The translations under genes and the position numbers were made by a program. Under the pieces are notes generated by a model. That model searched no databases. It was not told the DNA's origin and was given only the letters and a program-made list of their open reading frames with translations. A stretch of DNA of 64,000 nucleotides from a virus. Where the stretch lies: positions 16,033 through 80,032 of IMG/VR virus record IMGVR_UViG_3300003177_000020. One strand, 5' to 3'. This document shows, in pieces, positions 1 to 64,000 of this stretch (position 1 is its first letter; the number at the start of each line of letters is the position of its first letter).

Positions 1-276
1 ATCAAAGATGGTCGCATGATGACTGCACAAGACTTGAAACATTCTTCTGATATTCATGCTGATGCTGATTGGATCTTGTTGATGCATCGTGAGGCTGTAC
101 CTGCAGGGACAATTGCCAACAGTCGCAGTGAAGATGCGTCACAAGAGATACTCTCTCCAAAGACTTTATTGCGTGTGGAAGCTGCACGTTTCGCTGGCGG
201 TGGGGAAACATATCTTCACTATGCAGGTGCTGTTTCTTCTTTTTTCGATATGGACAACATCCCTTCTTGGTTGTGA
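1..276 (+). CDS. dnaB: Replicative DNA helicase, DnaB family (C-terminal end only)
   Basis: The frame is open at the left edge, so only the last 91 residues are present. They contain DADWILLMHRE, which matches the DnaB core motif that normally reads like DADVIMFLYRDE, preceded by a stretch like the family's DLRESG-IEQ. The protein would unwind DNA at the phage fork as a hexamer. An in-frame ATG at 16 is internal and not the real start. The family call is from a short fragment but the motif order is convincing. It fits with the polymerase, SSB and recombination genes downstream. Confidence 0.7.
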   Translation: MKDGRMMTAQDLKHSSDIHADADWILLMHREAVPAGTIANSRSEDASQEILSPKTLLRVEAARFAGGGETYLHYAGAVSSFFDMDNIPSWL

Positions 277-332
277 TCACATCCTGAGATCACTTATTTC
301 TAAAATAAAACAATACATAAAACATACACTTA

Positions 333-382
333 CTAACTTTTTATAAATAAATCTTGTAAAAGTGTCAGAGGACTACTATCGT
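333..382 (+). promoter_or_regulatory. Phage promoter of the CTAACT/TTTAT/TTGTAA class
   Basis: CTAACT begins at 333 and is followed by a T-rich stretch with ATAAATAAAT, TTGTAA at 354-359, a 17-base spacer and TATCGT at 377-382. The same layout recurs at least six more times in the window, which supports it as a real element. It lies 40 bases upstream of the ATPase gene. The -10 here is weaker than in the other copies; a TACTAT also lies at 374-379 with a 14-base spacer. Confidence 0.6.
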
Positions 383-421
383 CTTTTTAGTGGCAAATTC
401 TTACAGTAAAGGGAATTTACA

Positions 422-1609
422 ATGTCTGAAAAAATTACACGAAAACGAAGGCGACGTGCGCCTTCAAAGCCTCAAGTTTCTCCTATTCAGAAACTCCGCA
501 ATGCCCTTCGTGGCATGTTGATCAATCGTGATCAAGAAATCGATGGACTTCTGACAGCATTATTGGCGCAAGAGCATGTGTTGTTGCTAGGAATGCACGG
601 TACTGCAAAGTCAGCACTTACCGAAACAATGTGTCGATCTGTGGATGGGATGGCATACTTTTCATGGCTGATGTCAAAATTCACAGTGCCAGAAGAATTG
701 TTTGGAGCATTTAGCCTCAAGGCATTACAAGATGATCGTTTCGAACGGGTAACACACGGCAAAATGCCTGAAGCTGAGATTGTCTTTTTGGATGAAATTT
801 TCAAGGCGAACTCCAGCATACTCAACAATCTGCTGACGATTATCAATGAGCGAAAGTTTGCGAATGGCACACACACGATCAAAGTACCATTACAGACTGT
901 TGTTGGCGCATCAAATGAATTGCCTGAAGGTGCTGAACTGGCAGCGTTGTATGATCGATTCATGTTGCGATTTTGGGTAAAGCCATTATCGACCAGATCA
1001 CACCGCAGAAAACTGCTTATGCTGGATTCAAAAAAAGTTGCTGCCATTTTCAATTCAGGGAAAATTACAAAAGATGAATTGGAATTGGAACAAACAGCAG
1101 CAGCGCAAGTTGATATCTCAAACAGCATTGGGATTATTTTGGACGTTCAAGAAGCCTTGCAGCGTGAGGGGTATGTTGCAAGTGATCGTCGGTGGCGTAA
1201 GAGTCTGAGCATTTTGAAAGCCTATGCGCATTTACAAGGATCAAATAAAGTGCGAAACGAACACTTGATCATACTTGCAGATGTGATGTGGGAAAAACCA
1301 GAAGATCGGGATGTGATTATTGAGTTGATTCGTAGGGTTGCAATTCCAGAACGTGCAAAAGTGGATGGAATTTTAAATGCAGCCAAAGAACAAATTGCAG
1401 AACTCCCCATTGGAAGTCGGGATATACCAGAAGAAAAGCGCAGCGCATATTTTGGACAGGCTACACGGATCAACGCAGATCTTACAAAACAAATCGCAGA
1501 GCTTGCAAAACTCGAAGAAGATTATGCGCATGAAGCGATTCAAGAATTGGAAGATATGAAAATCACTGTTCGGGATTTTGCATCATTTGTTTCTGGATTT
1601 GCAATCTGA
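422..1609 (+). CDS. MoxR/RavA-type AAA+ ATPase
   Basis: This 395-residue protein is an AAA+ ATPase of the MoxR/RavA group. Walker A is GMHGTAKS (about residues 57-64), Walker B is EIVFLDEIFKAN (about 119-130), followed by the sensor stretch GASNELPEG and a DRF arginine motif. The N terminus carries a basic run (RKRRRRAPSK). Members of this group usually work with a von Willebrand A partner as a chaperone-like remodelling pair, and a VWA gene lies two genes downstream. The start is the ATG after GGGAATTTACA. What the pair acts on in the phage cannot be told from sequence. Confidence 0.85.
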   Translation: MSEKITRKRRRRAPSKPQVSPIQKLRNALRGMLINRDQEIDGLLTALLAQEHVLLLGMHGTAKSALTETMCRSVDGMAYFSWLMSKFTVPEELFGAFSLKALQDDRFERVTHGKMPEAEIVFLDEIFKANSSILNNLLTIINERKFANGTHTIKVPLQTVVGASNELPEGAELAALYDRFMLRFWVKPLSTRSHRRKLLMLDSKKVAAIFNSGKITKDELELEQTAAAQVDISNSIGIILDVQEALQREGYVASDRRWRKSLSILKAYAHLQGSNKVRNEHLIILADVMWEKPEDRDVIIELIRRVAIPERAKVDGILNAAKEQIAELPIGSRDIPEEKRSAYFGQATRINADLTKQIAELAKLEEDYAHEAIQELEDMKITVRDFASFVSGFAI

Positions 1610-1624
1610 AATTTACACACTTTG

Positions 1625-1692
1625 AATAAAGTTTCTAACTAATGCCTTGATGTGTAACACTTTTCTAGTAGTGTGCAGTTAGAAACTTTATT
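1625..1692. repeat. Perfect 16-bp inverted repeat between genes
   Basis: AATAAAGTTTCTAACT at 1625-1640 is the exact reverse complement of 1677-1692, with a 36-base loop. It fills the gap between the ATPase gene and the next gene. There is no immediate U-run, so it does not look like a simple terminator. The arms resemble the CTAACT/TTTAT element of the recurrent promoter, so an operator or RNA-processing role is possible. Confidence 0.5.
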
Positions 1693-1717
1693 TATACTTT
1701 TTTACAAGGAGTCGATC

Positions 1718-2788
1718 ATGTCAGCAAAAAAATTGAATGCAAAATTGAATGCAGCACAACAAGGAAAGGAAATTCTGGGATCTGTTATTTATTGGGGTCT
1801 GCGTGATTGTAGAATTGAACGTGGCTTGTTGGCGCAGCTTTTTGATACTCACAACCTCGATCAAAAATACATGCCTCCAGAACGCGCACCACGCGCAGCT
1901 GCAAGTAGTGCGATCAAGCATATTTTCAGTTTTGCAGGACGTGATGGCTTTTTGGCAAGAAAGATCACTTCCAAAGGATCGTGCACATTTTGGGGTGTGG
2001 TGCGTGAAAACAAAGACGTGAAAGATGTCTCGCTTGCATACCAGTGCAGTATCAAGATCAAATTTGATCACGCACACCACACGCTTGAAATTGAAGGTGA
2101 TCCTGATGCAGATCCGCAAGCATACGCAAAAGCAATTGCTGTGCTGGCAGAATACAAGGCATTGCTTACGGAATACACAAATCTGGATATTCAGAGAATG
2201 ATCATTTCTGCGGTGCGTGATCTTGGTGGTGTTTCACTCCGTAAGGGAGGTGGAAATTATTTTGTGGCTTACACGTACCATGATGTTTTGTGCGCGATAC
2301 AGAATGTTGTTGAAAGCATCGGATCTTCTGAAGTTGGGATCTTGAATATCAGTGCAGGTGATGATCAATCCATCCGATCACTGAAAAGAGATACAAGCCG
2401 ATCCTTTGTAACGCAGGTGCAGGAATTGAAGCAGGAACTGCTCGCCTTTCAAAATTCAAAAAAACTGCGCAAGTCTGTGGTCAAAAATCGCACTGAAACA
2501 CTCGCAAGACTCAAAGCAAATGTGGATATGTATTCCGAAATTCTCAGCATGAATGTTGAAGCTTTGCAGGAAGATTATCGTGTGTGCGAAGAACTGCTTT
2601 TGAACTTGGATGCTATTTCCAAAAAGCCACGAGTGCGTAAACCAAAAAAAGAGGTGGAGCCTGAACCTGCTACAGAAGAAAAGAAACACGATCCAGAAAA
2701 ACAAGAAACTGAAGAATCACCAACATTGACGGTACAAGAAGAATTGCCTATGCAATTGAACATTGGTCGCAGAAGACGACGAAGATAA
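1718..2788 (+). CDS. Unknown protein of the MoxR-VWA module, Arg-rich tail
   Basis: This 356-residue protein lies between the MoxR-type ATPase and the VWA gene and probably belongs to the same operon. I do not recognise a named family with certainty. The first 190 residues look globular and mixed; residues about 230-300 are helical and charged (coiled-coil-like); then a Pro/Glu/Lys-rich linker leads to a C terminus ending in six arginines. The start at 1718 is chosen because AAGGAG lies 7 bases upstream; an upstream GTG at 1673 sits inside the inverted repeat and has no ribosome site. Confidence 0.75.
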   Translation: MSAKKLNAKLNAAQQGKEILGSVIYWGLRDCRIERGLLAQLFDTHNLDQKYMPPERAPRAAASSAIKHIFSFAGRDGFLARKITSKGSCTFWGVVRENKDVKDVSLAYQCSIKIKFDHAHHTLEIEGDPDADPQAYAKAIAVLAEYKALLTEYTNLDIQRMIISAVRDLGGVSLRKGGGNYFVAYTYHDVLCAIQNVVESIGSSEVGILNISAGDDQSIRSLKRDTSRSFVTQVQELKQELLAFQNSKKLRKSVVKNRTETLARLKANVDMYSEILSMNVEALQEDYRVCEELLLNLDAISKKPRVRKPKKEVEPEPATEEKKHDPEKQETEESPTLTVQEELPMQLNIGRRRRRR

Positions 2789-2798
2789 GGGATCGAAC

Positions 2799-3965
2799 AT
2801 GGAAAACCTAACTTTGAATGTGTCGCAATGGCAGCATTATCTTTACACGCAATCCCGCTTTGATTTTGATGCTTTGAGAGCATTGGAAGACGCAGGGAAA
2901 AAGATTTATTCACAGTATGATTTATGGCAGCGTGAATTGTTCGCACGACTGTATGAACCGCAAACACCAAAATTAACAGAGATCCCAGATGAAGCATCGT
3001 GGGCATTGCAGATTCACGATTTGATAGGCGAACTTCCAGAGTTTCAGATGCTGCAAGAGCAAACAGCAGGAGATGCAGAATTTGCAGCCAAATCAACAGC
3101 AGTGTTGGCGCGTAGTTTTATGGCTATGGATCGCACCAAGAACAGCAAAGTACCTCGCGGGGATGTGGAAGCTGAGATTGCAGATTTGGATCACTATTTG
3201 AAAGCATTAGCCGAGATGCGAGATGCTGGAATCGATGTTGATTCTCAAATAAAAAAAGCGAATACAAAAAAAGCACATTTGCAGGATACATTGGATCGTA
3301 TTTCGCAGCCTATTGATACCGTAAAATTGCGTGGTGCAATGCGCAAGGCTGCAACACAAGCCGTCAAAGATCAAAAAGATCATAATAAAATGATGAGTGC
3401 ATTTTCTTTTGGTGGTAACGCGGGATCGCTACAGCAAAGTGGGAATATAAAATCCAAACGTATTTTTGCGAAGCACCTGAGTTCAAAGCGTAAACTACGT
3501 GAGATTGCATTGTGGGCTGGTCGTTTGAAACATGTGGCGATGAAAAAACAGCGATCAAAAAGCAAAGAAGCCAAGCATGAATTTGGCGATATTGAACAAG
3601 GTGCAGATTTGGCAAAATTGCTCCCATCTGAAATGCTGTCGTTGTGTGGTGATGAAATTTCAAGATTGTTGTTTTTCAAACGCTACACGGAGCGGCAAGT
3701 TTTGCAATACCAGTTGAAAGGAAAAGAATCTAAAGGACTCGGTGCGTTGGTGGTATGCGTCGATGAATCTTCGAGTATGAGTGGTGATCGGGATGTGCTT
3801 GCTAAGGCTACAATGCTGGCTTTGATGCATGTTGCGATCAAACAAAAGCGTACTTTTGCAGTGATTCATTTTTCTGGCGATGTTGGGCGTGTGGATGTTT
3901 TTGAACATGGTGCTATTGATCCTGATGCACTGGTAGCAACATTAGAAAATTTTGAAAAATTCTGA
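2799..3965 (+). CDS. VWA-domain protein, partner of MoxR ATPase (N-terminal part of a broken gene)
   Basis: The 388-residue product has a long helical N-terminal region and begins a von Willebrand A domain with the MIDAS motif DESSS (about residues 322-326). Reading stops at 3965 in the middle of that domain. The rest of the domain, including ADIVFLTDGE, is in the +1 frame up to 4200. In ViaA-like proteins a GGGTDF block carrying the MIDAS threonine and about 15-20 residues lie between the two parts, and this block is absent. So the gene has lost sequence as well as frame. The start is the ATG after AAGGGATCGAAC; the gene is 10 bases from its upstream neighbour. Confidence 0.75.
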   Translation: MENLTLNVSQWQHYLYTQSRFDFDALRALEDAGKKIYSQYDLWQRELFARLYEPQTPKLTEIPDEASWALQIHDLIGELPEFQMLQEQTAGDAEFAAKSTAVLARSFMAMDRTKNSKVPRGDVEAEIADLDHYLKALAEMRDAGIDVDSQIKKANTKKAHLQDTLDRISQPIDTVKLRGAMRKAATQAVKDQKDHNKMMSAFSFGGNAGSLQQSGNIKSKRIFAKHLSSKRKLREIALWAGRLKHVAMKKQRSKSKEAKHEFGDIEQGADLAKLLPSEMLSLCGDEISRLLFFKRYTERQVLQYQLKGKESKGLGALVVCVDESSSMSGDRDVLAKATMLALMHVAIKQKRTFAVIHFSGDVGRVDVFEHGAIDPDALVATLENFEKF

Positions 3966-4200
3966 TATTTCAAAAGCGGACATTGTGTTTCTCACAGATG
4001 GCGAAAGTTATATCCACCAGAGATCTATTGATAGTGTTCAAAAATTGCGGAATATGATCGGGTTGGAATTTTACACCATTCTTGTGGGTGGAGCGCGATC
4101 CAGCGAGGAGTTGGAAACATTATCTTCACATATTATGCATTTGCAGGATATTGTTTCTGCGGAAGAATCGGAAGCAAAGGATGTTTTGTTCTCAATCTAG
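3952..4200 (+). pseudogene. C-terminal part of the broken VWA-domain gene
   Basis: In the +1 frame relative to the upstream part, this stretch encodes DISKADIVFLTDGES and then the last strands and helices of a VWA domain (IGLEFYTILVGG). ADIVF-TDGE is the conserved third MIDAS-side strand of the family. There is no ribosome site for independent translation; the nominal TTG at 3952 overlaps the upstream frame. Its end overlaps the stop of the convergent methylase-like gene in the shared four bases CTAG. Confidence 0.65.
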
Positions 4201-4925
4201 TTTTGATCTTTTTCTGTAATTGATCCCACCATCCAAGGCACAAAAAACGCACCATTTATTTTTGTGATTCGGATCATTGTTCTGTCAATATCCTGCCCAA
4301 ACAAGCGCAAGCAATAATTCCCTCCTTCCATCAAAATTCTGCCTGTACCAACGCAAGGATCACATAGCGTTTGCCACTTGGTATTTTTCGCACCGTTGAA
4401 CTGCGACTGGATCATCAAAGTGACGAGGGTGTGTGGTGTGGGATAAAAGGCGTGAGGATTCCAACCTGTGCCTCTCTGTGTGCAGATAAAGTCTCCAAGG
4501 TAGTCATATGGTGTTTGCAACCATAACCCAGCATCAAAAGCCTCATATAGCTTCCGTTGTGTTTGTGGTTCAAGATTGGATTGTTGTTCTTCGATTCCGA
4601 TTGCATAACTCAGCCAGTCCAGAAATGCCGTGAAGTTTCCCCACCATCTGTATTTGTTTTCTGCGCCTATGATCTCCATGCAGGTTTCAATATTTTTGAT
4701 GGCAGCTTTACATGGCTGGCTGTATCGCACTTGTGGGATTGATCCTGTTGGGAGTCCAAGCTTGATCCGCGTCCAATATCCCCACCTGTCGGGAAATGCG
4801 CAGCGTGGATTCTCGTGTAGTTGTTGGATGTAATACAGCAGCCACCCTCTATACTTCCAAGGTTGATCTCCTGTTGTGATCATTGGGATTCGTTTTTCAC
4901 GCTCTACAAATTCTGTGAATAGCAT
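4197..4925 (-). CDS. N6-adenine methyltransferase-like protein lacking the catalytic motif
   Basis: This 242-residue protein ends with a SAM-binding motif I of the type I (HsdM-like) amino-methyltransferases, DPCVGTGRILM, followed by LFGQDID and a helix. In active enzymes an NPPF or DPPY motif follows, but the protein stops about 20 residues later. It may bind SAM or DNA without methylating, or serve another role. It is the only - strand gene in the first 26 kb and faces the VWA gene. The start is the ATG preceded by AAAGGG; an upstream frame extension to 4982 lacks a ribosome site. Confidence 0.65.
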   Translation of the reverse strand: MLFTEFVEREKRIPMITTGDQPWKYRGWLLYYIQQLHENPRCAFPDRWGYWTRIKLGLPTGSIPQVRYSQPCKAAIKNIETCMEIIGAENKYRWWGNFTAFLDWLSYAIGIEEQQSNLEPQTQRKLYEAFDAGLWLQTPYDYLGDFICTQRGTGWNPHAFYPTPHTLVTLMIQSQFNGAKNTKWQTLCDPCVGTGRILMEGGNYCLRLFGQDIDRTMIRITKINGAFFVPWMVGSITEKDQN

Positions 4926-5021
4926 TCTTTTTCCCTTTCTTTGCCATTGAAAAAAGCGTTCATTTCTCGTGGAGTATAGCACAATTATTTTATTATTTTT
5001 AGAAATATTAGAAATTTTGTG

Positions 5022-5050
5022 TTGTAAGTGTCAGAGAATAACGCTATGGT
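5022..5050 (+). promoter_or_regulatory. Promoter, TTGTAA-17-TATGGT
   Basis: TTGTAA (5022-5027), a 17-base spacer beginning GTGTCAGAG and TATGGT (5045-5050) lie in the divergent gap before the Lys-rich gene. The bases after TTGTAA match those of the promoter at 333-382 (GTGTCAGAG), which supports the pair. The upstream part is AT-rich but lacks the CTAACT block. Confidence 0.45.
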
Positions 5051-5105
5051 TTTTTCAGTTTTTGATCCGTTGAGGATCACTTTTTACAAACAAAAGGAGT
5101 TGAGA

Positions 5106-6332
5106 ATGACTGTTAAATTGGAATTGATCTTAGACAAAGCATTTGAAGCAATCGCAGCAGAACGAAAAACCATGTTTGCAGCGTTTGAAAAATCAATGGA
5201 TCAAATCAAAGAGATCACAGTGGAGGCAATACGCAGCCTCGGAAAACAAGAAGTGCAAACTTTGACAGCTGCTAGTATCCCATCTTTGAAGCCACAAAAT
5301 GCCAAAGAAGAAACGCAACCCGCATCAACACCCGCACCTGTCGTAGAAGAAAAGAAACCTGCGCCAAAGAAAAAACCAAAGAAGAAAGAAGAGCCTGTTC
5401 CTGCGGTGCAAGCAGATGTCATACCAGAAGAAAAACCTGTTGTTGCTGAAAAACCGAAACCAAAAAAGACCACAAAGAAAAAATCAAAGAAGAAGGAAGA
5501 ACCGACAGTGCTGGTTCCTGAACTGGTGCATGTAGGATCTGATTACACGGCAGAAGATTTTACAAAGGCTGTGATTGCAGAAACTGAAAAAGAAGCCAAA
5601 GAAAAGGACAAGGAAGAAGAAGGTCTGGATGATACATTCAAAGATCTGAAAAAGAAAACAAAAAAGGCTCCCAAGAAAAAAACCAAGAAGAAAGAAGAAC
5701 CTGCTCCTGAGCCTGAAAAAGAAACTGTTACAAAAACGGATGAGCCTGAAAACTTTGATCCTGTAGATTTGGATCTTGGTGTTGAAGATATCCGCGACGA
5801 TCTACCACCTGATAATCTGCCTAAAGGGTTTCACGCAGTATGGGCAAAAATGAGTCAGCTTGAACGTCGAAACCTTGTGAAGTCTTTTGCAAAAGAAGGC
5901 ACAAACCCAAATGATCCACCGATTGAAGAAAGAATCAAAACAATCAAAAAACCAGTTGAAACACTGGCAGAGATTGAAGATGGAGATGAGCAAGAATATC
6001 TTTGTGAAGTACTCATGGCAACCATGATGCTGGATGCTCTCACAGAACAAGAACTTGCTGATACATGGGCTGTCATACAGCAAGGTGATAAAAAGAGTCC
6101 TAAACTATTCCTTAACATGATCGAACTTGCAGGAAAAGGCGAGTTGGTTGGAATGTTCAAAGGCATCAAAATCAAATTTGCAAAACAAGAAGATCAATAC
6201 TGGGGATTTGCAGAAACTCAAACTGCGAAGACTGCAAAATTCATCCAAGAGTTGAATGACACATACAACGAGTCTGGCTTTATTACAGAAGTGGATGATG
6301 CCATCAAAGAAGCACTTGGAGTCACAGAATAA
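5106..6332 (+). CDS. Lys/Pro/Glu-rich linker protein with unknown C-terminal domain
   Basis: The 408-residue product has a short helical N terminus, then (about residues 80-230) low-complexity repeats of the type KKKPKKKEEP, KKTTKKKSKKKEEP and KKAPKKKTKKKEEP, and a folded C-terminal domain from about residue 240. I do not recognise the C-terminal domain. Its position beside replication genes and its basic linkers suggest DNA association, but that is inference. The start follows AAAAGGAG with a 6-base spacer; an upstream start at 5028 lies inside the promoter. Confidence 0.75.
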   Translation: MTVKLELILDKAFEAIAAERKTMFAAFEKSMDQIKEITVEAIRSLGKQEVQTLTAASIPSLKPQNAKEETQPASTPAPVVEEKKPAPKKKPKKKEEPVPAVQADVIPEEKPVVAEKPKPKKTTKKKSKKKEEPTVLVPELVHVGSDYTAEDFTKAVIAETEKEAKEKDKEEEGLDDTFKDLKKKTKKAPKKKTKKKEEPAPEPEKETVTKTDEPENFDPVDLDLGVEDIRDDLPPDNLPKGFHAVWAKMSQLERRNLVKSFAKEGTNPNDPPIEERIKTIKKPVETLAEIEDGDEQEYLCEVLMATMMLDALTEQELADTWAVIQQGDKKSPKLFLNMIELAGKGELVGMFKGIKIKFAKQEDQYWGFAETQTAKTAKFIQELNDTYNESGFITEVDDAIKEALGVTE

Positions 6333-6344
6333 AAAGGTGGAACC

Positions 6345-6614
6345 ATGTGCGAAGAAAAAAAGCGGAAAATACCACCTGTGTTTTCCATGTTCAAACGCAA
6401 TGATAAAGAAATTCTGGTATCCGTTCCTGCAAATAGTGTGGTTGAAGTTTTGAATGATGGCGCGGTGTTGGAGCTTATAAACGCGGGATTACTTGTCGAA
6501 TATAACCGAAAAGAATCTGATGGTGCAGCAGCAGAAGTGGTTTTTATTCGTCAAGGTTTGAACTCGGATGCTGTCAAATTTTTACAAGAAAGGGGATTAT
6601 TTCACGATGCTTGA
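6345..6614 (+). CDS. Small unknown protein (89 aa)
   Basis: A short soluble protein 12 bases after the Lys-rich gene, with an AAAGGTGG ribosome site. The sequence is mixed alpha/beta, with EILVSVPANSVVEVL followed by a C-terminal helix. No family is recognised. It probably shares the mRNA of the gene upstream. Confidence 0.65.
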   Translation: MCEEKKRKIPPVFSMFKRNDKEILVSVPANSVVEVLNDGAVLELINAGLLVEYNRKESDGAAAEVVFIRQGLNSDAVKFLQERGLFHDA

Positions 6615-6743
6615 TTACATGTCTCAAATACAGTATTGTTTGATCTCCTCTGGTATGTGCTGCCACCACTGCCAAATAAGTGGAGTTGATCGCTTTAGTT
6701 CCCTTTCTCGGTCAGCTTCACTTCCCCTTTGGGGGTTTTCGTT

Positions 6744-8468
6744 ATGAAACCGTCAAAGCCTGTATTCCTTGAGACAAGACCTCGTATTCCTGAACAGCAT
6801 GATTGCTCTAAATGCCGACTGCACCGCAAAGTTGATGTGCCTTGCATGGATACATTATGGCGTGGTAATGGTGCTATTTTGGCAGTCGGTGTGAATCCAG
6901 ATCCTACAGATGATAAAGAGGGACTTCCGTTTTCTGGTGTGAAAGGAAAAAAGCTCGCATACTGCGCGGATCTGGCAGGTGTAGATGTTGAACAAATATC
7001 CCTTACAAATGTGGTGCGTTGTGCTATTGCAGGAAAAACCAAACCTAAAAAAGATCAATTGGTGGCTTGCGGTGGATACTTGCAATTTGAGATTTTTACA
7101 AAAAAACCAAAAGTGATCCTCGCTATGGGTGATCACGCTGCACAGCTTCTTTGTCCAGACTGGAATTACACGGTGGATGTGTTGGGTAAGGATAAGCGTC
7201 AAAAAAAGAAACTCAAAGAATGGCGCGGATACCCTCAACGCTACACATACGAGGCTGCTGTAGATGGGAAGTATTACACACACACATGCTGGGTGATCCC
7301 GACATTCCATCCAAAATATTGTCTATCTAGTTGGGAACAAGATCCAATTTTAGCTTTCGATTTGAAAACAGCATTTGATTATGTCAGTGGTGTTGAAAGC
7401 ATTGTGAATCCAAATACAAAGATCACCGTGTATCGGGATCTTGCAAGCATTGAATCTTTGTTTTTGTATCTGAAACAGAAGAAAACATATGTGCTGGATT
7501 TGGAAACAACAGGGTTGGATTTTAACAAAGACGAGATCATCAACATTTGTTTTTGCGCAGAAGAAGGCGATGCACATGTGATCCCATTGCTAAGTACATG
7601 CACTCCTGATATTCGGTATTCAAATTTTAATGAATGCGAGATCGAAGAACTGCGTAGCAAATTAGTGGATCTATTTCTGCAAACGGAACTCATAGGTGCA
7701 AACATCAAATTTGACATCAAGTTTATGCGCACGTTTTTAGGTGGGTTCAACTCGTGGCGTATCTTTGCAGACACACAAATCATGCACCACATCGTACAGG
7801 AAAATCATCCTCACAATTTGAATTTTCTTACACAGTTTTATTTACGCTGGGAAAAATACGATGCTGAAATTGATCATTTCAAAAAGCTGGATGAATTGAA
7901 TTTATCCTATGCTCCCGAAGATTTGGTTTCCCGCTATGGTGGCACAGATGTCGATGGTACTTTGCGGGTGTATAATATTCTCAAAAAGATCATAGAAGAT
8001 AAAAAACTCACTAAGGTCTTTCGTATTGAAATGGGGCTGTTGCTTCCTCTCGCAGATTTGGAGTGGGTGGGTGTTCATGCTTCAAGATCAACACTTTCAG
8101 ATTTGGCTATTCGGTACAAAAAAGAAAAAGAAAAAAGTATCAAATACCTGAAGCGAAAGCATCGCGAGATATTTGGAGTTGATGCATCTGAAACATTCAA
8201 CCCTAACAGCAACGAAACAAAGAGTGGGCAGTATATGCTGGACAAGTTGGTGTTGAAAGATCTGGTTGTGAAAGGTGGCGTTCCTGCAACCATCGCAAAG
8301 CATGTGCAGCTGATCCGAAAATACACCAAATACATCTCAACCTATTTAGAGGGTAAGGATGGTGATGGTGGCATCCTAAAACGAATATCATCTGTAGATC
8401 GCATACATCCAGACTACAATATCACGGGTGCGCGGACTGGACGCCTTACAGAAAAGGTGATGGCCTGA
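6744..8468 (+). CDS. polA: UDG-like / 3'-5' exonuclease / family A DNA polymerase fusion (N-terminal part of a broken gene)
   Basis: Residues 1 to about 215 resemble family 4 uracil-DNA glycosylases: paired Cys (CSKC, 21-24), GLPFSGVKGKKL, TNVVRC and the final IPTFHPKY. A DnaQ-like exonuclease follows, with DLETTG at about 252 and IGANIKFDIKF. The polymerase fingers-palm region begins after residue 420 and reaches GARTGRLT. There the frame stops; the next motif of family A polymerases (PNLQNIP) is missing and motif A resumes at 8500 in another frame. UDG-like extensions on phage polymerases are known (from memory, the SPO1 group). The start is the ATG at 6744 after GGGGG. Confidence 0.8.
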   Translation: MKPSKPVFLETRPRIPEQHDCSKCRLHRKVDVPCMDTLWRGNGAILAVGVNPDPTDDKEGLPFSGVKGKKLAYCADLAGVDVEQISLTNVVRCAIAGKTKPKKDQLVACGGYLQFEIFTKKPKVILAMGDHAAQLLCPDWNYTVDVLGKDKRQKKKLKEWRGYPQRYTYEAAVDGKYYTHTCWVIPTFHPKYCLSSWEQDPILAFDLKTAFDYVSGVESIVNPNTKITVYRDLASIESLFLYLKQKKTYVLDLETTGLDFNKDEIINICFCAEEGDAHVIPLLSTCTPDIRYSNFNECEIEELRSKLVDLFLQTELIGANIKFDIKFMRTFLGGFNSWRIFADTQIMHHIVQENHPHNLNFLTQFYLRWEKYDAEIDHFKKLDELNLSYAPEDLVSRYGGTDVDGTLRVYNILKKIIEDKKLTKVFRIEMGLLLPLADLEWVGVHASRSTLSDLAIRYKKEKEKSIKYLKRKHREIFGVDASETFNPNSNETKSGQYMLDKLVLKDLVVKGGVPATIAKHVQLIRKYTKYISTYLEGKDGDGGILKRISSVDRIHPDYNITGARTGRLTEKVMA

Positions 8469-8484
8469 CAATCCTGAAACAGAT

Positions 8485-9318
8485 GTGTTTTTGAGTGTGG
8501 ATTATTCCAAAATGGAATTACGGGTTATGGCTTGGCTTGCGAATGAAAAATTGATGCTTGACGAGTTGCAATCGGATATTGATTTGCATACCAAGATGGC
8601 GGTCACTGCGAGGCTTATGCGTAATCCTACGGACGAGGAATATTATGCGATCTCTCCTGACGTAACATCAAATGAACGTGCGATTGCAAAAGGTGCAAAT
8701 TTTGGCATTCCATACGGTCGCGGTGCAGGTTCCATTGTTGCTGAGAATCCTAATTCATTCCCTGCGAAAATGAAGCACTGGGATCGCATCAAACAGGTTG
8801 ATCGGATCATTGATGCCTACTATGAAAAATATCCAAACATTTATTCATACATGGAAAAGCAAAAAAGGATTGCACATAAACGCATGTGGTTGCGCTCATC
8901 ACAGACAGGCAGAATAAGAAACCTGTATGGTATGCGTTGGTTCAAATCGGAATTTGCAGAAGACTTGGATAAATTTGAGAAAAGATTGATGCAAGGAGAT
9001 ATTGAACACATTGAACGGGAAGCCCAAAATTATCAGATACAAGAAATCGCTTCATCTATTTTGGCAACACAAACACGCATTGTTTACGATGCAATCCAAA
9101 CACGACAACTAGGCATTCGGAATTTCAGGATCGTGCTAAGTATTCACGATCAACTTTTATTCAACTGCCACCGTGAGGACATTCAAAAAGCAGAAGTATT
9201 CGCACGGCAGCATATGGAAATTGTTCTGCCGAAAACAAAAAAGCAGAAGTACGAAATACCGATAACAGTTGATTCCGTGGTGCAGCGGGTATGGGGAGAG
9301 AACGAATACAATGACTGA
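8485..9318 (+). CDS. polA: Family A DNA polymerase, C-terminal catalytic part (broken gene)
   Basis: This part holds motif A (DYSKMELRV), motif B with the R, K and Y/G positions (ERAIAKGANFGIPYG) and motif C as SIHDQLLF, where family A enzymes usually have VHDE. It is the natural continuation of the upstream frame after a frame loss and the absence of about 16 residues. The frame is open from 8461, and a GTG at 8485 is the first possible start, but it has no ribosome site, so separate translation is unlikely. It overlaps the next gene by 8 bases (ATGACTGA). Confidence 0.75.
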   Translation: MFLSVDYSKMELRVMAWLANEKLMLDELQSDIDLHTKMAVTARLMRNPTDEEYYAISPDVTSNERAIAKGANFGIPYGRGAGSIVAENPNSFPAKMKHWDRIKQVDRIIDAYYEKYPNIYSYMEKQKRIAHKRMWLRSSQTGRIRNLYGMRWFKSEFAEDLDKFEKRLMQGDIEHIEREAQNYQIQEIASSILATQTRIVYDAIQTRQLGIRNFRIVLSIHDQLLFNCHREDIQKAEVFARQHMEIVLPKTKKQKYEIPITVDSVVQRVWGENEYND

Positions 9319-9931
9319 TTACAATGAGCATCAAATGCTTGAAAGTCTAAAAATCGGATCGGATCTTGATTTGGAATTTAGGACAACACCCGCATACCTA
9401 GCACGATGGGGGTTTCAAAAAGCATCTTACCACGCAGAAGTAAGACGGGCAGAGGAAGATTTGGATCTTGTTTGGGCTAGGTTGTACAGCGAATACAAGC
9501 AGGATAATCCAAACTCAAAAGAAAACGAAGTGAAAGCACATGTGATGCTCCATCCAGATCACAAATTAGCTCGCGGTGTATTGCGAAAAGCTGTGTATGA
9601 TTTGGATATGTTACGCGCAGCAATTAAGGCTGCGGAAGCCAAAGTGTCGATGCTGCAACAACTAGGTGCAGCAAGCCGTGTGGAAAAAGGTGCATATCAA
9701 AATGCCTACGGTGCAGGTTCTTCAAGATCAAAAGATGATCGTGGCGGACGCAAGCTATCGCAAAGTAGGGATGCACATATGGTTGAAACTATTACGGAAA
9801 AGGCACAAACAGTTAGTGCAAAAATACGCAGAAGAAGGAGGGTTGATCCAGAAAAATTGAAGAAAGCAGAAGAAGAAAGACAACGCAAAATAAGACAAGC
9901 AAGCAAAAGAATTGAAAACAAATCAAAGTGA
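9311..9931 (+). CDS. Unknown helical protein between polymerase and SSB genes
   Basis: The 206-residue product is helical in its first 130 residues and strongly basic at the C terminus (KIRRRRRVDPEKLKKAEE). It overlaps the polymerase end and lies 10 bases before the SSB gene. Position and size are compatible with a UvsY-like recombination mediator, but I see no decisive motif and leave it unnamed. Confidence 0.7.
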   Translation: MTDYNEHQMLESLKIGSDLDLEFRTTPAYLARWGFQKASYHAEVRRAEEDLDLVWARLYSEYKQDNPNSKENEVKAHVMLHPDHKLARGVLRKAVYDLDMLRAAIKAAEAKVSMLQQLGAASRVEKGAYQNAYGAGSSRSKDDRGGRKLSQSRDAHMVETITEKAQTVSAKIRRRRRVDPEKLKKAEEERQRKIRQASKRIENKSK

Positions 9932-9941
9932 GGATTCCGTT

Positions 9942-10850
9942 ATGGCTACACGCAGAAAATTTGATCGCAAGCACATCAAAAAGAAACAAGAAGAAATCCG
10001 CAACCGCAACGAATCGATTTATTTGGAACTTCAGAAAAACACATGGGAGCATGTTTTTGTACTTCCACCTTGGAGTGATGAGGGGCAAATTTGGAAGGAA
10101 GTCGAAAAACATGGAATGCACGTTTGCCCGAAAAAACTGGGTGTTCGCGAGTGTGTGATCTGCAAAGAAATGAAAAAGCAAAGCAAAAAAGGGAATGTGG
10201 ATTTTGTGAAAGAGATGCGTTTGCGTCCTGTTGCATTTCTCAATGTGATCCGAACAAAAGATGTGGAGTCCGAAAATCCAGAAGAGCGCATCAAAATCCT
10301 ACGCTTATCTGCACGTCTGTTCGAACAGTTGGTGGATTATTTGGAAGATGAAGATGTGGATATTACAGAGTTGGAAGCTGCGATTCCTGTGGCGATCAAA
10401 AAGAAGCAAACAGGTGGCTGGCGCACGATTCGATATCAAGATTTGCGATTCGGAAAAACAGAAGACATCAGCGAATACATCACAGATGAAGTGCTGGATG
10501 AAGGGCTACATGATCTGGATACCATCCGAGGTGCTTTGCCTTCTTCCGATAAAGAGATGCGCAAAACAATCAAAGAATTACTTGGTGGCGGTTCAGGTTA
10601 TGACGACGACGACGATGATGATCTGGATGATGACTTTGATGATGATGACGACAGTGGCTTCCCATCCACAAAAGATGTGCAGCGCGGATCGAAAAAATCA
10701 GATGATCTGGACGACGATGACGATGATGATCTGGATGATGAAACACAAACACTATTTGAAACAAAAAGGAACCAACATGCTTATTGTCGTGGATATCTCA
10801 GGAATTTTATTTGCATCTGCTTTCGCATCACGCAGAACAAAAAACGGTAG
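9942..10850 (+). CDS. ssb: Single-stranded DNA-binding protein with acidic tail
   Basis: The N-terminal 210 residues include a Cys pair (CVICKEM) and a basic face, as in T4 gp32-like proteins. Two long Asp runs follow (about residues 222-236 and 258-266), then DDETQTLF, the kind of acidic-hydrophobic tail used by SSBs to recruit partners. Unexpectedly the frame does not stop there but runs 24 more residues into the next gene (74-base overlap), with a Cys/Arg-rich end unlike an SSB tail. A one-base error near 10755-10770 would give a normal end. The start follows GAGG. Confidence 0.7.
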   Translation: MATRRKFDRKHIKKKQEEIRNRNESIYLELQKNTWEHVFVLPPWSDEGQIWKEVEKHGMHVCPKKLGVRECVICKEMKKQSKKGNVDFVKEMRLRPVAFLNVIRTKDVESENPEERIKILRLSARLFEQLVDYLEDEDVDITELEAAIPVAIKKKQTGGWRTIRYQDLRFGKTEDISEYITDEVLDEGLHDLDTIRGALPSSDKEMRKTIKELLGGGSGYDDDDDDDLDDDFDDDDDSGFPSTKDVQRGSKKSDDLDDDDDDDLDDETQTLFETKRNQHAYCRGYLRNFICICFRITQNKKR

Positions 10851-11613
10851 TGTGATCGATGGTACGCTTCAGGCTGTTGGTTCTTTGTTTCAAAATTATC
10901 AACCTGATGAAATGGTTATTTGTTGGGATGCAGGACATTCAGGTCGGCACTTTATCCTTCCAGAATATAAAGGATCGCGCAGAACGGATACTGAGATCCG
11001 TGATCTGATAGTTGAAAAGGAAGATTTGATTTTTGAATGCTTGGATTGCTTACCCGTGAAAAACTTACGTGTGCGTGGATTTGAAGCTGATGATTTGATA
11101 GGTGAAGTTGTATCCTACGAGCGCGATGATTTTGCGATCATCATTTCAAACGACCGAGATCTGTACCAACTGGCAAACCACAACACCAAGCAGCACACGT
11201 TGTACAGCGATCCAGTTACAATGGGTATCAAACCAAAACAAGTCGTGATGTACAAATCAATTGTTGGTGATGTTTCGGATAACGTCAAAGGCATCACAGG
11301 TATTGGTGAGAAAAAAGTCAAAGGTGTGATCGCGCAACACAAAAGCATTACGAGATTGATCAAACACCTAAAAGAATCAAACGAACGTTTCGGTAGAATG
11401 GACGCGCAAGAAGCAATTGATCGATTACAGCGCAATCAAGACTTGATGACTTTGGATGGTCGACTGCTTCCGCAACACATCAAAGAGGAAATACGGAAAC
11501 AATACACAGCACCGATACAATCTGATTTTCAAGAACTGCATCGGTTGTTTACAGAGAATAATTTGAAAAAGTTACTGCGCAGATTTGATCGTTTCGTGTC
11601 GCAGTTTGAATAA
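10777..11613 (+). CDS. Flap endonuclease / 5'-3' exonuclease (FEN, RNase H-like)
   Basis: The 278-residue protein has the 5'-3' exonuclease layout: LIVVDISGILF at the N terminus, GFEADDLIGEV and IISNDRDLYQL as metal-binding acidic motifs, and a helix-hairpin-helix region with ITGIGEKKVKG. Such enzymes remove RNA primers and flaps during lagging-strand synthesis, a function supplied in PolI by a domain absent from this phage polymerase. The start at 10777 is preceded by AAAGGAACCAAC; the same frame is open upstream to 10261, but that part is a shadow of SSB. Confidence 0.85.
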   Translation: MLIVVDISGILFASAFASRRTKNGSVIDGTLQAVGSLFQNYQPDEMVICWDAGHSGRHFILPEYKGSRRTDTEIRDLIVEKEDLIFECLDCLPVKNLRVRGFEADDLIGEVVSYERDDFAIIISNDRDLYQLANHNTKQHTLYSDPVTMGIKPKQVVMYKSIVGDVSDNVKGITGIGEKKVKGVIAQHKSITRLIKHLKESNERFGRMDAQEAIDRLQRNQDLMTLDGRLLPQHIKEEIRKQYTAPIQSDFQELHRLFTENNLKKLLRRFDRFVSQFE

Positions 11614-11628
11614 GAAAGGCAGGAAAGA

Positions 11629-12558
11629 ATGGCAGCAAAAAAAGAAACTACCAGAAAGAGAAGAACCAAAAAGGAAGAAGCTCCCAAGAGTAACAGACTC
11701 GCAAAGTTGGCAGATCGTTTGAGTGAATCGTTAGGGAGTGAAAGCTTCCATCTTGGTGGTAGTGGTTTGTGTTCTCCACGAATATATATTCCTTCTTTGA
11801 TCCCAGATTTGGATCAAGTGCTTGATCGTGAAGGTCGCGGATGGGCTGGTGGCAGAATTGTTGAATTGTACGGTGCGTCCGCAACATCCAAAACAGGTAT
11901 TGGATATGCACTAGGTGCAAGCTGCCAACAACAAGGTGGTGACTTCATTTTGATACCTGCAGAGGGTAACGTGGATGAGTGGTTGTTACGTCAATATGGT
12001 GTTGATCTTGATACGCTCTTGATTGTGGATAAAAACACTGTTGAGGAAATATTCTTTTTTGTGAAGAAAGTTCTGGAAGATACAGAAACTCCAACAGTGA
12101 TCATGATCGATTCTTTGGCAGGGATGTGTACCAAAGAAGAATTTGAAAGCGATACGTTCGAACGGGATCGTGCAGCACAACTCCGAGCATTTTTGACTTC
12201 AAAAGCACTTCGCAAAATATCCACAATCGTACCAAAAACAAACACGATTCTTTTTATGATCAATCAAGTTCGTGAGGGTGCAACAGTGGGAGTGCTGAAA
12301 CAAAAAGACAAACCTACAGGTGGGCACGCCATTGGATTCTATTGTGATATCCGCATTCGCCTAGAAAATATCGGAAGGATCAACAGAACAAAAGCAGGGA
12401 AGAAATACGTGGCTGGTTTCAAACTCCGTGCAACTGCTGAAAAGAATCGTCTTGCGGAACCATTCGCAACCAGTGAGTTCATGCTGGACTTTGATAAAGG
12501 TATGTCTTCGATGCCTGAAAAGAAAACCAAGAAAAAAAGTGCAGGTGGTGAAACATGA
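11629..12558 (+). CDS. RecA/UvsX-like recombinase
   Basis: The 309-residue protein has a basic N-terminal tail, a RecA core with a Walker A-like GASATSKT (about 82-89), the acidic PAEGNVDE, Walker B (TVIMIDSLAG) and the downstream loop region (NQVREG and GHAIGFY). Walker A has Ser where RecA has Gly, which is also tolerated in T4 UvsX. It should form filaments on SSB-coated DNA for recombination-dependent replication. The gene is 15 bases from the flap nuclease gene and overlaps sbcD by ATGA. Confidence 0.85.
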   Translation: MAAKKETTRKRRTKKEEAPKSNRLAKLADRLSESLGSESFHLGGSGLCSPRIYIPSLIPDLDQVLDREGRGWAGGRIVELYGASATSKTGIGYALGASCQQQGGDFILIPAEGNVDEWLLRQYGVDLDTLLIVDKNTVEEIFFFVKKVLEDTETPTVIMIDSLAGMCTKEEFESDTFERDRAAQLRAFLTSKALRKISTIVPKTNTILFMINQVREGATVGVLKQKDKPTGGHAIGFYCDIRIRLENIGRINRTKAGKKYVAGFKLRATAEKNRLAEPFATSEFMLDFDKGMSSMPEKKTKKKSAGGET

Positions 12559-13694
12559 AAATCGCATTTATTGGCGACACACATCTTGGGAGATCTGTTC
12601 ACGGGTATGATATGACACCGCATATCCAACAGCAGATGGACGCCTTCTTTGATTTTTGCGTGAAGCATGAAGTTGATATGGCGATCCATTTGGGGGATTT
12701 ATTTGATACTCCTAAACCAAAAGACACCCATCAAAGGATCGCAATTCAGTGGGCAAAAAAGTTTGATGCTGAAGAAATACAATTGTACTTGCTTGTTGGG
12801 AATCACGATTGCATTGCTCGCAAAGATTATCCCACAGCACTTGAATTGTTGAAAGCAATTGATTTTGAAAATGTGCGCGTTGTTGATCAAGCACGGATGG
12901 ATCTCATTGGGCATTCAAATAAAGATTTGTATTTGCTTTCGTTGCCATTCCCATCGGCAGGTTTGATTGAAAACCACAAACAATGGCGGGATAGTATTTT
13001 TAAGTTACTACATAAAAAGCCACATGATGCACCGTTTATTTGTGTTTCGCATTTGAATGTAGGTGGCGCATCACTTGGAAATCAAAACTGGGTGTACAGG
13101 GGAAAAGATTTTGCTGTCCCTGATTTTGGTATTGAAGAAAAAAACCTGCAAATAATTGTGAATGGACATATCCATAAGCACCAATTGTTACCTTCAACAT
13201 TATGTCTTGGCGCAGCACTACCATTGACTTTCGGTGAGATAGAAAATCCAGCAGGGTTTTTGATATATGATACGGTCGAAGAAGACTCACAATATTACAC
13301 TGCTGATCCTGATGTTGCTCTTTACGATTTGAAGCTGGACGTCACCACTGCAACAAATGGTGAGCCTATTGGCACACAGAACATTTTGTTTTTGATCGAT
13401 ATGCTAGATCTCAATGGTAAGCTGGTGAAGCTGCAGCCAGTTATTGATTTGGAATCTACAGTAGACTGGGATCGTGTTGTTGCGTACCTACAAGAAAAAG
13501 GTGCGACACATGTTATTGCTGAAATACCAAAATTTGATTCACCGCAACTGGCAGAAAAAATATCCTACATTGGGAACCAGCATGAGCTTGTGGATGAGTA
13601 TCTTTCGTCTTTCGATCTTGGTGATAAAAAAGGTGTGATCACGCAAGCATTCCAAAAGGTACTCGGCATTCATTCCAAAACAAAAAACAATTAA
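12555..13694 (+). CDS. sbcD: SbcD/Mre11-like nuclease (T4 gp47-like)
   Basis: The 379-residue protein has all calcineurin-like phosphoesterase motifs: GDTHLG (7-12), HLGDLFD (about 45-51), GNHD (82-85), a later CVSHLNVGG and GHIHKHQ. These bind two Mn ions in Mre11 enzymes. It would act with the SbcC-like ATPase encoded two genes downstream to process DNA ends. The start overlaps the recombinase stop by four bases, indicating translational coupling. Confidence 0.9.
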   Translation: MKIAFIGDTHLGRSVHGYDMTPHIQQQMDAFFDFCVKHEVDMAIHLGDLFDTPKPKDTHQRIAIQWAKKFDAEEIQLYLLVGNHDCIARKDYPTALELLKAIDFENVRVVDQARMDLIGHSNKDLYLLSLPFPSAGLIENHKQWRDSIFKLLHKKPHDAPFICVSHLNVGGASLGNQNWVYRGKDFAVPDFGIEEKNLQIIVNGHIHKHQLLPSTLCLGAALPLTFGEIENPAGFLIYDTVEEDSQYYTADPDVALYDLKLDVTTATNGEPIGTQNILFLIDMLDLNGKLVKLQPVIDLESTVDWDRVVAYLQEKGATHVIAEIPKFDSPQLAEKISYIGNQHELVDEYLSSFDLGDKKGVITQAFQKVLGIHSKTKNN

Positions 13695-13712
13695 TTCTGC
13701 GAAAGGTAAGTC

Positions 13713-13931
13713 ATGAACGTGAAAATACCACCAACAGGGACGATACCTGTGCGGATGGATAAGATTATCCGCGAAACAAAATCGTTGTATTTGCTGCGAG
13801 ATAAGCAGAAACGCATTTTATGGGTGCCAAAAAATCAAGTGCTTTTAGACTCCAGTAGGCATTTGGTTTTTCATATCAACGTCGAATTTGCAGCACAAAA
13901 CAGCATTGTATCAAACGTGGTGATCCGATGA
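13713..13931 (+). CDS. Small unknown protein between sbcD and sbcC
   Basis: A 72-residue, beta-rich small protein (SLYLLRDKQKRILWVPKNQV). It follows a GAAAGG ribosome site and overlaps sbcC by ATGA, so the three genes are co-translated. No family is recognised; its conserved-looking position between two complex partners hints at an accessory subunit, which is inference. Confidence 0.65.
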   Translation: MNVKIPPTGTIPVRMDKIIRETKSLYLLRDKQKRILWVPKNQVLLDSSRHLVFHINVEFAAQNSIVSNVVIR

Positions 13932-15709
13932 TCATTCAAAAAATAATCTTGCACAACTTCATGGGCTACAAGGGCACAACGAATATTGATTTTTCAGGGA
14001 AAAAGATCATTGCTATTTGTGGGAAAAACGAGAGTGGTAAAAGCTCAATACTACAAGCAATTTCTTATGCTTTGTTCGGTAAAACACGCGCTAAAAAGGA
14101 AACACAACTCATACATGCTGACGCAGATGCTATGTTTGTGGAGTTGCATTTTGATCTGGATGGTGTGGTGTATTGGGTGCGTCGTGGTCGGGATAGCGAT
14201 AACAAAGCCTCTATCCAGACTTCATTCACATCGGAAGTTGCCAAACCTTCGCAAGTGACCGCGCAGTTGAAAGATATTCTGCGGATTGAATATGACGATT
14301 TTCAAGCTCTGTTGTATTTCAAACAAGGTGATATTCATCAGTTCATGAGTGGCAATAAAAAAGCATTCTTCCAGCGGTGGGCATCAGGCTTACGGTTATG
14401 GGCAGAATACAAAGAGATCGCAAAGCATGAAGCAGCCAGTATTCAGTCAGATATTGAGACTCAAAAATTGAAAATAGAGGCTGCACTCCAAATCCGAAAT
14501 AGAGAGTCAAGTATCCTAACGTCTTTTTTGGAGTATGAACAACAAGCAAATGCAGCCTATGAGCTATTGCTTGAACTGCAGCAACAATACCACTCTGCAA
14601 AACAAGAAGCAGCGGATCTTGGCACACCTGCATCTATCGAAATGAAAATAGATGATTTGCAGGAATCCATGCGATCCGTTGATAAGAAAATGCATTTCGC
14701 AAAAGACAAAGGATTGCGACTCAAATCACAAATTGAATCTAGCACCAAAGGTATGTGTCCTGTGATCCCGAATACCAAATGCGATCAATTGCGGAATCAC
14801 AACGCAGAAATTGTTGAACGTATGGCAGATGATCTCAATTTTTACCGTGCAGAATACATTGAAAAGAAAGCAGAGTACACGAGACTGTTTGCGGAAGTCG
14901 AAAAGCTAAAGCAGGATTTGCAGCAGATTGAAGATCATCCTGTAATCAAACAACTCACGGTGGCACATGCAGCATATAAAGAAGCAAAGAAAAAGCACAA
15001 AATAATGCAAACACAATTTGCATCGGTGCAGCAAGAAAAAGAACAGCTTTTGCAATCCAAAAAGAACATAGCTGAAGCACGTAAAACAATCGCAAAACTA
15101 GAAAAGGATTTGTGGGTTTGGAATTTTGTGCAGATCATGTGTGGCGACTCTGGTATTCCATCAAAAATAATGGAGATCGAGATCGCGCAAGTTGAACACA
15201 AATGCAACTGGGTTCTTGAAAAGTTGGGTTACAAAAAACGAATACAATTCAAGCCATACAAAGAACTTTCTGCCTACGAAAAGGTGTGTTCATGCGGGGC
15301 GTCTGGTTGGAAGAAACAGCAATGCACAACTTGCGGATCGAAGCGCAAAAGAAAACGCAAAAATGAACCCACAGTGTCAATCGTGGACGGTGCTAGTATT
15401 CGACCGTTTGAACTGGAAAGTGGTGGTGCGCAGGTGATTCAATCTTTTGCGGTGCGCCTTGCTTGTTCCTTGTTTCTATCCAGTATGCTGCATGTGCGAT
15501 ACAAGTTTGTTTTGCTTGATGAAGTCTTCGCAATGTTGGATCGGGATAACAGGCAAACACTGATGGAGTTGATTCTTGATAAGCTGGGATCGGTTTTTGG
15601 ACTGGAGCAGCAATTTGTGGTTTCGCACCACGAGGACATCGTAAATTCTGTGGAGCATATTCTCCTTGTAGAAAAAAAGAATGATGTTTCTAAAGTGCGG
15701 TGGTTGTAA
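13928..15709 (+). CDS. sbcC: SbcC/Rad50-like ATPase (T4 gp46-like) with extra zinc-ribbon-like insert
   Basis: At 593 residues this is a short Rad50. Walker A is GKNESGKSS (32-40), the zinc hook is CPVIPNTKC (about 277) between two coiled-coil arms, the ABC signature region is ELESGGAQVIQSFAVRLA and Walker B is FVLLDEVFAMLD (about 525-537). Before the signature lies an insert with two Cys pairs (CSCG and CTTCG) and a run of Lys/Arg that the bacterial proteins do not usually carry. It partners the nuclease SbcD in DNA end processing. Confidence 0.9.
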   Translation: MIIQKIILHNFMGYKGTTNIDFSGKKIIAICGKNESGKSSILQAISYALFGKTRAKKETQLIHADADAMFVELHFDLDGVVYWVRRGRDSDNKASIQTSFTSEVAKPSQVTAQLKDILRIEYDDFQALLYFKQGDIHQFMSGNKKAFFQRWASGLRLWAEYKEIAKHEAASIQSDIETQKLKIEAALQIRNRESSILTSFLEYEQQANAAYELLLELQQQYHSAKQEAADLGTPASIEMKIDDLQESMRSVDKKMHFAKDKGLRLKSQIESSTKGMCPVIPNTKCDQLRNHNAEIVERMADDLNFYRAEYIEKKAEYTRLFAEVEKLKQDLQQIEDHPVIKQLTVAHAAYKEAKKKHKIMQTQFASVQQEKEQLLQSKKNIAEARKTIAKLEKDLWVWNFVQIMCGDSGIPSKIMEIEIAQVEHKCNWVLEKLGYKKRIQFKPYKELSAYEKVCSCGASGWKKQQCTTCGSKRKRKRKNEPTVSIVDGASIRPFELESGGAQVIQSFAVRLACSLFLSSMLHVRYKFVLLDEVFAMLDRDNRQTLMELILDKLGSVFGLEQQFVVSHHEDIVNSVEHILLVEKKNDVSKVRWL

Positions 15710-15723
15710 GGAGAAAATAAGAA

Positions 15724-17061
15724 ATGGGAACGGAAACAAAAAGCAAAAAGCTGTATTCTGATAACGCCAAAGTGATGGAACTAGATCCAAATGACATTTT
15801 GATTTCGTGGCGTGCCAGACGCGACTTCGGAGATATAAAAAGTCTGGCAGAAGATATTCAAACAAACGGGCAAATAGAACCGATTGCTGTTTCTCGTATG
15901 GATGGAGGGTGGTTGGTGGTTGCAGGTTTACGCAGAGCACAAGCGTGTGCATATGCAGGGATTTTGGTCAAGGCTATTGAAATCCACACTACAGATCATT
16001 CGCACCTGCTCCATGTTCAATTCAGTGAGAACTTTTCCCGTAAGAATTTCTCTTTGTTGGAAGTTGGCGAAGCGATCAAAAAGCTGCAAGCCACCTATAA
16101 AAAATCAAACCAAGAGGACAAATCATCCACCGCATTTATCAAGGCAGCCAGTGAGCAATTAGGGTGCAGCCCATCAACGATACGCGATATGCTGAAAATT
16201 GCAGAGATGCCACAGCTTGTAAAACAGAAGATCATATCTGCTGGATCAACAAAACAACAAAACAAAGTGGCTCGCAAAGAACTGGCAGCCAAAAGAAAGA
16301 CTGACAAACGAAAGAAACAACAACAAAAGGTATCTGCCATCTTACAGCACCGCAAAACAAATGCAGATCAATACAAATATTTTTTGTACAATGAAAGCTA
16401 CAAAAAGATGCTGCGAAGACTTCCCAAAGAGTTTTTTGATCTTGTGCTTACAGATCCTCCATTCGAGTTGTGTTGGTCGGAGGTTTCGCACGATACCAGA
16501 AAAGATATCAATGAAAGTTTGTATTGGGATCAACTTGATCTTTCTTGGGTTGATGATGTGATCCCGTATTTGCAGAAAGATTCTTCTGTGCTGGCATTTT
16601 GCAGCGCGGAGTTGATCGGATCATACAAGCAGAAATTTGAAAGTGCTGGCTTGAAATGGCGTGGGCATATCGCATGGCATAAAAGCAATCCATGCCCAGT
16701 ACACCGCAATGTATACGCTTCAAGCATGGAATACATCGTGTGGGCTTCTAAGGGATCACCGTATTTCGAAGCGTGGGAAAATGCAGGTACTCTGGAATGC
16801 CACAACTTCAAACAGTATCCAACATGCAGCGGGAGTATTCGGAACCACCCGACACAGAAACCGATTGCACTTTTGGAAGAATTGTTACTGCGCCATTCTT
16901 TTCCTAAAGCAAGAGTCCTTGATCCTTTCGGTGGATCATTTTCTACCGTGGCAGCGTGTCTAAAACATGATCGTGAATGTCACAGTTCCGAGATTGATAA
17001 CGACTATTTTGAAGATGGAAAACTACTTGTAGCCTCCGTGTTATCGGAGTTGATCGCATGA
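15724..17061 (+). CDS. ParB-like domain fused to DNA methyltransferase
   Basis: Residues 1 to about 200 are ParB/Spo0J-like (SLAEDIQTNGQIEPIAV, AGLRRAQA, then an HTH region with LGCSPSTIRDMLKIAEMP). Residues about 215-445 are a beta-class DNA amino-methyltransferase: the catalytic DPPF at about 244 precedes HPTQKPIALLEEL and the SAM motif DPFGGS at about 400. The ParB fold may recognise DNA or hydrolyse CTP, while the second half methylates A or C. Such fusions occur in phages. The start follows AAGGAG; the gene overlaps the resolvase gene by ATGA. Confidence 0.85.
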   Translation: MGTETKSKKLYSDNAKVMELDPNDILISWRARRDFGDIKSLAEDIQTNGQIEPIAVSRMDGGWLVVAGLRRAQACAYAGILVKAIEIHTTDHSHLLHVQFSENFSRKNFSLLEVGEAIKKLQATYKKSNQEDKSSTAFIKAASEQLGCSPSTIRDMLKIAEMPQLVKQKIISAGSTKQQNKVARKELAAKRKTDKRKKQQQKVSAILQHRKTNADQYKYFLYNESYKKMLRRLPKEFFDLVLTDPPFELCWSEVSHDTRKDINESLYWDQLDLSWVDDVIPYLQKDSSVLAFCSAELIGSYKQKFESAGLKWRGHIAWHKSNPCPVHRNVYASSMEYIVWASKGSPYFEAWENAGTLECHNFKQYPTCSGSIRNHPTQKPIALLEELLLRHSFPKARVLDPFGGSFSTVAACLKHDRECHSSEIDNDYFEDGKLLVASVLSELIA

Positions 17062-17759
17062 GTTCACCTACACCACAGCACTCGCCATTCTTGCATATAG
17101 GAATTGATCAATCTTTGAATGGATCTGGTATTGCTGCTGTGTTCCAAGGTGCAGTTGTATCTTTTGAAGCATTTACAACAGTGCAGAGGAATGCGAGAAA
17201 CAGCCCTAATTTGCATTTTTTCAAGTCAATCGACCATTCTATGGCATCAAGGATAGAACGCGTCGAATTTGTATCTAAATGGCTTTTACAGCGGATTGTA
17301 TATCTTCGCCACAAATTTGGTGTTCCTGCCTATGTTGGAATTGAAGGTTACGCGATGAATAAAAAGTCTAATCGCTTTTCAGATCTTTGTGAGCTTGGTG
17401 GTGCTGTAAAACTGGGGTTGTTTCAAAATAACATCCCGTATCAAGTCTATGCTCCTCCGACTTTGAAAAAAGTATTCACAGGTAAAGGCAATGCCAAAAA
17501 GCCACAAATGATCGCAGCATGTGAATCACTTACAGGAATTGATCTTTCTGCGTATGGTAAGTCAGCAGAAGATTTAGCCGATGCGATCTTAATTGCGAAG
17601 ATGTGTGAATATCATGTGCTTGCGCGGATGTTACCCGATGTCGAAATTCCGATGTCGATAAAAAAAGAATTGCATACACCACAAAAAAACAACCTCCCAA
17701 TATGCAAACGTGAATTTATCCTGCGAGGACAACACCCCAGATACAGACAGTTTGATTGA
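17058..17759 (+). CDS. RuvC-like Holliday junction resolvase
   Basis: The 233-residue protein has the RuvC/RNase H-like acidic set: GIDQSLNGSG (Asp17), YVGIEGY (Glu at about 96) and the C-terminal pair in SAEDLADAI (about 171-178). The size agrees with phage resolvases. It would cut recombination intermediates before packaging. It is coupled to the ParB-methyltransferase gene. Confidence 0.8.
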   Translation: MSSPTPQHSPFLHIGIDQSLNGSGIAAVFQGAVVSFEAFTTVQRNARNSPNLHFFKSIDHSMASRIERVEFVSKWLLQRIVYLRHKFGVPAYVGIEGYAMNKKSNRFSDLCELGGAVKLGLFQNNIPYQVYAPPTLKKVFTGKGNAKKPQMIAACESLTGIDLSAYGKSAEDLADAILIAKMCEYHVLARMLPDVEIPMSIKKELHTPQKNNLPICKREFILRGQHPRYRQFD

Positions 17760-17767
17760 GGCACGAT

Positions 17768-18067
17768 ATGGCACGTAAACTGAGTGATGCGAAAAAGCAA
17801 AAGATTTGTGGTTTGATTTCGTACATCCGATATCGATTGAAGATTGATAACCCGATGCCTGTCGAAGTACGCTTGCACGGGTCAAATTTGGATGAGGAAC
17901 AAATTATCACATATCGAAACTTTGATTGTCCCGCGTATGACAGCTGCGTATATATCGCGGGTATTTCGGGATGGCAATGGATGTCCTGCCGTGCGTGTGC
18001 AGAATTTACAGCGCAGCACCATACACCAATTTTTAGAAAAGAAAGGGTTACAGAAGATGATCACTAG
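17768..18067 (+). CDS. Small Cys-rich unknown protein
   Basis: A 99-residue protein with four Cys in the spacing C-x5-C-x13-C-x2-C in its second half (CPAYDSC and CRAC), compatible with a zinc site. The start is the ATG 11 bases after GAGG. It overlaps the next gene by 11 bases. Function unknown. Confidence 0.6.
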   Translation: MARKLSDAKKQKICGLISYIRYRLKIDNPMPVEVRLHGSNLDEEQIITYRNFDCPAYDSCVYIAGISGWQWMSCRACAEFTAQHHTPIFRKERVTEDDH

Positions 18068-18521
18068 ACAACACAGAGTTGCAGCCAAGAAACAATTTCG
18101 AGTTTGGAAAAACAAGCTGAAGGCATTGATTGATCGCGAGTGCAAATACGAATTGGAAACAGATGGAACACTCACACTCCTGATGCCTACGCAGATCACC
18201 AAAACAGTCTGGTCGATCACAATGCGTCAATTACAGAAAACAATTAAAACTGGAAACAAGAATGATCTGATTGAAGCCATGAATAAATTTGCGCGTGTGG
18301 CTTTTTCGCTTCCAGAAGAAGATACTCCAACTGCTTATGGTGCTTTTGTTCCTGTTGGTGATTTGCGTCGCGCGTTGTTTCTGCTGGAAGAGATGCAGGA
18401 GAGCGGTAAATTCGATCACTATGAAAAGATCACCACACAAGCACATGCCTCAATCCACAAAGCACTTATTGAGATCCATTTGGAAACGGAAACACAAGGA
18501 GGGACAGATGCCGATCATTAA
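18057..18521 (+). CDS. Unknown helical protein (154 aa)
   Basis: The start at 18057 is chosen because GAAAGGG lies 9-10 bases upstream; the frame is open further up, but that part overlaps the previous gene completely. The protein is basic at the N terminus and helical throughout. No family is recognised. It overlaps the KTSC-domain gene by 14 bases. Confidence 0.6.
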   Translation: MITRQHRVAAKKQFRVWKNKLKALIDRECKYELETDGTLTLLMPTQITKTVWSITMRQLQKTIKTGNKNDLIEAMNKFARVAFSLPEEDTPTAYGAFVPVGDLRRALFLLEEMQESGKFDHYEKITTQAHASIHKALIEIHLETETQGGTDADH

Positions 18522-18936
18522 AATCAAATCAAGCAACATTCACAGCATCCAGTATTTCTATGATGATCATAATCTGGAAGTGGGATTCAACAGTGGGAAG
18601 CTTTACATCTACCACCAAGTGCCAGAAGAACTGTTTGATCAATTTACAGCAGCAGAAAGCAAAGGCACATTTTTCAGAAAAAACATTCGTGGGAAGTTTT
18701 CGTACTTGTGTCTTGGAAACACTCTGGATATCTGGTGTGAGCGTATAGAAAGCAAAGCACGGCATGTACCTCTGGATGATTGTCGTGCCTTGGATGAATA
18801 TGACAACCAAGTGCTACAAGCAAGCGCAGCCAAGAAAGTGCATCTTCGATTTTCGGATGGCGAGGAGTTCGTCATTCCGTATGATTGCTATCTGGATCGT
18901 CTTGCGGACGTGGCATTTATTCCTGCTGAGATGTGA
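18508..18936 (+). CDS. KTSC-domain protein
   Basis: Residues 1-65 fit the KTSC domain: IKSSNIHSIQYFYD, LEVGFNSGKLYIYHQVP and FTAAESKGTFFRKNIRGK-Y. KTSC is a small domain found in phage proteins and lysyl-tRNA synthetase relatives, with unclear role, possibly nucleic acid binding. The last 70 residues are not assigned. The start follows a strong AAGGAGGG. Confidence 0.75.
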   Translation: MPIIKIKSSNIHSIQYFYDDHNLEVGFNSGKLYIYHQVPEELFDQFTAAESKGTFFRKNIRGKFSYLCLGNTLDIWCERIESKARHVPLDDCRALDEYDNQVLQASAAKKVHLRFSDGEEFVIPYDCYLDRLADVAFIPAEM

Positions 18937-18938
18937 TC

Positions 18939-19325
18939 ATGCCAAAGAAAAAACAAATACCAAACTTTGTGGCTGCCAAATGGATCAAGGAAATCAAAAA
19001 GCACCACGAGCTAAAATCTTCTGAACGTATTCAAGACTTAGTGCGCGATACTTTGTTTGAAAAATTGCCGACAGAAAAAGATCGATCAAACGGTGTATTG
19101 ATTCTTGGATACAAAATTTACATTGTGTTTGTGCGAGCCATTCTTCGCATCGACTGGCAGCAAATAGAAGAATGCGAGTTCCACGATTGCCGAGTGATTG
19201 TTGATCCAGATTCACAATATCGCATCAGTCCGTTGCATGGCGATAACAGGGATGCACTCGCACACGCTCTTTACAACCTTGGTGATCGTTTATCACATGC
19301 GTTCACCAAAACTTTTGATGTGTAA
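18939..19325 (+). CDS. Unknown protein (128 aa)
   Basis: The gene begins 2 bases after the KTSC gene stop at an ATG; a GTG two codons earlier is the alternative. It encodes a basic helical N terminus and a beta-rich middle (NGVLILGYKIYIVFVRAIL). No family is recognised. Confidence 0.6.
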   Translation: MPKKKQIPNFVAAKWIKEIKKHHELKSSERIQDLVRDTLFEKLPTEKDRSNGVLILGYKIYIVFVRAILRIDWQQIEECEFHDCRVIVDPDSQYRISPLHGDNRDALAHALYNLGDRLSHAFTKTFDV

Positions 19326-19347
19326 CACATCGCAGAAAGGGATTATT

Positions 19348-19941
19348 ATGGCAAAAGAATTAGATGATCGCGTGCTTGAAGTTTACAAACCACCTTTTTA
19401 CTACGATCAACATTCAGGATACATTTGCGATTCCAACCACGAAGTTATTTCAGATAAATGGCGTCAAGGTGTAACGCGAGGTCGTGGATGGGGTCGTGCT
19501 TACAAAATGGAAAACTACAAGATTGTTCATGATGAAATCGGAAAGCATATTGCTGCAGCCTTGAATCAATACTGGGAAGCCAAGAATACATCAGCACGTG
19601 ATCCCGATAACGAAGATCCCAAACCTACAGGCAGAGTCAAACACCCCATGCAGCCCGTTGTTTGGTCTGAAAATAACATACTTCGTTTTCAACAAAATCG
19701 TGTTGTGGATTTGATGCTGAAGCAATTGGAAAAACGTGGGTACACACTGAATGATTTGTATCCCGATCTGCACCGTGAATATGATGATGAGCAAATTTTC
19801 GATGACATTGATCAATTCAACCAGCTGATTGGTTATTCGGTTTCAGGCATCCCATTGAATGACGAATCAATCCAAGATCGCGCTTATGAAGAAGCATACA
19901 AAAACGGACTGCTTGAAAGACCAGATACAGAACAGAAGTGA
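19348..19941 (+). CDS. Unknown protein (197 aa)
   Basis: A soluble protein starting after GAAAGGGATT. It is rich in aromatic and acidic residues (YKPPFYYDQHSGY near the start and a Glu/Asp-rich end). No family is recognised. It lies in a string of small + strand genes after the replication block. Confidence 0.65.
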   Translation: MAKELDDRVLEVYKPPFYYDQHSGYICDSNHEVISDKWRQGVTRGRGWGRAYKMENYKIVHDEIGKHIAAALNQYWEAKNTSARDPDNEDPKPTGRVKHPMQPVVWSENNILRFQQNRVVDLMLKQLEKRGYTLNDLYPDLHREYDDEQIFDDIDQFNQLIGYSVSGIPLNDESIQDRAYEEAYKNGLLERPDTEQK

Positions 19942-19965
19942 TCGCCAACACGAAAGGGAAACACC

Positions 19966-20478
19966 ATGCTCTATTACGTTGATGTTGATCCCATCGGATC
20001 TGATACACAATGGAACGACCTATCAACTGCCATTCAAGAACTTGTGAAACTGTGGCATCCAAAACTTTCTGTGTTTGTTGCGCATGAGATTATCACGCGA
20101 TTCATATCTTACGACTACCGCAAAGATCCATATATCGCAGGTGTTCAAGTTGCACGATCATGGTGTTTCGGATTTGTAGAACAAGATTACAGCACGGATG
20201 ATCACCACGCTTGCCAGATTATCCATGAAGGTCTAAAGGATCTCCAACCAGAAACAGATCAAAAGTTCGCAGCTCTGCACTTGTTACGCATGGTGTTTCA
20301 ACCTGCACTCGAAACCAAAATCCAGAATTTGAAAGCAATCATTCGTCTGGCGCAGAACACGGGTGCAGTCACAGATAAATTGCTTCTTGGTATCTTCAAC
20401 AAGGCACGATCTCTTTTCCACCAAAAATCAGTCCATATGTTTGATCTCTATTATCACGACCTGCTTCTTGCGTATTAG
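19966..20478 (+). CDS. Unknown protein (170 aa)
   Basis: A protein with a mixed N-terminal half and a helical C-terminal half. It follows GAAAGGGAAACACC. I recognise no family and see no catalytic motif. Confidence 0.6.
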   Translation: MLYYVDVDPIGSDTQWNDLSTAIQELVKLWHPKLSVFVAHEIITRFISYDYRKDPYIAGVQVARSWCFGFVEQDYSTDDHHACQIIHEGLKDLQPETDQKFAALHLLRMVFQPALETKIQNLKAIIRLAQNTGAVTDKLLLGIFNKARSLFHQKSVHMFDLYYHDLLLAY

Positions 20479-20505
20479 CACCGCAACAGAAAGGAATACA
20501 GCAGC

Positions 20506-20697
20506 ATGAACAAGTTTGTTTTCTGGTTTATAATCTGCATCCCGTTGTTGATCGGGATTCCCACAGGGTTCTTTTTTCTGCTGAAACCACAAATAGGATT
20601 CATCAATATCAACCCGTCCATCGCCTATATTATTTTTGTGGCTTCCATCGCAGCATCTTTTCTAATCTTTTTGGGAAGCGAACTCACCAAGAAATAA
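20506..20697 (+). CDS. Small membrane protein, two transmembrane helices
   Basis: The 63-residue product consists of two hydrophobic stretches (about residues 4-26 and 36-58) and a charged end (SELTKK). It could sit in the host inner membrane, but size alone does not show whether it is a holin, exclusion or other factor. The gene starts after AAAGGAATACAGCAGC and is the last of the replication-side operon. Confidence 0.6.
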   Translation: MNKFVFWFIICIPLLIGIPTGFFFLLKPQIGFININPSIAYIIFVASIAASFLIFLGSELTKK

Positions 20698-20727
20698 TCC
20701 CGCACACAATCCCACCTGCAAAACTCT

Positions 20728-20770
20728 CTTTATTTATTTTTTATATTAGTCACATTATTTTTTGTACTAT
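20728..20770 (+). promoter_or_regulatory. Likely promoter before the small-terminase-like gene
   Basis: CTCTTTATTTATTTTTTATATTAG followed 18 bases later by TACTAT (20765-20770) resembles the recurrent phage promoter without its CTAACT block. It lies 35 bases upstream of the next gene, whose base composition differs from that of its neighbours. Confidence 0.4.
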
Positions 20771-20805
20771 ACAATTTTTAATCATTCTGCATAAAGGAAT
20801 ACACA

Positions 20806-21726
20806 ATGGCAAAAAGACGAAGCACCAAAAACAAACAAGAAACACAAACTCCAAAAAGCAACACTCAGGATGTCAAACCACTCTACAAAAAGAAACACAA
20901 CATCGAAGACGTGCAGCCATTCAAAGACGTCACAGGCACATCCAGAAAGCTCACAAAAGAGATGGTCATTGCCAGACGTATCCTCGTCCTGCAAGAGTTC
21001 GCCAGAGGCAAAGCACCTGAAGTTATCGCCTACGAAATCGGCACTTCAGAGGAAATTGTACAACGCGAACTCGACATCGCTCTCGAAAAGATCGCAAACG
21101 AATACACGCACGCTTCACCTTCACAAATATTCGCCAAATACGCCACGTTCCAGTTCGGTGTCCTCAATAAGATTCAAAAAGCTTATGAACGCTTTGCTGC
21201 CGATCCCTCCATGAAATCCGCATCCGCACAGATCTCCGCTCTCAAAACTCAATCCGATATCTATGACAAAATTATTCAAAAAGGCGTCGACTTCGGCATT
21301 ATACAAAACAAACGTAAAAAGAAAGCACAAGACCTTCAATCACAAAATCCCGATCAACTCGCTGGCGTACTTCAACAAGAAATTCAAGAAATGATTATCC
21401 TACTCAACGAAATCAACCCAAACGCTGCAAACAAAATTAAACAACAATTCAAACAAGAAAAACAAACACAACCAAAAACACACACGAAACAAAACAACAA
21501 TTCAAAACTTAAACAAATACCAAAACACAAAAAACAACAACTCGACAAATGGATGTTCAAAGGCAACGCTTCACCAGAAATTATCAAAGAACAAGAACTT
21601 CAAAAAGCTCTCGAAATTCAAGTCCAACTACACAAATCTAAAAAAGAAAACAATTCAAGCAATCAAGACAACTCAACAGAACAAACTTCACAACAGACAA
21701 ATACAAACACAGAAACAACAAAGTAA
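20806..21726 (+). CDS. Putative small terminase subunit / HTH DNA-binding protein
   Basis: Residues about 50-90 form a helix-turn-helix (EFARGKAPEVIAYEIGTSEE), followed by a helical stretch and an ISALKTQSDIYDKIIQ helix. This order (HTH, then oligomerisation helices) is that of phage small terminases. The last 120 residues are low-complexity Gln/Asn/Lys/Thr. The coding strand is unusually rich in A and C and poor in G and T, unlike the replication and virion genes, suggesting a different history. The gene lies 22 kb from terL, so the assignment is tentative. Confidence 0.5.
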   Translation: MAKRRSTKNKQETQTPKSNTQDVKPLYKKKHNIEDVQPFKDVTGTSRKLTKEMVIARRILVLQEFARGKAPEVIAYEIGTSEEIVQRELDIALEKIANEYTHASPSQIFAKYATFQFGVLNKIQKAYERFAADPSMKSASAQISALKTQSDIYDKIIQKGVDFGIIQNKRKKKAQDLQSQNPDQLAGVLQQEIQEMIILLNEINPNAANKIKQQFKQEKQTQPKTHTKQNNNSKLKQIPKHKKQQLDKWMFKGNASPEIIKEQELQKALEIQVQLHKSKKENNSSNQDNSTEQTSQQTNTNTETTK

Positions 21727-21809
21727 AAATCAAATATAACAGTAGGACATATAAGAAAAGATCATTTCACATTTATTAGAGATTCATACCAGCTTCATAG
21801 TGGTTTCAT

Positions 21810-21889
21810 GGGGCAGTCATAGGTGGAGTCATCAGTGCTTTACCATAGTGGTATTAGGGGCATTCATAGGTGGCATCATTAGAGCTTTA
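21810..21889. repeat. Degenerate direct repeat, 47-bp period
   Basis: The 33-base units at 21810-21842 and 21857-21889 agree at 27 of 33 positions; shared blocks include GGGGCA, TCATAGGTGG and GCTTTA. Shorter TTCAT and TCAT echoes surround them. Their role is unknown; a protein-binding region near the small-terminase-like gene is one possibility. Confidence 0.5.
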
Positions 21890-21905
21890 TGAGGGCTTCA
21901 TGATT

Positions 21906-21930
21906 GTGGTTGGTCACAAAGCACAACCAC
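21906..21930 (+). other. Hairpin, 7-bp stem
   Basis: GTGGTTG (21906-21912) pairs with CAACCAC (21924-21930) across an 11-base loop. No U-run follows, so a terminator call is not supported; it may protect the 3' end of the upstream transcript. Confidence 0.35.
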
Positions 21931-22160
21931 CTGCACCTCCCTATAATTCCCGTGTCATCGGCATATATGGGGTTGTAAGCTGCGACTATCTGCCCTTGAT
22001 TCCTGTCTTCTTTTCCCACGCTGGAATCTTTCCAGACCTTTCTTGCTGCTAAAAAGTGTTCATTTTGGTGTTTGCTACGCGGTAATTGTTTTGTTGTTGT
22101 TGGCATAAAGCTGCGTTATCGTTTAGCTTTTGCTTGTTTTGGTTGTGGTGTAAAAGAAAA

Positions 22161-22400
22161 GTGTCACGCGGTGGATCATTCTTGATGGCAGAATGCTTGA
22201 TTTTGAGTGAAATGTGTTGTTGGCAGCAAATTGGATTTTCCTTTTATGAATCAGTATCTTGCCCTTGTTTTGTGTTGTTTTTATTTGTAAGAAAAAGTCT
22301 GATTGTCTAAAAAGTGAACTACCCGTGTCAATTTTGAAGTTCAAAAAATAGTGTAATGATTTTAGTTGTTTATCTTTGTAAGAATTTCCCTACACGTGTT
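22161..22400 (+). repeat. Repeated intergenic module, copy 1
   Basis: Blocks shared in order with 23580-23804 are TCACGCGGT or CACGCGGT, CCTTTTAT with AGTATCTT, ATTTGTAAGAAAAAGTCTGA, TGTAATGATTTTA and GAATTTCCCTACA. The last block can form a short GTAGG/CCTAC-type hairpin. Weaker similarity is seen at 24670-24705. The module precedes a promoter in each case, so it may be regulatory or a leftover of segment duplication. Confidence 0.55.
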
Positions 22401-22708
22401 TATTGTGCTTTGTTGTGATCTGCTGTTGTTGAGGCTGTGCCGTGTTGAAGGTCTAAACAGGTGATTTGTTGTTATTGTAACAGAAAGGCTAGTTTTAGGC
22501 GTTTTATATGCTTGCTAGATAGATTGTATTGGTTGCGTTGAGTTTTTGCGTAATAGGGCTATTTCTGTGCTTCGATTTTAAGTGGGTTGTTTTTGTGATC
22601 TGGTATGGTGATCCTACGATGTGATCTGCTGTGTGTTGAATTTGTATGGTGTACGTGGTGTTTTCTTGTTGGTGTTGGTAGTAAAAGCGTAGAGTTATTA
22701 GTAAGATG

Positions 22709-22758
22709 CTAACTTTTTTTATTTATTTCTTGTATCTGTCATAGGTTAGAGCTACTAT
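22709..22758 (+). promoter_or_regulatory. Phage promoter of the CTAACT/TTTAT/TTGTAA class
   Basis: CTAACT at 22709, then a T-run with ATTTATT, TTGTAT at 22730-22735, a 17-base spacer and TACTAT at 22753-22758. It heads the first of the small early-type genes, whose ATG is 43 bases further on. Confidence 0.7.
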
Positions 22759-22781
22759 TTGAACATAAGGAAACGACAACA

Positions 22782-22794
22782 ACTCAAAAGGAGT
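22782..22794 (+). promoter_or_regulatory. Shine-Dalgarno hairpin ACTC-AAAAG-GAGT
   Basis: The 13-base sequence ACTCAAAAGGAGT places AAGGAG in the loop and 3' arm of a 4-bp hairpin, 7 bases before the ATG at 22802. Exactly the same 13 bases precede four other genes in the window. Confidence 0.55.
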
Positions 22795-22801
22795 AAAGAA
22801 G

Positions 22802-22924
22802 ATGACAAACGCAGACTGGAAAGCCTACAAAGACGCAAGACGAAAAAGAATCATCAAAGAGAGCATCTGGATGGCAGCTGCGGTAGCCCTCAAGGCAGCC
22901 AGCTACTACGTGATTTTCTGCTAA
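22802..22924 (+). CDS. Very small unknown protein (40 aa)
   Basis: The ATG at 22802 follows AAAAGGAGTAAAGAAG. The 40-residue product is basic in its first 20 residues (DARRKRIIKE) and hydrophobic in the last 20 (AAAVALKAASYYVIF), ending in Cys, so it could be an amphipathic or membrane-associated peptide. It has its own promoter and ribosome hairpin, which supports expression despite the size. Confidence 0.55.
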   Translation: MTNADWKAYKDARRKRIIKESIWMAAAVALKAASYYVIFC

Positions 22925-22969
22925 GGAACCACGGCAGATACAGAGAACAAATATTTCTTGTAACATGAA

Positions 22970-22991
22970 AAGGTAGTAATACCGCTACCTT
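22970..22991 (+). other. Hairpin between small early-type genes
   Basis: AAGGTAG (22970-22976) pairs with CTACCTT (22985-22991) with an 8-base loop, followed directly by TGTAACC and the ribosome site of the next gene. It could attenuate or separate the two messages. Confidence 0.4.
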
Positions 22992-22997
22992 GTAACC

Positions 22998-23010
22998 ACT
23001 CAAAAGGAGT
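22998..23010 (+). promoter_or_regulatory. Shine-Dalgarno hairpin ACTC-AAAAG-GAGT
   Basis: A second exact copy of ACTCAAAAGGAGT, 7 bases before the ATG at 23018. The following bases GAAGAAGATG also match those after the copy at 22782. Confidence 0.55.
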
Positions 23011-23017
23011 GAAGAAG

Positions 23018-23275
23018 ATGGAAACAGTACGCATGATCACAGGTGCAGAGTTGGACGCAAAGCTGGCAAAGAACATGGAATTTGAAGCGTGGATGGACGA
23101 TGTGGATGCCATGATTCAACGTCTAACAGGATTAGGATGTGATGATTTTGTTGACATCTGCTACAGAGATCTTTTCGACGCAGGATGTCTTCCCGATGGC
23201 GCACTTGAAGAACTGGCAGCGCAAGACAGCGTTTTTGCTGAGTTTATGCGAGCAGAGGGCTACCACATCGATTGA
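23018..23275 (+). CDS. Small acidic unknown protein (85 aa)
   Basis: The product is acidic (many Asp and Glu, for example EAWMDDVDAM) and helical. The start at 23018 is chosen for its spacing from the Shine-Dalgarno hairpin; an in-frame GTG at 23009 overlaps the hairpin. Acidic small early phage proteins often inhibit host enzymes, but no such link can be shown here. Confidence 0.65.
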   Translation: METVRMITGAELDAKLAKNMEFEAWMDDVDAMIQRLTGLGCDDFVDICYRDLFDAGCLPDGALEELAAQDSVFAEFMRAEGYHID

Positions 23276-23331
23276 TTGGATCGAAACAACAAACAACAAC
23301 GCAGCACGCAATAAGGCAACGCTGCACAACA

Positions 23332-23345
23332 GCCTGATAGAAGGC
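23332..23345 (+). promoter_or_regulatory. GCCT-AGGC hairpin directly before a ribosome site
   Basis: GCCT and AGGC enclose a 6-base loop, and AAAGGAC follows immediately. Similar hairpins stand at 24039-24051 and 24827-24837 in front of other small genes, after leaders that also share CGCAATAA or CAACGC stretches. Confidence 0.45.
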
Positions 23346-23358
23346 AAAGGACACGGTT

Positions 23359-23583
23359 ATGAAAATGGCACACGTAGCGAGAATCATTGATAATTTTGAC
23401 CAAAATGTCATTGTTGCAACACCAACCAAACGAGGCATTCGCATCGGAGATGAACATCATCGGTGTTGGTTGGACAAGAAACAGGCAACCAAAGCAGTCC
23501 GAAAACTGAAGAAATTGAAAGGACAAGTTGGCGATTCTTATGAGGATTTTTGGGCAGCCATTGATTTTGGATTGCAAAAGTGA
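23359..23583 (+). CDS. Small basic unknown protein (74 aa)
   Basis: The product is basic in its middle (KKQATKAVRKLKKLKG) with a beta-rich N terminus (NVIVATPTKRGIRIG). The gene follows AAAGGACACGGTT. It reads through from the promoter at 22709, since no promoter is seen before it. No family is recognised. Confidence 0.6.
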   Translation: MKMAHVARIIDNFDQNVIVATPTKRGIRIGDEHHRCWLDKKQATKAVRKLKKLKGQVGDSYEDFWAAIDFGLQK

Positions 23584-23804
23584 CACGCGGTTGTTCTTTT
23601 CTACCAGCAGCCTTTCTTTTGAAATTCCTTTTATAGAATAGTATCTTACCATGCTTTTATGTGGTGTTGCTTATTTCTGCATTTGTAAGAAAAAGTCTGA
23701 TGGACAATTTTGGTGTGTCCCTCGTGCAGATTTTAAAATGCAAGACACAAATGTAATGATTTTACGGACTTATCCTTTGTAGGAATTTCCCTACAAGCAC
23801 TTTT
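23580..23804 (+). repeat. Repeated intergenic module, copy 2
   Basis: This is the second copy of the module described at 22161-22400, with the blocks in the same order and similar spacing. It begins at the stop codon of the small gene upstream. Confidence 0.55.
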
Positions 23805-24064
23805 ATACAGGATGTGATCTTGGAAGGTGATCCGTATGATCTCCAAAAGTGATCTGTATTGGCAGATAATTGGTGGTTCCACGGCAGTCCTGATGGGTAA
23901 GATTGTGTGTTTTTGAAAATAATTGTGTAGTGATAACGCCTACATACTAACTTTTTTTATTTATTCCCTGTATTTTGCATCAAACATCTGTATACTAAGG
24001 ACATAACGAAGCAGCGCACAACGCAACGTTTCACAACAGCCCATAAGAGGCAAAGGAAAAGATC
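23584..24064. other. Noncoding stretch with module copy 2 and promoter
   Basis: The 480 bases contain the repeated module, a GATC-containing T/G-rich spacer, and the promoter at 23947-23996 followed by a leader with a GCC...GGC hairpin. No gene is seen. Confidence 0.55.
23947..23996 (+). promoter_or_regulatory. Phage promoter of the CTAACT/TTTAT/TTGTAA class
   Basis: CTAACT at 23947, a T-run with ATTTATT, CTGTAT at 23968-23973, a 17-base spacer and TATACT at 23991-23996. It drives the small gene at 24065. Confidence 0.7.
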
Positions 24065-24271
24065 ATGACAAAGAAACAAAGAGAAGAAAGCCAACTCGCA
24101 GAAACAAACTTCAACGTACAAAGACTCTGCGAAGAAGCCCAACAAAAGCTGGCAGAAATTGCAGAGGGTATCAACCGCAACCACAACCTTGAAACAGCCA
24201 GCGAAATTGAAGAAAGCCTCGCATACTTCGTAGATCAACTCAACGGATTACGCAAACAAATCAAAGCGTAA
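24065..24271 (+). CDS. Small helical unknown protein (68 aa)
   Basis: The product is an almost continuous charged helix or coiled coil (CEEAQQKLAEIAEGINRN). Its second half resembles the following broken gene (ETASEIEESLAYFVDQLNG compared with SEHTAIAMATELKQAV), suggesting a local duplication. The start follows AAAGGAAAAGATC. Confidence 0.65.
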   Translation: MTKKQREESQLAETNFNVQRLCEEAQQKLAEIAEGINRNHNLETASEIEESLAYFVDQLNGLRKQIKA

Positions 24272-24308
24272 GCCAAACAGCAACCCAAAAAGGGAAAGGA
24301 CAACAATC

Positions 24309-24460
24309 ATGGACAGACTTGAAGAATTGGAATCAAACATCATCAACCTGACCTAGATCATTTTGATTTACCCTCGGAACACACCGCGATAGCAATGGCA
24401 ACCGAACTGAAACAAGCGGTACTTATCCTCACCAAATACCGCAAGAAGCTCAAAGGCTAA
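24309..24460 (+). pseudogene. Frame-broken tiny gene related to its upstream neighbour
   Basis: After AAAGGACAACAATC an ATG opens MDRLEELESNIINLT and meets a stop at 24354. The next frame continues DHFDLPSEHTAIAMATE to a stop at 24458-24460. Adding one base near 24354 (for example TTA instead of TA) would restore a 50-residue protein similar to the gene at 24065. It is either a recent single-base loss or a sequence error. Confidence 0.5.
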
Positions 24461-24850
24461 AAGGCTAACACCCGCAACATCCTACCACGCAGCCCTTCCT
24501 GCACGCTTTCTTTTCAATTCCCTATAATTACCCCACAAACACAATCGCAGCCCTTGTGTCGGCTGTATCGCGGTATCTGGTAGGTTGTACATTATGTTGC
24601 ACTTGTGATCTGCAGCTGATGATCTTGGTAGGCGATCAAGCTTGTTTCCTATGGATTATGATCGGATCACTTACAGAAAAAGATCATTCTGTCTAAATAG
24701 CAAACATAATTCTTTAGCAATAACGCCTAGATGCTAACTTTTTATAAATAAAGCTTGTAAAGTGAAGTGATCCTAGCTACTATCACAACATAACGAAGCG
24801 GGACGCAATAAAGCAAACCGCGCAACGCCTAAAAGGCAAAGGATAAGAAA
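24461..24850. other. Noncoding stretch with promoter and leader
   Basis: It holds TATAATTACCC (24532), a degenerate version of the intergenic module (24670-24705), the promoter at 24734-24783 and a leader with CGCAATAAAGC and a GCCT-AGGC hairpin. No gene is seen. Confidence 0.5.
24734..24783 (+). promoter_or_regulatory. Phage promoter of the CTAACT/TTTAT/TTGTAA class
   Basis: CTAACT at 24734, TTTTATAAATAAAG, TTGTAA at 24755-24760, a 17-base spacer and TACTAT at 24778-24783. The spacer includes AGTGAAGTGATC, nearly repeated in the - strand promoter at 30682-30731. Confidence 0.75.
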
Positions 24851-25267
24851 ATGGAAAACATGACAAAAACCGAACAGTTCAACCTTTTGGAAGGCATCAC
24901 GCTCAAGACGATCAAAGGACGCGCTGAGATGCTCAAGCAGAAAGTTTTGAACGCCATCCAAGGGAACTGCGCAGCCTTTCGAATTGAGGAACTCTGCAAA
25001 TCGGAAGCCTACACCGAACATCTGATGCGGTACGAGAGGCTGCGCAACCACAAAGATTTTGAAAACCGACCATTTGACGCCTACTTGGAAGCCATGAAGC
25101 ACCAAGAAAGAGTTCTTTTCTCACAGGCAGATGGCGAATTTTCAACCAGCGCAGCTTACCGCTGCAACGCGCACTATAAAATACAAGTGGCGCGGGAACT
25201 GATGCAAGACCCTCTCTACCAAATGGCAAAAGACGCATCTGCCGAATACAAGGCAAACGAAGCGTAA
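24851..25267 (+). CDS. Unknown helical protein (138 aa)
   Basis: The product is soluble and helical. An ATG at 24860 is a second possible start; 24851 is preferred after AAAGGATAAGAAA. It lies alone between two promoters and is probably an early monocistronic gene. Confidence 0.65.
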   Translation: MENMTKTEQFNLLEGITLKTIKGRAEMLKQKVLNAIQGNCAAFRIEELCKSEAYTEHLMRYERLRNHKDFENRPFDAYLEAMKHQERVLFSQADGEFSTSAAYRCNAHYKIQVARELMQDPLYQMAKDASAEYKANEA

Positions 25268-25499
25268 CACACGCCAAACAAAAGCCCACCCGATCAAACC
25301 TACCAGCAGCCTCCTAATTCCCCACAAAGCGCAACACAAACAAACCTCGCGCAAGTCCCTCCTTTGATCTGCATACAAACAGGCAGGACTTGGGATAGGC
25401 GCAGCCTCCCTGCGTTGCCTTATGGTCGCGTAATTCAGATCACATTAGGATCACTTCTACAATTCGCACTTTCAATTCTTTAGTCTTATCGCTTACTTG

Positions 25500-25549
25500 C
25501 TAACTATTTTTATTTATTCCTTGTAAGTTACACCGATCATCTCTACTAT
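25500..25549 (+). promoter_or_regulatory. Phage promoter of the CTAACT/TTTAT/TTGTAA class
   Basis: CTAACT at 25500, ATTTTTATTTATTCC, TTGTAA at 25521-25526, a 17-base spacer and TACTAT at 25544-25549. The spacer end GATCATCTC is identical to that of the - strand promoter at 30682. Confidence 0.75.
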
Positions 25550-25594
25550 AAGAATCAAGAAACGGGTAACGCAATAAAGCACAGCCCAACAACA

Positions 25595-25607
25595 ACTCTA
25601 AAGGAGT
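25595..25607 (+). promoter_or_regulatory. Shine-Dalgarno hairpin, variant ACTC-TAAAG-GAGT
   Basis: This copy differs from the other five by one base in the loop and has one extra pair (A...T outside), 6 bases before the ATG at 25613. Confidence 0.5.
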
Positions 25608-25612
25608 TCAAA

Positions 25613-25894
25613 ATGATTACATCAAACAAAGCCTACCACGAAGCAGCAAACAACAACGCAGCATTTGAAGCACTCGCAACACAACACGGACATGAAGCGG
25701 TAGCAGATGCGCTGGCAACCTACCACCAAGAACACGCAACATTCAATGATAACGGTGAGTTGGAAGTGCCTAACGAAGACTTCCCAACAGCAGATGACGG
25801 CTACACAGTTGACCAATGGGTTGCAGACGTACTCAACGGAAATGGCGACGATGGCGAAGATTTGATACCAACAGAAGAAGACTTCATCATCTAA
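25613..25894 (+). CDS. Small very acidic protein (93 aa)
   Basis: The second half is strongly acidic (NGNGDDGEDLIPTEEDF). High negative charge and early-type expression fit a DNA-mimic or host-inhibitor protein, but I see no known fold such as ArdA or Ocr. It is the last gene before the strong terminator. Confidence 0.65.
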   Translation: MITSNKAYHEAANNNAAFEALATQHGHEAVADALATYHQEHATFNDNGELEVPNEDFPTADDGYTVDQWVADVLNGNGDDGEDLIPTEEDFII

Positions 25895-26225
25895 GAAAAA
25901 CCAAAAGAAAACGCAAGCTTAGAATGCTCTAGCAGAACATCGCTAGGGCTTTTTTTGTAACCACACCATGCCATCCTACAACCACCTACCAGAACATAGC
26001 AAGCGATACAGGCTACACAGCGCGATTACAACAGGCAACATAACCCAACGTACCAATAGCAGCCTAAAACGCCACAAACGCAACATATAGCCTTCCTCGT
26101 ACAAGTTAGAGGCTACCATGCACACCTTCATTCATAGGGGGGGGGATTAGGAGGGGTTACAAAACACAACGGATGCGATCAATTTTGAAATAAGTTCACT
26201 TGCAGTAATGGCACTTGCAGTAAGT
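25895..26225. other. Noncoding gap between convergent regions
   Basis: After the terminator the gap holds a run of nine G (26137-26145) and the start of a 15-bp tandem repeat (26193-26231). I see no gene; a - strand frame from 26344 to 26147 is a shadow of the real gene at 26226. Confidence 0.5.
25926..25956 (+). terminator. Intrinsic terminator
   Basis: GCTCTAGC (25926-25933) pairs with GCTAGGGC (25942-25949), with one G-U pair and an 8-base loop, followed by seven T. It ends the + strand early-type region before the convergent - strand genes. Confidence 0.8.
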
Positions 26226-26231
26226 TCACTT
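26193..26231. repeat. 15-bp tandem repeat, about 2.6 units
   Basis: AGTTCACTTGCAGTA, ATGGCACTTGCAGTA and AGTTCACTT stand in tandem and reach into the last codons of the - strand gene at 26226. It may allow slippage that changes the end of that gene. Confidence 0.5.
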
Positions 26232-26504
26232 TCCGAACACATATTTCTGGAAAGTTTCTTCATTGATGATTCCAGAGTTGCGAAGTCTATCGATGACTCC
26301 GAACCATTTTTTATCAGCCAGCCATTCAAGTCCTTCATTTTCAAACAGAGCGATATCGTCTGGTGTTGCTTGTGGCAGACTTGAGTGGACTACTTTTTTG
26401 TGGATGAGACCACCTAGTTCATTGACTTGGTAACCTCCGAGTATAACTAGCGGTTCTTTTGTGTCTTTTGCGATCATTGGTTTATTTGGATTTCGTTTTT
26501 TCAT
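26226..26504 (-). CDS. Unknown protein (92 aa)
   Basis: A small protein with a basic N terminus (MKKRNPNKP) and a helical C-terminal half. The ATG at 26504 follows AAGGTGAG. It overlaps the end of the gene upstream by 23 bases and is the last gene of its operon. Confidence 0.65.
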   Translation of the reverse strand: MKKRNPNKPMIAKDTKEPLVILGGYQVNELGGLIHKKVVHSSLPQATPDDIALFENEGLEWLADKKWFGVIDRLRNSGIINEETFQKYVFGK

Positions 26505-27297
26505 TGTGCTGCTCACCTTGTTTCAATTTTTGAATGATCTCGCCATATTTTTTGAGTCGTGTTGCGTTGTCCACGTTCCAGACTTTGTTTTGTTCTGCGT
26601 GGTTCAATTTTGATTGAATTTCTGGGAGCAATTCTTCGTCGAATATGAACCCTGCTGGATCTTCTGTTTGATAGATATGGAGACCACTTGCGACGCCATC
26701 ACCCAGATTGTATGCCAGAGCGAGTCCTTTTGGGTGCATCACACGACGGTTGATTTCGCCTAGCAACCCTGTATCTGCGAGAAACTGTGGTGTGTTTTCA
26801 ACAGATGCTTTTATTTTTGCTTTGAAGGACATACTTTTTGCTTTTTGTTGAATTTTGTTTGTGATCTGTTCTGCGATGTATGCTGCCATTGGGATTGTGG
26901 GATCGACTTTGATCTTGGCATTTGCGATCACATATGCGAACATTCCCGCGTGCTGCAGCATCCTATGTTCGATTTGATCCAGAATGCCCACAACTATTTT
27001 TGAGTTTTTTGCAGTTCTCAATAGTGTGAGATTCGCAGTCATAATTTCGAGATAGCGATCATCTTTTGATTCGAGTCCTTCTTTGAATATTCTGAATGTT
27101 ACGCGATCATTTTGAATATCTTTTTGGACGAGCAGCACAGGTGCATTTCCAATGTACGCGAGGTGTCCTTTTTGTAGTTCCAAGCGTATAGCTTCCACCT
27201 GCTCATTTGACGCAGTCCAATCAACTTCATGTGCTGGTGGACGTGGTTCTTCTTCCATTGAATTGAATTGTGGTTGATCCAAGCGATTGTTTCCCAT
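26482..27297 (-). CDS. Unknown protein (271 aa)
   Basis: The largest gene of the leftmost - strand operon. The product is soluble; residues about 130-200 are helical and basic (NKIQQKAKSMSFKAKIKA). The ATG at 27297 is chosen because AAAAGGAAATACATACA precedes it; the frame is open up to 27432 but has no ribosome site there. No family is recognised. Confidence 0.7.
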   Translation of the reverse strand: MGNNRLDQPQFNSMEEEPRPPAHEVDWTASNEQVEAIRLELQKGHLAYIGNAPVLLVQKDIQNDRVTFRIFKEGLESKDDRYLEIMTANLTLLRTAKNSKIVVGILDQIEHRMLQHAGMFAYVIANAKIKVDPTIPMAAYIAEQITNKIQQKAKSMSFKAKIKASVENTPQFLADTGLLGEINRRVMHPKGLALAYNLGDGVASGLHIYQTEDPAGFIFDEELLPEIQSKLNHAEQNKVWNVDNATRLKKYGEIIQKLKQGEQHNEKTKSK

Positions 27298-27337
27298 TGT
27301 ATGTATTTCCTTTTGATACAGGTTGTGTATGTTCTGG

Positions 27338-27520
27338 CTATCTGATGCCATTGTAGATGTATGGTGATTTTTCTTTGACGGCATCAAATATTTTGCGACG
27401 GACAGCCTCTGTTTCAGGATCTTCATCCTCACACATGGGATTTTGCATCATGGCTGCAAGTATTTGTCTTTCTTCTGAATTGAGGGTTATTTTCAGTGTA
27501 ATTTCCGTTTCAATATTCAT
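27338..27520 (-). CDS. Small acidic unknown protein (60 aa)
   Basis: The start at 27520 follows GAAAGGAACAATGCA. The product begins with a beta strand (ETEITLKITL), then a helix with an acidic cluster (MCEDEDPETEA). Function unknown. Confidence 0.6.
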   Translation of the reverse strand: MNIETEITLKITLNSEERQILAAMMQNPMCEDEDPETEAVRRKIFDAVKEKSPYIYNGIR

Positions 27521-27545
27521 TGCATTGTTCCTTTCGTGTTGTGTG

Positions 27546-28082
27546 CTAGGCACTTGCTAGTTTGATGATTTGTTTGAGGGTGTCGTGTGTAAATCTTTGA
27601 ACTACATGTGATTGATTCCAGATTGTAGTGGTGTATGTGTTTGTGATCTTTTCGTGTAACTGGAACCGATAAAGTTGCTTGTACACATCATCCGCAACTG
27701 ATTTAACAAGTCTGTCTCGCTCTAAAGCATTGATGGTCAGTATTTCCAAAATGCCGACAGCATACATTTTCAACCGTCCTTGCAGTGATTGCATCCCAAA
27801 ATATACCTTGGATTGTAATACTTCCGCATACAATTGATGTTGTGTAATTTCAGTTTCAATGTTTGTTGTTGGAAGTCCAGCACGTTTCCAGATTTGATCT
27901 TCTGGTATATCTGTATTTTGACAGATAATGTATTCCGTTGTTCGTACTTTTGCAGCTGCGATCCGTTCCAGTTGAACTTTTATGCCGATGTTGTCACGGC
28001 TGTTGTTTTGTTTTTGGGACGCAACTAACTGCTCCAATTTTATGTACGTGTCGAATATTTCATTTTCCAGATCGGATAACAT
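27546..28082 (-). CDS. Unknown helical protein (178 aa)
   Basis: The ATG at 28082 follows AAAGGGAACCTAT. The product is helical with no Cys-based or catalytic motif that I recognise. Confidence 0.65.
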   Translation of the reverse strand: MLSDLENEIFDTYIKLEQLVASQKQNNSRDNIGIKVQLERIAAAKVRTTEYIICQNTDIPEDQIWKRAGLPTTNIETEITQHQLYAEVLQSKVYFGMQSLQGRLKMYAVGILEILTINALERDRLVKSVADDVYKQLYRFQLHEKITNTYTTTIWNQSHVVQRFTHDTLKQIIKLASA

Positions 28083-28118
28083 ATAGGTTCCCTTTCTTAT
28101 TGACGGTCGCATACAAAT

Positions 28119-28316
28119 CTAGTGTTGGCATGAGTATTTGCATTGATACCGTGCTGGGTGTTCATGTTCAAGGTTGATACGGATCATGTGTTTTTTGTGT
28201 TTGTATTTTGCACAGATCACACATTGCTTGTACCGTTTACCTCGTGATCCCCTTTTTGATCTTTGTTGTGATGTGTTCAATTTACCCTCTAAAGGTGGCT
28301 GCTTGGTGGGAAGCAT
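28119..28316 (-). CDS. Small putative zinc-binding protein (65 aa)
   Basis: The C-terminal half has CVIC and, 24 residues later, CKYSC, plus several His, as in a small zinc ribbon. The N-terminal 28 bp overlap the upstream gene and no clear ribosome site is seen, so the start is uncertain. Confidence 0.45.
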   Translation of the reverse strand: MLPTKQPPLEGKLNTSQQRSKRGSRGKRYKQCVICAKYKHKKHMIRINLEHEHPARYQCKYSCQH

Positions 28317-28582
28317 GGTGGAAAATCAGCATGGCGATCCTCTGGCTCTGCTTTCTTCACTTCAAAAATATATTCTGCCATTTGATCCCAAACGCTATCC
28401 ACCTCGGCATCTTCACCCCACTGCGCACGGTAGTCATCGATCATCTTGATAATTGAGGTGCGTACAAAATCCTTTACAGATTCAATGCTTCCAGTGTAGC
28501 AGCCACAAAAAATATCGCTTGTGTTGCCGTTTATCGTGGAGACTTTGATCACATATTTTTCATTGTCGAATCGTCGTTTCAT
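28289..28582 (-). CDS. Unknown protein (97 aa)
   Basis: The ATG at 28582 shares its A with the stop of the gene upstream (TAATG) and follows GGGAG. The product has a basic N terminus (MKRRFDNEKYVIKV) and an acidic middle. No family is recognised. Confidence 0.6.
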   Translation of the reverse strand: MKRRFDNEKYVIKVSTINGNTSDIFCGCYTGSIESVKDFVRTSIIKMIDDYRAQWGEDAEVDSVWDQMAEYIFEVKKAEPEDRHADFPPCFPPSSHL

Positions 28583-28959
28583 TACACAAACTCCCAAGAG
28601 CAGATTACCAAAGGAAGAAGCCCATTGTGACCGTCAATTGCTGTATGTTTGATATCCTGCACGCAGCATCGGATGTGTTTTCCTTTTGTGTGCCATGTTC
28701 TCGGTCGTTTGAATTTTTTGCACAGGGAGTTCTTTGTTCGCCACCAACCGTTACCAGTGGAAACTCCTATTTGTACGACTGCTTGCGGTGCAGACAAAAA
28801 TGATCCTTCCGCAGTTGAACACGGTACAATTTGATCTTGGGAAAAATAAACTCCCAAACCTTCCGCATTTTGCTGCCCACAATGGAGAGTGAATGTCTCT
28901 CCAACTTTTGCTTGTGCTGCCTCTTTCCAGTTTGTAATATGAAAAAGCTTGTGTTCCAT
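28582..28959 (-). CDS. Unknown protein with an ART-like GLGVYFS motif (125 aa)
   Basis: The protein opens with LFHITNWKEA and has EGLGVYFSQ near residue 37. This resembles the short His and G-x-G-x-YFS motifs of ADP-ribosyltransferase-fold proteins, but the protein is short and the rest does not clearly match. It is the first gene of its operon, 48 bases from a promoter, after AAGGAGATCACAAG. The function is open. Confidence 0.65.
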   Translation of the reverse strand: MEHKLFHITNWKEAAQAKVGETFTLHCGQQNAEGLGVYFSQDQIVPCSTAEGSFLSAPQAVVQIGVSTGNGWWRTKNSLCKKFKRPRTWHTKGKHIRCCVQDIKHTAIDGHNGLLPLVICSWEFV

Positions 28960-29006
28960 TCTTGTGATCTCCTTCGTGCCTTATGCACTGTATTTGTTAC
29001 TTTTTC

Positions 29007-29056
29007 AGCTTACGATTGATCACGTACACTTACAAGATTTATTTATAAAAAGTTAG
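29007..29056 (-). promoter_or_regulatory. Phage promoter of the CTAACT/TTTAT/TTGTAA class
   Basis: Read on the - strand: CTAACT from 29056, TTTTATAAATAAATC, TTGTAA at 29035-29030, a 17-base spacer and TAAGCT at 29012-29007. The upstream element is identical to the one at 333 over 20 bases. It drives the - strand operon starting at 28959 and also lies in front of the + strand HU gene. Confidence 0.6.
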
Positions 29057-29079
29057 TAACTATACGAAAGGCAAAGACA

Positions 29080-29367
29080 ATGACACACAGAATGTTACGA
29101 TTTGAAGAAATGATCTCCGAGATCGCATCCACAACGGGAGCCACAAAAAAGGAAGCTGCCAAAGTGATCAACGCTTACATTGATCTTATAGATCGGGAAC
29201 TGCAAGAAGGAAATGATGTCCGCTTGAAAGGGATCGGCAGATTTTGTGTTCGCACTTCCAAATCCAAGAAAGTGATCAACAAATATTTTGGTGTGAATCG
29301 CACCATACCACCGAAGAAATACATACATTTTCAATGCAGTGAAAAAATGCTGCGAAGAATCAACTAG
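29080..29367 (+). CDS. HU/IHF-like DNA-binding protein
   Basis: The 95-residue product matches the HU fold: TKKEAAKVINAYIDLI in the helical part, then VRLKGIGRFCVRTS, where HU has GFGTF-V. The long arm that normally carries the basic DNA-contacting ribbon is short here. It could bend or organise phage DNA. It is the only + strand gene in the 26-38 kb accessory region and converges on the anti-CRISPR homologue with an 11-base gap. Confidence 0.8.
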   Translation: MTHRMLRFEEMISEIASTTGATKKEAAKVINAYIDLIDRELQEGNDVRLKGIGRFCVRTSKSKKVINKYFGVNRTIPPKKYIHFQCSEKMLRRIN

Positions 29368-29377
29368 GTATTAGATC

Positions 29378-29614
29378 TTAGGAGATTCCTCGGTCGACAA
29401 TTGGTGTCGATTCTTCGCAGCCGATCTTTGTTGGTGGCAGCCAGTATAGCACACTTTCTTTTCTTCCTTTTCCTATGCGGTAGGTGTGCCAGTGTGCGCG
29501 TCTCCAATGTGCTGCCTTTTGACTTCCGTTGCTGTTGCTATGTTGCGCAGTTCCTGTGGTGTTTTTGATATCGCTACCACGTCTATACCCAACATCGAAG
29601 CTGACGACTGCGCT
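29378..29614 (-). pseudogene. C-terminal part of the frame-broken AcrVA2-type gene
   Basis: In a different - strand frame from the upstream part, this stretch encodes VVSFDVGYRRG and then HWRRAHWHTYRIGKG with a final LYWLPP. This matches the AcrVA2 C-terminal pattern, in which IRRGHWHGYW is followed by VRWQPAV. It ends at a TAA (29380-29378). It has no start of its own and is the natural continuation of the gene at 30251-29583. Confidence 0.6.
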
Positions 29615-30251
29615 TCATCCTGTGTTTGATATCTGCATTTTTGCAGCAAATATAAAGAAGCAAGTTGATCCCAATGTTTGCGATCTTGAAGATCGGTTCA
29701 AACACAGATCCATCGTAATTTACACCACCATCACGAATGCCTGTGATGATTGCCTCTTTGATTCCCATACCAGAAATAAATGGAATGAATAGTGGCAAAG
29801 GAACTCCCGTTTCAAAAAAGACTGTGATACGCAATTCCTCTTTATAATTCAATGTGTTCATGTGATCATCAAACCAGTCAATCGAACACAAGAATCCTTC
29901 AATGTTTTGTTTCCCATATGGTATGAAGATTGCCCATTCTGGCATCTTGTACAGCAGTTCAAATGGGAGTGGTTTATTCCCCAGTTCAGTAGGCACAATC
30001 TTACCGATCAAATCTTCCTTGATCGTGTAAATGCCCTTTGTATACCACCAATTGAGATATGTGGAATATTCCCATGCGTCTCGTAATTTCTGATTGTAAG
30101 CTTTCGCATATTCCACACCAAAACTGATGGGGAATAAAACATGTTCGGGTATGTTATCGAATTGGTTGTCGCGCACGGCTTGCATTGCCAGTGCTGCAAA
30201 GTGCTTGTTGTTATCAATATGGGTTCGAACTGTGGAGAGAAATTTACGCAT
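29583..30251 (-). CDS. AcrVA2-family anti-CRISPR homologue (N-terminal part, frame-broken)
   Basis: The 222-residue frame resembles AcrVA2 in order: HVLFPI, then YTKGIYTIKEDLI (AcrVA2 has NTLGIYQLDEEII), MPEWAIFIPY (LPDWCVYVDI), EGFLCSIDWFDD, PLPLFIPF and a helical LLLYICCKNADI. The last residues before the stop (RQLRCWV) do not belong to the family; the proper C terminus follows in another frame to 29378. AcrVA2 is reported to block Cas12a production by acting on its mRNA and nascent chain. The start follows the ACTC-AAAAG-GAGT hairpin. Family assignment is from memory of the motif pattern. Confidence 0.65.
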   Translation of the reverse strand: MRKFLSTVRTHIDNNKHFAALAMQAVRDNQFDNIPEHVLFPISFGVEYAKAYNQKLRDAWEYSTYLNWWYTKGIYTIKEDLIGKIVPTELGNKPLPFELLYKMPEWAIFIPYGKQNIEGFLCSIDWFDDHMNTLNYKEELRITVFFETGVPLPLFIPFISGMGIKEAIITGIRDGGVNYDGSVFEPIFKIANIGINLLLYICCKNADIKHRMKRSRQLRCWV

Positions 30252-30256
30252 GAATC

Positions 30257-30269
30257 ACTCCTTTTGAGT
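30257..30269 (-). promoter_or_regulatory. Shine-Dalgarno hairpin ACTC-AAAAG-GAGT
   Basis: On the - strand this is an exact copy of the 13-base hairpin, with one additional outer pair, 5 bases before the ATG of the AcrVA2-type gene. Confidence 0.55.
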
Positions 30270-30300
30270 GTTGGTGATGGTTGCCTGTATGATCTTTTTG

Positions 30301-30636
30301 TTACACAAGATCCGTGATATCTACATCACAGTCAAAGAAGTTTTCTTCCAAAAATGCCAGTCTGTTTCGCACTTGCTGGCGTCGCTCTTCTTGTTCTTCT
30401 TTGAGTAAAATCTTGTTGTATGTTTTGTCGGAGCAGATTGCCTCGACTTCATTTTGAAGTATTTGTTTGTGGTTCATGTAGTAAGATGTGCGCTCCCATG
30501 CGCTTGCGCTTTCTGCCTCACGCTTCAATTCTTCTGCTCGTATTTTCAAGCTTGGAACTTCCCTGATGGCGAGGTTGTAGATCCATTCAAAGTTTGTTTT
30601 TGCTTTTTCTTCTTTGTAGTTTTTGTAGCTGTTCAT
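30301..30636 (-). CDS. Unknown helical protein co-transcribed with the AcrVA2 homologue (111 aa)
   Basis: The product is almost entirely charged helix (RAEELKREAES and EEQEERRQQVRNRLA) with an acidic end (DCDVDITDLV). The ATG at 30636 follows AAGGAGAACAGAG. It is the first gene after the promoter at 30682-30731, with only the anti-CRISPR homologue behind it. I see no HTH, so it does not look like a typical Aca repressor. Confidence 0.7.
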   Translation of the reverse strand: MNSYKNYKEEKAKTNFEWIYNLAIREVPSLKIRAEELKREAESASAWERTSYYMNHKQILQNEVEAICSDKTYNKILLKEEQEERRQQVRNRLAFLEENFFDCDVDITDLV

Positions 30637-30681
30637 CTCTGTTCTCCTTGGTGCGTTTCGCACTGTGTTTGTTATGTTTAT

Positions 30682-30731
30682 ATAGTAGAGATGATCACTT
30701 CATTTTACAAGAAATAAATAAAAATAGTTAG
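30682..30731 (-). promoter_or_regulatory. Phage promoter of the CTAACT/TTTAT/TTGTAA class
   Basis: Read on the - strand: CTAACT from 30731, ATTTTTATTTATTTC, TTGTAA at 30710-30705, a 17-base spacer and TACTAT at 30687-30682. It is among the best matches in the window and serves the two-gene unit with the AcrVA2 homologue. Confidence 0.75.
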
Positions 30732-30784
30732 CATCTATCCGACATCTCTACATTTTTTATGCGTGAAAATACACAGAATGATCT

Positions 30785-30994
30785 TTATTTCAAAATTGCA
30801 CGGCATAATTTGATCCGATCATCGGCATTCATAACACTTTTGTTTTGTATCAAGTGTGAACATCTTCTAATTTCTGCATCCATATTATTGCGACGCAGAT
30901 GCTCACCAACCATAATCAAAACAGCAAATGCCATAGCGAAAAAGAATAAACCAATTGTAAATACAATCTTGAAGTCCTCATTTACAAACGGCAT
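30785..30994 (-). CDS. Small single-pass membrane protein (69 aa)
   Basis: Residues about 10-30 form one transmembrane helix (IVFTIGLFFFAMAFAVLIMV), followed by a cytoplasmic-type charged tail with two Cys. The ATG at 30994 follows a strong AAGGAGG. It is the last gene of the long operon that begins at 38124. Confidence 0.65.
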   Translation of the reverse strand: MPFVNEDFKIVFTIGLFFFAMAFAVLIMVGEHLRRNNMDAEIRRCSHLIQNKSVMNADDRIKLCRAILK

Positions 30995-31286
30995 TGTATC
31001 CTCCTTGTGTTCCAACAAACAACGATTCAAACACAACTTTTTCAACCACAACGAACATGCCGTTGCCAGATATAATGTAATGATCTGGAAGCACAGACTT
31101 CACACCGACCAGTTTTGATTTTATTTTAACAGTGTACGCACGGTGTATTTCCAAACCCCAAGAAACACGAGTTTCACTCCGTTCAGCATAAATCCCATGC
31201 CTCCCCAAAAATTTAATTGTGTAGTACAAAGATTCATTTGTGTTTTCAAAAAGTACCACTTCAACATTTTCTCGTGTACAAATCAT
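30978..31286 (-). CDS. Unknown protein (102 aa)
   Basis: The product is beta-rich (FVVVEKVVFESLFVG). The start at ATG 31286 lies 2 bases after the stop of the gene upstream and probably depends on its translation. It overlaps the membrane-protein gene by 17 bases. No family is recognised. Confidence 0.6.
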   Translation of the reverse strand: MICTRENVEVVLFENTNESLYYTIKFLGRHGIYAERSETRVSWGLEIHRAYTVKIKSKLVGVKSVLPDHYIISGNGMFVVVEKVVFESLFVGTQGGYNAVCK

Positions 31287-31288
31287 AT

Positions 31289-31753
31289 TCAATCACTCAA
31301 CTCTGTGATCATTCCAATTTTTGCGTAATACAAAATTCTGTTTCTCAGTGTTTCAAATTCTTCTGTGGTCTTCAGTGAAATAGCCGTCTTGACATCATCT
31401 AGGCTGTACCATTCTGCCAGAGTAACCTCCACGAGCAGCCCTTCAACACGTTTGTGCTTCACATATTGCGCAATCATGTGGCGTTTTTGTTGTAGCTCTT
31501 CTTTGATCTGCCACCCTGTATCTTTCCATTTATAATCAAAGATTTTTTTGCCATTCCTTTCAATTTCTGGATCTGATGGTGTGCAGAAATTTGGATCTTC
31601 GCCATAGCCAGCGACTAGAACACGCGCAGCATCCATGAAACTTCGTGCTAGGTATCCACCTTCTTCTGCATCGTCTCCATCCAGTTTCATCACCTGCTCT
31701 TCACTGTCGAATGCCCACTTGTAACCGTCTTTATCCGTGAACTTGATTTTCAT
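31289..31753 (-). CDS. Unknown protein (154 aa)
   Basis: The ATG at 31753 follows AAGGAGTGGATC. The product begins MKIKFTDKDGYKWAF and has a helical C-terminal part (FETLRNRILYYAKIG). The start overlaps the gene upstream by 23 bases. No family is recognised. Confidence 0.65.
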   Translation of the reverse strand: MKIKFTDKDGYKWAFDSEEQVMKLDGDDAEEGGYLARSFMDAARVLVAGYGEDPNFCTPSDPEIERNGKKIFDYKWKDTGWQIKEELQQKRHMIAQYVKHKRVEGLLVEVTLAEWYSLDDVKTAISLKTTEEFETLRNRILYYAKIGMITELSD

Positions 31754-32162
31754 TGATCCACTCCTTGATGGTGCTGCTGTTGAAATTGAAATTCTTCCCA
31801 AAAATAGTGATTCCGTGCTTGTTGAATGTCGCCATGATCGCGATCACTTTTGCAGTTTGGTTGAACAATTTTGCAATTGTACCTTTCTTTGTTTTTCCCG
31901 TGTGATCGCCATACATCATGAGATCGGATCGACTGGCAATATCTTTGATCAATTCTTCTTTGTTGTTTTCCAGCCAATCCCAGTGCTTGTCGAGTTCTTC
32001 TTTCGATTTGCACGCCATCAATTCCATGCCGTTCATTTGGACTGCCATTTCGATTGACATGATAAACAGTTTTGATCTGGTATCCAGATGTGAACTAAAC
32101 TCTCGTGCTGCTTCTTGAAGTTGCGCTTGCGTGTGCTTTCTTTTGAATCTTCTCTTTGCCAT
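31731..32162 (-). CDS. Unknown protein with MAKRRF-type N terminus (143 aa)
   Basis: The N terminus MAKRRFKRKH nearly repeats that of the next upstream gene (MAKRRFRRMQ), although the rest differs. The remainder is helical. The shared basic leader may be a targeting or DNA-contact tag. The ribosome site (AGGTGTCAAA) is modest. Confidence 0.6.
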   Translation of the reverse strand: MAKRRFKRKHTQAQLQEAAREFSSHLDTRSKLFIMSIEMAVQMNGMELMACKSKEELDKHWDWLENNKEELIKDIASRSDLMMYGDHTGKTKKGTIAKLFNQTAKVIAIMATFNKHGITIFGKNFNFNSSTIKEWINENQVHG

Positions 32163-32170
32163 TTTGACAC

Positions 32171-32509
32171 CTATTTTATGTTGTGTTTGTACTCGTGCTG
32201 ATCCATACGATATCGGATAATTGGTATCCCATAATTATTCATTTTGTGAGCTGACAACAATCCTGCGTCACCATAAGTTTGAAGTAAAAAGTCATTCAGA
32301 GATATACCGTCTGGACATTTGAGATCATCATTAAATTTGCACACGTCGAATCCATATTGAATTGAAAAGTAATCTTTCAACTTCAGATCAAATATGTTTT
32401 CAAATTCTTTTTTTTCTTTTTCTGTTGGAAAATAACGCTTAGGCGTCTCTTGTATTTGTTTATTTGGGGAATCATCCGCTTGCATTCTCCTGAATCTTCT
32501 CTTTGCCAT
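32171..32509 (-). CDS. Unknown protein with MAKRRF-type N terminus (112 aa)
   Basis: Shares the first seven residues with the next gene downstream. The rest (YFPTEKEKKEFENIFD, then a hydrophobic C-terminal half) is not recognised. The ATG follows AAGGGATGCTGCA. Confidence 0.6.
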   Translation of the reverse strand: MAKRRFRRMQADDSPNKQIQETPKRYFPTEKEKKEFENIFDLKLKDYFSIQYGFDVCKFNDDLKCPDGISLNDFLLQTYGDAGLLSAHKMNNYGIPIIRYRMDQHEYKHNIK

Positions 32510-32521
32510 TGCAGCATCCCT

Positions 32522-32776
32522 TCAAGATTCTTTTTTATCCGCAAATGTACACAGGTATTCAGTGCGGAATAATGGCAGTTCTTTCATTTCATGCGTTGCA
32601 ACAAATCTGTTCTGTTCAACTGAAAAATGAAAGTGTATTGGTTTGATATTATTCTCTTTGAAACAACGATCACACACATGGATGTGTCCGTTGATCTTAT
32701 CATCAATAACACCTGTCACATGTTTCGTTTCCATTGTTGCTGGAACTGTAGCACCGCAAAGATCACATTTCATCAT
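32522..32776 (-). CDS. Small zinc-ribbon protein (84 aa)
   Basis: Two Cys pairs, CDLC near the N terminus and CDRC about 30 residues later, make a zinc ribbon. The rest has a possible beta hairpin (HFHFSVEQNRFVATHE). The start follows AGGAG. It may bind nucleic acid or protein; nothing further is visible. Confidence 0.65.
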   Translation of the reverse strand: MMKCDLCGATVPATMETKHVTGVIDDKINGHIHVCDRCFKENNIKPIHFHFSVEQNRFVATHEMKELPLFRTEYLCTFADKKES

Positions 32777-32793
32777 GCCAAACTCCTATGGCT

Positions 32794-33087
32794 TCAAACG
32801 TCAAACTCTCCATCCAGCAGGTGCGGGAATAACCCACGCAGACTTGACTCACATCTTCTGTTCATGGTGTCCAAAATATTTTTTGCACTGCTATCCGACA
32901 CATCAACTTCATTTTCTGATATTTCCTTGAAACGGTCTATTACACACACAGCATATTCTCTGAGTGCATCGTATAGCTTGCTTGTGGTATTTGCCTGTTG
33001 TGAATAAATCAGCATCGCAGCAGCAAGTTCTCTGGATGTTTTTTTCTTTAAATCTTCTTCAAAAAACCCAAGAACATCTTTGACCAA
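32794..33087 (-). CDS. Unknown helical protein, TTG start (97 aa)
   Basis: The frame has no ATG near its beginning; TTG at 33087 is the best candidate, and an internal ATG at 33015 is the alternative. It overlaps the upstream gene by 40 bases. The product is helical. Function unknown. Confidence 0.5.
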   Translation of the reverse strand: MVKDVLGFFEEDLKKKTSRELAAAMLIYSQQANTTSKLYDALREYAVCVIDRFKEISENEVDVSDSSAKNILDTMNRRCESSLRGLFPHLLDGEFDV

Positions 33088-33332
33088 GTTGATCCGATAC
33101 GTCGTTCATTTTGAGTCTTGATTTTTGTTTCAATGGCATACATTCGTGTGCGTAATTTTGATGTGTAAGTTCCGATCTCCTTTGATGAAAAATAAAAACC
33201 GACAATACCTTTTTTGAATGCTAACTGTTCGAGATCGCTGATAACAGATTCAAGTTGACCAAATGGCACAAACTCTTTCAGTAATATGTATAGCATCGCT
33301 GTTACTGGATCTTTTGTGTGCTTGTCTTCCAT
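33048..33332 (-). CDS. Unknown protein (94 aa)
   Basis: The ATG at 33332 overlaps the stop of the MazG-like gene (TGATG). The product is helical with a basic C terminus. No family is recognised. Confidence 0.6.
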   Translation of the reverse strand: MEDKHTKDPVTAMLYILLKEFVPFGQLESVISDLEQLAFKKGIVGFYFSSKEIGTYTSKLRTRMYAIETKIKTQNERRIGSTWSKMFLGFLKKI

Positions 33333-33631
33333 CAGAAACGCTTCCCATGTTTTGCGCTGCGGTTTGCGTTGTATTCGATCTTTGCAGCTACAGCACTGTC
33401 CAAATCGATATTGAAACGTCCACAGTAATCCAACAATCGAATTTGCAGATCTGCGAGTTCCTCATCCTCTGCAGAAAAACCATCGATCTTGCTTGACTGC
33501 TGCACACCACCATACATTGTTCTGGCTCGTAGCCCTTCCAACACTTCTGAAATTTCAGAGTGCATCAATGCCAGTGCGCGTGATTTTTCATTCAGGATGT
33601 AATTATCCAAGCCAAATAATGTGTTGAACAT
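33332..33631 (-). CDS. MazG-like nucleotide pyrophosphohydrolase
   Basis: The 99-residue protein has the MazG/dUTPase-like acidic pattern: HSEISEVLEGLRAR, then AEDEELADLQIRLLDYCGRF and DLDSAVAAKIEYN, where E-x-x-E and E-x-x-D bind Mg. Such phage enzymes hydrolyse NTPs or dNTPs, or lower ppGpp or alarmone levels. The start at ATG 33631 is chosen over a TTG at 33649; neither has a strong ribosome site. Confidence 0.75.
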   Translation of the reverse strand: MFNTLFGLDNYILNEKSRALALMHSEISEVLEGLRARTMYGGVQQSSKIDGFSAEDEELADLQIRLLDYCGRFNIDLDSAVAAKIEYNANRSAKHGKRF

Positions 33632-33927
33632 TTTGTAATTCTCTGACAACTGTTACATTCCACAAATTCTTGTTCAATCACCCACGCTCTTTGTTTTTCA
33701 TCTGGAATAAACCTTTCCAGTTCTCGGAAACTGTTCTCACCATATTTTTCGTGCAGAACACAGATCATCTTTGCAGCAAAGAACTCTTCCTGAGAAATTG
33801 TATCCCAGAAACCTTTTTCTTTTGATATTCCGTGAAATACTTCTGCAAGACCAGTGAGAGGTCTTTCTTCACGCAAGTAATCCACCATGTCACCAACAAA
33901 CGTTTGCATTTTATCACTAAGTTTCAT
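33592..33927 (-). CDS. Unknown protein with Cys-rich end (111 aa)
   Basis: The last 25 residues include CNSC and a third Cys and overlap the MazG-like gene by 40 bases. The start at 33927 overlaps the upstream gene by 4 bases. The product is acidic and helical. Function unknown. Confidence 0.55.
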   Translation of the reverse strand: MKLSDKMQTFVGDMVDYLREERPLTGLAEVFHGISKEKGFWDTISQEEFFAAKMICVLHEKYGENSFRELERFIPDEKQRAWVIEQEFVECNSCQRITKCSTHYLAWIITS

Positions 33928-34139
33928 CCTTCACCTTCTTTCATGTCGCAGCATCGATCCAACAATGCCATTGCGTTTTCATTTGTTTCTTCTTTGTGCT
34001 TTTTTAGGCGTTCAAGCACAGCCGATATAAATTGCGACGGCTTAAGCTCAAACCCTAGTGTTTTTCTTTCTGCTTGTGTTTGTTCATCGATGAAGTTGAC
34101 AAGATCCTCATCGATATAAAATGATTTTTTTACTTTCAT
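33924..34139 (-). CDS. Ribbon-helix-helix-like small protein (71 aa)
   Basis: VKKSFYIDEDLVNFIDEQ followed by a second helix (PSQFISAVLERLKKHKE) fits the ribbon-helix-helix fold of Arc/MetJ-type regulators. It could repress promoters of this region. The start follows GAGGAACC. Confidence 0.6.
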   Translation of the reverse strand: MKVKKSFYIDEDLVNFIDEQTQAERKTLGFELKPSQFISAVLERLKKHKEETNENAMALLDRCCDMKEGEG

Positions 34140-34151
34140 GGTTCCTCACTT

Positions 34152-35444
34152 TTAGAATGGGATAGCATCAAACAATTCTGTGTGTGCATCCAAAAATTCA
34201 TGTGGTTCATATGGTGCAGTTCTTTGGAATGCCATAGTTACTCCTGCGTATTCCACCCCTTTGTTTTCCGCGTAAATTGTGCATGGTTTCAACTCATCAT
34301 AAAATACGATCTCTACACCTTGAAACCCTGTGACGTGTTCCAGAAATATGAGAAGTTGATCTATGCTGTATGTGTTTTCGATAACATCTGCTACTTGTAA
34401 TTTTTCAAGATTCAAAAACTCTTTGTAGGCATAAAATTCTGCAATATCACTTTCGGATTCATCAGCAATAAATGGTATCGAAATGTCAATACCAGTCTCA
34501 GCAGTTTTGATCCACACAATTGGAACTGCTTCTTTCTTTTTAAGCTGCATCTTTTTGTATTGTGCGGAAGCTTCACGCAGGATTGTTTTGAACTGTTCCA
34601 GTTGTATGGGATCAATCAAATATGAGTGTGATATTTCTTTCGGTATGACTGCTTCAACGTGATATTCTTGGTAGTAATAGAGTCCATCTTTCATGGCAAC
34701 TGTAAGATTTTCAAATTTGATTTGCGCCTCATCATCTATGTGGCAAAGCTCCACGGGACTCTTGTTTGTTTTATTTGACGCTCCATTTTTGTAGATTGTG
34801 TGCATCACTTTTGATGGTATTGCTACTCGTAATTTTTGGCTTTGACCAGTGTACTTCTGTTTGGTTCGAATAGCGTATTGCGCGACTGGAACGGCTGTGG
34901 ATTGGATAATCAATTCATTGTTTGAAACTTCAAATGCCACACCATCGCTGTCTCTATAATGCAATGTTCGCACTTGCAACGCTGGTTTCATGAGTTCGTA
35001 TGTTTGGCAGAATGTTTCATTATCAATGCTTAAAACATTTGTTGTATCCGAACAAAATAATGATCTGCAATCTTCCCCATCAAAGAAATTTGTTTTGAAC
35101 AATGCGATATCGTGCGGAAACATTTCCACATCAATTACACAGGTATTTGCGACAACCGTGAATGCATTTTGCTGTACTGGTGTGAAGAAGATATCGCTTT
35201 TTGAATCACACGCAGAAATTATTTGTGCTGTATGACTGCGATTCAAAATATACAAACCCGTTGAAAGCACACGGCATGTAATTTCAACTTCTACTGCGAT
35301 GCCTTGTGGGAATGCGAGACCAAATATGCGAACACCAACACCCTCTGTTGCGGATAAAAAATATCGTGTTGGTTTGTACAATTTATGAAAGCATCCATCT
35401 ATTTTCTTTATGGATTTTGATAGCACCTTGTTATTTATAATCAT
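34152..35444 (-). CDS. Putative sliding clamp (DnaN-like fold)
   Basis: The 430-residue protein shows the alternating strand pattern of a beta clamp. Examples are DSDGVAFEVSNNELIIQSTA in the second third, RVAIPSKVMHTIYK followed by a DGLYYYQEYHVEAVIP strand, and QLLIFLEHVTGFQGVEIVFYD near the end. The match is by pattern and not by strict motif, and the protein is about 60 residues longer than bacterial DnaN. A clamp would fit a phage with its own polymerase. Confidence 0.5.
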   Translation of the reverse strand: MIINNKVLSKSIKKIDGCFHKLYKPTRYFLSATEGVGVRIFGLAFPQGIAVEVEITCRVLSTGLYILNRSHTAQIISACDSKSDIFFTPVQQNAFTVVANTCVIDVEMFPHDIALFKTNFFDGEDCRSLFCSDTTNVLSIDNETFCQTYELMKPALQVRTLHYRDSDGVAFEVSNNELIIQSTAVPVAQYAIRTKQKYTGQSQKLRVAIPSKVMHTIYKNGASNKTNKSPVELCHIDDEAQIKFENLTVAMKDGLYYYQEYHVEAVIPKEISHSYLIDPIQLEQFKTILREASAQYKKMQLKKKEAVPIVWIKTAETGIDISIPFIADESESDIAEFYAYKEFLNLEKLQVADVIENTYSIDQLLIFLEHVTGFQGVEIVFYDELKPCTIYAENKGVEYAGVTMAFQRTAPYEPHEFLDAHTELFDAIPF

Positions 35445-35469
35445 GTTCTTGTCCGATCTCTGGTGGGTG

Positions 35470-36216
35470 CTAGAATGGGATCACTTCGACTCTTTTTGGT
35501 TCTTTTCGTGTGTGATCTGCATTCCAGTCACGAAGAACAAAGTAGCAAGGGACACTGTTGTTTTTCATCGCAACCCAAAGATTCATTGCTGTTTCAATCG
35601 GCACATTGTAAAAACATGCTGCCGATCCACTTTTGCGCAGAATACTTGCAACTTCTGCTGCATAGGATCGAACTTCTTTTTCAGCTTGAAAATTCTCCAT
35701 TCTGAAATGCGGGTCTGCGACTGTTACCCATTCAGTGCAATCCATCCGTGCTTTCTTTTCAATTGTTTCTTTGTACAGATCTGGGCTGTACCGCGAGAAT
35801 ATGATCATTTTGCTTGTTTCGTAATATGCAGGTCTTTCGACTGCAAATCGGATCGGCATTACCCAACGCACACCTGTTGGTGTGAATGGATATTCTCCTG
35901 TTCTTTTGTTTTTTGGTGATGGGATTGTAACAGGAACAAACACGTTGATCCGAGACATCATGCACTGTTTTGCGATTCCAATGCAGTAATTTGTCTCACC
36001 AGAAACCATAATTCCTGCAACATGGTTTCCATTTTGATGTTCGTTATCGATCACACGCAGGACACGTTTCCACGCAGCCATTGATTGCTTTTTGATTCCA
36101 CGATTATCTGCATATGGATGCACCGCAGACTCGCCATCAAGTGCAAATTGCACATCGCACTTTTGCCAGATAGAATTATCCATCCTTCTACCTGTCGCAT
36201 TGACAATGTATTTCAT
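35470..36216 (-). CDS. Unknown protein (248 aa)
   Basis: The start follows CAGGAGTTCAAAAAAA. A glycine/serine turn (AGIMVSGETNYCIGIAK) followed by a beta strand (INVFVPVTIP) looks like a nucleotide- or cofactor-binding segment, but I cannot assign a family. The gene lies between the clamp-like gene and other unknown genes. Confidence 0.65.
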   Translation of the reverse strand: MKYIVNATGRRMDNSIWQKCDVQFALDGESAVHPYADNRGIKKQSMAAWKRVLRVIDNEHQNGNHVAGIMVSGETNYCIGIAKQCMMSRINVFVPVTIPSPKNKRTGEYPFTPTGVRWVMPIRFAVERPAYYETSKMIIFSRYSPDLYKETIEKKARMDCTEWVTVADPHFRMENFQAEKEVRSYAAEVASILRKSGSAACFYNVPIETAMNLWVAMKNNSVPCYFVLRDWNADHTRKEPKRVEVIPF

Positions 36217-36233
36217 TTTTTTTGAACTCCTGT

Positions 36234-36572
36234 TTATTTTTTCTTTTCATTGAAAATTTTCAATCCGTCTTCAAAAGAAAGAAGTTTTTCAGATGTACCC
36301 CATGCCGAGTGTCCATTGCTCGCGATCCACGATTTTTCCAGTATCCACGCTTTTATTCCCTTGCTGTATGCGGGATACAGTCGGCAGAGATCATAACCGC
36401 GATATCCTTTCGGATCGTAAATTGGATCGACTTTTCCCACTTCTTCAAATGTGATGGCTGGAAATTTTGAGATAAGCAGTTGACCGACTGTGATTGATTC
36501 TTCGCCTTCGTTACGTCCACGCTGTAAGAGTTCTGTTTTGTGCTTGTATTTGAAATCTTGAAAATTGATCAT
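36234..36572 (-). CDS. Unknown protein (112 aa)
   Basis: The ATG at 36572 is selected because GGAGTGAAGCT precedes it; the frame continues upstream to 36872 but overlaps the previous gene. The product is aromatic-rich in the middle (YDPKGYRGYDLCRLYPAY). No family is recognised. Confidence 0.6.
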   Translation of the reverse strand: MINFQDFKYKHKTELLQRGRNEGEESITVGQLLISKFPAITFEEVGKVDPIYDPKGYRGYDLCRLYPAYSKGIKAWILEKSWIASNGHSAWGTSEKLLSFEDGLKIFNEKKK

Positions 36573-36642
36573 AGCTTCACTCCATTTGAGTTGCATGTTG
36601 TGTTTTGGCATCCTCATCAGCATATAGTTGCCAGCGCTGGGA

Positions 36643-37548
36643 TCAATCGTCTGTATTTTCAGCTTCTTGTTTGGCTTCGTACCAGTCAAATGCTTCTTGT
36701 TTGATCTGCATTGGATTGTGGTATGGCGCGTCGATTGTTTCATAAAGTGTGCATTCTTCGCTTTCAAAGTCTTGATCGTATACCAACACACCTTCAGGCT
36801 TGTATTCATCCCAATACCATCGGAGCTTCCCTGTGGTGATGAATAATGTTTCTGGTTCAGGATGGATGTCATCTGCTTCCCACGCTTTCAATCCTTCCCC
36901 TGCAACATAGTTTCGATGATCGACATACACTGTGGCTATCCACTTGCCATCAGGCATCTTTGTGTTTTGGACTTTGAGACCGAGATCTTTCCCATCGATG
37001 TATTTTGGTTTGATCCCTGCGCGACGGTTTTTAGCACGCTGCTCAATTCCAGATGGTTTGAATATGTGGAATCTTTCTTTGTTGAAATCGCTTGTGATGT
37101 TGGCATGGAATGTCATATTCAGGTTGTCATCGAACTGCGGTAGGCAGAATGAATCTCCACCTTCAGCTGCAAGTCGAATCAAATTGCGGTCAATCCCATC
37201 TTCAACATCAATGTATTTGCCTTCGACTTCCCGATATAACACAGACATTGCGCGGTGTAATTTGTATGCAAATTCAAACGGTACGACGATATTGATGCTG
37301 CCTTTGTCGTCCCACGCTACGATTGATTTGAGGTTGCTTCCATATCCGCGTGCAACCGCTTTGACAAACTTTCGTGCTGCATCTCTCCACTTCCGACTGC
37401 TTTCTGGATACTCCAACCGAAAGCCTCCGAATACATGTATGGATTCATTTGGCATTTTGAATGCCGCTAGGACATGAGGCTGCTGAAGAGTTGCTGCAAA
37501 GATTTTAGAACCTGTGGTTGGTGTGTAGATAAAATGACGCTTGATCAT
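36643..37548 (-). CDS. Unknown protein (301 aa)
   Basis: A large soluble protein with a basic middle (EQRAKNRRAGIKPKY) and an acidic C-terminal third. The start follows an exact ACTC-AAAAG-GAGT hairpin. No family is recognised. Confidence 0.7.
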   Translation of the reverse strand: MIKRHFIYTPTTGSKIFAATLQQPHVLAAFKMPNESIHVFGGFRLEYPESSRKWRDAARKFVKAVARGYGSNLKSIVAWDDKGSINIVVPFEFAYKLHRAMSVLYREVEGKYIDVEDGIDRNLIRLAAEGGDSFCLPQFDDNLNMTFHANITSDFNKERFHIFKPSGIEQRAKNRRAGIKPKYIDGKDLGLKVQNTKMPDGKWIATVYVDHRNYVAGEGLKAWEADDIHPEPETLFITTGKLRWYWDEYKPEGVLVYDQDFESEECTLYETIDAPYHNPMQIKQEAFDWYEAKQEAENTDD

Positions 37549-37553
37549 GATTG

Positions 37554-37566
37554 ACTCCTTTTGAGT
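37554..37566 (-). promoter_or_regulatory. Shine-Dalgarno hairpin ACTC-AAAAG-GAGT
   Basis: Exact - strand copy of the 13-base hairpin, 5 bases before the ATG at 37548. Confidence 0.55.
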
Positions 37567-37668
37567 TTGTATTTACTGCACCATTGCAGTTTTCGGCTTG
37601 AGCGCGTACCTTTCGGAACCCTAGCACCGCTCGCATTTACGGCTGCGAATCACCGTTGATTGTGCGAT
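37567..37668 (-). other. Possible structured leader
   Basis: On the - strand this 100-base gap is GC-richer than its surroundings and can form ACTGCA-ATGG-TGCAGT and an outer GAGC/GCTC pairing around GGTTCCGAAAGGTAC. I do not recognise a riboswitch or tRNA. The structure is read by eye only. Confidence 0.3.
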
Positions 37669-38124
37669 TTATTCCCAAGAACTTAATTCTTTTATGAGTT
37701 CTTCGATTTCTTCGTCATCGTATCCTGCACCGCTGCATGGATCTGTTTGCGTGATACGATCTCCATCTTCGTTTTCCCATGTGTATTCGATGTTGATGTT
37801 TGTCGGGTCATACTGCCAAAAAACAATCTCTGGTTTTCTTGTCTCATCTTCCTGTGTTTCATCCCAGAGAAATATTCGAATGTCTGAGTCTGCGTTTTCG
37901 TATTTGAATGTTCCTTCGTGTTCCTGAGTCAAGAACAGATTCACAAAATGCTTCTTGTCTTCTTCGAATAATTCCAGTTCATCGCTTTGATCATTTTTTG
38001 TGAAGTATTCGAACTCTCCATCTGCGGTATCAAATTCGATGCGTGAAATTTCTTTGTAGTCGATTCCAATTCTTGCAAGTGCTTTTCTTTGTGCTGCGTT
38101 GAAATTTGAAAATACCTTTTTCAT
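37669..38124 (-). CDS. Acidic unknown protein (151 aa)
   Basis: First gene of the long - strand operon. The product has a basic N-terminal segment (MKKVFSNFNAAQRKALAR) and a strongly acidic remainder (EDGDRITQTD, DDEEIEELIKE). The start at 38124 follows the ACTC-AAAAG-GAGT hairpin. An acidic protein expressed first in an operon could be a host-interaction factor; no family is recognised. Confidence 0.65.
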   Translation of the reverse strand: MKKVFSNFNAAQRKALARIGIDYKEISRIEFDTADGEFEYFTKNDQSDELELFEEDKKHFVNLFLTQEHEGTFKYENADSDIRIFLWDETQEDETRKPEIVFWQYDPTNINIEYTWENEDGDRITQTDPCSGAGYDDEEIEELIKELSSWE

Positions 38125-38130
38125 TGCCTT

Positions 38131-38143
38131 ACTCCTTTTGAGT
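38131..38143 (-). promoter_or_regulatory. Shine-Dalgarno hairpin ACTC-AAAAG-GAGT
   Basis: Exact - strand copy of the 13-base hairpin, 6 bases before the ATG at 38124. Confidence 0.55.
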
Positions 38144-38191
38144 CGTTGTTTTTGTTTGCGATCTTTTGTGATCGCGTCGTCTACGTTCACG

Positions 38192-38220
38192 AATATAGTC
38201 GAGATCACTTTTAGGGTCAA
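38192..38220 (-). promoter_or_regulatory. Sigma-70-type promoter TTGACC-17-TATATT
   Basis: On the - strand TTGACC (38220-38215), 17 bases and TATATT (38197-38192) form a near-consensus host promoter. It points into the long operon 38124 to 30785. The -35 overlaps one arm of a 10-bp inverted repeat. Confidence 0.75.
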
Positions 38221-38250
38221 CTATTTTCTGCAAAAAAGATGAAAATAGTT
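38219..38250. promoter_or_regulatory. Operator-like inverted repeat
   Basis: AACTATTTTC (38219-38228) and GAAAATAGTT (38241-38250) are perfect inverted arms with a 12-base centre that contains AAAAAA. It touches the -35 box of the promoter at 38192-38220 and lies upstream of the + strand gene at 38349, so it may control both directions. Confidence 0.5.
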
Positions 38251-38348
38251 CTAACAACTATGAAACTAGCGCAAGCCGTATCCTTTAACATACAATGGCT
38301 TTGTTTTTGGAATGTATTTATTTTGTGTAAAACACACGGAGGATCAAA

Positions 38349-38594
38349 ATGGACAAACTTTCGAAGATCAAAAAAAGATTGAATCAAAAACCAAGCAAAT
38401 CTGGATTCAACAAACTGCTTGATGAACTGCTTGATATGATCGATTCCACTCAATTCAACGAGGCTTTTGATCTCGTTTCTTCCCGAATACACGAAGGCAC
38501 AGATGCAGATCGCACTCTGATTGTTTCCAGTTGGAATGATCTGGATCGGTACAAACCTGTGTTGATGTTTGCTCGCAGAATTGAACTGCAATAA
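38349..38594 (+). CDS. Small helical unknown protein (81 aa)
   Basis: The start follows CGGAGGATCAAA. The product is basic at the N terminus and helical throughout. It is the first of three closely spaced + strand genes with GGAGG-type ribosome sites. Confidence 0.65.
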   Translation: MDKLSKIKKRLNQKPSKSGFNKLLDELLDMIDSTQFNEAFDLVSSRIHEGTDADRTLIVSSWNDLDRYKPVLMFARRIELQ

Positions 38595-38613
38595 ACCCGC
38601 GTAGGAGGCACAC

Positions 38614-39072
38614 ATGTTGTCGAATTTGGCAGCCACACTCAGTATGGGATTGATCGCTACCATATGGGGTTCTTTCTTCGGTGCTGTCGCTGTTATTTGG
38701 TCTGTATGGGGCTTGTTGAAGCGATGGCTGGAGGGGAAAGGAATCATCGAAACCACAGATGGGAAGATCGACAAAATCCTGCAAAAATTGGATCAATTGG
38801 TATCTGCCATCGACGCAGACTTTGGAGAAGAAAACCAAATCAAAGATCTGCTGATGAACATCAAATCTATCGTCGATCACCACGATCAACTGCATCGACC
38901 TGTTGAGTTTGGCACTGCTCCGAAAGCGTGGTGCAAGAATGATCAAATTGAGCAGAAGATCTGCGAGTTGGAACACATCACACAAGAGCGATACACCGAC
39001 CTGCATAGGCAAACAAACGAAATCCTGCAGCTGGTATCGCGCATTGTAATTTTGCTTGAACAGACAAGGTAG
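38614..39072 (+). CDS. Membrane-anchored coiled-coil protein (152 aa)
   Basis: Residues about 5-35 form one long transmembrane helix (GLIATIWGSFFGAVAVIW); the rest is charged coiled coil with one Cys. The layout (N-terminal anchor, coiled-coil periplasmic part) is like an inner-membrane spanin, and a putative endolysin lies 1 kb downstream, but no outer-membrane partner is seen. Other anchored proteins are equally possible. Confidence 0.65.
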   Translation: MLSNLAATLSMGLIATIWGSFFGAVAVIWSVWGLLKRWLEGKGIIETTDGKIDKILQKLDQLVSAIDADFGEENQIKDLLMNIKSIVDHHDQLHRPVEFGTAPKAWCKNDQIEQKICELEHITQERYTDLHRQTNEILQLVSRIVILLEQTR

Positions 39073-39082
39073 GAGGCACGAT

Positions 39083-39298
39083 ATGATTGACACTGAAATC
39101 TTAGAACTGCCTTTCGATTTTGATCTGAAAAAGAAGGCATCAACCCCAACAGAAAGATTGAATCAATTATTGCTGCGAAAGTTTGGAGTCAATTATGTTT
39201 TCACTCTGGATGATGGATCACAAGTCTCAATTCAAAAAGTGCTGCGCAATCCCGTCTTGGTATCTCGTATCGCGCAGCAACTTATAAAAAATAAATAA
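39083..39298 (+). CDS. Small unknown protein (71 aa)
   Basis: The start at 39083 follows AGGAGGCACGAT. The product is mixed with a basic C terminus (QLIKNK). It ends the small operon, just before the long noncoding region. Confidence 0.6.
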   Translation: MIDTEILELPFDFDLKKKASTPTERLNQLLLRKFGVNYVFTLDDGSQVSIQKVLRNPVLVSRIAQQLIKNK

Positions 39299-39453
39299 AA
39301 CTACAAACTACACAACAGCCCACCAATACCACACACCAACACAACTGCACGTTACAAATTTTATTTATTTCTGCTAATACACAAAATTGTGGTTGAAAAC
39401 TTGTCAAATTCTAAAATCATGTCAAGTGTTTTCTTTCACGCTTTATTTATTTT

Positions 39454-39483
39454 TTGTAAATAATTATTTAGACAAATTATACA
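39454..39483 (+). promoter_or_regulatory. Possible promoter TTGTAA-18-TATACA
   Basis: TTTATTTATTTT leads to TTGTAA (39454-39459), 18 bases and TATACA (39478-39483), like the recurrent class without CTAACT. It would transcribe into the repeat region, so it could make a noncoding or primer RNA. Confidence 0.35.
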
Positions 39484-39571
39484 CTTACAAGAAAAGTTGC
39501 CTCTTTTTCAAAAAAAGTTGTTGACGCACTTCAAATTTTTCTGTAGGCATTTGATTAATACCTTTTCTCGT

Positions 39572-39585
39572 GCACTGTACAGTGC
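39572..39585. promoter_or_regulatory. 14-bp perfect palindrome
   Basis: GCACTGTACAGTGC is a perfect palindrome, GC-rich within AT-rich DNA, 65 bases before the first G-rich repeat. It looks like a dimeric protein-binding site. Confidence 0.5.
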
Positions 39586-39650
39586 GCGTATGGCTGCTTT
39601 ATGTTGCTAATTGTAATCCGTCCATGCGACTTGCTTAATACTAAACAAGA

Positions 39651-39898
39651 CAAGTGGGTGGGTAAAGTAATCATCAACAACACTTACTACTACTAAATAA
39701 CAAAACAAGTGGGTGGGTAAAGTTAGTCATACAATTCATTATTCATTATAAATAAAACATATATTCTGGGTGGGTAAAGTAATCATTACTAATCATCACT
39801 TTGTATTTGTAATTAAAACTTACAAGTGGTGGGTCAAGCAGATATCAACAATATTTACTCCTTAATCAATTATGACTGGTGGGGGTAAAGTAATCCAT
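39651..39898. repeat. Five iteron-like direct repeats (CAAGTGGGTGGGTAAAGTAATCAT)
   Basis: Units start at 39651, 39706, 39766, 39823 and 39876, so the spacing is 55, 60, 57 and 53 bases. The first three share GGGTGGGTAAAGT and TCAT; the fourth reads GTGGTGGGTCAAGC; the fifth reads CTGGTGGGGGTAAAGTAATC. Secondary TAATCAT and CACTTAC boxes recur between them. Spacing near five helical turns suits side-by-side protein binding, as at an origin or pac site. Confidence 0.75.
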
Positions 39899-40035
39899 TC
39901 TAATCATCTTCACTTAAAACAAATTCATAAAGACAAGCCTTTAGAAATTGGATACAATTGGATCATAATGTGATCTTTTGAGATCATTTCTGCAGAAAGA
40001 ATTTGTAATTAACTTTTGTAAAAGGAACAAGTGAT

Positions 40036-40971
40036 ATGAATGATCGAATGGGATCACCTTTATGTTTTCCAGAATTGTTGATCAAAAAAGTAAAAGGAAT
40101 CATCCGATTATTTGAGACTGGCAGATTAGAAAGCAATTATGATCTTCTTGTGGTGCTGCCAGATGGTGCAGGGATCACATTTGGGGTTGAGCAGACAACA
40201 GAAAACAGCGGTGGTTTGTATCGATTGCTGCAAGTCTATTGTAATCTTGGTGGCAAGTTTGCAGATTTATTTGAACCTTACATGCGATTACTTTATGGCA
40301 GCCCAAAAGGGAAGAAGTGGGCATTGACCAACAATGATGAGTTTAAGGGTCTGCTGACAAGAGCGGTTCATTATGATTCGATCATGATAGCTGCACAGGA
40401 TTTGTATTTTGAAAAAGAATACATGCTGCCAGCCAGTATTATCAGTGGACAGTATGCTCTCACAATGCCTTTGTCTTTTGCGGTTATTTATGATTCGTGT
40501 ATCCATTCTGGTGTTGGGGATTACTTGTCAGAAGAACCACCAAAAAAAGGCACTCCTTGGCATTTGTGGCGATTTGAAGACAAATTGGATGCTGAATGCG
40601 AAGAACATGAAGAAATGGCTTCTATCGGCTCGTGTGAAGTTTTGGCTGGTGATGATTCCGAACTTCCAGATTTTAAATGGGATGATGACGAAGAAGAAAA
40701 AGCATTCATTTCTGGGTACGTGCAGTACAGATTGAATTGGTTGAAAAATCACAACAGGGAAGCTATCCGAGCGACAGCCTATCGCATGTTTGCTTTTCTC
40801 AGAATGATTGAAGCAGATAACTGGGATTTGGAATCTCCTGTTGAAGTTCATATGGCGAGGAATGGTGGATTTTTGAAGAACCCACCTTTGATTACAGATG
40901 GCAGTGTTGCAGGTATTCAAGTTGTGCTTGATGAGCTTATGTGTTCCGATGACGATTATGGTGTGGCGTGA
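40036..40971 (+). CDS. Putative endolysin, chitosanase (GH46)-like
   Basis: The 311-residue protein contains YDLLVVLPDGAGITFG followed by VEQTTENSGGLYRLL and, later, AVIYDSCIHSG. This pattern recalls the phage chitosanase-like (GH46, lysozyme fold) peptidoglycan hydrolases. An acidic insert lies in the middle (DFKWDDDEEEK). There is no signal peptide. It starts after AAAAGGAACAAGTGAT. The assignment rests on pattern memory, and the catalytic residues are not proven. Confidence 0.55.
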   Translation: MNDRMGSPLCFPELLIKKVKGIIRLFETGRLESNYDLLVVLPDGAGITFGVEQTTENSGGLYRLLQVYCNLGGKFADLFEPYMRLLYGSPKGKKWALTNNDEFKGLLTRAVHYDSIMIAAQDLYFEKEYMLPASIISGQYALTMPLSFAVIYDSCIHSGVGDYLSEEPPKKGTPWHLWRFEDKLDAECEEHEEMASIGSCEVLAGDDSELPDFKWDDDEEEKAFISGYVQYRLNWLKNHNREAIRATAYRMFAFLRMIEADNWDLESPVEVHMARNGGFLKNPPLITDGSVAGIQVVLDELMCSDDDYGVA

Positions 40972-41001
40972 TTGATTCCTGAGTAACAAACAGGTGCAGC
41001 G

Positions 41002-41223
41002 ATGAATGATGATCACTGGAAACTGAGCAGAAAGTTTGATGCGATGCTTGCTCTTTTTGATTCTCATGAGCCAAACAAAAAGCAAAATCCGATACAGGTT
41101 GTTCGAACAGATCCTATCTATGGTGCGCATTTGCGGATTGCTAAAGAAACAATTGAAGAATTGAGAAATGCGGTGATTGGAGAAATGATCTCCATTCGTT
41201 TTCTGTCATGTTGTGTGGTTTAG
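41002..41223 (+). CDS. Small unknown protein (73 aa)
   Basis: The start follows AGGTGCAGCG. The frame runs 83 bases into the convergent thyX gene, which is unusual in this compact but orderly genome; the true end may be shorter or one of the two genes may carry an end change. No family is recognised. Confidence 0.5.
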   Translation: MNDDHWKLSRKFDAMLALFDSHEPNKKQNPIQVVRTDPIYGAHLRIAKETIEELRNAVIGEMISIRFLSCCVV

Positions 41224-42034
41224 TTGTTTGTTTGATTTCTTCTTTGTGTCTCGTCAGTATTTTCCTTAAAAACTGCAATTCCATCTTTGAAAACTTTTCA
41301 GCTTCTTTGGAATAATCAATCCATGCCTCGTAGGATAATGGCATCCATGCGTTAGCGATTATCGCGATAGCTTCAGCAATATCTCTTATTTCTTTTTGTG
41401 CGTGTTGTGATGTACGCAGTTTCAAAAAGTGAAACATGTTCCTTGCTTTCATCGCCACAACAATGTCTGTGTAATTTGCGAGTGGTAGATCAATTCTGGC
41501 TTGTTCTCTTGCAACTCCGAGTTCTAATCTTTCTGTGTAAATAGCATCAATTTCTTTGTGCAGACTTTCTTGTTGCCGTGTGAGTTCTTCGCCTATTTCT
41601 TGGTCGATGAAACCATCCGATCCTTGTTTTGAATCTTCGCTTTGCATTCTCCATTCATGCGGTTGGATCACTTTTTTTAGGTCGATGGCAGGTCTGTATC
41701 GTGTGGAGTATTCATTCAGAGAAAATGTTCTGTGCCTTACGAATTGACGCATGATATCCATTGGTAGTCTGATTTGCAGCATGATTGTTGGCATCTCAAA
41801 TGGAGTGCCATGTTCTTCACGCATCAGCCTCCTAATGAGTCTGCGATCTTGTGTTCTTGTTCTGTTTTCAGTGCTGCGATGTCCAACAAAACAATTTCTG
41901 GCAGCACGGACAACATGTTCATCTCCACCCATCCAGTCCACAACTTTGACGTATCCATGATCTCCGATTGCTATGGCGTGTTCTTCCAGAGTTTTGAGTT
42001 GTTTGATGTTTGCATATTTAGGATATTTGTTCAT
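41141..42034 (-). CDS. thyX: Flavin-dependent thymidylate synthase ThyX
   Basis: The 297-residue protein has the ThyX signature RHRTFSLNEYSTRY and the upstream RTQDRRLIRRLMREEHGTPFE region. It makes dTMP from dUMP with FAD, NADPH and methylene-tetrahydrofolate. The ATG at 42034 is preferred over 42040, because GGG abuts the latter. It overlaps the upstream ribbon-helix-helix gene by 17 bases, so the two are coupled. Confidence 0.92.
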   Translation of the reverse strand: MNKYPKYANIKQLKTLEEHAIAIGDHGYVKVVDWMGGDEHVVRAARNCFVGHRSTENRTRTQDRRLIRRLMREEHGTPFEMPTIMLQIRLPMDIMRQFVRHRTFSLNEYSTRYRPAIDLKKVIQPHEWRMQSEDSKQGSDGFIDQEIGEELTRQQESLHKEIDAIYTERLELGVAREQARIDLPLANYTDIVVAMKARNMFHFLKLRTSQHAQKEIRDIAEAIAIIANAWMPLSYEAWIDYSKEAEKFSKMELQFLRKILTRHKEEIKQTTKPHNMTENEWRSFLQSPHFSILQLFL

Positions 42035-42335
42035 TTTCATCCCTTTCTAGTTTTGCAAGACATGCATCTATCAGCCATGTCGTGCGTGTTGTGGTTTGTG
42101 TTCTGGTATCAATTTGATACAGAAGATCGTGCGAAACCCAGAATGATACTTTTTGTCGGTTTGCCATAAGTTCATGCGCGGATGTTTTATATTTTGAGTT
42201 TGCATTTTGTTTGAATTTTTCGAAGATCGCAGAAATTATCCATTCGCCTAGATGCTGATGTTTTGAAAATGCATCTTTTAGCATTCGCTGTTTGAGTTCT
42301 TTTCCGACTCGAAATTGGATATTAAATTCACGCAT
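42018..42335 (-). CDS. Tandem ribbon-helix-helix protein
   Basis: The 105-residue protein has two similar halves: REFNIQFRVGKELKQRM with a following helix, and RQKVSFWVSHDLLYQID with a following helix (TTWLIDACLAKLERD). Each is like a ribbon-helix-helix unit. It could be a monomeric-type DNA-binding regulator, perhaps of its own operon with thyX. The start follows AAAAAGGAAAATCA. Confidence 0.6.
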   Translation of the reverse strand: MREFNIQFRVGKELKQRMLKDAFSKHQHLGEWIISAIFEKFKQNANSKYKTSAHELMANRQKVSFWVSHDLLYQIDTRTQTTTRTTWLIDACLAKLERDENEQIS

Positions 42336-42414
42336 TGATTTTCCTTTTTGACTGTGATTATATTTTGTCCTACGATTATGCAGACTTATTTTTATGCGTC
42401 AAATGGAGTTGCGT

Positions 42415-42633
42415 ATGGTACAAAATTCAGATGTTGATCATCCCAAACATTACAATACGGGAACCATAGAAACTATCGAATACTTGGAGTCTTTGGGTAT
42501 TGCTGAAGATTTTTGTGTTGGGAATGCGATCAAGTATTTGTCCAGATACAAGCATAAAGGAACCCCAGTGCAGGATTTGAAGAAAGCGCAGTGGTATATT
42601 GAGCGTGCGATCCAATTACAGGGTGAGGGTTGA
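42415..42633 (+). CDS. DUF3310 protein
   Basis: VDHPKHYNTGTIETIEYLES and GNAIKYLSRYKHKGTPVQDLKKAQWYIERAI are the hallmark of DUF3310 phage proteins, whose role is not settled (some are annotated as nucleotide kinases). The ATG at 42415 follows TGGAGTTGCGT; an upstream in-frame start is less likely. Confidence 0.85.
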   Translation: MVQNSDVDHPKHYNTGTIETIEYLESLGIAEDFCVGNAIKYLSRYKHKGTPVQDLKKAQWYIERAIQLQGEG

Positions 42634-42991
42634 GATTTTGAAGTTTGAGCATTTTGAAGTTTTATCACTGGATAGCGAGGAGAAAATACACAAGTTTATT
42701 CAATTCTTGGAAGCCCAAGTTTCAATGGCTCCGAGCAGTGTTTCTTTTTCGTTATCGATAAAAATGACTCGTGATGTTGATTTTACATTTGCAGATGTTG
42801 TACCGCATCCGTGCGTAGTGTTGCATGATTTGGCTGCGAATATATCGGAAGAAAAGGTTGTACAATCACAAGAAAAAGTTGAAAATAAAGTTACAGACAA
42901 CATTGTGGCGAAGAAAGAAGATGTTGTCAGTGATCGCAAAATTGAGATCAAAAAAAGAAGACGAAGAAGGCGTTATGCTATTGATGCCTGA
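42623..42991 (+). CDS. Unknown protein with Arg-rich tail, GTG start (122 aa)
   Basis: The frame overlaps the DUF3310 gene; the GTG at 42623 is the likely start. The product has a mixed N-terminal half and ends EIKKRRRRRRYAIDA. The poly-Arg end recalls the tails of other unrelated proteins in this genome. Function unknown. Confidence 0.6.
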   Translation: MRVEILKFEHFEVLSLDSEEKIHKFIQFLEAQVSMAPSSVSFSLSIKMTRDVDFTFADVVPHPCVVLHDLAANISEEKVVQSQEKVENKVTDNIVAKKEDVVSDRKIEIKKRRRRRRYAIDA

Positions 42992-43872
42992 TCAAAGTTG
43001 AGTTCTATGGTGAGTCCATTGAAGCTATCGAAAAGGATGGTCGGATTTGGGTAAGCCTCAAGAAGATGTGTCAGAACATGGGGGTCAAAGACTCACAGAG
43101 GCAAATTGAAAAAGTGCAGCAAGATCCAACATTTGATGGTGGTTACGGGCTTATGCCTGTGACGTACAAGCAAGGTGGTACGAAAGAAACATTCATGCTT
43201 GATTTAGAGTTTCTGCCATTCTGGCTGGGTTCTATTCAGATCAACCGAGTTCGCAATGGAGAAGTGAAAAAGAAACTTGTTTTGTACAAAAGAGAGTGTG
43301 TGCGTGTGTTGCGAGATCACTTTTTCGGATCACATCAGGAAGATCAAAAACAAGAGATTGGATCGGGTTTGGATGCGATGGCTCTCCAGAACAATTTGCT
43401 GATGCAAAGTATGCAAGCGATGGTGCAGCAGGGGCAGATGCTCGGCACTGTGATCACTGAGTTGAAGGCGACGCAGCGTGAAGCCTATGAAGCCAAACAA
43501 AGAGCCGTTGTTGCTAAAACCAAGGCAGAACAAGCCATCGGTATCGCAAAGCAAGCAAACGAAAAACAAGAAGCATTTGTTGAAGGATTCCGACGCGCAC
43601 TCCCAACACCTACAGCGAATGTTTCAAACCGCACAGAAAGATCATACCTTGTTGAACGTATGCAGATGATCGGTCACGTAACAGGTGATTATCGCGGGTG
43701 CTGGCGGGAGTTGTACAAAGAGTTCAAACACCGTGAGCAGATTGATCTTAAACGACGATCCAAAAATTCCCAAGGAAAGAGCAAATTGGATATTGCAGAA
43801 GATCTTGGAGTGATCGGCAAATTGTATGCTTTATCTTTTGTTCTTTGGGATAATATTCAAGGTGAAAAGTAA
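42988..43872 (+). CDS. Antirepressor-like protein (P22 Ant N-terminal domain), non-standard start
   Basis: The reading frame encodes IKVEFYGESIEAIEKDGR, WVSLKKMCQNMG and LEFLPFWLGSIQINRV. This is the P22_AR_N domain of phage antirepressors, followed by a helical middle and a C-terminal domain with GDYRGCWRELYKEF. The domain begins before the first ATG (43066). Upstream only a CTG at 42988 overlapping the previous stop (GCCTGATC) is available, so translation may start at CTG or arrive from the upstream gene by frameshifting. It lies directly before terL. Confidence 0.65.
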   Translation: MIKVEFYGESIEAIEKDGRIWVSLKKMCQNMGVKDSQRQIEKVQQDPTFDGGYGLMPVTYKQGGTKETFMLDLEFLPFWLGSIQINRVRNGEVKKKLVLYKRECVRVLRDHFFGSHQEDQKQEIGSGLDAMALQNNLLMQSMQAMVQQGQMLGTVITELKATQREAYEAKQRAVVAKTKAEQAIGIAKQANEKQEAFVEGFRRALPTPTANVSNRTERSYLVERMQMIGHVTGDYRGCWRELYKEFKHREQIDLKRRSKNSQGKSKLDIAEDLGVIGKLYALSFVLWDNIQGEK

Positions 43873-43874
43873 CC

Positions 43875-45356
43875 ATGTCTGAACCGCAAGAATTTACAAT
43901 TGATCCTGTGAGTATCGTTGCTGCTGGTGACATTGGACATATCCGATCTATACGCAGAAAGATTAAAGAAAAAAAAGGTTATCTTGCCAGCCGTGTGATG
44001 GATGTTCAGCAGCGGAACAATGCTGTGATTAAGCAGCTAGTCTTGGAAGAAGACAGGATCGATATTCTTGCGCAGCATGTATTAGGTTATGACCCGCAAG
44101 ACATACATCATGAGATGATGGAGTTTCAAAAAACCCATAAGGAAGGGATGATCCTTGCGTGGCGCGGTGCTGCAAAAACAACTTTTTGTACGATCACATT
44201 TGCTATTTTCAATATCATAAAAAACCCAGATATTCGGATACTTCTTGCTTCATCTGCGATTGATCAAGCGCGTGTGTTCTTGAAGTCGATCAAGTTGCAT
44301 TTTGAGACAAACGAACGATTGATCGAGATCTTTGGTGATTTTTTCACAGGAGCGAGATCGTGGACTGAAACGGATATCATTGTTCCGCAGCGCAGATCGT
44401 TTGCAGGTGAATCCACACTTTTGGCTACAGGTATCGGGACTGCGTTACCATCACGTCACTTTGATTTGATCATTGCAGATGACCTTGTTATTCGAAAAAA
44501 TGCCCAAACTGAGCATCTTAGAAAAAAAGTTCATCAGTATTTTTACGAGACTCTGTATCCCACACTAGAATCACCTGATGGCAGACTTTATGTGTTGGGT
44601 ACGCGGTGGCATGAAGAAGATCTGTACAAGTGGTTTGCCGATAATGATTACAAAAACGATCATTTGATTATCAGTGTTTTTGATGAGGATGGTGAGTCAC
44701 GGTGGGCAGAAAAATATCCTAAAGAAAGAATGCAAAAGATCCAACGTGCAAATCCAGATGCTTTTGATCTCCAATACATGTGTCAAACTGGCGCGACGCA
44801 GGGTACAATTTTTACTGAGCATCATTTCCAATATTACGAGGAGTTACCAGCGGGTGTTAGGATTTGGCAGGGTTTGGATTTGGCTATCGGTACAGCTGCA
44901 CACAATGATTTCTTTGCGCACGTTACGATTGCTGTTTGTCCTGAAACAAAAGGTGTGTATTTGGTGTCGTTTCGTTTGAAAAAGTTACAATTCCCACAGC
45001 AAGTAAATTTTATTCGATCACGGTTTCAAGACTATCCTGATACTCAAAAAGTGGTTCTTGAAACCAATTCATATCAAAGGGCAATGTTTCAGCAGTTACG
45101 TCATCAATTCCCTGATATTCCTGTTCTTGGAATACAGACAACAAAGGATAAAATTGCTCGCGCACAAAAGCTGGCTTGGAATGCTACATCCAATCCGATA
45201 TATGTGTTGGAGCGTCATTATAAATTCGTGAAGTTGTTTCTAGGATTCCCACATATTAAGGGATCAAAAGATTTGTTTGATGCATTTGATATTGTCTATA
45301 CACAAGCCACCAAAAAAAGCCGTAGAAGGCGTCGCAGCACACCGTCTTTGATCTAA
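43875..45356 (+). CDS. terL: Terminase large subunit
   Basis: The 493-residue protein has the ATPase motifs AWRGAAKTT (Walker A, about 95-103) and DLIIADDLV (Walker B, about 196-204), an RLYVLGTRWHEEDLY coupling motif, and RNase H-like nuclease acids in WQGLDLAIG (about 333), VLETNS and DLFDAFDIV. The C terminus is Arg-rich (KKSRRRRRS). It translocates DNA into the prohead and cuts the concatemer. It starts 2 bases after the antirepressor-like gene. Confidence 0.92.
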   Translation: MSEPQEFTIDPVSIVAAGDIGHIRSIRRKIKEKKGYLASRVMDVQQRNNAVIKQLVLEEDRIDILAQHVLGYDPQDIHHEMMEFQKTHKEGMILAWRGAAKTTFCTITFAIFNIIKNPDIRILLASSAIDQARVFLKSIKLHFETNERLIEIFGDFFTGARSWTETDIIVPQRRSFAGESTLLATGIGTALPSRHFDLIIADDLVIRKNAQTEHLRKKVHQYFYETLYPTLESPDGRLYVLGTRWHEEDLYKWFADNDYKNDHLIISVFDEDGESRWAEKYPKERMQKIQRANPDAFDLQYMCQTGATQGTIFTEHHFQYYEELPAGVRIWQGLDLAIGTAAHNDFFAHVTIAVCPETKGVYLVSFRLKKLQFPQQVNFIRSRFQDYPDTQKVVLETNSYQRAMFQQLRHQFPDIPVLGIQTTKDKIARAQKLAWNATSNPIYVLERHYKFVKLFLGFPHIKGSKDLFDAFDIVYTQATKKSRRRRRSTPSLI

Positions 45357-45431
45357 TCCTTTTTTTGGTGTTATTATGCAGATCGAATTTGGATACTTGT
45401 GTGTTTTATTCACTCTTAGAGGTAAAGAAAA

Positions 45432-45755
45432 ATGTCCAGTACAGTCGGATCATCTTCGTTTTTCACAAAAGCAAAAGCCACAAATGCAAATCTTGATATT
45501 CGCACAGTTGGCTTCACTCCCAGCAAAGTTGTTGTCAGAAATGCAACTTCAGGTGCCATGCTTGAATGGCAAGAGCATGTCGTTGATGGCGGTGGCTTCA
45601 AGACCGTTGCAGCAGGTACACGATCTTTCGTGACCAGTAATGGTATTTCCTTGTTGGCAGCATCGGGAAGTACTCCTGCTGGTATTCGGATCGGAAACCT
45701 TGCAGATATCAATGATACTGCTGGTGAAGATTTGTACATTGAGTGTTGGAGCTAG
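45432..45755 (+). CDS. Small virion-type protein (107 aa)
   Basis: A beta-rich, Ser/Thr/Gly-rich small protein ending AGIRIGNLADINDTAGED and LYIECWS. This resembles the last segment of small phage head or tail proteins that finish with GF-IG-D-INA-GETIYW-A. The start follows AGAGGTAAAGAAAA. It probably decorates the head, given the position between terL and portal. Confidence 0.65.
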   Translation: MSSTVGSSSFFTKAKATNANLDIRTVGFTPSKVVVRNATSGAMLEWQEHVVDGGGFKTVAAGTRSFVTSNGISLLAASGSTPAGIRIGNLADINDTAGEDLYIECWS

Positions 45756-45810
45756 TCGGTTCCCGTTTTATGTGCTGTTCCCAAAAATGATCAATTTATA
45801 AGGTGTGGTT

Positions 45811-46041
45811 ATGCCAGAAATAAAAAAAGATTTTGGTGAAGGTGGAGCAAATTTGATCCCAAATGATCAATCAGGGTCGCCAAGCCTTGCAGATGTGTTG
45901 CGCGGATCTGTGGATGATGATGCTACACTTCGCACTGCGTTTATTTCGTTGTTGCAAAAATTGGATGCCGATGTGGGTGTTACGGATACCGACTATGAAG
46001 CATCTTTGACGCCAGCAGCTCAAGTTAACACCAAAGGATAA
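45811..46041 (+). CDS. Small virion-type protein (76 aa)
   Basis: The second half (LLQKLDADVGVTDTDYEASL) matches a helix common in small phage head proteins encoded before the portal. The start at ATG 45811 follows AAGGTGTGGTT. Function unknown. Confidence 0.65.
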   Translation: MPEIKKDFGEGGANLIPNDQSGSPSLADVLRGSVDDDATLRTAFISLLQKLDADVGVTDTDYEASLTPAAQVNTKG

Positions 46042-46049
46042 ATCATCGG

Positions 46050-47723
46050 ATGTCGGAGCCTATATCGCTACAAGGCGTTGATTCCAATGGCGTGCCTGTA
46101 AAACTCCGCGCTCGATTGGTGGAGGTAAAACAGCCAATAACAAAAGCTGTTGGTGAGCCAAATCCTGACGCTGCCAGTTCCAATGCTTTAGGTGAGGAAG
46201 AATTATTTTCTCAGCTTGAAGGGCTTAATCGAACGGTTGAGCCACCGTACAACTTGCAGGGTTTGGCTCGCTATCCTCACCGATCCACAATATTGCTTCA
46301 GAATATCAATGCGATGGTTGTGAATACTGTTGGTTTCGGGTGGCAGTTGCGTGAAGTAAAAATGCCTGAAGAAGTGAGGGCAGCGCATAAAACTGAAATT
46401 GAAACTGAGAAATTCAAACTTGAACACTTTTTGAAGCATTGCAATTTTTTCAATTCGTTGACGCATATTCGGAAGCAAGAGCATTTTGACAAATACACAA
46501 CTGGGAACGGTTATGTTGAGATTGTTCGCAGTCCTACAGGCAAAATTGTCAATTTAAATCATGTTCTTGGTCATGCAATCCGTATGACTTACCGAGAAGA
46601 TGACGCGGTTGAAGTTGCCGTGAAGGTCGCACTCCCCCATGAAAACTTCAAAATGCGCACCATATCTTCTTATGTGCGATTCCGACGATATGTCATGTTT
46701 AGAGGATCAACACCTGTGTTTTTCAAGCAAGCGGGTGATCCTCGTATTTTGGACAAACGCACAGGTGAATACACAACTGAAAATTTGCCTATTCGCTATC
46801 GTGCAACAGAATTGATACACAATCGCATTTACGATCCCACAACGCCTTATGGTGTGCCTTATTATATCGGCACTGTTTTAGGTATCGATGGTTCCAGAAA
46901 ATCGGAAGAAATAAATCACAATACTATGAACTCAAATGCGATTCCATCCGCAATGGTGATTGTTGAGAATGGGCAGCTTACTGAAGATTCAATAAAACGA
47001 CTTCAAGAGTTCATTCAGTCGCAAGTTCAGAGTGATACAAATTATTCAAAGTTTTTGTTGATCGAAGGTGAGTCATTGGAAGAAGGATCGATGGCTCCGA
47101 TGAATTTGCGTATTCGTATTGAGCCTATGAAAAGGTTGCAACAAACGGATGAAATGTTCCAAGACTACGATCAAAACAACCGCGAAAAAACACGACAATC
47201 TTTCAGGCTTCCACCTTTGTTTTCTGGCAACGCAAATGATTACAAGCGCGATAATGTTTCGATTCTTCGGGACATTGCGGATGAACAAGTGTTTGCTCCT
47301 GAGCGCGATCATACCGATGATTTGATCAACCGATACGTGCTGAATCCTTTAGGTGTAAAATATCATCGGTTTCGATCTCTGAATCCAAACGTGACTGATG
47401 ACACTGAATTGATACGCTTGATGGGCATGGCAGAGCGTTCAGGTGCGATGACTCCGCGACGTGCAGATCGGATTATTCGGGATGTGTTTGGTGATGATAT
47501 CGGACAGCAACCGCAAGGTATCGATCTGGATATTCCGTTTACAATTCAGTTTGCGAATGCCCAAAATGGTGCGCTTACAAATTTGAATAGCAGCGCGACA
47601 TCGACATCTGATAATCTGCTTGGTGACTTGATGAAATTGAATAAAAGCGTTGACGGATCGGTTATGCTGCCTTTTACGTCGCAGGATGAATTGTTGGAAA
47701 TTTGGAAATCTTGGGAGTCCTAG
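46050..47723 (+). CDS. Portal protein
   Basis: The 557-residue protein is a portal by length, by position after terL, and by content: HKTEIETEKFKLEHFL in the stem region, NHNTMNSNAIPSAMVIVENG, and FRLPPLFSGNANDYKRDN, as in PBSX/SPP1-type portals. It forms the ring through which DNA enters. The start is 8 bases from the gene upstream; the ribosome site is weak (AAAGGATAAATC). Confidence 0.88.
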   Translation: MSEPISLQGVDSNGVPVKLRARLVEVKQPITKAVGEPNPDAASSNALGEEELFSQLEGLNRTVEPPYNLQGLARYPHRSTILLQNINAMVVNTVGFGWQLREVKMPEEVRAAHKTEIETEKFKLEHFLKHCNFFNSLTHIRKQEHFDKYTTGNGYVEIVRSPTGKIVNLNHVLGHAIRMTYREDDAVEVAVKVALPHENFKMRTISSYVRFRRYVMFRGSTPVFFKQAGDPRILDKRTGEYTTENLPIRYRATELIHNRIYDPTTPYGVPYYIGTVLGIDGSRKSEEINHNTMNSNAIPSAMVIVENGQLTEDSIKRLQEFIQSQVQSDTNYSKFLLIEGESLEEGSMAPMNLRIRIEPMKRLQQTDEMFQDYDQNNREKTRQSFRLPPLFSGNANDYKRDNVSILRDIADEQVFAPERDHTDDLINRYVLNPLGVKYHRFRSLNPNVTDDTELIRLMGMAERSGAMTPRRADRIIRDVFGDDIGQQPQGIDLDIPFTIQFANAQNGALTNLNSSATSTSDNLLGDLMKLNKSVDGSVMLPFTSQDELLEIWKSWES

Positions 47724-48197
47724 ATGCGAAAAGAAAAAGTGCAAATACAGAAGTTTGAGTTGCCAAAAAATATGGAGATGCTCGATTTTGCGGGACTTGT
47801 AATGTCTGCAGTTTCGGAAGTTTCAAGGCGTGAGAATAAAGATCTTGGATTAATCGGTATTTTTTCAGATCACATCGTAGTGCAGGATTGGTCAACTGGT
47901 GAAAATTTCAAACTAGATCTGACTGTTTCTGGTTCTAATGTTACTTTGGGTGACAAACTTGTGCCAGTTCAAAAGGTGTTTGTCCCTATTAAAAAAAGAA
48001 TAAATAAATCTTCTGATGCGATGCAAATTATCAATCTGCCTCCTGTTGTGGTGCAGGTTGAAAAGGGAAAATTGACACCTGAATCCATTGCTGTGATTGA
48101 AAAGATCGCATCTGGAACTTTGCCAAGTGTGGATCATGTTGATTTGGATGCTATTGAAAAACGAGAATCTTCAGTAAGCTGGGAAGGTATTTTTTGA
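47724..48197 (+). CDS. Unknown head-region protein (157 aa)
   Basis: It begins directly after the portal stop (TAG-ATG). The product is mixed with a beta-rich middle and ends SVSWEGIF, very like the end of the scaffold-type gene at 50859 (SIWNGIF). Such a shared tail suggests a common binding partner or protease site during head assembly. Confidence 0.7.
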   Translation: MRKEKVQIQKFELPKNMEMLDFAGLVMSAVSEVSRRENKDLGLIGIFSDHIVVQDWSTGENFKLDLTVSGSNVTLGDKLVPVQKVFVPIKKRINKSSDAMQIINLPPVVVQVEKGKLTPESIAVIEKIASGTLPSVDHVDLDAIEKRESSVSWEGIF

Positions 48198-49261
48198 GTT
48201 CACGTCTGCGCAAACTCTCCACTGCTGCTTTTTTGGTGCATGATGAATTGTGTCGTGTGACAAAAGCAGATCCTATTGCTTCCACATTTGAAATTGACAA
48301 AAAAATTGTGAAAGCTGTCACACAGGCATGGTCGCAGGTGGCTTCAAAAAGTATCAAACCTGCAGTTGTGCAATTGATCCAGTCGAAACCTACCGCAAAA
48401 AGTATCGCTTTGTTTTCTGAAAAATTAGGTGTGAAGTTGGCGAAGCCTCTTACATCAAAACAAATTGATGCTATTCAAATTCAAATACAAAAAATATTTG
48501 CAATTTCTAAAAAGGCAGCATCCAAGCAAGCCAAGATTTCATTTAATTTTGCACAAGCAGATGCGGATGCCGTTGCGCTTATCAATCGCCAGCAGGTGTT
48601 CTGGATTGGTGATTTTTACGACGCACATTTATCGGCACGCATACAGGCTGTGGCAAAGGATATTCTTATCGAGCAGGGTTTGGATCGCAAGGATGCAGGA
48701 CGTGTATTAGAGGACGCAGTTTCTAAGGAATTTGGGCTTGCAGGTGAGACCAGATCCGAGTTTGCGCCAACTGTTCCTGCGCGGTATGCAGGGAACCCAT
48801 CTTTGTATTTTGATGCCGTTGTAAGCACGTCAGCACATCAATCCAGAACATTTGGGAAGGTTTCAGCATTCAATGATGCGGGGATTCAAACGATCCAGTT
48901 GATCAATCCCCTTGATCGCAGGACAGGTGTGATTTGTCAGCAACTTGCTGGGCAGGTTTTTACAACTGAGATTGCTGTGGATCATATGAACGGTGTTCTT
49001 GGTGCGAAAGATCCAAAGGATATTAAAAATATTGCGCCTTGGCTTTCTGGTTCACAGATTGAATCTATTTTGTCTGGCACACAAGTTGGTAGTCCAGCTG
49101 CCAGTGTGAAGCTATCAAAAGCAGGTGTAATGCTCCCACCGTTTCATGCTTTTTGTAGAACTGAACCTGTTGTTGTATCCGTAGATTTCGACACATCAAA
49201 GCTTCCCACTTCGGTTTCATCTTCTGGGAAAAATAAAGAAATAATACCATTCAAAAAATAG
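48194..49261 (+). CDS. Minor head protein (Mu F / SPP1 gp7-like)
   Basis: The protein starts with TTG overlapping the previous stop (TTGA). Its C-terminal half has the minor capsid pattern: NDAGIQTIQLINPLDRRTGVICQQLAG and later LPPFHAFCRTEP, a Cys/His arrangement as in phage head morphogenesis proteins. The N-terminal half is helical. It is 355 residues long. Confidence 0.75.
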   Translation: MSSRLRKLSTAAFLVHDELCRVTKADPIASTFEIDKKIVKAVTQAWSQVASKSIKPAVVQLIQSKPTAKSIALFSEKLGVKLAKPLTSKQIDAIQIQIQKIFAISKKAASKQAKISFNFAQADADAVALINRQQVFWIGDFYDAHLSARIQAVAKDILIEQGLDRKDAGRVLEDAVSKEFGLAGETRSEFAPTVPARYAGNPSLYFDAVVSTSAHQSRTFGKVSAFNDAGIQTIQLINPLDRRTGVICQQLAGQVFTTEIAVDHMNGVLGAKDPKDIKNIAPWLSGSQIESILSGTQVGSPAASVKLSKAGVMLPPFHAFCRTEPVVVSVDFDTSKLPTSVSSSGKNKEIIPFKK

Positions 49262-49325
49262 TCATATTTGCAGATTATTTACACTGTGGATAAAATAGCG
49301 TTGTTTCTTATAGGGAGTTATGATT

Positions 49326-50843
49326 ATGGTTTCTGTGCAACAAGTGGTTGAGAATATTGCGGGTGCGAGTTCGGATGAGTTGATCCAAGCTCACAACGAG
49401 CTACATGCTATCTGGAAGTCTGGTGATGTGGAAGTCGAGCAAGCTGCAAAATTCAACGCAATTATTCGCGCTGTGCTGATTGAGAAGAATATCGCTCCCA
49501 CCGTGATCGATTCGGATTTGGATATGAGATCTGCAATCTGGATGGAAGAATCATCTTTATTTGATGTTGACAGTTCACCTGTTCACAAGATCCTTGCAGG
49601 TGAGAAACTGCAAATTGAAAAGGGTATTGGTGCCCAACTGTGGGGAAGTCCTGCTGGTAAAAGTAATATCGCAAAAAGGCTGCTTCCTATGTTCCCAGAA
49701 CATGATGCTTACACTGAATTGTTTTTTGGTGGAGGTGCTTTGTTTTGGGGTAAAGAAAAAGTTGAAACTGAAGTTGTGAATGATTTTGATGAAGAAATCG
49801 CATTTGCAATTAAGTTCACACGAGATATGACAGACGCAGATATTGAAAAGCTGAAAAAGATGAATTGGAATCCTATCAGCAAAGAAGAATGGGTGCGTTT
49901 GTTTAAGAGTGAACCTACAGATCCATTAGAGCGATATTATCGTTTTTTGAAAGTTCGTGTTTGTAGTTTCATGTCTCGTGGTTTGACTTTTTCTCCACAA
50001 CATTCTGGCGGTAAAAATATCCCTAAAAAGTTGGAACGTGCGCGGGAAAAGCTATCTGGTGTTCGTGTTTTCAATACTTCGTATGCGGATATAATCAAAC
50101 AATATGATAGCCCAACAGCTTTTCATTTCCTTGATCCTCCATATGTTAAGACGGATCAAGGTGTAGGTGAGAAGACATTTGATCACGAGCAGTTTTGGGA
50201 TATTTTAGCATCTCTTGATGGTAAGTGGATGGTGACATATCATATGTCACCATTTGATATGTTCGATGGTAAGTTCAAAGGTAAAGATTGGACTGTTGTT
50301 GAGATGGGGCATAGTCGCACGCGTGGTACTTCAGGGAATGGGGAGTACACAACAATTGTGACCATGAATTATCAACCCACAGAAGACCAGATCAAGTTTT
50401 GCACTACGAAACCATCAGATCGTCAAAAGGTGAAAAAACACGAGGCAGAAGACAACACTGATGTTTTGCGTTGGATACCTATTACAAAATCAGATACAAC
50501 ATCAGGTGATGCGCAGATTGTTATGGGTGTCGTGTTGGAACCTGATGGTGTGGATGCGCATGGGGATACGATTTCAGCACAAGAGATTGAAGATGCTGCG
50601 CACCAGTGGCTTGCAAAGTTTCAAAATGCAGGACTCATGCACTCTCGTCTTGTGAATGAAAAAGTGGAGTTGTACGAGTCTTATATTGCTCCTGTTGATT
50701 TTGAAATAGGCAGCGAACAAGTGAAGGCTGGTTCTTGGATTCTTGTCTATCATGTGCTGGATTCGGATTTATGGGCAGCAATTAAAAGTGGTGAATTAAC
50801 AGGATTTAGCATGGGTGGTTTTGCGCGACGTGTTGATCCTTGA
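49326..50843 (+). CDS. Dam-type DNA adenine methylase fused to XkdF-like prohead protease
   Basis: Residues about 100-350 are a D12-class (Dam-like) N6-adenine methyltransferase: GSPAGKSNIAKRL for the SAM site, ELFFGGGALFWGK, and DPPY at about 270. Residues about 375-505 are an XkdF-like prohead protease: WIPITKSD, GVVLEPDGVDAHGDTIS, a GLMHSR His, and GFSMGG near the end with the likely nucleophile Ser. The first 45 residues are a separate helical piece. The ATG at 49326 follows GGGAG with better spacing than 49320. Confidence 0.85.
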   Translation: MVSVQQVVENIAGASSDELIQAHNELHAIWKSGDVEVEQAAKFNAIIRAVLIEKNIAPTVIDSDLDMRSAIWMEESSLFDVDSSPVHKILAGEKLQIEKGIGAQLWGSPAGKSNIAKRLLPMFPEHDAYTELFFGGGALFWGKEKVETEVVNDFDEEIAFAIKFTRDMTDADIEKLKKMNWNPISKEEWVRLFKSEPTDPLERYYRFLKVRVCSFMSRGLTFSPQHSGGKNIPKKLERAREKLSGVRVFNTSYADIIKQYDSPTAFHFLDPPYVKTDQGVGEKTFDHEQFWDILASLDGKWMVTYHMSPFDMFDGKFKGKDWTVVEMGHSRTRGTSGNGEYTTIVTMNYQPTEDQIKFCTTKPSDRQKVKKHEAEDNTDVLRWIPITKSDTTSGDAQIVMGVVLEPDGVDAHGDTISAQEIEDAAHQWLAKFQNAGLMHSRLVNEKVELYESYIAPVDFEIGSEQVKAGSWILVYHVLDSDLWAAIKSGELTGFSMGGFARRVDP

Positions 50844-50858
50844 ATATAGAGGTTTGTG

Positions 50859-51899
50859 ATGGCTGGTAACAACGCGGATGCTGCATTGGAAGATTTGGAA
50901 GTCCAAGAAGTTTCTTTTGTAGATGCTCCCGCAAATCGAAGAAAATGGTTAATTACGAAAAAGGAGGGCATTATGCCTCAAGGTGGGATTCTAGATATGC
51001 TTGGTTTTAAAGATAATGCACCAAGCAATGCTGTCGTGAAGCTGGAAGGATCGGACATGAAAATCAAGATCAACAAAGCATTGCAGCCTCAAGTTGAACA
51101 GATTCTTTCCGCAGCATTGGAAAAAATGACGAGTGTTGCTTCCAATGTTCCTGTTGATAAGGCAGAAGTTCCAGACGAGTGGTTGCAGCAGTTGTTTGAA
51201 GCACAGGCACAACTCGCAGCATTGCTTGAAGCCCTTTCAGGTGATGAGCCTCCATCTGAAGAATCCACAGATCCAAGTGAAGATTCAGAGATGGATAAAA
51301 TGGTGAAAGCTATTTCTGCTGGATTGTTGGAATTGGTCAACAAAGTCAAATCGGTGGACAAGGCTGCAACAAGTATTCCTTCAGAGATTCTCAAAGATCT
51401 TAATGCATTGGTTCAGAAGTTTGCTGCTGTGAAAAAAATGGCTGAGAAACCTGCGGGTGGATCTGGTTCTAGTGCTGATGGCATGGATGAAGAAGATCAA
51501 CAAAAAGACAAGCGAGATCATGTTGCAAAACTTGAAGTTTTCAAAGGCAATGGATCTGATGTTGTGTTGAAGCGTGGCGATAACTTGGTTACAACAAATG
51601 TTTCTGAGTTGGAAATCTTGCACAAAAATATTGTTGGTGTTCTCCAGCAAGTTGGTGGCTCCGTTTCAATCACAAAATCTTCTGACAGTGTTGATCGTAA
51701 TAGTTTGATTGAAGGTTTCGGGAAAATGGAAGAAATTGTCAAATCGACTGTTGGTGAATTGAAAACGGCAATTGCTGGTGTTCAAGAAAAAATTGAAAAA
51801 CTGGATGGTATTCATGGTGGTGGTAACGCTGCTTCTTCTGAAGAAACTCCATCCAGTGAAATCAAGAAGAATAACTCGATTTGGAATGGGATCTTCTAA
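50859..51899 (+). CDS. Scaffold-like prohead core protein
   Basis: The protein starts with VQEVSFVDAPANRRKWLITKK, the segment that usually follows the XkdF protease, then has acidic and coiled-coil parts (residues about 80-300) and ends SIWNGIF. Placement between protease and capsid genes, length (346 aa) and helical charge fit an internal scaffold that the protease would remove. The start is the ATG at 50859. Confidence 0.75.
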   Translation: MAGNNADAALEDLEVQEVSFVDAPANRRKWLITKKEGIMPQGGILDMLGFKDNAPSNAVVKLEGSDMKIKINKALQPQVEQILSAALEKMTSVASNVPVDKAEVPDEWLQQLFEAQAQLAALLEALSGDEPPSEESTDPSEDSEMDKMVKAISAGLLELVNKVKSVDKAATSIPSEILKDLNALVQKFAAVKKMAEKPAGGSGSSADGMDEEDQQKDKRDHVAKLEVFKGNGSDVVLKRGDNLVTTNVSELEILHKNIVGVLQQVGGSVSITKSSDSVDRNSLIEGFGKMEEIVKSTVGELKTAIAGVQEKIEKLDGIHGGGNAASSEETPSSEIKKNNSIWNGIF

Positions 51900-51901
51900 A
51901 T

Positions 51902-51931
51902 TTTACAAGAAACAATCAATCCACGTATAAT
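51902..51931 (+). promoter_or_regulatory. Sigma-70-type promoter TTTACA-18-TATAAT before the capsid gene
   Basis: TTTACA (51902-51907), 18 bases and TATAAT (51926-51931) lie 30 bases before the capsid ATG. A perfect -10 here would explain high capsid expression. Confidence 0.6.
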
Positions 51932-51961
51932 GCATTTCAGTTTATATTGAAGGAGTAAAAA

Positions 51962-53158
51962 ATGCCAACAAATCAAGAACTCATCAACAAGGCTGCGATT
52001 ACAACCGATGCCATTGCAACCGCAGGAAAGTTGAATCCACAGCAGTCAGATAAATTCATCGATTATGTTTTTGATGAAACATCTCTCAAAGGCATTGGTG
52101 TTCGTACTGTCAAATTTCGCGAAAGTCAGCGTGAAATAAACAAAATCAATGTTGCAAATCGTGTCGCAGTTGCAGCCGATGAAGCAGCCGATCCCAAAGT
52201 TCGACGCGGTATTGCTACCAGTACAATTACACTCGAACCAAAAGAAATTATGGTTCCTTTCGAGATTGGTGATTTGCTTAAAGATCAAAACATCGAACAG
52301 GACAAAATCGAAGATACCATTGTGCGGTTGATGGCAACTCGCATGGGCAACAACATTGAAGAATTGTTTTTGGCGGGTGATGCCACAGGTCATGCCGTGC
52401 TTGAAAATGAACTTGTTGAAGGTGGTTCTTCAAATTTGTATCGCAAGGATCGTTATCTTGCCCTTTTCGATGGATTGCTGAAACTTGCGGAAGCTGGACA
52501 TGTTGTGGATGCTCAAAATCAGCAGATCAAACCAACTTTGATCTCTCGTGCATTGCGTTCGATGCCAAACAAATTCCGAAAAGATCGTAAGGCACTCAAA
52601 GCACTGCTTTCATGGGATCATGAGCAACACTACCGCGAAGGCGTATCCAGTCGTGCTACAAATGCTGGTGATGCTGCCTTGTCAGGTGAAGGTGCAATTT
52701 CTTCTTTTGGTGTTGATCTTTTGCCCATCAGTTTGCTTGAAAGTGATCCACGTTACACAGAGCATGTGATTCTTACAGGTACAACTCCTGTGCAACTTCC
52801 ACACACAAACATTTCTGAAGTGGTTGTCACGGTTTCCACATTGGACAAGACACCTGAAGCGGCTTTTATCGCAGGTACAGATTACAATGTTGATCTTGCT
52901 GCAGGAACAATTGTCCGTTTGGCTGGAGGTGCAATTTCCAGTGGGCAGACTGTGAAAGTCACATACAGAACTGCAGGTCGCATGATTATTACGATGCCAA
53001 AAAACATCATTATTGCGATGGGCAAAGACATCACAATTGAAAAAGATCGCAACATTTACAAGCGTGTGAATGAATATGCAGTGACTGCAAAAGTGTTTGT
53101 GACCTACGAAGAACTGGATGCCGTTGTATTGCTCAAGAACTTAGCTCTTCCTGTGTAA
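51962..53158 (+). CDS. Major capsid protein (HK97 fold with an extra beta domain)
   Basis: The 398-residue protein follows the scaffold gene and a strong GAAGGAGTAAAAA ribosome site. It has the HK97-type pattern of mixed helices with RMGNNIEELFLAGDA, and a terminal KVFVTYEELDAVVLLKN. Residues about 280-345 (VVVTVSTLDKTPEAAF to VKVTYRTAG) form an inserted beta-sandwich-like segment. Confidence 0.85.
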   Translation: MPTNQELINKAAITTDAIATAGKLNPQQSDKFIDYVFDETSLKGIGVRTVKFRESQREINKINVANRVAVAADEAADPKVRRGIATSTITLEPKEIMVPFEIGDLLKDQNIEQDKIEDTIVRLMATRMGNNIEELFLAGDATGHAVLENELVEGGSSNLYRKDRYLALFDGLLKLAEAGHVVDAQNQQIKPTLISRALRSMPNKFRKDRKALKALLSWDHEQHYREGVSSRATNAGDAALSGEGAISSFGVDLLPISLLESDPRYTEHVILTGTTPVQLPHTNISEVVVTVSTLDKTPEAAFIAGTDYNVDLAAGTIVRLAGGAISSGQTVKVTYRTAGRMIITMPKNIIIAMGKDITIEKDRNIYKRVNEYAVTAKVFVTYEELDAVVLLKNLALPV

Positions 53159-53202
53159 TTTGCAGATTCTTTTTCTTTTTCATAGGATTTGGAGGTTTTA
53201 AT

Positions 53203-53496
53203 ATGGCAGCGCATGTGACATATTGGGGTGGTGCTTCTTATCGGATCGGATCGACACTGTTCCGCAAAGGTCGAACCGTGACTGTTCATGATGATGATAT
53301 TATTGAGCAATTGGATAACGATCATCGTTTTACAGTTGAACGGTTTGTAGCGAAAATCATCCGTAAGCCTGTTGGTGAGAAAACGGATGTTATTGATGTT
53401 ACCGAAGATCCAGAACCCAGTGGTACATCAAATGTGGAAGATACAGATCCCGAAACCAATTCTGAAGATACTCCCGAATCTGAACCTGCTGAATGA
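53203..53496 (+). CDS. Small acidic-tailed protein (97 aa)
   Basis: The N-terminal half is folded (THVTYWGG-like start, FRKGRTVTVHDDDII) and the second half is disordered and acidic (PSGTSNVEDTDPETNSEDTP). The start follows TTTGGAGGTTTTAAT. It may be a head-associated protein; no family is recognised. Confidence 0.65.
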   Translation: MAAHVTYWGGASYRIGSTLFRKGRTVTVHDDDIIEQLDNDHRFTVERFVAKIIRKPVGEKTDVIDVTEDPEPSGTSNVEDTDPETNSEDTPESEPAE

Positions 53497-53543
53497 TTCC
53501 AATTCCATCCTCAATGTGACCCTATCGTATAATTCCACATTTC

Positions 53544-53559
53544 AATTTTGATCAAAATT
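53544..53559. other. 16-bp palindrome around GATC
   Basis: AATTTTGATCAAAATT is a perfect palindrome in the gap between two virion genes, next to TATAATTCC at 53528. It could fold as a hairpin or bind a dimeric protein. Confidence 0.4.
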
Positions 53560-53593
53560 ATGAATTGAAGTACACTCTTGTCGGAGGTGTAAT

Positions 53594-53884
53594 TTGATTC
53601 TACAGCCGACGATAAGTTACCGCTTTTTACAAAGATCCTTGTTGATACCACAGGAACAACCTGATGGATCTAGGGTTCTTTTTACTTTTGCAGGTAAATT
53701 TCTGAATCGTTTGGATGCACAAGCATTTGTTTTTTATAACGGGCAGTTGTTAGAGGAAGGAACTCTTGCAGACTACACGTTATCCGAAAGTGCAGGTGTT
53801 GGGTCTGGGTTTGATGAATTGAGAACAAATTTTACACCAAAAATTGATGATAAACTGCGCGTCTTTGCGTTTTTGAAAATATAG
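53594..53884 (+). CDS. Small virion-type protein, TTG start (96 aa)
   Basis: TTG at 53594 follows GGAGGTGTAAT. The product is beta-rich (VLFTFAGKF, FVFYNGQLLEEG), typical of small connector or fibre-associated proteins (NG-L in a turn). No exact family. Confidence 0.65.
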   Translation: MILQPTISYRFLQRSLLIPQEQPDGSRVLFTFAGKFLNRLDAQAFVFYNGQLLEEGTLADYTLSESAGVGSGFDELRTNFTPKIDDKLRVFAFLKI

Positions 53885-53893
53885 GGGTTTGGT

Positions 53894-54469
53894 ATGGCAC
53901 GCACGCTGCTTCGTCAAGATATTCAACTGCGATCTTCTGATTTGTATTCGGATGTAATTGCTGCGGGCATTACACTGGAAACAGGTGCTGCAAATTTAGA
54001 GGATGATCTCAACTCTGTGAGATCCCAAATCAATCGTGTTCTGGATTCGACAGGATCGGGTAAATGGTATGACGATGTTGCTACGATCAATACCAAAAAG
54101 CGTGGGTTGAAACAACTCAATACTGATCTTGATGGTCTTGAAGAAAAGAAACTTTTGTGTGCAGCTGCGTTGCTTACGGATGTTGTTGTACAGGCTGCAA
54201 ATAATTATGTGATACTCAATCAAGCAGCGGGTGAGACTCCATCACAAGTGATCGCTATTTTAGCTACAACTGATGGTGCTGTGGTTGCTCAGACTGCAAC
54301 CAGTGGTGGTGCTTTCGCTGTGCATGAATTGGATGCTGTTGTTGGTGCCGACGCATTGCATCCTAAAAACTTGGTTTCCGTTGTGGATGCTTCGACTGGG
54401 CAGATAATACATTCAAGGCAAATGGCATCGCACAGCTGCAAGTTACACTGGTTGAGATTGATCCTGTAA
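53894..54469 (+). CDS. Virion-region protein, N-terminal part of a broken gene or gene fusion
   Basis: The first 165 residues read as a normal phage structural protein (EDDLNSVRSQINRVLDST, then SGKWYDDV, and PKNLVSVVDASTGQI). In relatives the sequence after VVDASTG continues with a GRQVYGLLQV-type segment. Here it breaks off and the last 15 residues (HSRQMASHSCKLHWLRLIL) are out of frame. The next frame picks up with a different domain. The start follows GGGGTTTGGT. Confidence 0.6.
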   Translation: MARTLLRQDIQLRSSDLYSDVIAAGITLETGAANLEDDLNSVRSQINRVLDSTGSGKWYDDVATINTKKRGLKQLNTDLDGLEEKKLLCAAALLTDVVVQAANNYVILNQAAGETPSQVIAILATTDGAVVAQTATSGGAFAVHELDAVVGADALHPKNLVSVVDASTGQIIHSRQMASHSCKLHWLRLIL

Positions 54470-54480
54470 ATGCTGCTGGT

Positions 54481-55128
54481 ATGTACAAATTGAATGTTGG
54501 CGGTCATGTCTCAGGGTTCAATACTTCTTTGATTTCAAATCACGTTGATGGTGACACTTACGTTTTTATGGCTGTACAGGATGGGTTGCCTTCAAATGCA
54601 GCCAATATGCCTCAATTTGGATCTGTGACAGTTGGCGGTTTTATTGATTTTGTGGATCAAGCAATCAGTCAAAATGCCGATCCATCAGAAATAACAAATG
54701 TCCTCCAATCGATGCGTTTGGATCAACTTATTTCTTCAAGTGCTGGAAACAATGCTCCTGCTGCTGGTTCTTTTATGCAGCAGATTCTTGATGGTTTGAA
54801 CCCCAATGCTTCGTTTGTTGTGCTGCAGAGTTTTTCTTACAGTACCACACAGGATTTGTTTGAGGGTTTGGTTTGGGTCGAAAAGGCAGGGCTTGTGTTT
54901 TCCACTCTTGCAGAAATGGGATCTTGTGTTGTGAATTTGTATGATTCGGATGGTAATTTGGTGCATACGGTTTCTGATCCTACTCCAGACACAAAAGGGT
55001 TTTATAAGGTGCAGATATCAACACCAAATTTATCAAAAGAGACATTGTATTACGCGGTGTCACAAGTGAGCATTTCTTCTGTTGCAGGAGGCTTCGTTTC
55101 TGGTGGTAAGGGTATGTTTACAATATGA
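54481..55128 (+). CDS. Virion-region protein, C-terminal part of a broken or fused gene
   Basis: The frame is open upstream to about 54380 and there encodes ADNTFKANGIAQLQVTLVEI, which belongs with this product. The ATG at 54481 lies inside the domain and has no ribosome site. The rest is beta-rich with a long hydrophobic/Ser-rich end. Likely a deletion has joined two genes or removed a middle segment. Confidence 0.55.
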   Translation: MYKLNVGGHVSGFNTSLISNHVDGDTYVFMAVQDGLPSNAANMPQFGSVTVGGFIDFVDQAISQNADPSEITNVLQSMRLDQLISSSAGNNAPAAGSFMQQILDGLNPNASFVVLQSFSYSTTQDLFEGLVWVEKAGLVFSTLAEMGSCVVNLYDSDGNLVHTVSDPTPDTKGFYKVQISTPNLSKETLYYAVSQVSISSVAGGFVSGGKGMFTI

Positions 55129-55487
55129 TTTTGTATCCTGCAGGAGATAGAGAATCTCAAGTTTTATTTTTGGATGGCTTTCGTTTGCGCGATAAACACA
55201 TTGTTTCTGCCCGTGGTGCAGAGTCTCAAATTTTGTTGTTATTTCGTGTGGATCAAAAGTCAGTTGATGCTTGTGCGGATGTTTCGTTACTTCTAGATGC
55301 GGATAATTTGGTGAGTGTTATGCCTGATGCTTGTGTTCCTGTTGAGCTTAAAAATGATGCATCAAAAATAGTGGATTTGGATCTAGATAGAGATCTTGTG
55401 GTACAAATTATGGAAGATGCAGGTTTTTCTTTGGAGGTTGCAGTAGACGCGCAATTTGTGATTGTGGTTGAGGTGTGTAGTGAGTAA
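55125..55487 (+). CDS. Unknown virion-region protein (120 aa)
   Basis: It starts inside the previous stop (ATGA). The product is beta-rich and acidic. No family is recognised. Confidence 0.65.
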   Translation: MILYPAGDRESQVLFLDGFRLRDKHIVSARGAESQILLLFRVDQKSVDACADVSLLLDADNLVSVMPDACVPVELKNDASKIVDLDLDRDLVVQIMEDAGFSLEVAVDAQFVIVVEVCSE

Positions 55488-55884
55488 GAAATACGATATA
55501 AATGCGATAACGCTTTCGCAGGGTAAATACAGATCGCTTCATGCAGGTGACTCGTACACACATGGTTTTACTGTTACACGATCTAATGCTCCATTGGATC
55601 TTACAGGTGCTAAGATTTGGTTTACGATAAAAGAAACATCACAACAGCAGGACACTCAGGCAAAGCTACAATTATCTTCAGATGATGTGAATGAGATCGA
55701 AATTACAGATGCCGTTGGTGGCAAATTTGATGTGAAGTTCACAGGATCTGGAGCCAAATCAACGTCTGACCTTGAGGGTTCTTGGCTTTACGATTTACAA
55801 ATAAAGTTGTCAACGGGTGAGGTTATCACTTTGGTTTATGGCAAAATAGAATTTTTGCGGAATATAACAAGATCCACAGTATAG
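55480..55884 (+). CDS. BppU-like baseplate/fibre N-domain protein, GTG start (134 aa)
   Basis: GTG at 55480 overlaps the previous stop. LDLTGAKIWFTIKETSQQQD is typical of the BppU/DUF2479-type N-terminal domain of phage baseplate proteins (LTGA--WF-IK), followed by SWLYDLQIKLSTGEVITLVYGKIE. The protein is only that domain. Confidence 0.7.
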   Translation: MSKKYDINAITLSQGKYRSLHAGDSYTHGFTVTRSNAPLDLTGAKIWFTIKETSQQQDTQAKLQLSSDDVNEIEITDAVGGKFDVKFTGSGAKSTSDLEGSWLYDLQIKLSTGEVITLVYGKIEFLRNITRSTV

Positions 55885-55893
55885 GGGTGTCGT

Positions 55894-56274
55894 ATGAAAA
55901 AACCGTATTACAAGTTACACAGGACAGTATCTGCTATTGATCCTGTTTCTTTACCTGCTGTGTTGTCGTCTTTTGGTGGTGCGGTTTTCAGCCTTGTGGG
56001 GTTTGAAAGTGGGAGTGGGTTTGTTTCTTTTACAGGTGGAACAACACCACAAGTAACTTTGCAACCATTGGAACTGGTGAACCTACCAGATGGTACAAAG
56101 CGATTCATAAAGAATGGATCTCCTATTTCTGGTTTGCAGGATGGTGATCCTTTTTCTTTTCCTGCTGCTGGTGGCGGTCTGTGGCTACTTCAGGTGGTTG
56201 CATTATCAGGTGCGCCAACATCACTGGAGTTGTTTGTTGCTGGTGGTACACGCGCAAATGAGGGCAGCATCTAA
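55894..56274 (+). CDS. Unknown virion-region protein (126 aa)
   Basis: The product is beta- and glycine-rich. Its stop overlaps the start of the connector gene by one base. No family is recognised. Confidence 0.6.
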   Translation: MKKPYYKLHRTVSAIDPVSLPAVLSSFGGAVFSLVGFESGSGFVSFTGGTTPQVTLQPLELVNLPDGTKRFIKNGSPISGLQDGDPFSFPAAGGGLWLLQVVALSGAPTSLELFVAGGTRANEGSI

Positions 56275-57011
56275 TGGGTCGGTATATTACGAGTGCAGAT
56301 TTATATATGGAGGGTGTTTCGACTTCGTATAGCGACGCCTTTTTGGAATTGCGCATTGCCAAATGGGAGCGTGTTGTTGAGGAAATTACTCGCAATATCT
56401 TCTATGTTTACGATGCAGGTGAGCTTGTATTCGATGGTAGCAATTCTGAGTATCTGCATTTTAATATTCCCCTTGTAGATGTTTCTGCGATCAAGATAAA
56501 CAATTCCGATGAAATTCTTGATCCGCAATATTATCGTGCTTTTACAGGCAAACAAAAACCACAAGATGATCGTGGCAATCCAAAAATAATGCTCACACCG
56601 CAGCGCAGAAGTCTTTATGTTCGAACGAGTTCTTCTGTTTTCCTTAAGGGTTATGACCAGAAAATAACAGCGCGGTGGGGTTACGTTGATCCAGATCCCG
56701 TGAATGCGGGGCAATATATTACTCCTGTGTTGATTCAGGAAGCATTGAAGCAGCTTGTTGTTAAGGATTTGGATGGCTATTTTAGCAGCGGTGGTTTGTC
56801 GTCTTTGCCTGTATCTCCGATTAAGCGTGAGCGTACAGATGATCACGAGATCGAGTACATGCCGATTGAAACGATACGTGCGTCTTATTCCATGATGCCT
56901 CGTGATATACAGGAAATATTATCTTTTTACCGTTCCCCATTGCGCATAGCTGTGCCTGATAATCGGATCGGTGTAAAATCTGATATTTCTCGTTTGGTGT
57001 ATGCGATATGA
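56274..57011 (+). CDS. Head-tail connector (gp6-like adaptor)
   Basis: The 245-residue product has YITSADLYMEG at the start and LELRIAKWERVVEEITRNIF, followed by a beta strand with LHFNIPLVDVSAIKIN. This is the helical pattern of gp6-like connector proteins. It overlaps the next gene by ATGA. Confidence 0.7.
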   Translation: MGRYITSADLYMEGVSTSYSDAFLELRIAKWERVVEEITRNIFYVYDAGELVFDGSNSEYLHFNIPLVDVSAIKINNSDEILDPQYYRAFTGKQKPQDDRGNPKIMLTPQRRSLYVRTSSSVFLKGYDQKITARWGYVDPDPVNAGQYITPVLIQEALKQLVVKDLDGYFSSGGLSSLPVSPIKRERTDDHEIEYMPIETIRASYSMMPRDIQEILSFYRSPLRIAVPDNRIGVKSDISRLVYAI

Positions 57012-57427
57012 AACCACGATTGATTCACCCGATATTGGTGCATGTGAGACAGATACAGCGTACAAATACGCCTATTATTGATGACGATTTGCATGAACCA
57101 GTAGGACAGGCTTTACGAGACCAAAAGCCTGTGCCGTTGTACGCGCAAGTCAAAGAATTAGAGGATGCAGGTCTTCAAGTTTCTGTTGGCGGTCGTCTTG
57201 AAAATGTGAACGGCTATTTGCTCTTTTTGACTTCGGATTTGCATACCCTTGGCATTTCGTTGCAGATTGGTGATCGCGTTGTGCAGGTTGGTGAGGAATT
57301 GAATGCGCGTTACGTGGACTGGTATTTTGTAAAATTTCAACATCGCGGACATTATCCTAGTGCGAAAGGCGCAACGATTGTGAAGGCGTGGTTTTCGGAT
57401 CGGCAGCCTGTGAAGGTGCGAAAATGA
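57008..57427 (+). CDS. Head-closure / head-tail joining protein
   Basis: The 139-residue protein is beta-rich (YLLFLTSDLHTLGISLQIGDRVV) and lies between connector and tail-completion genes, where head-closure proteins are found. It overlaps both neighbours by four bases. Confidence 0.65.
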   Translation: MKPRLIHPILVHVRQIQRTNTPIIDDDLHEPVGQALRDQKPVPLYAQVKELEDAGLQVSVGGRLENVNGYLLFLTSDLHTLGISLQIGDRVVQVGEELNARYVDWYFVKFQHRGHYPSAKGATIVKAWFSDRQPVKVRK

Positions 57428-57978
57428 AACTAGAAGGCTTTGACAAGTTTGCAGCTTTGATTCATCCGCAGAAGTTTGAACGTCGCTTACACAAAAATGT
57501 TGGGAAGGCTACACGCAAGGTTGGATTAGTTGCTGAGGGTAAAATAAAAGAGAGTATTTACAGCGGGGAATATAAACAGAACTCTGCTGTTACGGTTGCG
57601 AATAAAGGTAGTGCTAGACCTCTTGTTGATACGGGACAGTTGGTGCGATCCATAAATTCAAAAACGGTGGATTGGATGACTGTTGATGTGGGTGTGTTGC
57701 GCAAGGCACAGGTATCCTCGCATGGAAATAAAGATATTATCGATGTGGCGACTATTCTGCATTATGGCGCAACGATCAAGGTCACGCAAAAGATGAGAAA
57801 TTATTTTGCTGCGAAGTCGCGTGAGGAGCCTGATAAATGGCGTCCTATTCGATCCTCAACTCGTTTTATTGTAATCCCACCGCGACCATTTCTCAATGCT
57901 GCTGTGACACGAGGGCAGCAGTTTATATATAAAGAAATATGGGACTTAGCTGTTGAAGCTACATTTGCAGGTTTGTAA
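57424..57978 (+). CDS. Tail completion protein (HK97 gp10-like)
   Basis: The 184-residue product has a helical, basic N terminus, then RPLVDTGQLVRSINSKTVD and DVATILHYGATI, and FIVIPPRPFLNAAV near the end. These three are the hallmark of gp10-like proteins. The ATG at 57424 overlaps the previous stop. Confidence 0.8.
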   Translation: MKLEGFDKFAALIHPQKFERRLHKNVGKATRKVGLVAEGKIKESIYSGEYKQNSAVTVANKGSARPLVDTGQLVRSINSKTVDWMTVDVGVLRKAQVSSHGNKDIIDVATILHYGATIKVTQKMRNYFAAKSREEPDKWRPIRSSTRFIVIPPRPFLNAAVTRGQQFIYKEIWDLAVEATFAGL

Positions 57979-59249
57979 TGCGTCAGAAATTATTGAAATG
58001 CTTTTTATTTGATAAACACATCCGCGATAGGATTACTTTTAGCGATCCCACAAAGATCCGATTGGATGATTCCAAATCGCATATTGCGTTGAAGCCTCAA
58101 GGTAAAAAGGTGTCAAATGGGAAGATCATTTATCCTTTAGACTCAAACTTATTTGTGCGCATTACACCTACAAACCCGCAAACTTTGAAGGGGTGGTTTG
58201 GATTTTCTGCTACGCCTAGATTTGATCAACAACCACCGCAGACTTTTGTGCGCTATAAATTATCGGATGGTACAAATGATTTTTACTGGGATGGTGTTTC
58301 TTGGGTTGTGGCATTGTTGGCAGATTGGAATACTGAAGCAGAGGTTGCAGCAAATATAAGTTCTTTTCCTGTTTCTAGTGAAAAGCTCGGTGTTGTGATC
58401 AATTTGGAAACAGATGATATTCATGTCACGCCTACCTTGAAAGCTCTTGATCTTTTGATGGAGGTTGAGCTTTCGTATTTGAAGTCCTTGATTGTTTCGC
58501 TTATCCGATCTTTTAGAAACGCGGGTGCTGTGGATGCTAGAACGTCGTTGTATGGGAATGGATCGGATACCATCACGCTTACAGATATTGATCATAACCC
58601 GAATATAGATTCCGTCCTTGGTGTGTACGACGCTGCAAATGATCCAGAATATCAAACAAATTTGTTTCAGTCCTATGATTCTACATCCAAGACCGTAAAA
58701 CTTACAACCACCGTGATTTCAGGCACACCGTTGTTGGTTCGGTACATGCAGAATGTGGAGGTATATTTGAATTTTGCCTCACAGGATTATGTTGAAATTG
58801 AGCGTGTTCCAGCGGTGATTGTTGATCGTTTTACTGTCAGCGGATCGGATGTAGCAGGTCGGTTTGAAGTTGGTGATGTGAATACAAACACGGCTGTTGT
58901 GCGTAAAGATCCTAAAAGGGTGGATTTGCAAATTGGAATCCTTCTTTTATCGGAAAGCAAAGATACTATGTTGAAGTTGATTGACTGGTCGCTTGAACAT
59001 GAAACGAAGAATGCTTTGTTACACTGGCAGGATATTGATGAAAACATAAGCCTCCGTGTTATCGATGAAGCTGTGTTTGCTCCTAGACCAAATTTGAGTG
59101 GATTACATCAAACAAGTTATACTCTTTTACTAGAAAACATTTCTTTGTGGTTGCGTCCTGAAGAAACATACAATCTCATTGAAAGATTGAAATTAACAAT
59201 TACAGGTCAATTTTTAGACGTAGCACCACGATTCACAGGTGTGAAATAG
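57978..59249 (+). CDS. Unknown virion protein before the sheath (423 aa)
   Basis: Starts on the last base of the previous stop. The product is long and beta-rich with aromatic residues (DFYWDGVSWVVALLADW). It could be a tail terminator or a neck protein; no family is recognised. Confidence 0.65.
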   Translation: MRQKLLKCFLFDKHIRDRITFSDPTKIRLDDSKSHIALKPQGKKVSNGKIIYPLDSNLFVRITPTNPQTLKGWFGFSATPRFDQQPPQTFVRYKLSDGTNDFYWDGVSWVVALLADWNTEAEVAANISSFPVSSEKLGVVINLETDDIHVTPTLKALDLLMEVELSYLKSLIVSLIRSFRNAGAVDARTSLYGNGSDTITLTDIDHNPNIDSVLGVYDAANDPEYQTNLFQSYDSTSKTVKLTTTVISGTPLLVRYMQNVEVYLNFASQDYVEIERVPAVIVDRFTVSGSDVAGRFEVGDVNTNTAVVRKDPKRVDLQIGILLLSESKDTMLKLIDWSLEHETKNALLHWQDIDENISLRVIDEAVFAPRPNLSGLHQTSYTLLLENISLWLRPEETYNLIERLKLTITGQFLDVAPRFTGVK

Positions 59250-59263
59250 CTCGGAGGATTATT

Positions 59264-61621
59264 ATGGTACAGCGCAGTTTTGGCGCAATACAAAGCGCAG
59301 GTGTTCGATTGACTGAGAAACCCGCACAACCATCTATCGTGGCGTCTGCTTTTGGTACAGTGGCAAAGGTGGGCGTTCTGGAGCGTGGTGCTATCGGTAA
59401 GCTCATCAAAGTTGCAGGTAAGAAAAGCTTGAAGCTGAAAACTGGCAGCTACGTGCCAGACCATTTTTTGCCTGATGGCGCGGATGATCATTATGCACAT
59501 TCCCGTGGTACAGAGCAGATGTTTTTGTACCGTGTGACTGATGGTAGTGAAAAAGAATCTTTTTTGAAGTTGTATGACCGCAAAAATCCACGCAATTTGG
59601 TCGTCGGTTTGAAGGCAAAAAATGGCGGTGGCTGGGGTGGCAGAAAGCAAACATGGGTTGCGGATGTTGCTGTTGCTGATGTTGCGGAGACAACAATTTC
59701 GTTACCCGCAGCCTTGCATCCAATTGAAAAAAATCAATTTGAAGGTGGAAAAGTCTATCTTCCTGATGCGAATGCTGGATCTGGAGCTTCTTTTGAAATT
59801 CTTAGCAATGCAAAAAGTGACGGGCTTACTAAGACAACATTGACTTTGAAGGCAGATTCAAAAGCTGCAACGGCTCTTGGTACTCCTGTGGATACAACTC
59901 CTGAAGTGATCATCGAAGTGCCATCGCGTGATGGTTACAATCAAGAAAAACACTTGGCTGTTGAAGTTCGAGATGGCGCACTGAATCCATCTACAGAATG
60001 GGGCTTGTTTGTATATTTGAATGGTGATCTTGTTCGTGAATATCCAGATCTTTCTAGCGATCCAAATGCTGCAAACTATTTTGTGGATGTGATCAATGAT
60101 GATGGGGGTAACGAATACATCAAAGCACAGGATTATTGGGTTGGTGCTATTACTGCTGATGTTCGTCCTGCAAATCATTTTGGTGCTGTTGATGCTTCCA
60201 AAATTACAGCCACTGTTTTGGATATCGGCACAGCATTGGTTCTTGTGGATGGATCTTTGGCAGGTGCAAATACTATCGCATCTTTTACATTTGGTGCGAA
60301 TGTGATCGAAGATACAATCACTGCGACGTACAATGCTGGTGCTGCAGCATGGGATATTGCTTCGACTGAGTACATGAAAACGCATCAGTTTGCGCAAGCG
60401 ACTGGTGGTGTGCCTTATGCAGCCGATACGGATCGCACAATTGGATTTACGATCACTGAAAATGCTCCGCAAAATGGTGAGAAATTCACACTTAAAGTCA
60501 TCCCACTGGCATCTGGTGAGGCTGTTCGTGGTCGTGTTTATTTGCCAGATGTCACTGCTGCATCCAAAAGTGGTTATGAGATCAAATCAAATACACCTTC
60601 CACTGCAACGATTGTTTCTGGCGATTTGACGCAGGGTGGTACACTTGTGGGATCGATCAAGTATCGTTTGGAATACAAGCAGCAATTTGTGCATGGTTAC
60701 GATGGGATTGCCAGTTTATCTACAAATGATTTTGTGGCTGCATTTGATGTCGCAAACTCTCCATTCAACGATCTCGAAAATCAGGGTGTTGGTTTGGTCA
60801 AATTTTCGGTTGAAGGCATTACGTCTTACAGCGGTGCTGTCGATCCAACACAGGTTCAAAAAGCTGGCATTGCATATTGTGAAGCCAAGAATCACATGTT
60901 CCGAGTTGAAATACCAAACACGATTACAGATGAATTTGCAGCCAAAGATTATGTGCAGAACACAATCGGAAAATCCAATTATTGCAAAGTTGCATTTCCA
61001 TCGTGGGGTACAGTTTCAGATCCCGTTCGAAAGGGCAGAAAAAAAGATATTTCTCTTCTTGGTGCTTTTTCTGGGTTGGAATCCAGATCGGCTCGTGATT
61101 ATCTCGGATACCACAAGGTTGCAGCAGGTGAGAACACTATTCTTTCTCGTGTGATTGCACTTCCAACTGGTGATCGTGTGATCGATGGTGAAATTACAAA
61201 TCCTGCTGGTTTGCAGCGTGTGATCAAAAAGAAAGGAAACTTTGTGTTGTGGGGTGCGAGAATCCCTGCCATTGATAATTCTTTCCGATTTGTTCAACAC
61301 CGCGAACAGTTGTCGTATTACATGCATGTTTTGCAGGAAAATTTTGATTTCATTATTTTTGCAATCAACGACAGTGCTGATGATCCATCTTTGATTGCAG
61401 CATTCAACAATTTCTTTTTACCTGAATGGCGACAAAAACGTGCATTGCAAGGCAGCACTTTCAAGGAAGCAATGGTCTTGAAGATCGACGCGGAAAACAA
61501 TGATGCTGTCACTCGTGCGAATGGTGATAAGGTTGCAGATTTGGAATTGTGGCTTGCTGATACAGTTGAGCGTTTTATTATCAATATCAGCAAAAAAGGT
61601 GTTACCGCAAACATCGCATAA
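59264..61621 (+). CDS. Contractile tail sheath protein
   Basis: The 785-residue protein begins with an extended strand region, has a large variable middle and ends with the conserved sheath C-terminal part: RDYLGYHKVAAGENTILSR, then WGARIPAIDNSFRFVQHRE and VADLELWLADTVERFIINI. It is longer than many sheaths because of two inserted beta-rich segments (about residues 130-210 and 305-440), which share KVYLPD or RVYLPD. It establishes a myovirus-type tail. Confidence 0.85.
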   Translation: MVQRSFGAIQSAGVRLTEKPAQPSIVASAFGTVAKVGVLERGAIGKLIKVAGKKSLKLKTGSYVPDHFLPDGADDHYAHSRGTEQMFLYRVTDGSEKESFLKLYDRKNPRNLVVGLKAKNGGGWGGRKQTWVADVAVADVAETTISLPAALHPIEKNQFEGGKVYLPDANAGSGASFEILSNAKSDGLTKTTLTLKADSKAATALGTPVDTTPEVIIEVPSRDGYNQEKHLAVEVRDGALNPSTEWGLFVYLNGDLVREYPDLSSDPNAANYFVDVINDDGGNEYIKAQDYWVGAITADVRPANHFGAVDASKITATVLDIGTALVLVDGSLAGANTIASFTFGANVIEDTITATYNAGAAAWDIASTEYMKTHQFAQATGGVPYAADTDRTIGFTITENAPQNGEKFTLKVIPLASGEAVRGRVYLPDVTAASKSGYEIKSNTPSTATIVSGDLTQGGTLVGSIKYRLEYKQQFVHGYDGIASLSTNDFVAAFDVANSPFNDLENQGVGLVKFSVEGITSYSGAVDPTQVQKAGIAYCEAKNHMFRVEIPNTITDEFAAKDYVQNTIGKSNYCKVAFPSWGTVSDPVRKGRKKDISLLGAFSGLESRSARDYLGYHKVAAGENTILSRVIALPTGDRVIDGEITNPAGLQRVIKKKGNFVLWGARIPAIDNSFRFVQHREQLSYYMHVLQENFDFIIFAINDSADDPSLIAAFNNFFLPEWRQKRALQGSTFKEAMVLKIDAENNDAVTRANGDKVADLELWLADTVERFIINISKKGVTANIA

Positions 61622-61670
61622 TTGGTGCATGATCGTTTTCAATTTTTGACATAAATGTGAGGTTTTTATT

Positions 61671-62117
61671 ATGGGCATCAAAGGCGTATTTCTTCCAGAT
61701 CACGGGCAGCTGAATAAGTATCGTCTGGATATTTTGGGGTTGCCACCATTGACTCCAATTTCCATTACTGGCTTGGAACGTGAGCTTGAAACCACAGAAC
61801 TTCCAGATAAAACAGTGGCAACAGGTGGACGGCAAATGCCTGTTGAATTTGAAATGAAACTTCCTGCACACCATGATCTCGAAATTGCAGCAATGGATTC
61901 GTGGCAGGATGAGTGTGATGAACCTGTTTCACCTACACATAAGAAAATTGCTACTTTGAGTATTTTAGCTCAGAGTGGTCGTGTGGTAAGATCTTACATG
62001 ATCGAAGGTTGCTTTCCTTCAAAGTTGGGGCTTCCTGATTTGGAGTTGAGCAATGAAGGTGAAATGGCAGAACACACATACACTATGAAAGGTGATGGGA
62101 TGCACCGCATTTCTTAA
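61671..62117 (+). CDS. Tail tube protein
   Basis: The 148-residue protein directly follows the sheath. It has SITGLERELETTELPDKTVATGG and EFEMKLPAHHD, typical of contractile-tail tube proteins, and a YMIEGCFPSKLGLPDL strand pair. It forms the inner tube. Confidence 0.8.
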   Translation: MGIKGVFLPDHGQLNKYRLDILGLPPLTPISITGLERELETTELPDKTVATGGRQMPVEFEMKLPAHHDLEIAAMDSWQDECDEPVSPTHKKIATLSILAQSGRVVRSYMIEGCFPSKLGLPDLELSNEGEMAEHTYTMKGDGMHRIS

Positions 62118-62188
62118 TATCCTCCCTCTCCTCCTTGCCTTCATTCCTTCCTTTGCACAATTTATTTATTTTTTGAAAGGGTATTTAC

Positions 62189-63016
62189 ATGAAAAAAACA
62201 ACCGTTGGTGAACTTGGTTGCAATCTTCCTATTGGTTTGATGCGTGATGGGCAGTTACTCAAACGCTTTGAATTGCAACCATTCAAGACCAAAACAGAGC
62301 GTATGTTGGGCGCGTGGCAAAAATCAAATGCGCACTTAGATGAAGGGCAGATTTTGACATCGAAAGTGAGCAAGTTGCTGTCCATGCTTGTGATCAACGT
62401 CGATGCGGAAGGTATGCCAAAAGATCCATTACAGGCAGAAAGATCTATGTATTCTTGGTGGGCTGATGATGTGATGTACGCTTACGTCGTGGCGCGTATT
62501 CAGGCTCTTGGAAATGAGTTTGTGTGGTCTTTTTCATGTAATAAACATGGATGTAAATATTCAACAGATTCAGCAGTTTTTGATTTGAATACACTTGAAG
62601 TTTCTTGTTTGGAAACACCAGATGAGTTACGGCAAAGTATCAATTTGAAGCATCCGTTTATGCTTTCTTCTGGTGAGAAATTGCATCGTGTTACAGTTTC
62701 ACCCTTGCGATGGTCTTCGTTTACTCGTGGCGGTGCAATGCTTGATGCTGCCGTTGGTGCTGGTGATTTTTGGACATTCAGAGATAGCATTTGCGGGATC
62801 AATGGACGCGAAGGAAGTGTTGTTCTTACAGATGACGATATCGATGAATTTTCATTCGAAGATTACAGGCGCATTGAAAAGATCACACAAGATAATTCCG
62901 CAGGGATCTCGCTGCAAACTCATGCCGATTGTCCTGATTGTGGAACCACGAATTATAATATTTTGAACTGGGGATATGATGATTTTTTCGGATCATCTTC
63001 CCTTTTGGTGAAATAG
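62189..63016 (+). CDS. Tail assembly chaperone, frame-0 product, zinc-ribbon-like
   Basis: The 275-residue protein lies between tube and tape measure, the standard place of tail chaperones. It has Cys/His pairs (CNKHGC and CPDC) that may bind zinc. Its end overlaps a -1 frameshift site (TTTTTTC at 62983-62989), after which a second reading frame continues to 63177. The start follows AAAGGGTATTTAC. Confidence 0.75.
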   Translation: MKKTTVGELGCNLPIGLMRDGQLLKRFELQPFKTKTERMLGAWQKSNAHLDEGQILTSKVSKLLSMLVINVDAEGMPKDPLQAERSMYSWWADDVMYAYVVARIQALGNEFVWSFSCNKHGCKYSTDSAVFDLNTLEVSCLETPDELRQSINLKHPFMLSSGEKLHRVTVSPLRWSSFTRGGAMLDAAVGAGDFWTFRDSICGINGREGSVVLTDDDIDEFSFEDYRRIEKITQDNSAGISLQTHADCPDCGTTNYNILNWGYDDFFGSSSLLVK

Positions 63017-63177
63017 ACGATTTGCTTGAAGAAGCGTATTATCTATCCAAGGTGGGAAGATTTTCTTTTGTTGATGTGTTGGAAATGACCAGTTACGAAC
63101 GGCATAAGATGCTTGATCTTTGTATTGAAAGTGTGAAGCAAGAAAACGACGCATACAAAAAAGCAGGATTGCTTTAG
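62189..63177 (+). CDS. Tail assembly chaperone, -1 frameshift fusion product
   Basis: A -1 slip at TTTTTTC joins the upstream product to RIIFPFGEIDDLLEEAYYLS and SYERHKMLDLCIE, giving a fusion of about 329 residues that ends 9 bases before the tape measure gene. The -1 frame has no ATG or GTG and no ribosome site of its own. The added part (E-I-D-L-E-E-YYLS and M-S-YER) looks like the T segment of tail chaperones and T4-type gp26/51 pairs. Confidence 0.7.
62983..62989 (+). other. Programmed -1 frameshift site T TTT TTC
   Basis: The frame-0 codons are GAT-TTT-TTC, so T-TTT-TTC is the canonical X-XXY-YYZ heptamer. It lies 27 bases before the frame-0 stop (63014-63016), which leaves room for a short stimulatory structure. 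Confidence 0.75.
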
Positions 63178-63186
63178 GAGCAGGTT

Positions 63187-63987
63187 GTGGCTCGGATTGG
63201 ATTGAAAGCTACATTATCTTTTGTTGCAGGTGCAGCAGTTTCAAATATCAAAAGAACTGCGACTGCCTTTTCAAAATTGCAACAACAAGCAGAACAAGTG
63301 AAACGCGCCACACAACAAGTAAATCGTGGCATGAGTGATCTTGGGCGTGTTGGTCTTGGTGTGGTTGCTGGTACAGGACTGGCAGTTCGATCTTTTGCTG
63401 CATTTGAGGGTGCTTTTGCAGGTGTGCGATCTATTTTAGCAACAGGTGCTAAAAAAGAGTTTCCACAGTTGAAACAAAAAGCTGAGGAATTAGGAGCCAC
63501 AACAAGTTTTACGGCAACACAAGCAGCATCCGCAATGGAAAGTTTGGCGCGTGCAGGATTGAATGCAAATCAGATTATGAAAGCGATCCCGTCAGTGTTA
63601 AGTGCTGCTGCTGCTGAGGGTATCAGCTTGTCTACAGCTGCGGATATTGCATCCAAAAATATGAAAGCCTTTGGTCTAACGACAAAGGATATTCCACAGA
63701 TTGTTGATACGCTGGCATTTGTATCAAAGAATACCAACTCTTCTATGGTGGGATTGCAAGAAGGTTTGAAGCTTGTAGGTTCAAGTGCTAAGGCGTTGAA
63801 GATAAGTGTTTTTTCTACAACAAAAGCTCTTGGTATTTTGAATGATGTCGGGTTGAATGGATCGCTTGCAGGTACAGCGTTGAATCAAGTGTTGGTTAAG
63901 ATGTCTAAGGCAACAAAAAATGGGGTGATCCCTATTATGTCTGGTCTTTCAGCACGCTTGGAAAAAAATGCTGATGGACTGCGTTGA
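63187..63987 (+). CDS. Tape measure protein, N-terminal part, GTG start, early stop
   Basis: The 266 residues have the tape-measure N-terminal pattern: a coiled-coil start (KLQQQAEQVKRATQQVNRG), KEFPQLKQKAEELGATTSFTA and LARAGLNANQI (TP901-type core). It starts at GTG after TAGGAG. The frame stops at 63985, only 800 bases in, while these proteins are usually well over 600 residues; the region just before the stop reads as if one base were missing. The window ends 13 bases later, so the rest cannot be seen. Confidence 0.75.
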   Translation: MARIGLKATLSFVAGAAVSNIKRTATAFSKLQQQAEQVKRATQQVNRGMSDLGRVGLGVVAGTGLAVRSFAAFEGAFAGVRSILATGAKKEFPQLKQKAEELGATTSFTATQAASAMESLARAGLNANQIMKAIPSVLSAAAAEGISLSTAADIASKNMKAFGLTTKDIPQIVDTLAFVSKNTNSSMVGLQEGLKLVGSSAKALKISVFSTTKALGILNDVGLNGSLAGTALNQVLVKMSKATKNGVIPIMSGLSARLEKNADGLR

Positions 63988-64000
63988 AAACGATCAAAGA

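What the first reader, a model, noticed from the sequence alone, without database searches (positions are those of the whole stretch)
29378..30251. AcrVA2-type anti-CRISPR homologue in a two-gene early unit, split by a frame change
The frame from 30251 shows the AcrVA2 order of motifs (GIY-(I/L)-E-(D/E)-(L/I)I, (M/L)P-(E/D)W, a following GF--xxD, a PLP-FIP strand), and the other frame to 29378 shows VGYRRG, HWRRAHWHTYRIG and LYWLPP, the family's C-terminal end. Both parts are adjacent and in order, so a single gene with a frame break near 29615 is the simplest reading; about 15-20 residues may also be missing there. AcrVA2 is reported to stop Cas12a production. A homologue in a virulent-type myovirus with its own promoter suggests a host with type V-A CRISPR, or another use of the fold.
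Basis: partly seen in the sequence, partly recalled or inferred. Interest (0 to 1): 0.82.

Follow-up and report, generated by a model that had tools for sequence, protein, structure and literature searches.

The report
Broken AcrVA2/FinQ-family gene in phage
A previously unseen phage carries a damaged copy of a gene related to an anti-CRISPR protein, AcrVA2, and the same protein family turns out to include FinQ, a plasmid protein that shuts off the transfer genes of a rival plasmid, so the family is probably a wider tool for silencing chosen genes and not only a CRISPR blocker.

Summary
Two adjacent minus-strand frames (29583-30251 and 29378-29614) independently match one family, phrog_6160, in order (E 2.6e-15 and 3.5e-12). 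The joined 290-aa protein is modelled confidently (pLDDT 89.1) and its closest solved structure is AcrVA2 (Z 18.9; next entry 2.6). The gene is broken in the record: the frame changes, the second frame has no ATG, GTG or TTG before the conserved HxRRxHWH motif, and a linker has 18 residues against 31-44 in 169 aligned family sequences. No second copy was found, so mutation and assembly error cannot be told apart.

The anti-Cas12a reading is only partly supported. FinQ, the IncI-plasmid inhibitor of F-plasmid transfer, is a clear AcrVA2 homologue (phmmer 7.8e-16). Cas12a was found in 0 of 77 (many draft) genomes carrying a family member, with the same search finding it in 6 of 101 others. I read the family as nascent-peptide-guided mRNA silencers with varied targets, a mechanism reported only for AcrVA2. 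This copy is a new, damaged member with unknown target. The promoter and host claims are not supported.

The parts
29583..30251 (-). N-terminal part of the AcrVA2/FinQ-family gene (222 aa, ATG; helical N-terminal region, middle domain and long helix up to LLLYIC-NADI)
   Evidence: phrog_6160 27-237, E 2.6e-15; relatives-only HMM 11-232
29378..29614 (-). C-terminal part in the other frame, with stop at 29378-29380 (DVG helix, HWRRAHWH motif, YWLPP strand); no ATG/GTG/TTG before the motif
   Evidence: phrog_6160 254-318, E 3.5e-12; 7ci1 AcrVA2 E 0.0083; start codons
29583..29614 (-). overlap of the two frames in which the frame change must lie; the family's Pro/Lys-rich linker is shortened here
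   Evidence: translations; linker 18 against 31-44 residues
30258..30262 (-). Shine-Dalgarno-like AGGAG, 6 bases before the ATG at 30251
   Evidence: sequence printed
30301..30636 (-). gene just upstream on the same strand, charged protein of unknown function; better start is probably ATG 30636 (AAGGAG upstream) than GTG 30663; whether it is co-transcribed is open
   Evidence: no family match below E 0.05; terminator-like site 30331-30312
29080..29367 (+). convergent neighbour: HU/IHF-like DNA-binding protein
   Evidence: PF00216 E 7.3e-19, phrog_379 E 6.8e-19

Best explanation
The locus is a damaged copy of a gene of the AcrVA2/FinQ protein superfamily (membership about 0.97; damaged in the phage itself and not merely in the record about 0.7). 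A loss in the linker between the middle domain and the C-terminal part removed at least 13 residues and changed the frame. As written, the gene makes a 222-residue protein without the conserved HxRRxHWH part and is probably inactive. The intact family most likely works as AcrVA2 is reported to: it recognises a stretch of a chosen protein as that protein leaves the ribosome, and this leads to loss of the mRNA being translated; the conserved C-terminal part is my candidate for the shared effector (mechanism inferred for the family, about 0.5). Phages and plasmids would use it against different targets (Cas12a for AcrVA2, F transfer genes for FinQ); the target of this copy is unknown and probably not Cas12a. 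Shown here: homology, fold, order of parts, loss of frame and linker, FinQ-AcrVA2 homology, no Cas12a found in 77 carriers. Inferred: mechanism, effector role of the motif, target, inactivity.
For: Both frames match one family in order, also with a relatives-only HMM. Joined protein: phrog_6160 8.5e-26, 28-318 of 322; AF2 pLDDT 89.1, pTM 0.88; Foldseek's only PDB hits below 0.001 are 7ci2/7ci1; VIA-align Z 18.9 over 243-255 residues, next entry 2.6. Family profile (14 rows, two of them the window parts) matches 7ci1 at 3.8e-40. FinQ alone matches 7ci1 at 7.8e-16 and nothing else up to E 1. HxRRxHWH is present in 6 of 6 aligned relatives found by the N part alone and in 11 of 12 aligned relatives in all (L008 has C for the second R); it is the most conserved segment in both sets. 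Linker outlier. No ATG/GTG/TTG before the motif in the C frame. Broken copies are rare among fetched relatives: 5 of 176 loci, two of them identical over the stretch compared. AcrVA2 mechanism: PMC13131331, passages; a meeting report says tagged Cas9 and Cas12f can be silenced by AcrVA2 (PMC12908700, passages), which fits peptide-guided silencing. FinQ acts on tra transcription: PMC8744291, passages.
Against: All 14 columns invariant in A2 survive on both sides of the break and the C part still matches well, so the break must be recent, or an error in the record. The N part has a good ribosome-binding site. The mechanism is reported for AcrVA2 only, and PMC13131331 says the degradation machinery is unknown and that the crystallised peptide site (Cas12a 618-634) is not the N-terminal LSKT site. 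FinQ is described as ending tra transcription at several sites, which is not the same statement. Fold match is clear but loose (TM 0.59-0.65, rmsd 5.3-6.3 in Foldseek). The joined protein alone matches AcrVA2 only at E 0.0011. The tree gives neither AcrVA2 nor the window protein a supported place.
Confidence: 0.6

Rival explanations
1. The break is an assembly or sequencing artefact; the real phage has an intact gene that works.
For: One record; no second copy found in viral contigs, where near-identical records may be left out by the tool; conserved positions intact on both sides.
Against: The record lacks at least 13 residues of linker as well as being out of frame, so it is not a one-base miscall; a mis-join would be needed.
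Confidence: 0.2
2. The 222-residue product is a functional short form that keeps the middle domain and does without the C-terminal part.
For: Good ribosome-binding site and an open frame of 222 codons.
Against: The C-terminal motif segment is the most conserved part of the family, also among the 6 relatives found by the N part alone (mean share of the commonest residue 0.80, other segments 0.38-0.61). C-terminal remnants still match well, so the part was probably under selection until recently.
Confidence: 0.12
3. The two frames are joined by programmed +1 frameshifting during translation.
For: The downstream frame is +1 and the overlap holds a Leu CTT followed by CGA, a setting in which +1 slips can occur (codon behaviour recalled, not tested).
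Against: No unusual RNA fold over 29520-29619 (z -0.50); 164 of 176 fetched relatives are full length in one frame; the linker is too short in the joined protein.
Confidence: 0.06
4. It was a true anti-Cas12a protein of a phage whose host has type V-A CRISPR.
For: Nearest solved structure is AcrVA2.
Against: 0 of 77 carrier genomes have a Cas12a match; identity to AcrVA2 18-22%; FinQ and other plasmid members belong to the same family. Cas12a is rare anyway (1 of 369 genomes of one class) and many carriers are drafts or MAGs, so this argues against Cas12a as the general target but not against single cases.
Confidence: 0.12

Closest known systems
AcrVA2 (Moraxella bovoculi prophage; PDB 7ci1, 7ci2)
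   Same: Same fold over nearly the whole joined protein (Z 18.9) and the same HxRRxHWH motif
   Different: 18-22% identity; here the gene is out of frame with a linker of 18 residues (43 in AcrVA2); no sign of a Cas12a-bearing host
FinQ of IncI plasmids (fertility inhibition of F)
   Same: Same family: phrog_6160 1.5e-45 for FinQ, 8.5e-26 for the joined window protein; FinQ matches AcrVA2 at 7.8e-16
   Different: Plasmid-borne, longer (361 and 363 aa in the two read here), acts on F transfer genes according to PMC8744291
Shewanella phage vB_SbaS_Y11 ORF43 (PMC10846135, passages)
   Same: A phage protein assigned to AcrVA2 by sequence and fold; the paper calls it the first isolated phage with a putative AcrVA2 and mentions a type I-E system in a Shewanella genome
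   Different: Reported as a predicted 358-residue structure; its sequence was not compared here
phrog_6160 (unknown function)
   Same: Family of record for both frames
   Different: No function given in PHROGs; link it to AcrVA2 and FinQ

Membership tests
AcrVA2/FinQ superfamily (phrog_6160) | Significant profile match over the whole length | tested here: met
   Joined 8.5e-26, 28-318 of 322; parts alone 2.6e-15 and 3.5e-12
AcrVA2/FinQ superfamily (phrog_6160) | AcrVA2 fold | tested here: met
   AF2 model of the joined protein pLDDT 89.1; 7ci1 Z 18.9, next entry 2.6
AcrVA2/FinQ superfamily (phrog_6160) | Conserved HxRRxHWH motif | tested here: met
   Present in the C part; 11 of 12 aligned relatives and 6 of 6 found by the N part alone have it. 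Its invariance in the 120 rows proves little, as 119 of them come from loci fetched by this motif
AcrVA2/FinQ superfamily (phrog_6160) | One open frame, linker of 31-44 residues | tested here: not met
   Two frames; linker 18. The claim is therefore 'damaged member', not 'working member'
AcrVA2 proper (type V-A anti-CRISPR) | Inhibits Cas12a by loss of its mRNA during translation | not testable with these tools
   Needs an experiment
AcrVA2 proper (type V-A anti-CRISPR) | Host carries Cas12a | tested here: inconclusive
   Host unknown; 0 of 77 genomes carrying other members have a Cas12a match
AcrVA2 proper (type V-A anti-CRISPR) | Groups with AcrVA2 within the family | tested here: inconclusive
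   Long unresolved branches, no starred set holds either
FinQ | Groups with FinQ within the family | tested here: inconclusive
   The tool warns of long branches meeting (window with FinQ and one more) and that such joins may be false

The most novel reading that the evidence does not exclude
AcrVA2 and FinQ are two faces of one large superfamily of nascent-chain-guided mRNA silencers carried by phages, plasmids and bacterial genomes of many phyla. Each member reads a different protein's emerging chain and all share one C-terminal HxRRxHWH effector. The old report that FinQ ends F tra transcription at several sites would then be translation-coupled mRNA loss, and this phage carries a damaged member aimed at an unknown non-Cas12a target.
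Probability: 0.4. Interest if true: 0.75.

Novelty: new member of a known kind. Interest (0 to 1): 0.42.

Why it matters
The single damaged gene matters little. The family it belongs to matters more: one mechanism may link CRISPR evasion by phages with competition between plasmids, and FinQ in E. coli gives a simple laboratory system in which to test whether AcrVA2-like mRNA silencing is general and programmable. No paper in the library searched holds both names FinQ and AcrVA2, nor all of FinQ, anti-CRISPR and fertility inhibition. The AcrVA2 preprint is not held and may already say it.

Tried and rejected
PF14279 in the own record: a wrong guess at a family accession, no match. Close relatives of the N part, C part, portal, terminase and an ATPase in viral contigs: none confirmed by tblastn; the tool may leave out records near the window's own. 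Exact DNA of the junction and of the N part in viral contigs: 0 matches, same caveat. Pfam and NCBIfam for both parts: nothing significant (best DUF6978, E 0.22). Pfam for the joined protein: 0 families. PADLOC: nothing for the joined protein. Relatives of a virus record are not drawn by the genome search. Programmed frameshift: no fold signal, kept only as a weak rival. A tree of 91 rows with AcrVA2 and FinQ did not place the window protein with support. The frame break of L073/L074 lies elsewhere, after DVG, so it is not a shared recoding site. L105 and L150 have in-frame stops and L178 a frame change near its end (coordinates).

Mended on checking: the motif's invariance in 120 rows and its 3.54 bits are partly by construction, since 119 of those rows come from loci fetched by the motif; one search repeats the comparison on relatives found otherwise. 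The AcrVA2 linker is 43, not 42.

Full report
What is there. The window is bases 16033-80032 of an 80,032-base virus record. On the minus strand, frame 29583-30251 gives 222 aa from an ATG with a Shine-Dalgarno-like AGGAG six bases upstream. Frame 29381-29614, ending at the stop 29378-29380, gives 78 aa. Each frame alone matches phrog_6160 (322 positions): N part 27-237, E 2.6e-15; C part 254-318, E 3.5e-12. In the own record this family matches only these two places. An HMM built from 11 relatives, without the window, gives 11-232 and 254-333 of 339. The two frames are therefore consecutive parts of one gene.

It is AcrVA2-like. The C part alone finds PDB 7ci1, AcrVA2, at E 0.0083; the N part alone finds nothing in the PDB. 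The joined protein gives 0.0011, mostly from the C part, so single-sequence evidence is modest. The profile of the family (14 rows, two of them the window parts) matches 7ci1 at 3.8e-40 over positions 8-318. A structure model of the joined protein, made with 119 relatives, has mean pLDDT 89.1 and pTM 0.88. Foldseek's only PDB matches with E under 0.001 are three chains of 7ci2 and 7ci1 (TM 0.59-0.65, 18-19% identity). VIA-align gives Z 18.9, 243-255 residues, rmsd 3.7-4.4, 22% identity, with the next entry at 2.6.

The gene is broken in the record. The downstream frame has no ATG, GTG or TTG before the motif; its first is residue 55, and the motif starts at 36. From the cysteine of LYIC to the glycine of DVG the joined protein has 18 residues; 169 aligned family sequences, some of them near-duplicates, have 31-44, median 38, and AcrVA2 has 43. 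At least 13 residues are missing, and the shortened stretch is where the family has its PKKTK-G-RLFPA consensus. Of 176 relative loci examined, 164 are full length in one frame, 6 are partial in one frame, and 6 show more than one frame (L009 and L010, pieces of the own record, were not counted). Of these six, L073 and L074 are identical over the stretch compared, L143 has a full-length frame beside a fragment, and L105, L150 and L178 have a stop or frame change. Most relatives were fetched by a pattern in the C-terminal motif, so remnants without it are not counted. Reads are not available. No second copy of the phage was found, though the tool may leave out records near the window's own. So damage in the phage and mis-assembly cannot be told apart for certain; the extra loss of linker makes a simple base miscall unlikely.

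The family is broad and includes FinQ. tblastn of the two parts against plasmids hits 408 and 556 records; many of the 30 rows listed in each are annotated finQ. The E-values of finQ rows there are weak (0.03-0.1 for the N part, 8e-4 to 3e-3 for the C part). The direct test is stronger: FinQ of an Enterobacter plasmid (L016:688-1773) searched alone against all PDB sequences matches one sequence only, AcrVA2, E 7.8e-16, FinQ residues 88-349, and it matches phrog_6160 at 1.5e-45. Searches by the motif pattern gave 161 relatives among viral contigs and 127 among bacterial genomes, whose record titles name many phyla; 80 of each were kept. In print, FinQ of IncI1 plasmids is said to end transcription of the F tra operon at several sites (PMC8744291, passages, citing Ham and Skurray 1989, not read). 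AcrVA2 is said to recognise the nascent N-terminus of Cas12a (LSKT) and to trigger loss of its mRNA by unknown machinery (PMC13131331, passages), and to allow silencing of tagged Cas9 and Cas12f (PMC12908700, meeting report, passages). Both proteins act on the expression of a chosen gene. That FinQ works as AcrVA2 does is my inference. No paper in the library holds both names.

Cas12a is probably not the general target. TIGR04330 was found in 0 of 50 and 0 of 27 genomes carrying a family member (77 handles for the 80 loci L099-L178; L107 and L109, titled Azohydromonas australica like L106, and L151, from the contig of L143, were not sent). Many of these genomes are drafts or MAGs, so single absences are weak. 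The same search found Cas12a in 6 of 101 genomes of one group and 1 of 369 of another; the family was in 3 of 369 drawn the same way, one being the centre of the draw. With so low a base rate, 0 of 77 does not show avoidance. It suggests that most carriers have no Cas12a to inhibit.

How it most likely works. HxRRxHWH is found in 11 of 12 aligned relatives that were found by tblastn (L008 differs at one residue) and in 6 of 6 found by the N part alone. That segment is the most conserved of the ten compared in both sets (mean share of the commonest residue 0.78 and 0.80; other segments 0.32-0.53 and 0.38-0.61). The invariance in the 120 rows is partly by construction. The simplest reading is a shared effector at the C-terminus and a recognition surface that varies. 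The role of the motif is not known from any call. The 222-aa product as written would lack it.

Surroundings. The gene lies among short minus-strand frames, just below a gene of unknown function (30301-30636) and convergent with an HU/IHF-like gene (29080-29367). Promoter-like sites are no more common than in shuffles; terminator-like sites are (5 against 1.4), and one on the minus strand at 30331-30312 lies at the end of the upstream gene. So neither 'own promoter' nor 'two-gene unit' is supported. The phage is far from known ones: its portal is 28-32% identical to those of Rhizobium, Aeromonas and Rhodobacter phages and its terminase about 24% to the best-ranked matches. Host unknown. No tyrosine integrase match in the record.

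Verdict. A real, damaged, distant member of the AcrVA2/FinQ superfamily. The Cas12a reading is unproven and not favoured. The wider point, that FinQ and AcrVA2 are homologues, is the part worth following.

Noticed in passing
window 49320-50843 (+): One 507-aa frame matches DNA methyltransferase families over residues 113-394 and head maturation protease families over about 384-504: an apparent fusion of a methyltransferase with a capsid protease near the portal gene. phrog_13242 (unknown function) covers most of it, so the arrangement may occur elsewhere.
   Followed up: no
window 40036-40971 (+): 311-aa protein with a match to glycosyl hydrolase family 46, E 1.1e-6, 28.9 bits against a cut-off of 27; GH46 are chitosanases (recalled), so possibly a hint at the host or lysis.
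   Followed up: no
L014:359-1743 (Thioflavicoccus mobilis plasmid): An AcrVA2/FinQ-family gene overlaps a small gene that itself overlaps the end of a gene annotated brxL of a BREX system: the family in an apparent defence operon.
   Followed up: no
L011:937-2028 (E. coli IncI plasmid): The finQ frame is 363 aa from an upstream ATG; the record annotates a start at 1249, which cuts off the N-terminal part.
   Followed up: partly
L143/L151 contig (Blastocatellia MAG): One contig carries more than one family member.
   Followed up: no

Follow-up and report, generated by a model that had tools for sequence, protein, structure and literature searches.

The origin of phage lambda contains four tandem iterons, P1 carries RepA iterons, and plasmid iterons are usually near-contiguous. 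In Bacillus phage SPP1 the initiator, gp38, is known, and oriL lies inside its gene. Both SPP1 origins, oriL and oriR, combine direct repeats with an AT-rich unwinding element (PMC6316719). The pac site of SPP1, a short DNA region bound by the small terminase at more than one place, overlaps terS (PMC6316719). Finally, stoperators of the mycobacteriophage L5 type are asymmetric repressor sites in one orientation (PMC9283540), scattered along the genome.

Our analysis of a 64,000-nt window (bases 16033-80032 of G000, an 80,032-base IMG/VR contig of an uncultured phage; positions below are those of the window unless G000 is named) revealed an intergenic repeat array comparable to these systems. 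Like SPP1 oriL/oriR, it consists of direct repeats beside an AT-rich element in a tailed phage, a likeness of layout; unlike them, it has no recognised initiator beside it. With lambda-type and iteron-plasmid origins it shares oriented multi-copy sites, here putative binding sites, and an AT-rich neighbour. However, the lambda and plasmid iterons follow one another almost without gaps and are linked to the initiator gene, whereas here a 15-bp core occurs every 52-59 bp between genes. Judged by these features, the gap at 39299-40035 is a candidate iteron-type replication origin, an assignment in which we place middling confidence.

The tail, capsid, portal, TerL and holin genes, together with a replication gene set, mark the contig, as far as gene content goes, as a myovirus with its own replisome. 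The replication set comprises a DnaG/DnaB-like primase-helicase, PolA, a 5'-3' exonuclease, RecA and an SbcC-like protein; since the phage encodes its own replisome, a start site for it is needed. PolA is split: 6729-8468 encodes uracil-DNA glycosylase, a 3'-5' exonuclease and the start of PolA, and 8485-9318 the rest. In 49320-50843 a DNA methyltransferase domain is joined to a head-maturation-protease domain, and the next ORF (50856-51899) carries a further piece of a protein of that protease family, in swapped order.

The gap that holds the whole feature (Table 1) is the longest ORF-free stretch of the contig, as the sequence-only reading had claimed, and contains no ORF longer than 50 aa, no Rfam match and no tRNA. 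The five G-rich repeats of that reading were found as well. Their cores (15 bp, four variants in five copies, two of them degenerate) span 39655-39892, all on the same strand, with the consensus GTGGGTGGGTAAAGT; GGTGGGTAAAGT occurs exactly at 39657, 39712 and 39769, and with two changes at 39828 (GGTGGGTCAAGC) and 39880 (TGGGGGTAAAGT). The spacing measures 55, 57, 59 and 52 bp from core to core, where that reading gave 53-60. At up to two mismatches GGTGGGTAAAGT has seven matches in 64 kb versus 2.7 expected, the five of the array sharing orientation and spacing. Nowhere else in the whole 80-kb contig does an exact 12-mer occur three times within 300 bp, and when the gap was dinucleotide-shuffled 2000 times, only 8 of the shuffles contained any 12-mer at least three times. 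Scoring the best 12-mer family with up to two mismatches, a looser test, was not very discriminating, with five copies reached in 1 of 200 shuffles.

Table 1. Coordinates of the array, its surroundings and the candidate packaging elements in the window
Feature	Position	Strand	Remark
Probable small terminase gene	20806..21726	+	homologue in G002 directly upstream of TerL
Imperfect direct repeat, alternative pac candidate	21796..21889	+	33 bp at 85%, 47 bp apart; just downstream of 20806
Flanking gene, hydrophobic N-terminus	38614..39072	+	PHROG matches weak only
Flanking gene, 71 aa, without family	39083..39298	+	-
ORF-free gap holding whole feature	39299..40035	.	largest of contig; 737 bp
AT-rich segment, candidate unwinding element	39349..39560	.	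GC 0.25, lowest 200-bp window of contig; directly left of array
TTTATTTATT element	39360..39369	+	also at promoter-like sites 22718, 23956, 25509, 30722(-)
Second TTTATTTATT element	39442..39451	+	-
Perfect palindrome GCACTGTACAGTGC, possible operator	39572..39585	.	14 bp; genome-wide not significant
Unit 1	39655..39692	+	core GTGGGTGGGTAAAGT, then downstream AATCATCAACAACACTTACT
Unit 2	39710..39747	+	core GTGGGTGGGTAAAGT
Unit 3	39766..39804	+	core CTGGGTGGGTAAAGT, then AATCATTACTAATCATCACT
Unit 4, degenerate	39825..39863	+	AGTGGTGGGTCAAGC, then AGATATCAACAATATTTACT
Unit 5, degenerate	39877..39915	+	TGGTGGGGGTAAAGT, then AATCCATTCTAATCATC
GATC cluster	39961..40055	.	kind recurs in several other intergenic regions of phage
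Flanking gene, glycosyl hydrolase family 46-like (GH46)	40036..40971	+	Pfam PF01374, 28.9 bits (cut-off 27)

The units also resemble each other in the columns that follow the core (+1 to +34; shuffle P <0.005), especially unit 1 with unit 4 and unit 3 with unit 5, while the upstream flanks show no likeness between units (shuffle P 0.18). Because the similarity runs about 34 bp beyond each core, the array is, on alignment of its units, a degenerate tandem repeat with a unit of about 55 bp, in which the core is best preserved. The TAATCAT boxes previously noted between the repeats are present (4 of the 12 copies in the window lie within the array), but by the same alignment they are part of the 55-bp unit and not separate boxes. 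On the plus strand the spacers are G-poor (7 G in 180 bases) and the cores G-rich (36 G in 75). A CRISPR mini-array, defined by near-identical repeats of at least 23 bp with unrelated spacers, was considered and rejected, as the core is shorter and variable and the spacers resemble each other. The degeneracy of the units, and a sequence private to this phage, would also suit a functionless, neutral remnant of tandem duplication; such an origin of the array is highly improbable, as the 15-bp core has been preserved far better than the remainder of the period, which suggests selection on the core.

The G-runs had further been proposed to form G-quadruplexes in pairs, and GGGTGGG does occur in three units and GGTGGGGG in one. 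This idea failed: the G4Hunter maximum in the array is only 1.0 (at least 1.2, with four close G-runs, is the criterion) against 2.24 at 26134, and about 40 bases separate the cores. DNA and RNA folds are no better than those of shuffles (z -0.25 and -0.47), which, with the absence of an Rfam match, speaks equally against a structured RNA, so that either kind of element is scarcely credible here. The strongest G4Hunter score of the contig belongs to GGGGGGGGGATTAGGAGGGG at 26130-26165.

The adjoining AT-rich segment was borne out: at 200-, 300- and 700-bp resolution alike, the lowest GC content of the contig falls in the gap. Two smaller elements thought to be part of the layout are not special: GCACTGTACAGTGC is one of nine perfect palindromes of at least 14 bp in the contig, and the GATC density at the gap (8 in 250 bp) is equalled at 44150 and nearly reached, with 7, at many other places. 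By their distribution, the GATC cluster and the TTTATTTATT elements look like general regulatory elements of the phage. A recurrent intergenic element, CTAACTTTTTTTATTTATT..TTGTA, was found at 22712, 23950 and 25503 (+) and at 30728 (-), with GTGATCTG clusters close by, and is likely an early promoter/operator module of the phage.

The array ends about 130 bp before the start codon at 40036. For this reason, and because the gap has the TTTATTTATT and GATC-rich elements in common with other promoter-like intergenic regions, the main rival to an origin is a multi-site regulatory array, in which a phage DNA-binding protein on the five sites would control the promoters of the gene at 40036 (+) or of the flanking genes. 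The binder could be, for example, the ribbon-helix-helix (RHH)-like protein of 33924 (-) or that of 42018 (-), or else a repressor counteracted by the Ant-like protein of 43066. In other phages, relatives of the 42018 (-) protein, RHH-like by inspection, sit at the same place upstream of TerL; the present phage also encodes a P22_AR_N antirepressor domain, and stoperators provide a precedent for asymmetric repressor sites in one orientation (PMC9283540). However, stoperators are scattered, whereas the array word forms a single cluster, with none elsewhere in 80 kb; sigma-70-like matches in a promoter scan were at chance level; and the array, at 250 bp and with its long spacers, is big for an operator. 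Regulation by such an array is thus possible but on the unlikely side.

The origin reading is favoured because the five oriented repeats are unique in the contig and because its lowest-GC windows and its largest ORF-free gap coincide there. Of the features usual for iteron origins, the array has at least three direct repeats in one orientation within a short region and, by composition of the left-hand 200-bp window, an adjacent AT-rich element. DnaA boxes, which are common but not obligatory, are missing: the gap contains neither a perfect box nor a one-mismatch version of TTATCCACA. Spacing of 52-59 bp, wider than that of usual plasmid iterons, and the lack of helical phasing also argue against an origin. 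No gene beside the array matches a replication-initiator family (Pfam, PHROGs); an unrecognised initiator among the neighbours is possible, several of them lacking a functional assignment.

Gene direction changes around the gap. To its left, a mostly leftward early block (26-38 kb) is followed by two small rightward genes, and to its right lie the GH46-like gene, leftward ThyX, and then the Ant-like, TerL and structural genes. Inspection of GC skew over 39-40 kb, proposed as a check, did reveal a local minimum of the cumulative skew at the array (G000 55 kb), between the leftward genes (26-38 kb) and the rightward genes. Gene orientation can explain this minimum, and a replication cause is weakened by the 4-fold-site skew of leftward genes, -0.09 left of the array and +0.08 right of it (n=50), no measurable difference. 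From the oriented repeats, the AT-rich neighbour, the lack of coding or RNA structure and the change in gene direction and skew, we infer how an origin at this site would work: a phage- or host-encoded initiator would bind the five same-strand cores cooperatively, melting by the initiator-core complex would open the AT-rich segment next to it (about 39350-39560), and the phage primase-helicase and PolA-type replisome would then load there.

Packaging offers another explanation of the repeats, in which the small terminase would bind them and headful packaging would start at the array. The array is 4.0 kb upstream of TerL, and a probable small terminase is encoded at 20806, at a great distance from TerL, an identity supported by the position of its homologue in G002 directly upstream of TerL. 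A low-confidence model of this protein contains an HTH and a helical hairpin; a structure search with it gave no significant match, the HTH part alone resembling known ones. Moreover, the final 53 bases of the contig (G000:79980-80032) repeat bases 1-30 and about 68-90 of its beginning (G000:1-90), leaving out some 37 bases, and the genes at the two ends are neighbours in relatives; therefore, the map is probably closed as a ring and nearly complete, with the break within the tape-measure gene, as in circularly permuted genomes. A closed map, however, indicates only permutation or circular replicating DNA, not a packaging start. The pac site of SPP1 overlaps terS (PMC6316719), whereas 18 kb separate the array from the probable terS, which has its own direct repeat downstream; this distance and that repeat make a pac site at the array less likely, and a strong AT-rich neighbour is unnecessary for pac. 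We consider a pac site here improbable. Thus, of the layout suggested by the sequence-only reading, a replication origin or a pac site, the origin half agrees with the repeats, the AT-rich segment, the direction change and the skew minimum, and the pac half is weaker.

Oriented intergenic repeats are also expected of a partition centromere (parS/parC-like) of a plasmid-like prophage state, and the phage encodes RHH-like proteins and, at 15724, a ParB_N domain. However, the latter is fused to a methyltransferase, no ParA, ParM or TubZ was found among the genes scanned, and no lysogeny module was recognised, so a centromere is very unlikely.

Relatives were collected with the capsid gene (13 IMG/VR loci) and by TerL alignment (80 loci); the GH46 gene as bait found none. 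The word with one mismatch is absent from the 13 capsid-set records, and no counterpart emerged when 1.8 Mb of related phage sequence was scanned by alignment. Exact matches in IMG/VR viral contigs were 17 single ones, without clusters and at about the chance level, and the paired word had none in viral contigs. Its 13 matches in genome contigs were dismissed, since the sequences are unrelated and in many cases tandem repeats. An apparent similarity to G003 (GGTAGGATAAAGTAATCC) and to the GGTAGGATAA array of G023 was dropped, the score in the 1.8-Mb scan not exceeding background, and GGGGnGGGGGGAaGTGAAAA, common to L070 and L073, was set aside as post hoc. By these searches the repeat word is private to this phage, while the general layout of direct repeats with an AT-rich element is already a known kind.

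Absence of the repeats from relatives was to count against the proposed function; the sequence is indeed absent from them, but structures of this kind are not. Among nine large family genomes, the top direct-repeat window is also one of the top-3 AT-rich windows in four (G000, G023, G030, G009; 0.33 expected, P 2e-4), in a test devised after looking at the genomes, five of which do not show the coincidence. The repeat differs in each of the four, as it would if every initiator recognised a site of its own, and the array lies 62 kb upstream of TerL in G009 and 4-11 kb upstream in the other three. The coincidence is suggestive only, since the test is post hoc and gene context differs between genomes. 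Dense arrays at the AT minimum were seen at L050:17490-17830 (G009) and G030:82.9-83.4 kb, and the AT-rich gap of G023 (L169:453-830) contains at least 12 words resembling GGTAGGATAA, which occur in both orientations and several of which recur with a perfect period of 30 bp. In G020 (four copies of CGCTTACATTATT), G019 (repeats spaced 44 bp) and G005 (CCTAAAACC repeats) an AT-rich gap with repeats lies 5-9.5 kb upstream of TerL, and an AT-rich gap of L137 contains 130-bp units. As AT-rich repeat arrays thus occur in several relatives too, the origin half of the layout fits.

More speculatively, and with considerable doubt, phages of this TerL/capsid family might each carry one AT-rich private repeat array as the origin for a conserved PolA/primase-helicase replisome, the repeats being rapidly replaced and site and initiator co-evolving or being swapped as a cassette; the present phage would then have a new kind of initiator whose sites are widely spaced, at about 55 bp. 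The origins of most uncultured myoviruses are not known, and the 737-bp candidate makes origin use and initiator identity testable for phages with a PolA/primase-helicase replisome but no recognisable initiator. The coincidence of repeat maximum and AT minimum provides a repeatable way to find such sites in relatives. Should it be a set of operators instead, the array marks the phage's regulatory hub.

Avoidance of restriction sites is extreme over the 80 kb of G000 (including window position 8462), with no CCGG (75 expected) and one GGCC (78 expected); GGATCC, CGATCG, GAATTC and GCATGC are each absent, against 17-31 expected. The CCGG/GGCC avoidance is not found in relatives, one of which, G027, strongly avoids TTAA (36 versus 330 expected). 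In G000 it provides a clue to the restriction systems of the host.

Follow-up and report, generated by a model that had tools for sequence, protein, structure and literature searches.

A single gene of an uncultured phage with a contractile tail very probably encodes two tail-assembly chaperones, a short one and a long one that would arise by a −1 slip at the heptamer T_TTT_TTC. Programmed −1 frameshifting, as judged from sequence, is well supported, because the heptamer, the −1 product, a Shine-Dalgarno (SD)-like element and a downstream stem-loop are conserved in 27 distinct sequences, in agreement with the original prediction of a −1 frameshift in the tail chaperone gene before the tape measure. 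The gene lies in the window, the whole stretch of 64,000 nucleotides analysed here, which forms the right end of an incomplete 80,032-base virus record that stops inside the tape-measure gene. Features are given in window coordinates.

59264–61621, plus strand: tail sheath (phrog_17610, 1.4e-9; tblastn matches to annotated cyanophage sheaths)
61671–62117, plus strand: tail tube, T4 gp19-like (PF06841, 5e-6; phrog_45, 1e-4)
62189–63016, plus strand: zero-frame open reading frame (ORF) of the short chaperone (TAC-N), T4 gp26-like, 275 aa, ATG start
62970–62974, plus strand: SD-like GGGGA, putative stimulator, 8 nt upstream of the heptamer
62983–62989, plus strand: slippery heptamer T_TTT_TTC, in frame, X_XXY_YYZ phase
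62989–63177, plus strand: predicted −1 frame extension, 62 aa plus stop (TAG 63175–63177)
62995–63061, plus strand: predicted downstream stem-loop, 5-nt spacer after the heptamer
63176–63180, plus strand: AGGAG, ribosome site of the tape measure, read directly, overlapping the stop codon of the extension
63187–63987, plus strand: tape measure protein, N-terminal part (PF10145, 1.6e-30; phrog_1533, 3e-50)

The chaperone gene is placed between the tail tube and the tape measure, and since the tube, of T4 gp19 type, and a sheath are encoded upstream of it, the tail is contractile. Its 3' end reads ...GAT GAT TTT TTC GGA TCA TCT TCC CTT TTG GTG AAA TAG, with the heptamer 11 codons before the end of the ORF. 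The heptamer had been predicted to stand in the right frame, and the −1 frame to run open to 63177, ending 9 bases before the tape measure; both points were borne out by the X_XXY_YYZ phase of 62983–62989, the TAG at 63175–63177 and the GTG start of the tape measure at 63187. The residues that the −1 frame would add after the slip, giving the predicted long form, are RIIFPFGEIDDLLEEAYYLSKVGRFSFVDVLEMTSYERHKMLDLCIESVKQENDAYKKAGLL. Across the 18,450 codon positions of the window ORFs, 111 X_XXY_YYZ heptamers stand in frame, and only two of these places combine a stop within 30 codons with a −1 frame open for at least 50 codons, namely the chaperone gene and a minus-strand place at about 33066. 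Only 13 bases short of the contig end, a TGA closes the tape-measure ORF (window 63985–64000), whereas the tape measures of relatives have 700–890 residues; faulty assembly of this end is the most likely cause.

As a single-sequence query, the 275-aa protein found no match in IMG/VR or cultured phages, and two of its relatives, used in the same way, found none in cultured phages; relatives were therefore reached through the tail sheath and then by profile. The sheath search yielded three IMG/VR relatives, each with an identical heptamer and a −1 extension before the tape measure, and a profile built from the four short proteins yielded 31 loci, the three sheath-found contigs included. A scan of bacterial genomes added one locus only, also with the heptamer, in an 11-kb contig of a Bdellovibrio sp. 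metagenome-assembled genome (PEZR01000091.1, locus L044), which is possibly a hint at the host or a phage contig wrongly binned. In the annotated sheath neighbourhoods of Nostoc phage N1, S-TIM5 and a Leptolyngbya phage, the chaperone gene was not seen by annotation. The comparison set thus comprises the window and 32 related loci, 27 of the 33 sequences being distinct, and the short proteins of the relatives share 20–32% identity with that of the window.

An in-frame T_TTT_TTY stands at the same Phe-Phe position in all 33 loci (27 distinct), 8–21 codons before the zero-frame stop, and is followed in every one of them by a conserved −1 extension of 59–79 residues. The conservation that the original prediction proposed as a check was found throughout, and of the outcomes it named as refuting we saw none among the 33 loci, neither a loss of the heptamer nor a second frame with its own conserved start codon and ribosome site. 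The search patterns mostly required Phe-Phe but not its codons, so that loci lacking Phe-Phe would be missed, with the choice of codons unaffected. That choice is strongly constrained: under their own codon usage, 26 distinct sequences would all keep NNT TTT ahead of the second Phe with p ~1e-25, a figure that treats the sequences as independent and whose weight, not direction, is lowered by shared ancestry. At the level of sequence, we consider the conservation of the heptamer in the relatives decisive and well beyond chance. It also bears on the idea that the two frames were once one ORF, broken here by a sequencing error or by decay of a fusion gene. A fused single-ORF form does exist in the family (T4 gp51 joins PF12322 to a C-terminal domain), but the frames break at the identical base in all 33 loci (27 distinct sequences), on independent contigs, which makes this explanation scarcely credible.

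Conservation of the extension, with an R-x-F-F-P motif, begins at the slip itself, and three helices are predicted in it, forming a T-like domain that resembles the C-terminus of gp51. The window extension matches phrog_634, 'baseplate hub assembly catalyst', weakly (E 0.062); among the relatives, three of 26 extensions reach E<=0.01 (best 1.1e-5). Profile A4 matches T4 gp51 weakly, and a comparison of the extension alone with solved structures gave no significant match. The −1 frame of the window had been described as having neither a start nor a ribosome site; TTG, GTG and ATG codons do occur in it, the first being TTG 63022, but none of them has an SD-like sequence. TTG 63022 lies just past the stop of the first ORF (63014–63016), and coupled starts are common in phages, so that the second frame could be read as an independent gene with its own TTG or GTG start, its translation coupled to the stop of the first. 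We regard this as very unlikely: an SD is seldom seen ahead of the start codons in the extension, those conserved in position lie inside the domain, at about codon 33, and conservation starts at the slip, upstream of any start. An independent gene would, moreover, explain neither the heptamer nor the SD-like element nor the stem.

Two putative stimulators flank the slip site. Upstream, GGAG or GGGG occurs between a conserved Trp codon and the slip in 23 of the 27 sequences, about 8–9 nt before the heptamer, and pairing with the anti-SD tail of 16S rRNA averages −5.4 kcal/mol at this site (27 sequences) against −1.0 (sd 2.5) in gene bodies. Serine codons at the SD-like site are AGY in a ratio of 16:4, compared with 131:281 in gene bodies (Fisher p 2e-5). 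Downstream, window positions 62990–63075 fold with a minimum free energy of −29 kcal/mol (z −4.3), which none of 200 dinucleotide shuffles equalled. The 27 sequences as a group also fold more strongly at this place (average z −1.93) than 324 control stretches do (−0.27; p 2e-7). Exchanging downstream sequences between loci weakens the pairing of the 5' arm (permutation p 5e-5), and stem arms change together between loci (TTCATCCC/GGGATGAA, TTCGTCCC/GGGACGAG, TTCTTCCC/GGGAAGAA and TTCCTCCC/GGGAGGAG); the long stem of the window itself draws on a 3' arm far downstream and does not rank with the best ones in the permutation test. The codons of the SD-like element and those in the 5' arm of the stem specify conserved residues as well, a point against the frameshift reading; the SD-like element and the stem-loop are nevertheless both conserved more than coding requires.

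These elements also speak to whether the long product might come from RNA polymerase slipping on the T run, which would alter the mRNA, instead of from ribosomal slippage. Most loci have a run of T6, but four (L007, L017, L030 and L044) have T7–T8, as such slippage might favour; T6 is short for it, however, 23 of 26 heptamers end in TTC, and an SD-like element and a downstream stem are stimulators of ribosomes, so that we give polymerase slippage little credence.

Under ribosomal −1 frameshifting, most ribosomes would end at 63016 and release the short, gp26-like chaperone. A smaller share of them, held up by the stem-loop 5 nt downstream and by SD-like pairing 8 nt upstream, would slip back one base at T_TTT_TTC, and their product, 329 residues long, would carry a helical domain at its C-terminus. 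As in lambda G/GT, the short form may coat the tape measure protein and the extra domain of the long form may recruit tail-tube subunits; the ratio of short to long would matter, and both forms would leave before the virion is completed. What the sequences show is the anatomy of the site, its conservation, membership in a family and predicted folds; slippage itself, its efficiency and this division of labour are inferred, the last by analogy.

The short protein carries two cysteine-pair zinc-ribbon motifs and matches PF12322 (Pfam T4_baseplate) at E 0.031, below the cut-off, with a likewise weak match to phrog_150. The assignment is firmer in its relatives, 21 of 26 alignable short proteins matching PF12322 at E<=0.01 (best 6e-15) and seven of 12 related records exceeding the curated cut-off; Phage_TAC_7 (PF10109) gave a weak match in three of 26. 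Both T4 gp26 and gp51 belong to PF12322, and the C-terminal part of gp51 also matches phrog_634. The link to T4 rests on these Pfam and PHROG families, hhalign comparisons of the clade profiles with single T4 sequences being weak. AlphaFold2 models were confident (pLDDT 86.5 for the short protein and 86.9 for a second model). The best solved structures for the short-protein model were the HK97 tail chaperone 2ob9 (Z 5.8, rmsd 4.9, 100 aligned) and YqbN 3klu (Z 5.6, rmsd 3.6, 90 aligned); since a VIA Z score under 8 is no strong evidence when taken alone, we regard these predicted-fold matches as supportive, not strong. In BFVD, the short protein matched gp26-type hub proteins, that of SP-15 included, and unnamed phage proteins, down to 8e-15, and profile A3 found no significant match among solved structures by sequence. 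In the parts at hand, each related record holds a single A3-type gene, so that no duplicate supplies the long form there; in the phage of the window, a separate long-form gene may lie elsewhere, because the contig ends in the tape-measure gene. Given the PF12322 and phrog_634 matches, the fold matches and the single copy per related record, the window gene is most likely a tail assembly chaperone of the T4 gp26/gp51 type, with two forms made from one gene.

The original prediction had likened the gene to lambda G/GT, a comparison that holds for function. Like gpG and gpGT, the two products would be a major short chaperone and a minor long one, the latter made by −1 slippage, and the gene immediately precedes the tape measure. 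The family, on the other hand, is that of T4 gp26/gp51 (PF12322), the tail is contractile, unlike the non-contractile tail of lambda, and sequence kinship with lambda was not shown, no lambda G/T family appearing among the Pfam and PHROG matches listed for the window protein and its relatives. The slippery heptamer of lambda differs from T_TTT_TTC. P2 E/E' and Mu 41 (Phage_TAC_7, PF10109, the family matched weakly above) are likewise chaperones of contractile tails with a frameshifted long form; the P2 slip site is T-rich, and the P2 E/E' and Mu 41 proteins are much smaller and have no zinc ribbons.

With T4, the window gene shares a short protein in PF12322, zinc-ribbon cysteines and a contractile tail, and its predicted long form would carry a C-terminal domain that resembles the one of gp51, if weakly by profile. 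The difference is that the T4 short and long proteins come from separate, divergently oriented genes, 26 and 51, whereas the clade of the window would use a single gene, one copy per record, with a −1 slip; two separate genes are a feature of T4 and do not define the PF12322 domain family. At the end of T4 gene 26, which reads GAG TTC TTT GAG, we found no heptamer that could be a relic slip site. Tail assembly chaperones of T4-like phages, proposed to be made without frameshifting, are reported by Vladimirov, Gautam and Davidson 2022 (PMID 34826709; see also PMC10885494), and the two genes meant there are, we infer, T4 26 and 51. Atkins and colleagues (PMC5009743) name T4 as an exception to conserved G-T frameshifting. 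In Vandenendeviridae and Andersonviridae, the chaperone uses a −1 slip at GTTTTT (PMC12846349), which resembles our case: a poly-T −1 site, kept throughout a family, in the chaperone gene that precedes the tape measure of a myovirus. These phages belong to another family.

In cultured relatives, found with the PF12322-positive members, the short gene is followed by the same C-terminal domain, but in the +1 (or −2) frame. These are Bacillus phage SP-15 (profile E 1e-10), the jumbo phage record LR756508 (profile E 1e-5) and the Streptomyces phages LuckySocke and GiJojo, whose matches are weak (E 0.007–0.01); the loci concerned are L041 3581–3901, L040 3785–4039, L043 3635–3934 and L042 3530–3829. 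The junction of the two Streptomyces phages, GAA CTC TGA, is common to both, and that of SP-15 reads GAA TTT TTT CAC. In published annotation of these cultured phages, the domain appears as a small separate hypothetical gene or not at all. We tentatively suggest that in PF12322 a single frameshifted gene may be the older state, that T4 26 and 51 could stem from a duplication, and that the direction of the slip may have changed in SP-15, LuckySocke, GiJojo and the jumbo phage; if true, the family shows three ways to one protein ratio (−1, +1/−2 and two genes).

The mechanism itself is already known, and since frameshifted and T4-type chaperones are both in the literature (PMC5009743 and PMID 34826709), the finding falls within known territory. 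What is new is a well-conserved member in the T4 gp26/gp51 family, and the interest lies mainly in the T4 link. The phages of this uncultured clade have contractile tails and one chaperone gene of the T4 type, with a candidate slip cassette that is complete and conserved. They thereby support the view proposed for T4, with gp26 as the short and gp51 as the long chaperone, and offer a comparison for phages that exchange frameshifting for gene duplication. A gene of this build will probably be split or cut short by automatic annotation.

The minus-strand place (about 33069–32795) holds a second in-frame T_TTT_TTG at 33066, five codons before the stop of an ORF of about 100 aa. Its −1 frame is open for 90 codons with no ATG before it, and the arrangement could be a second frameshift or a pair of overlapping genes with a TTG start.
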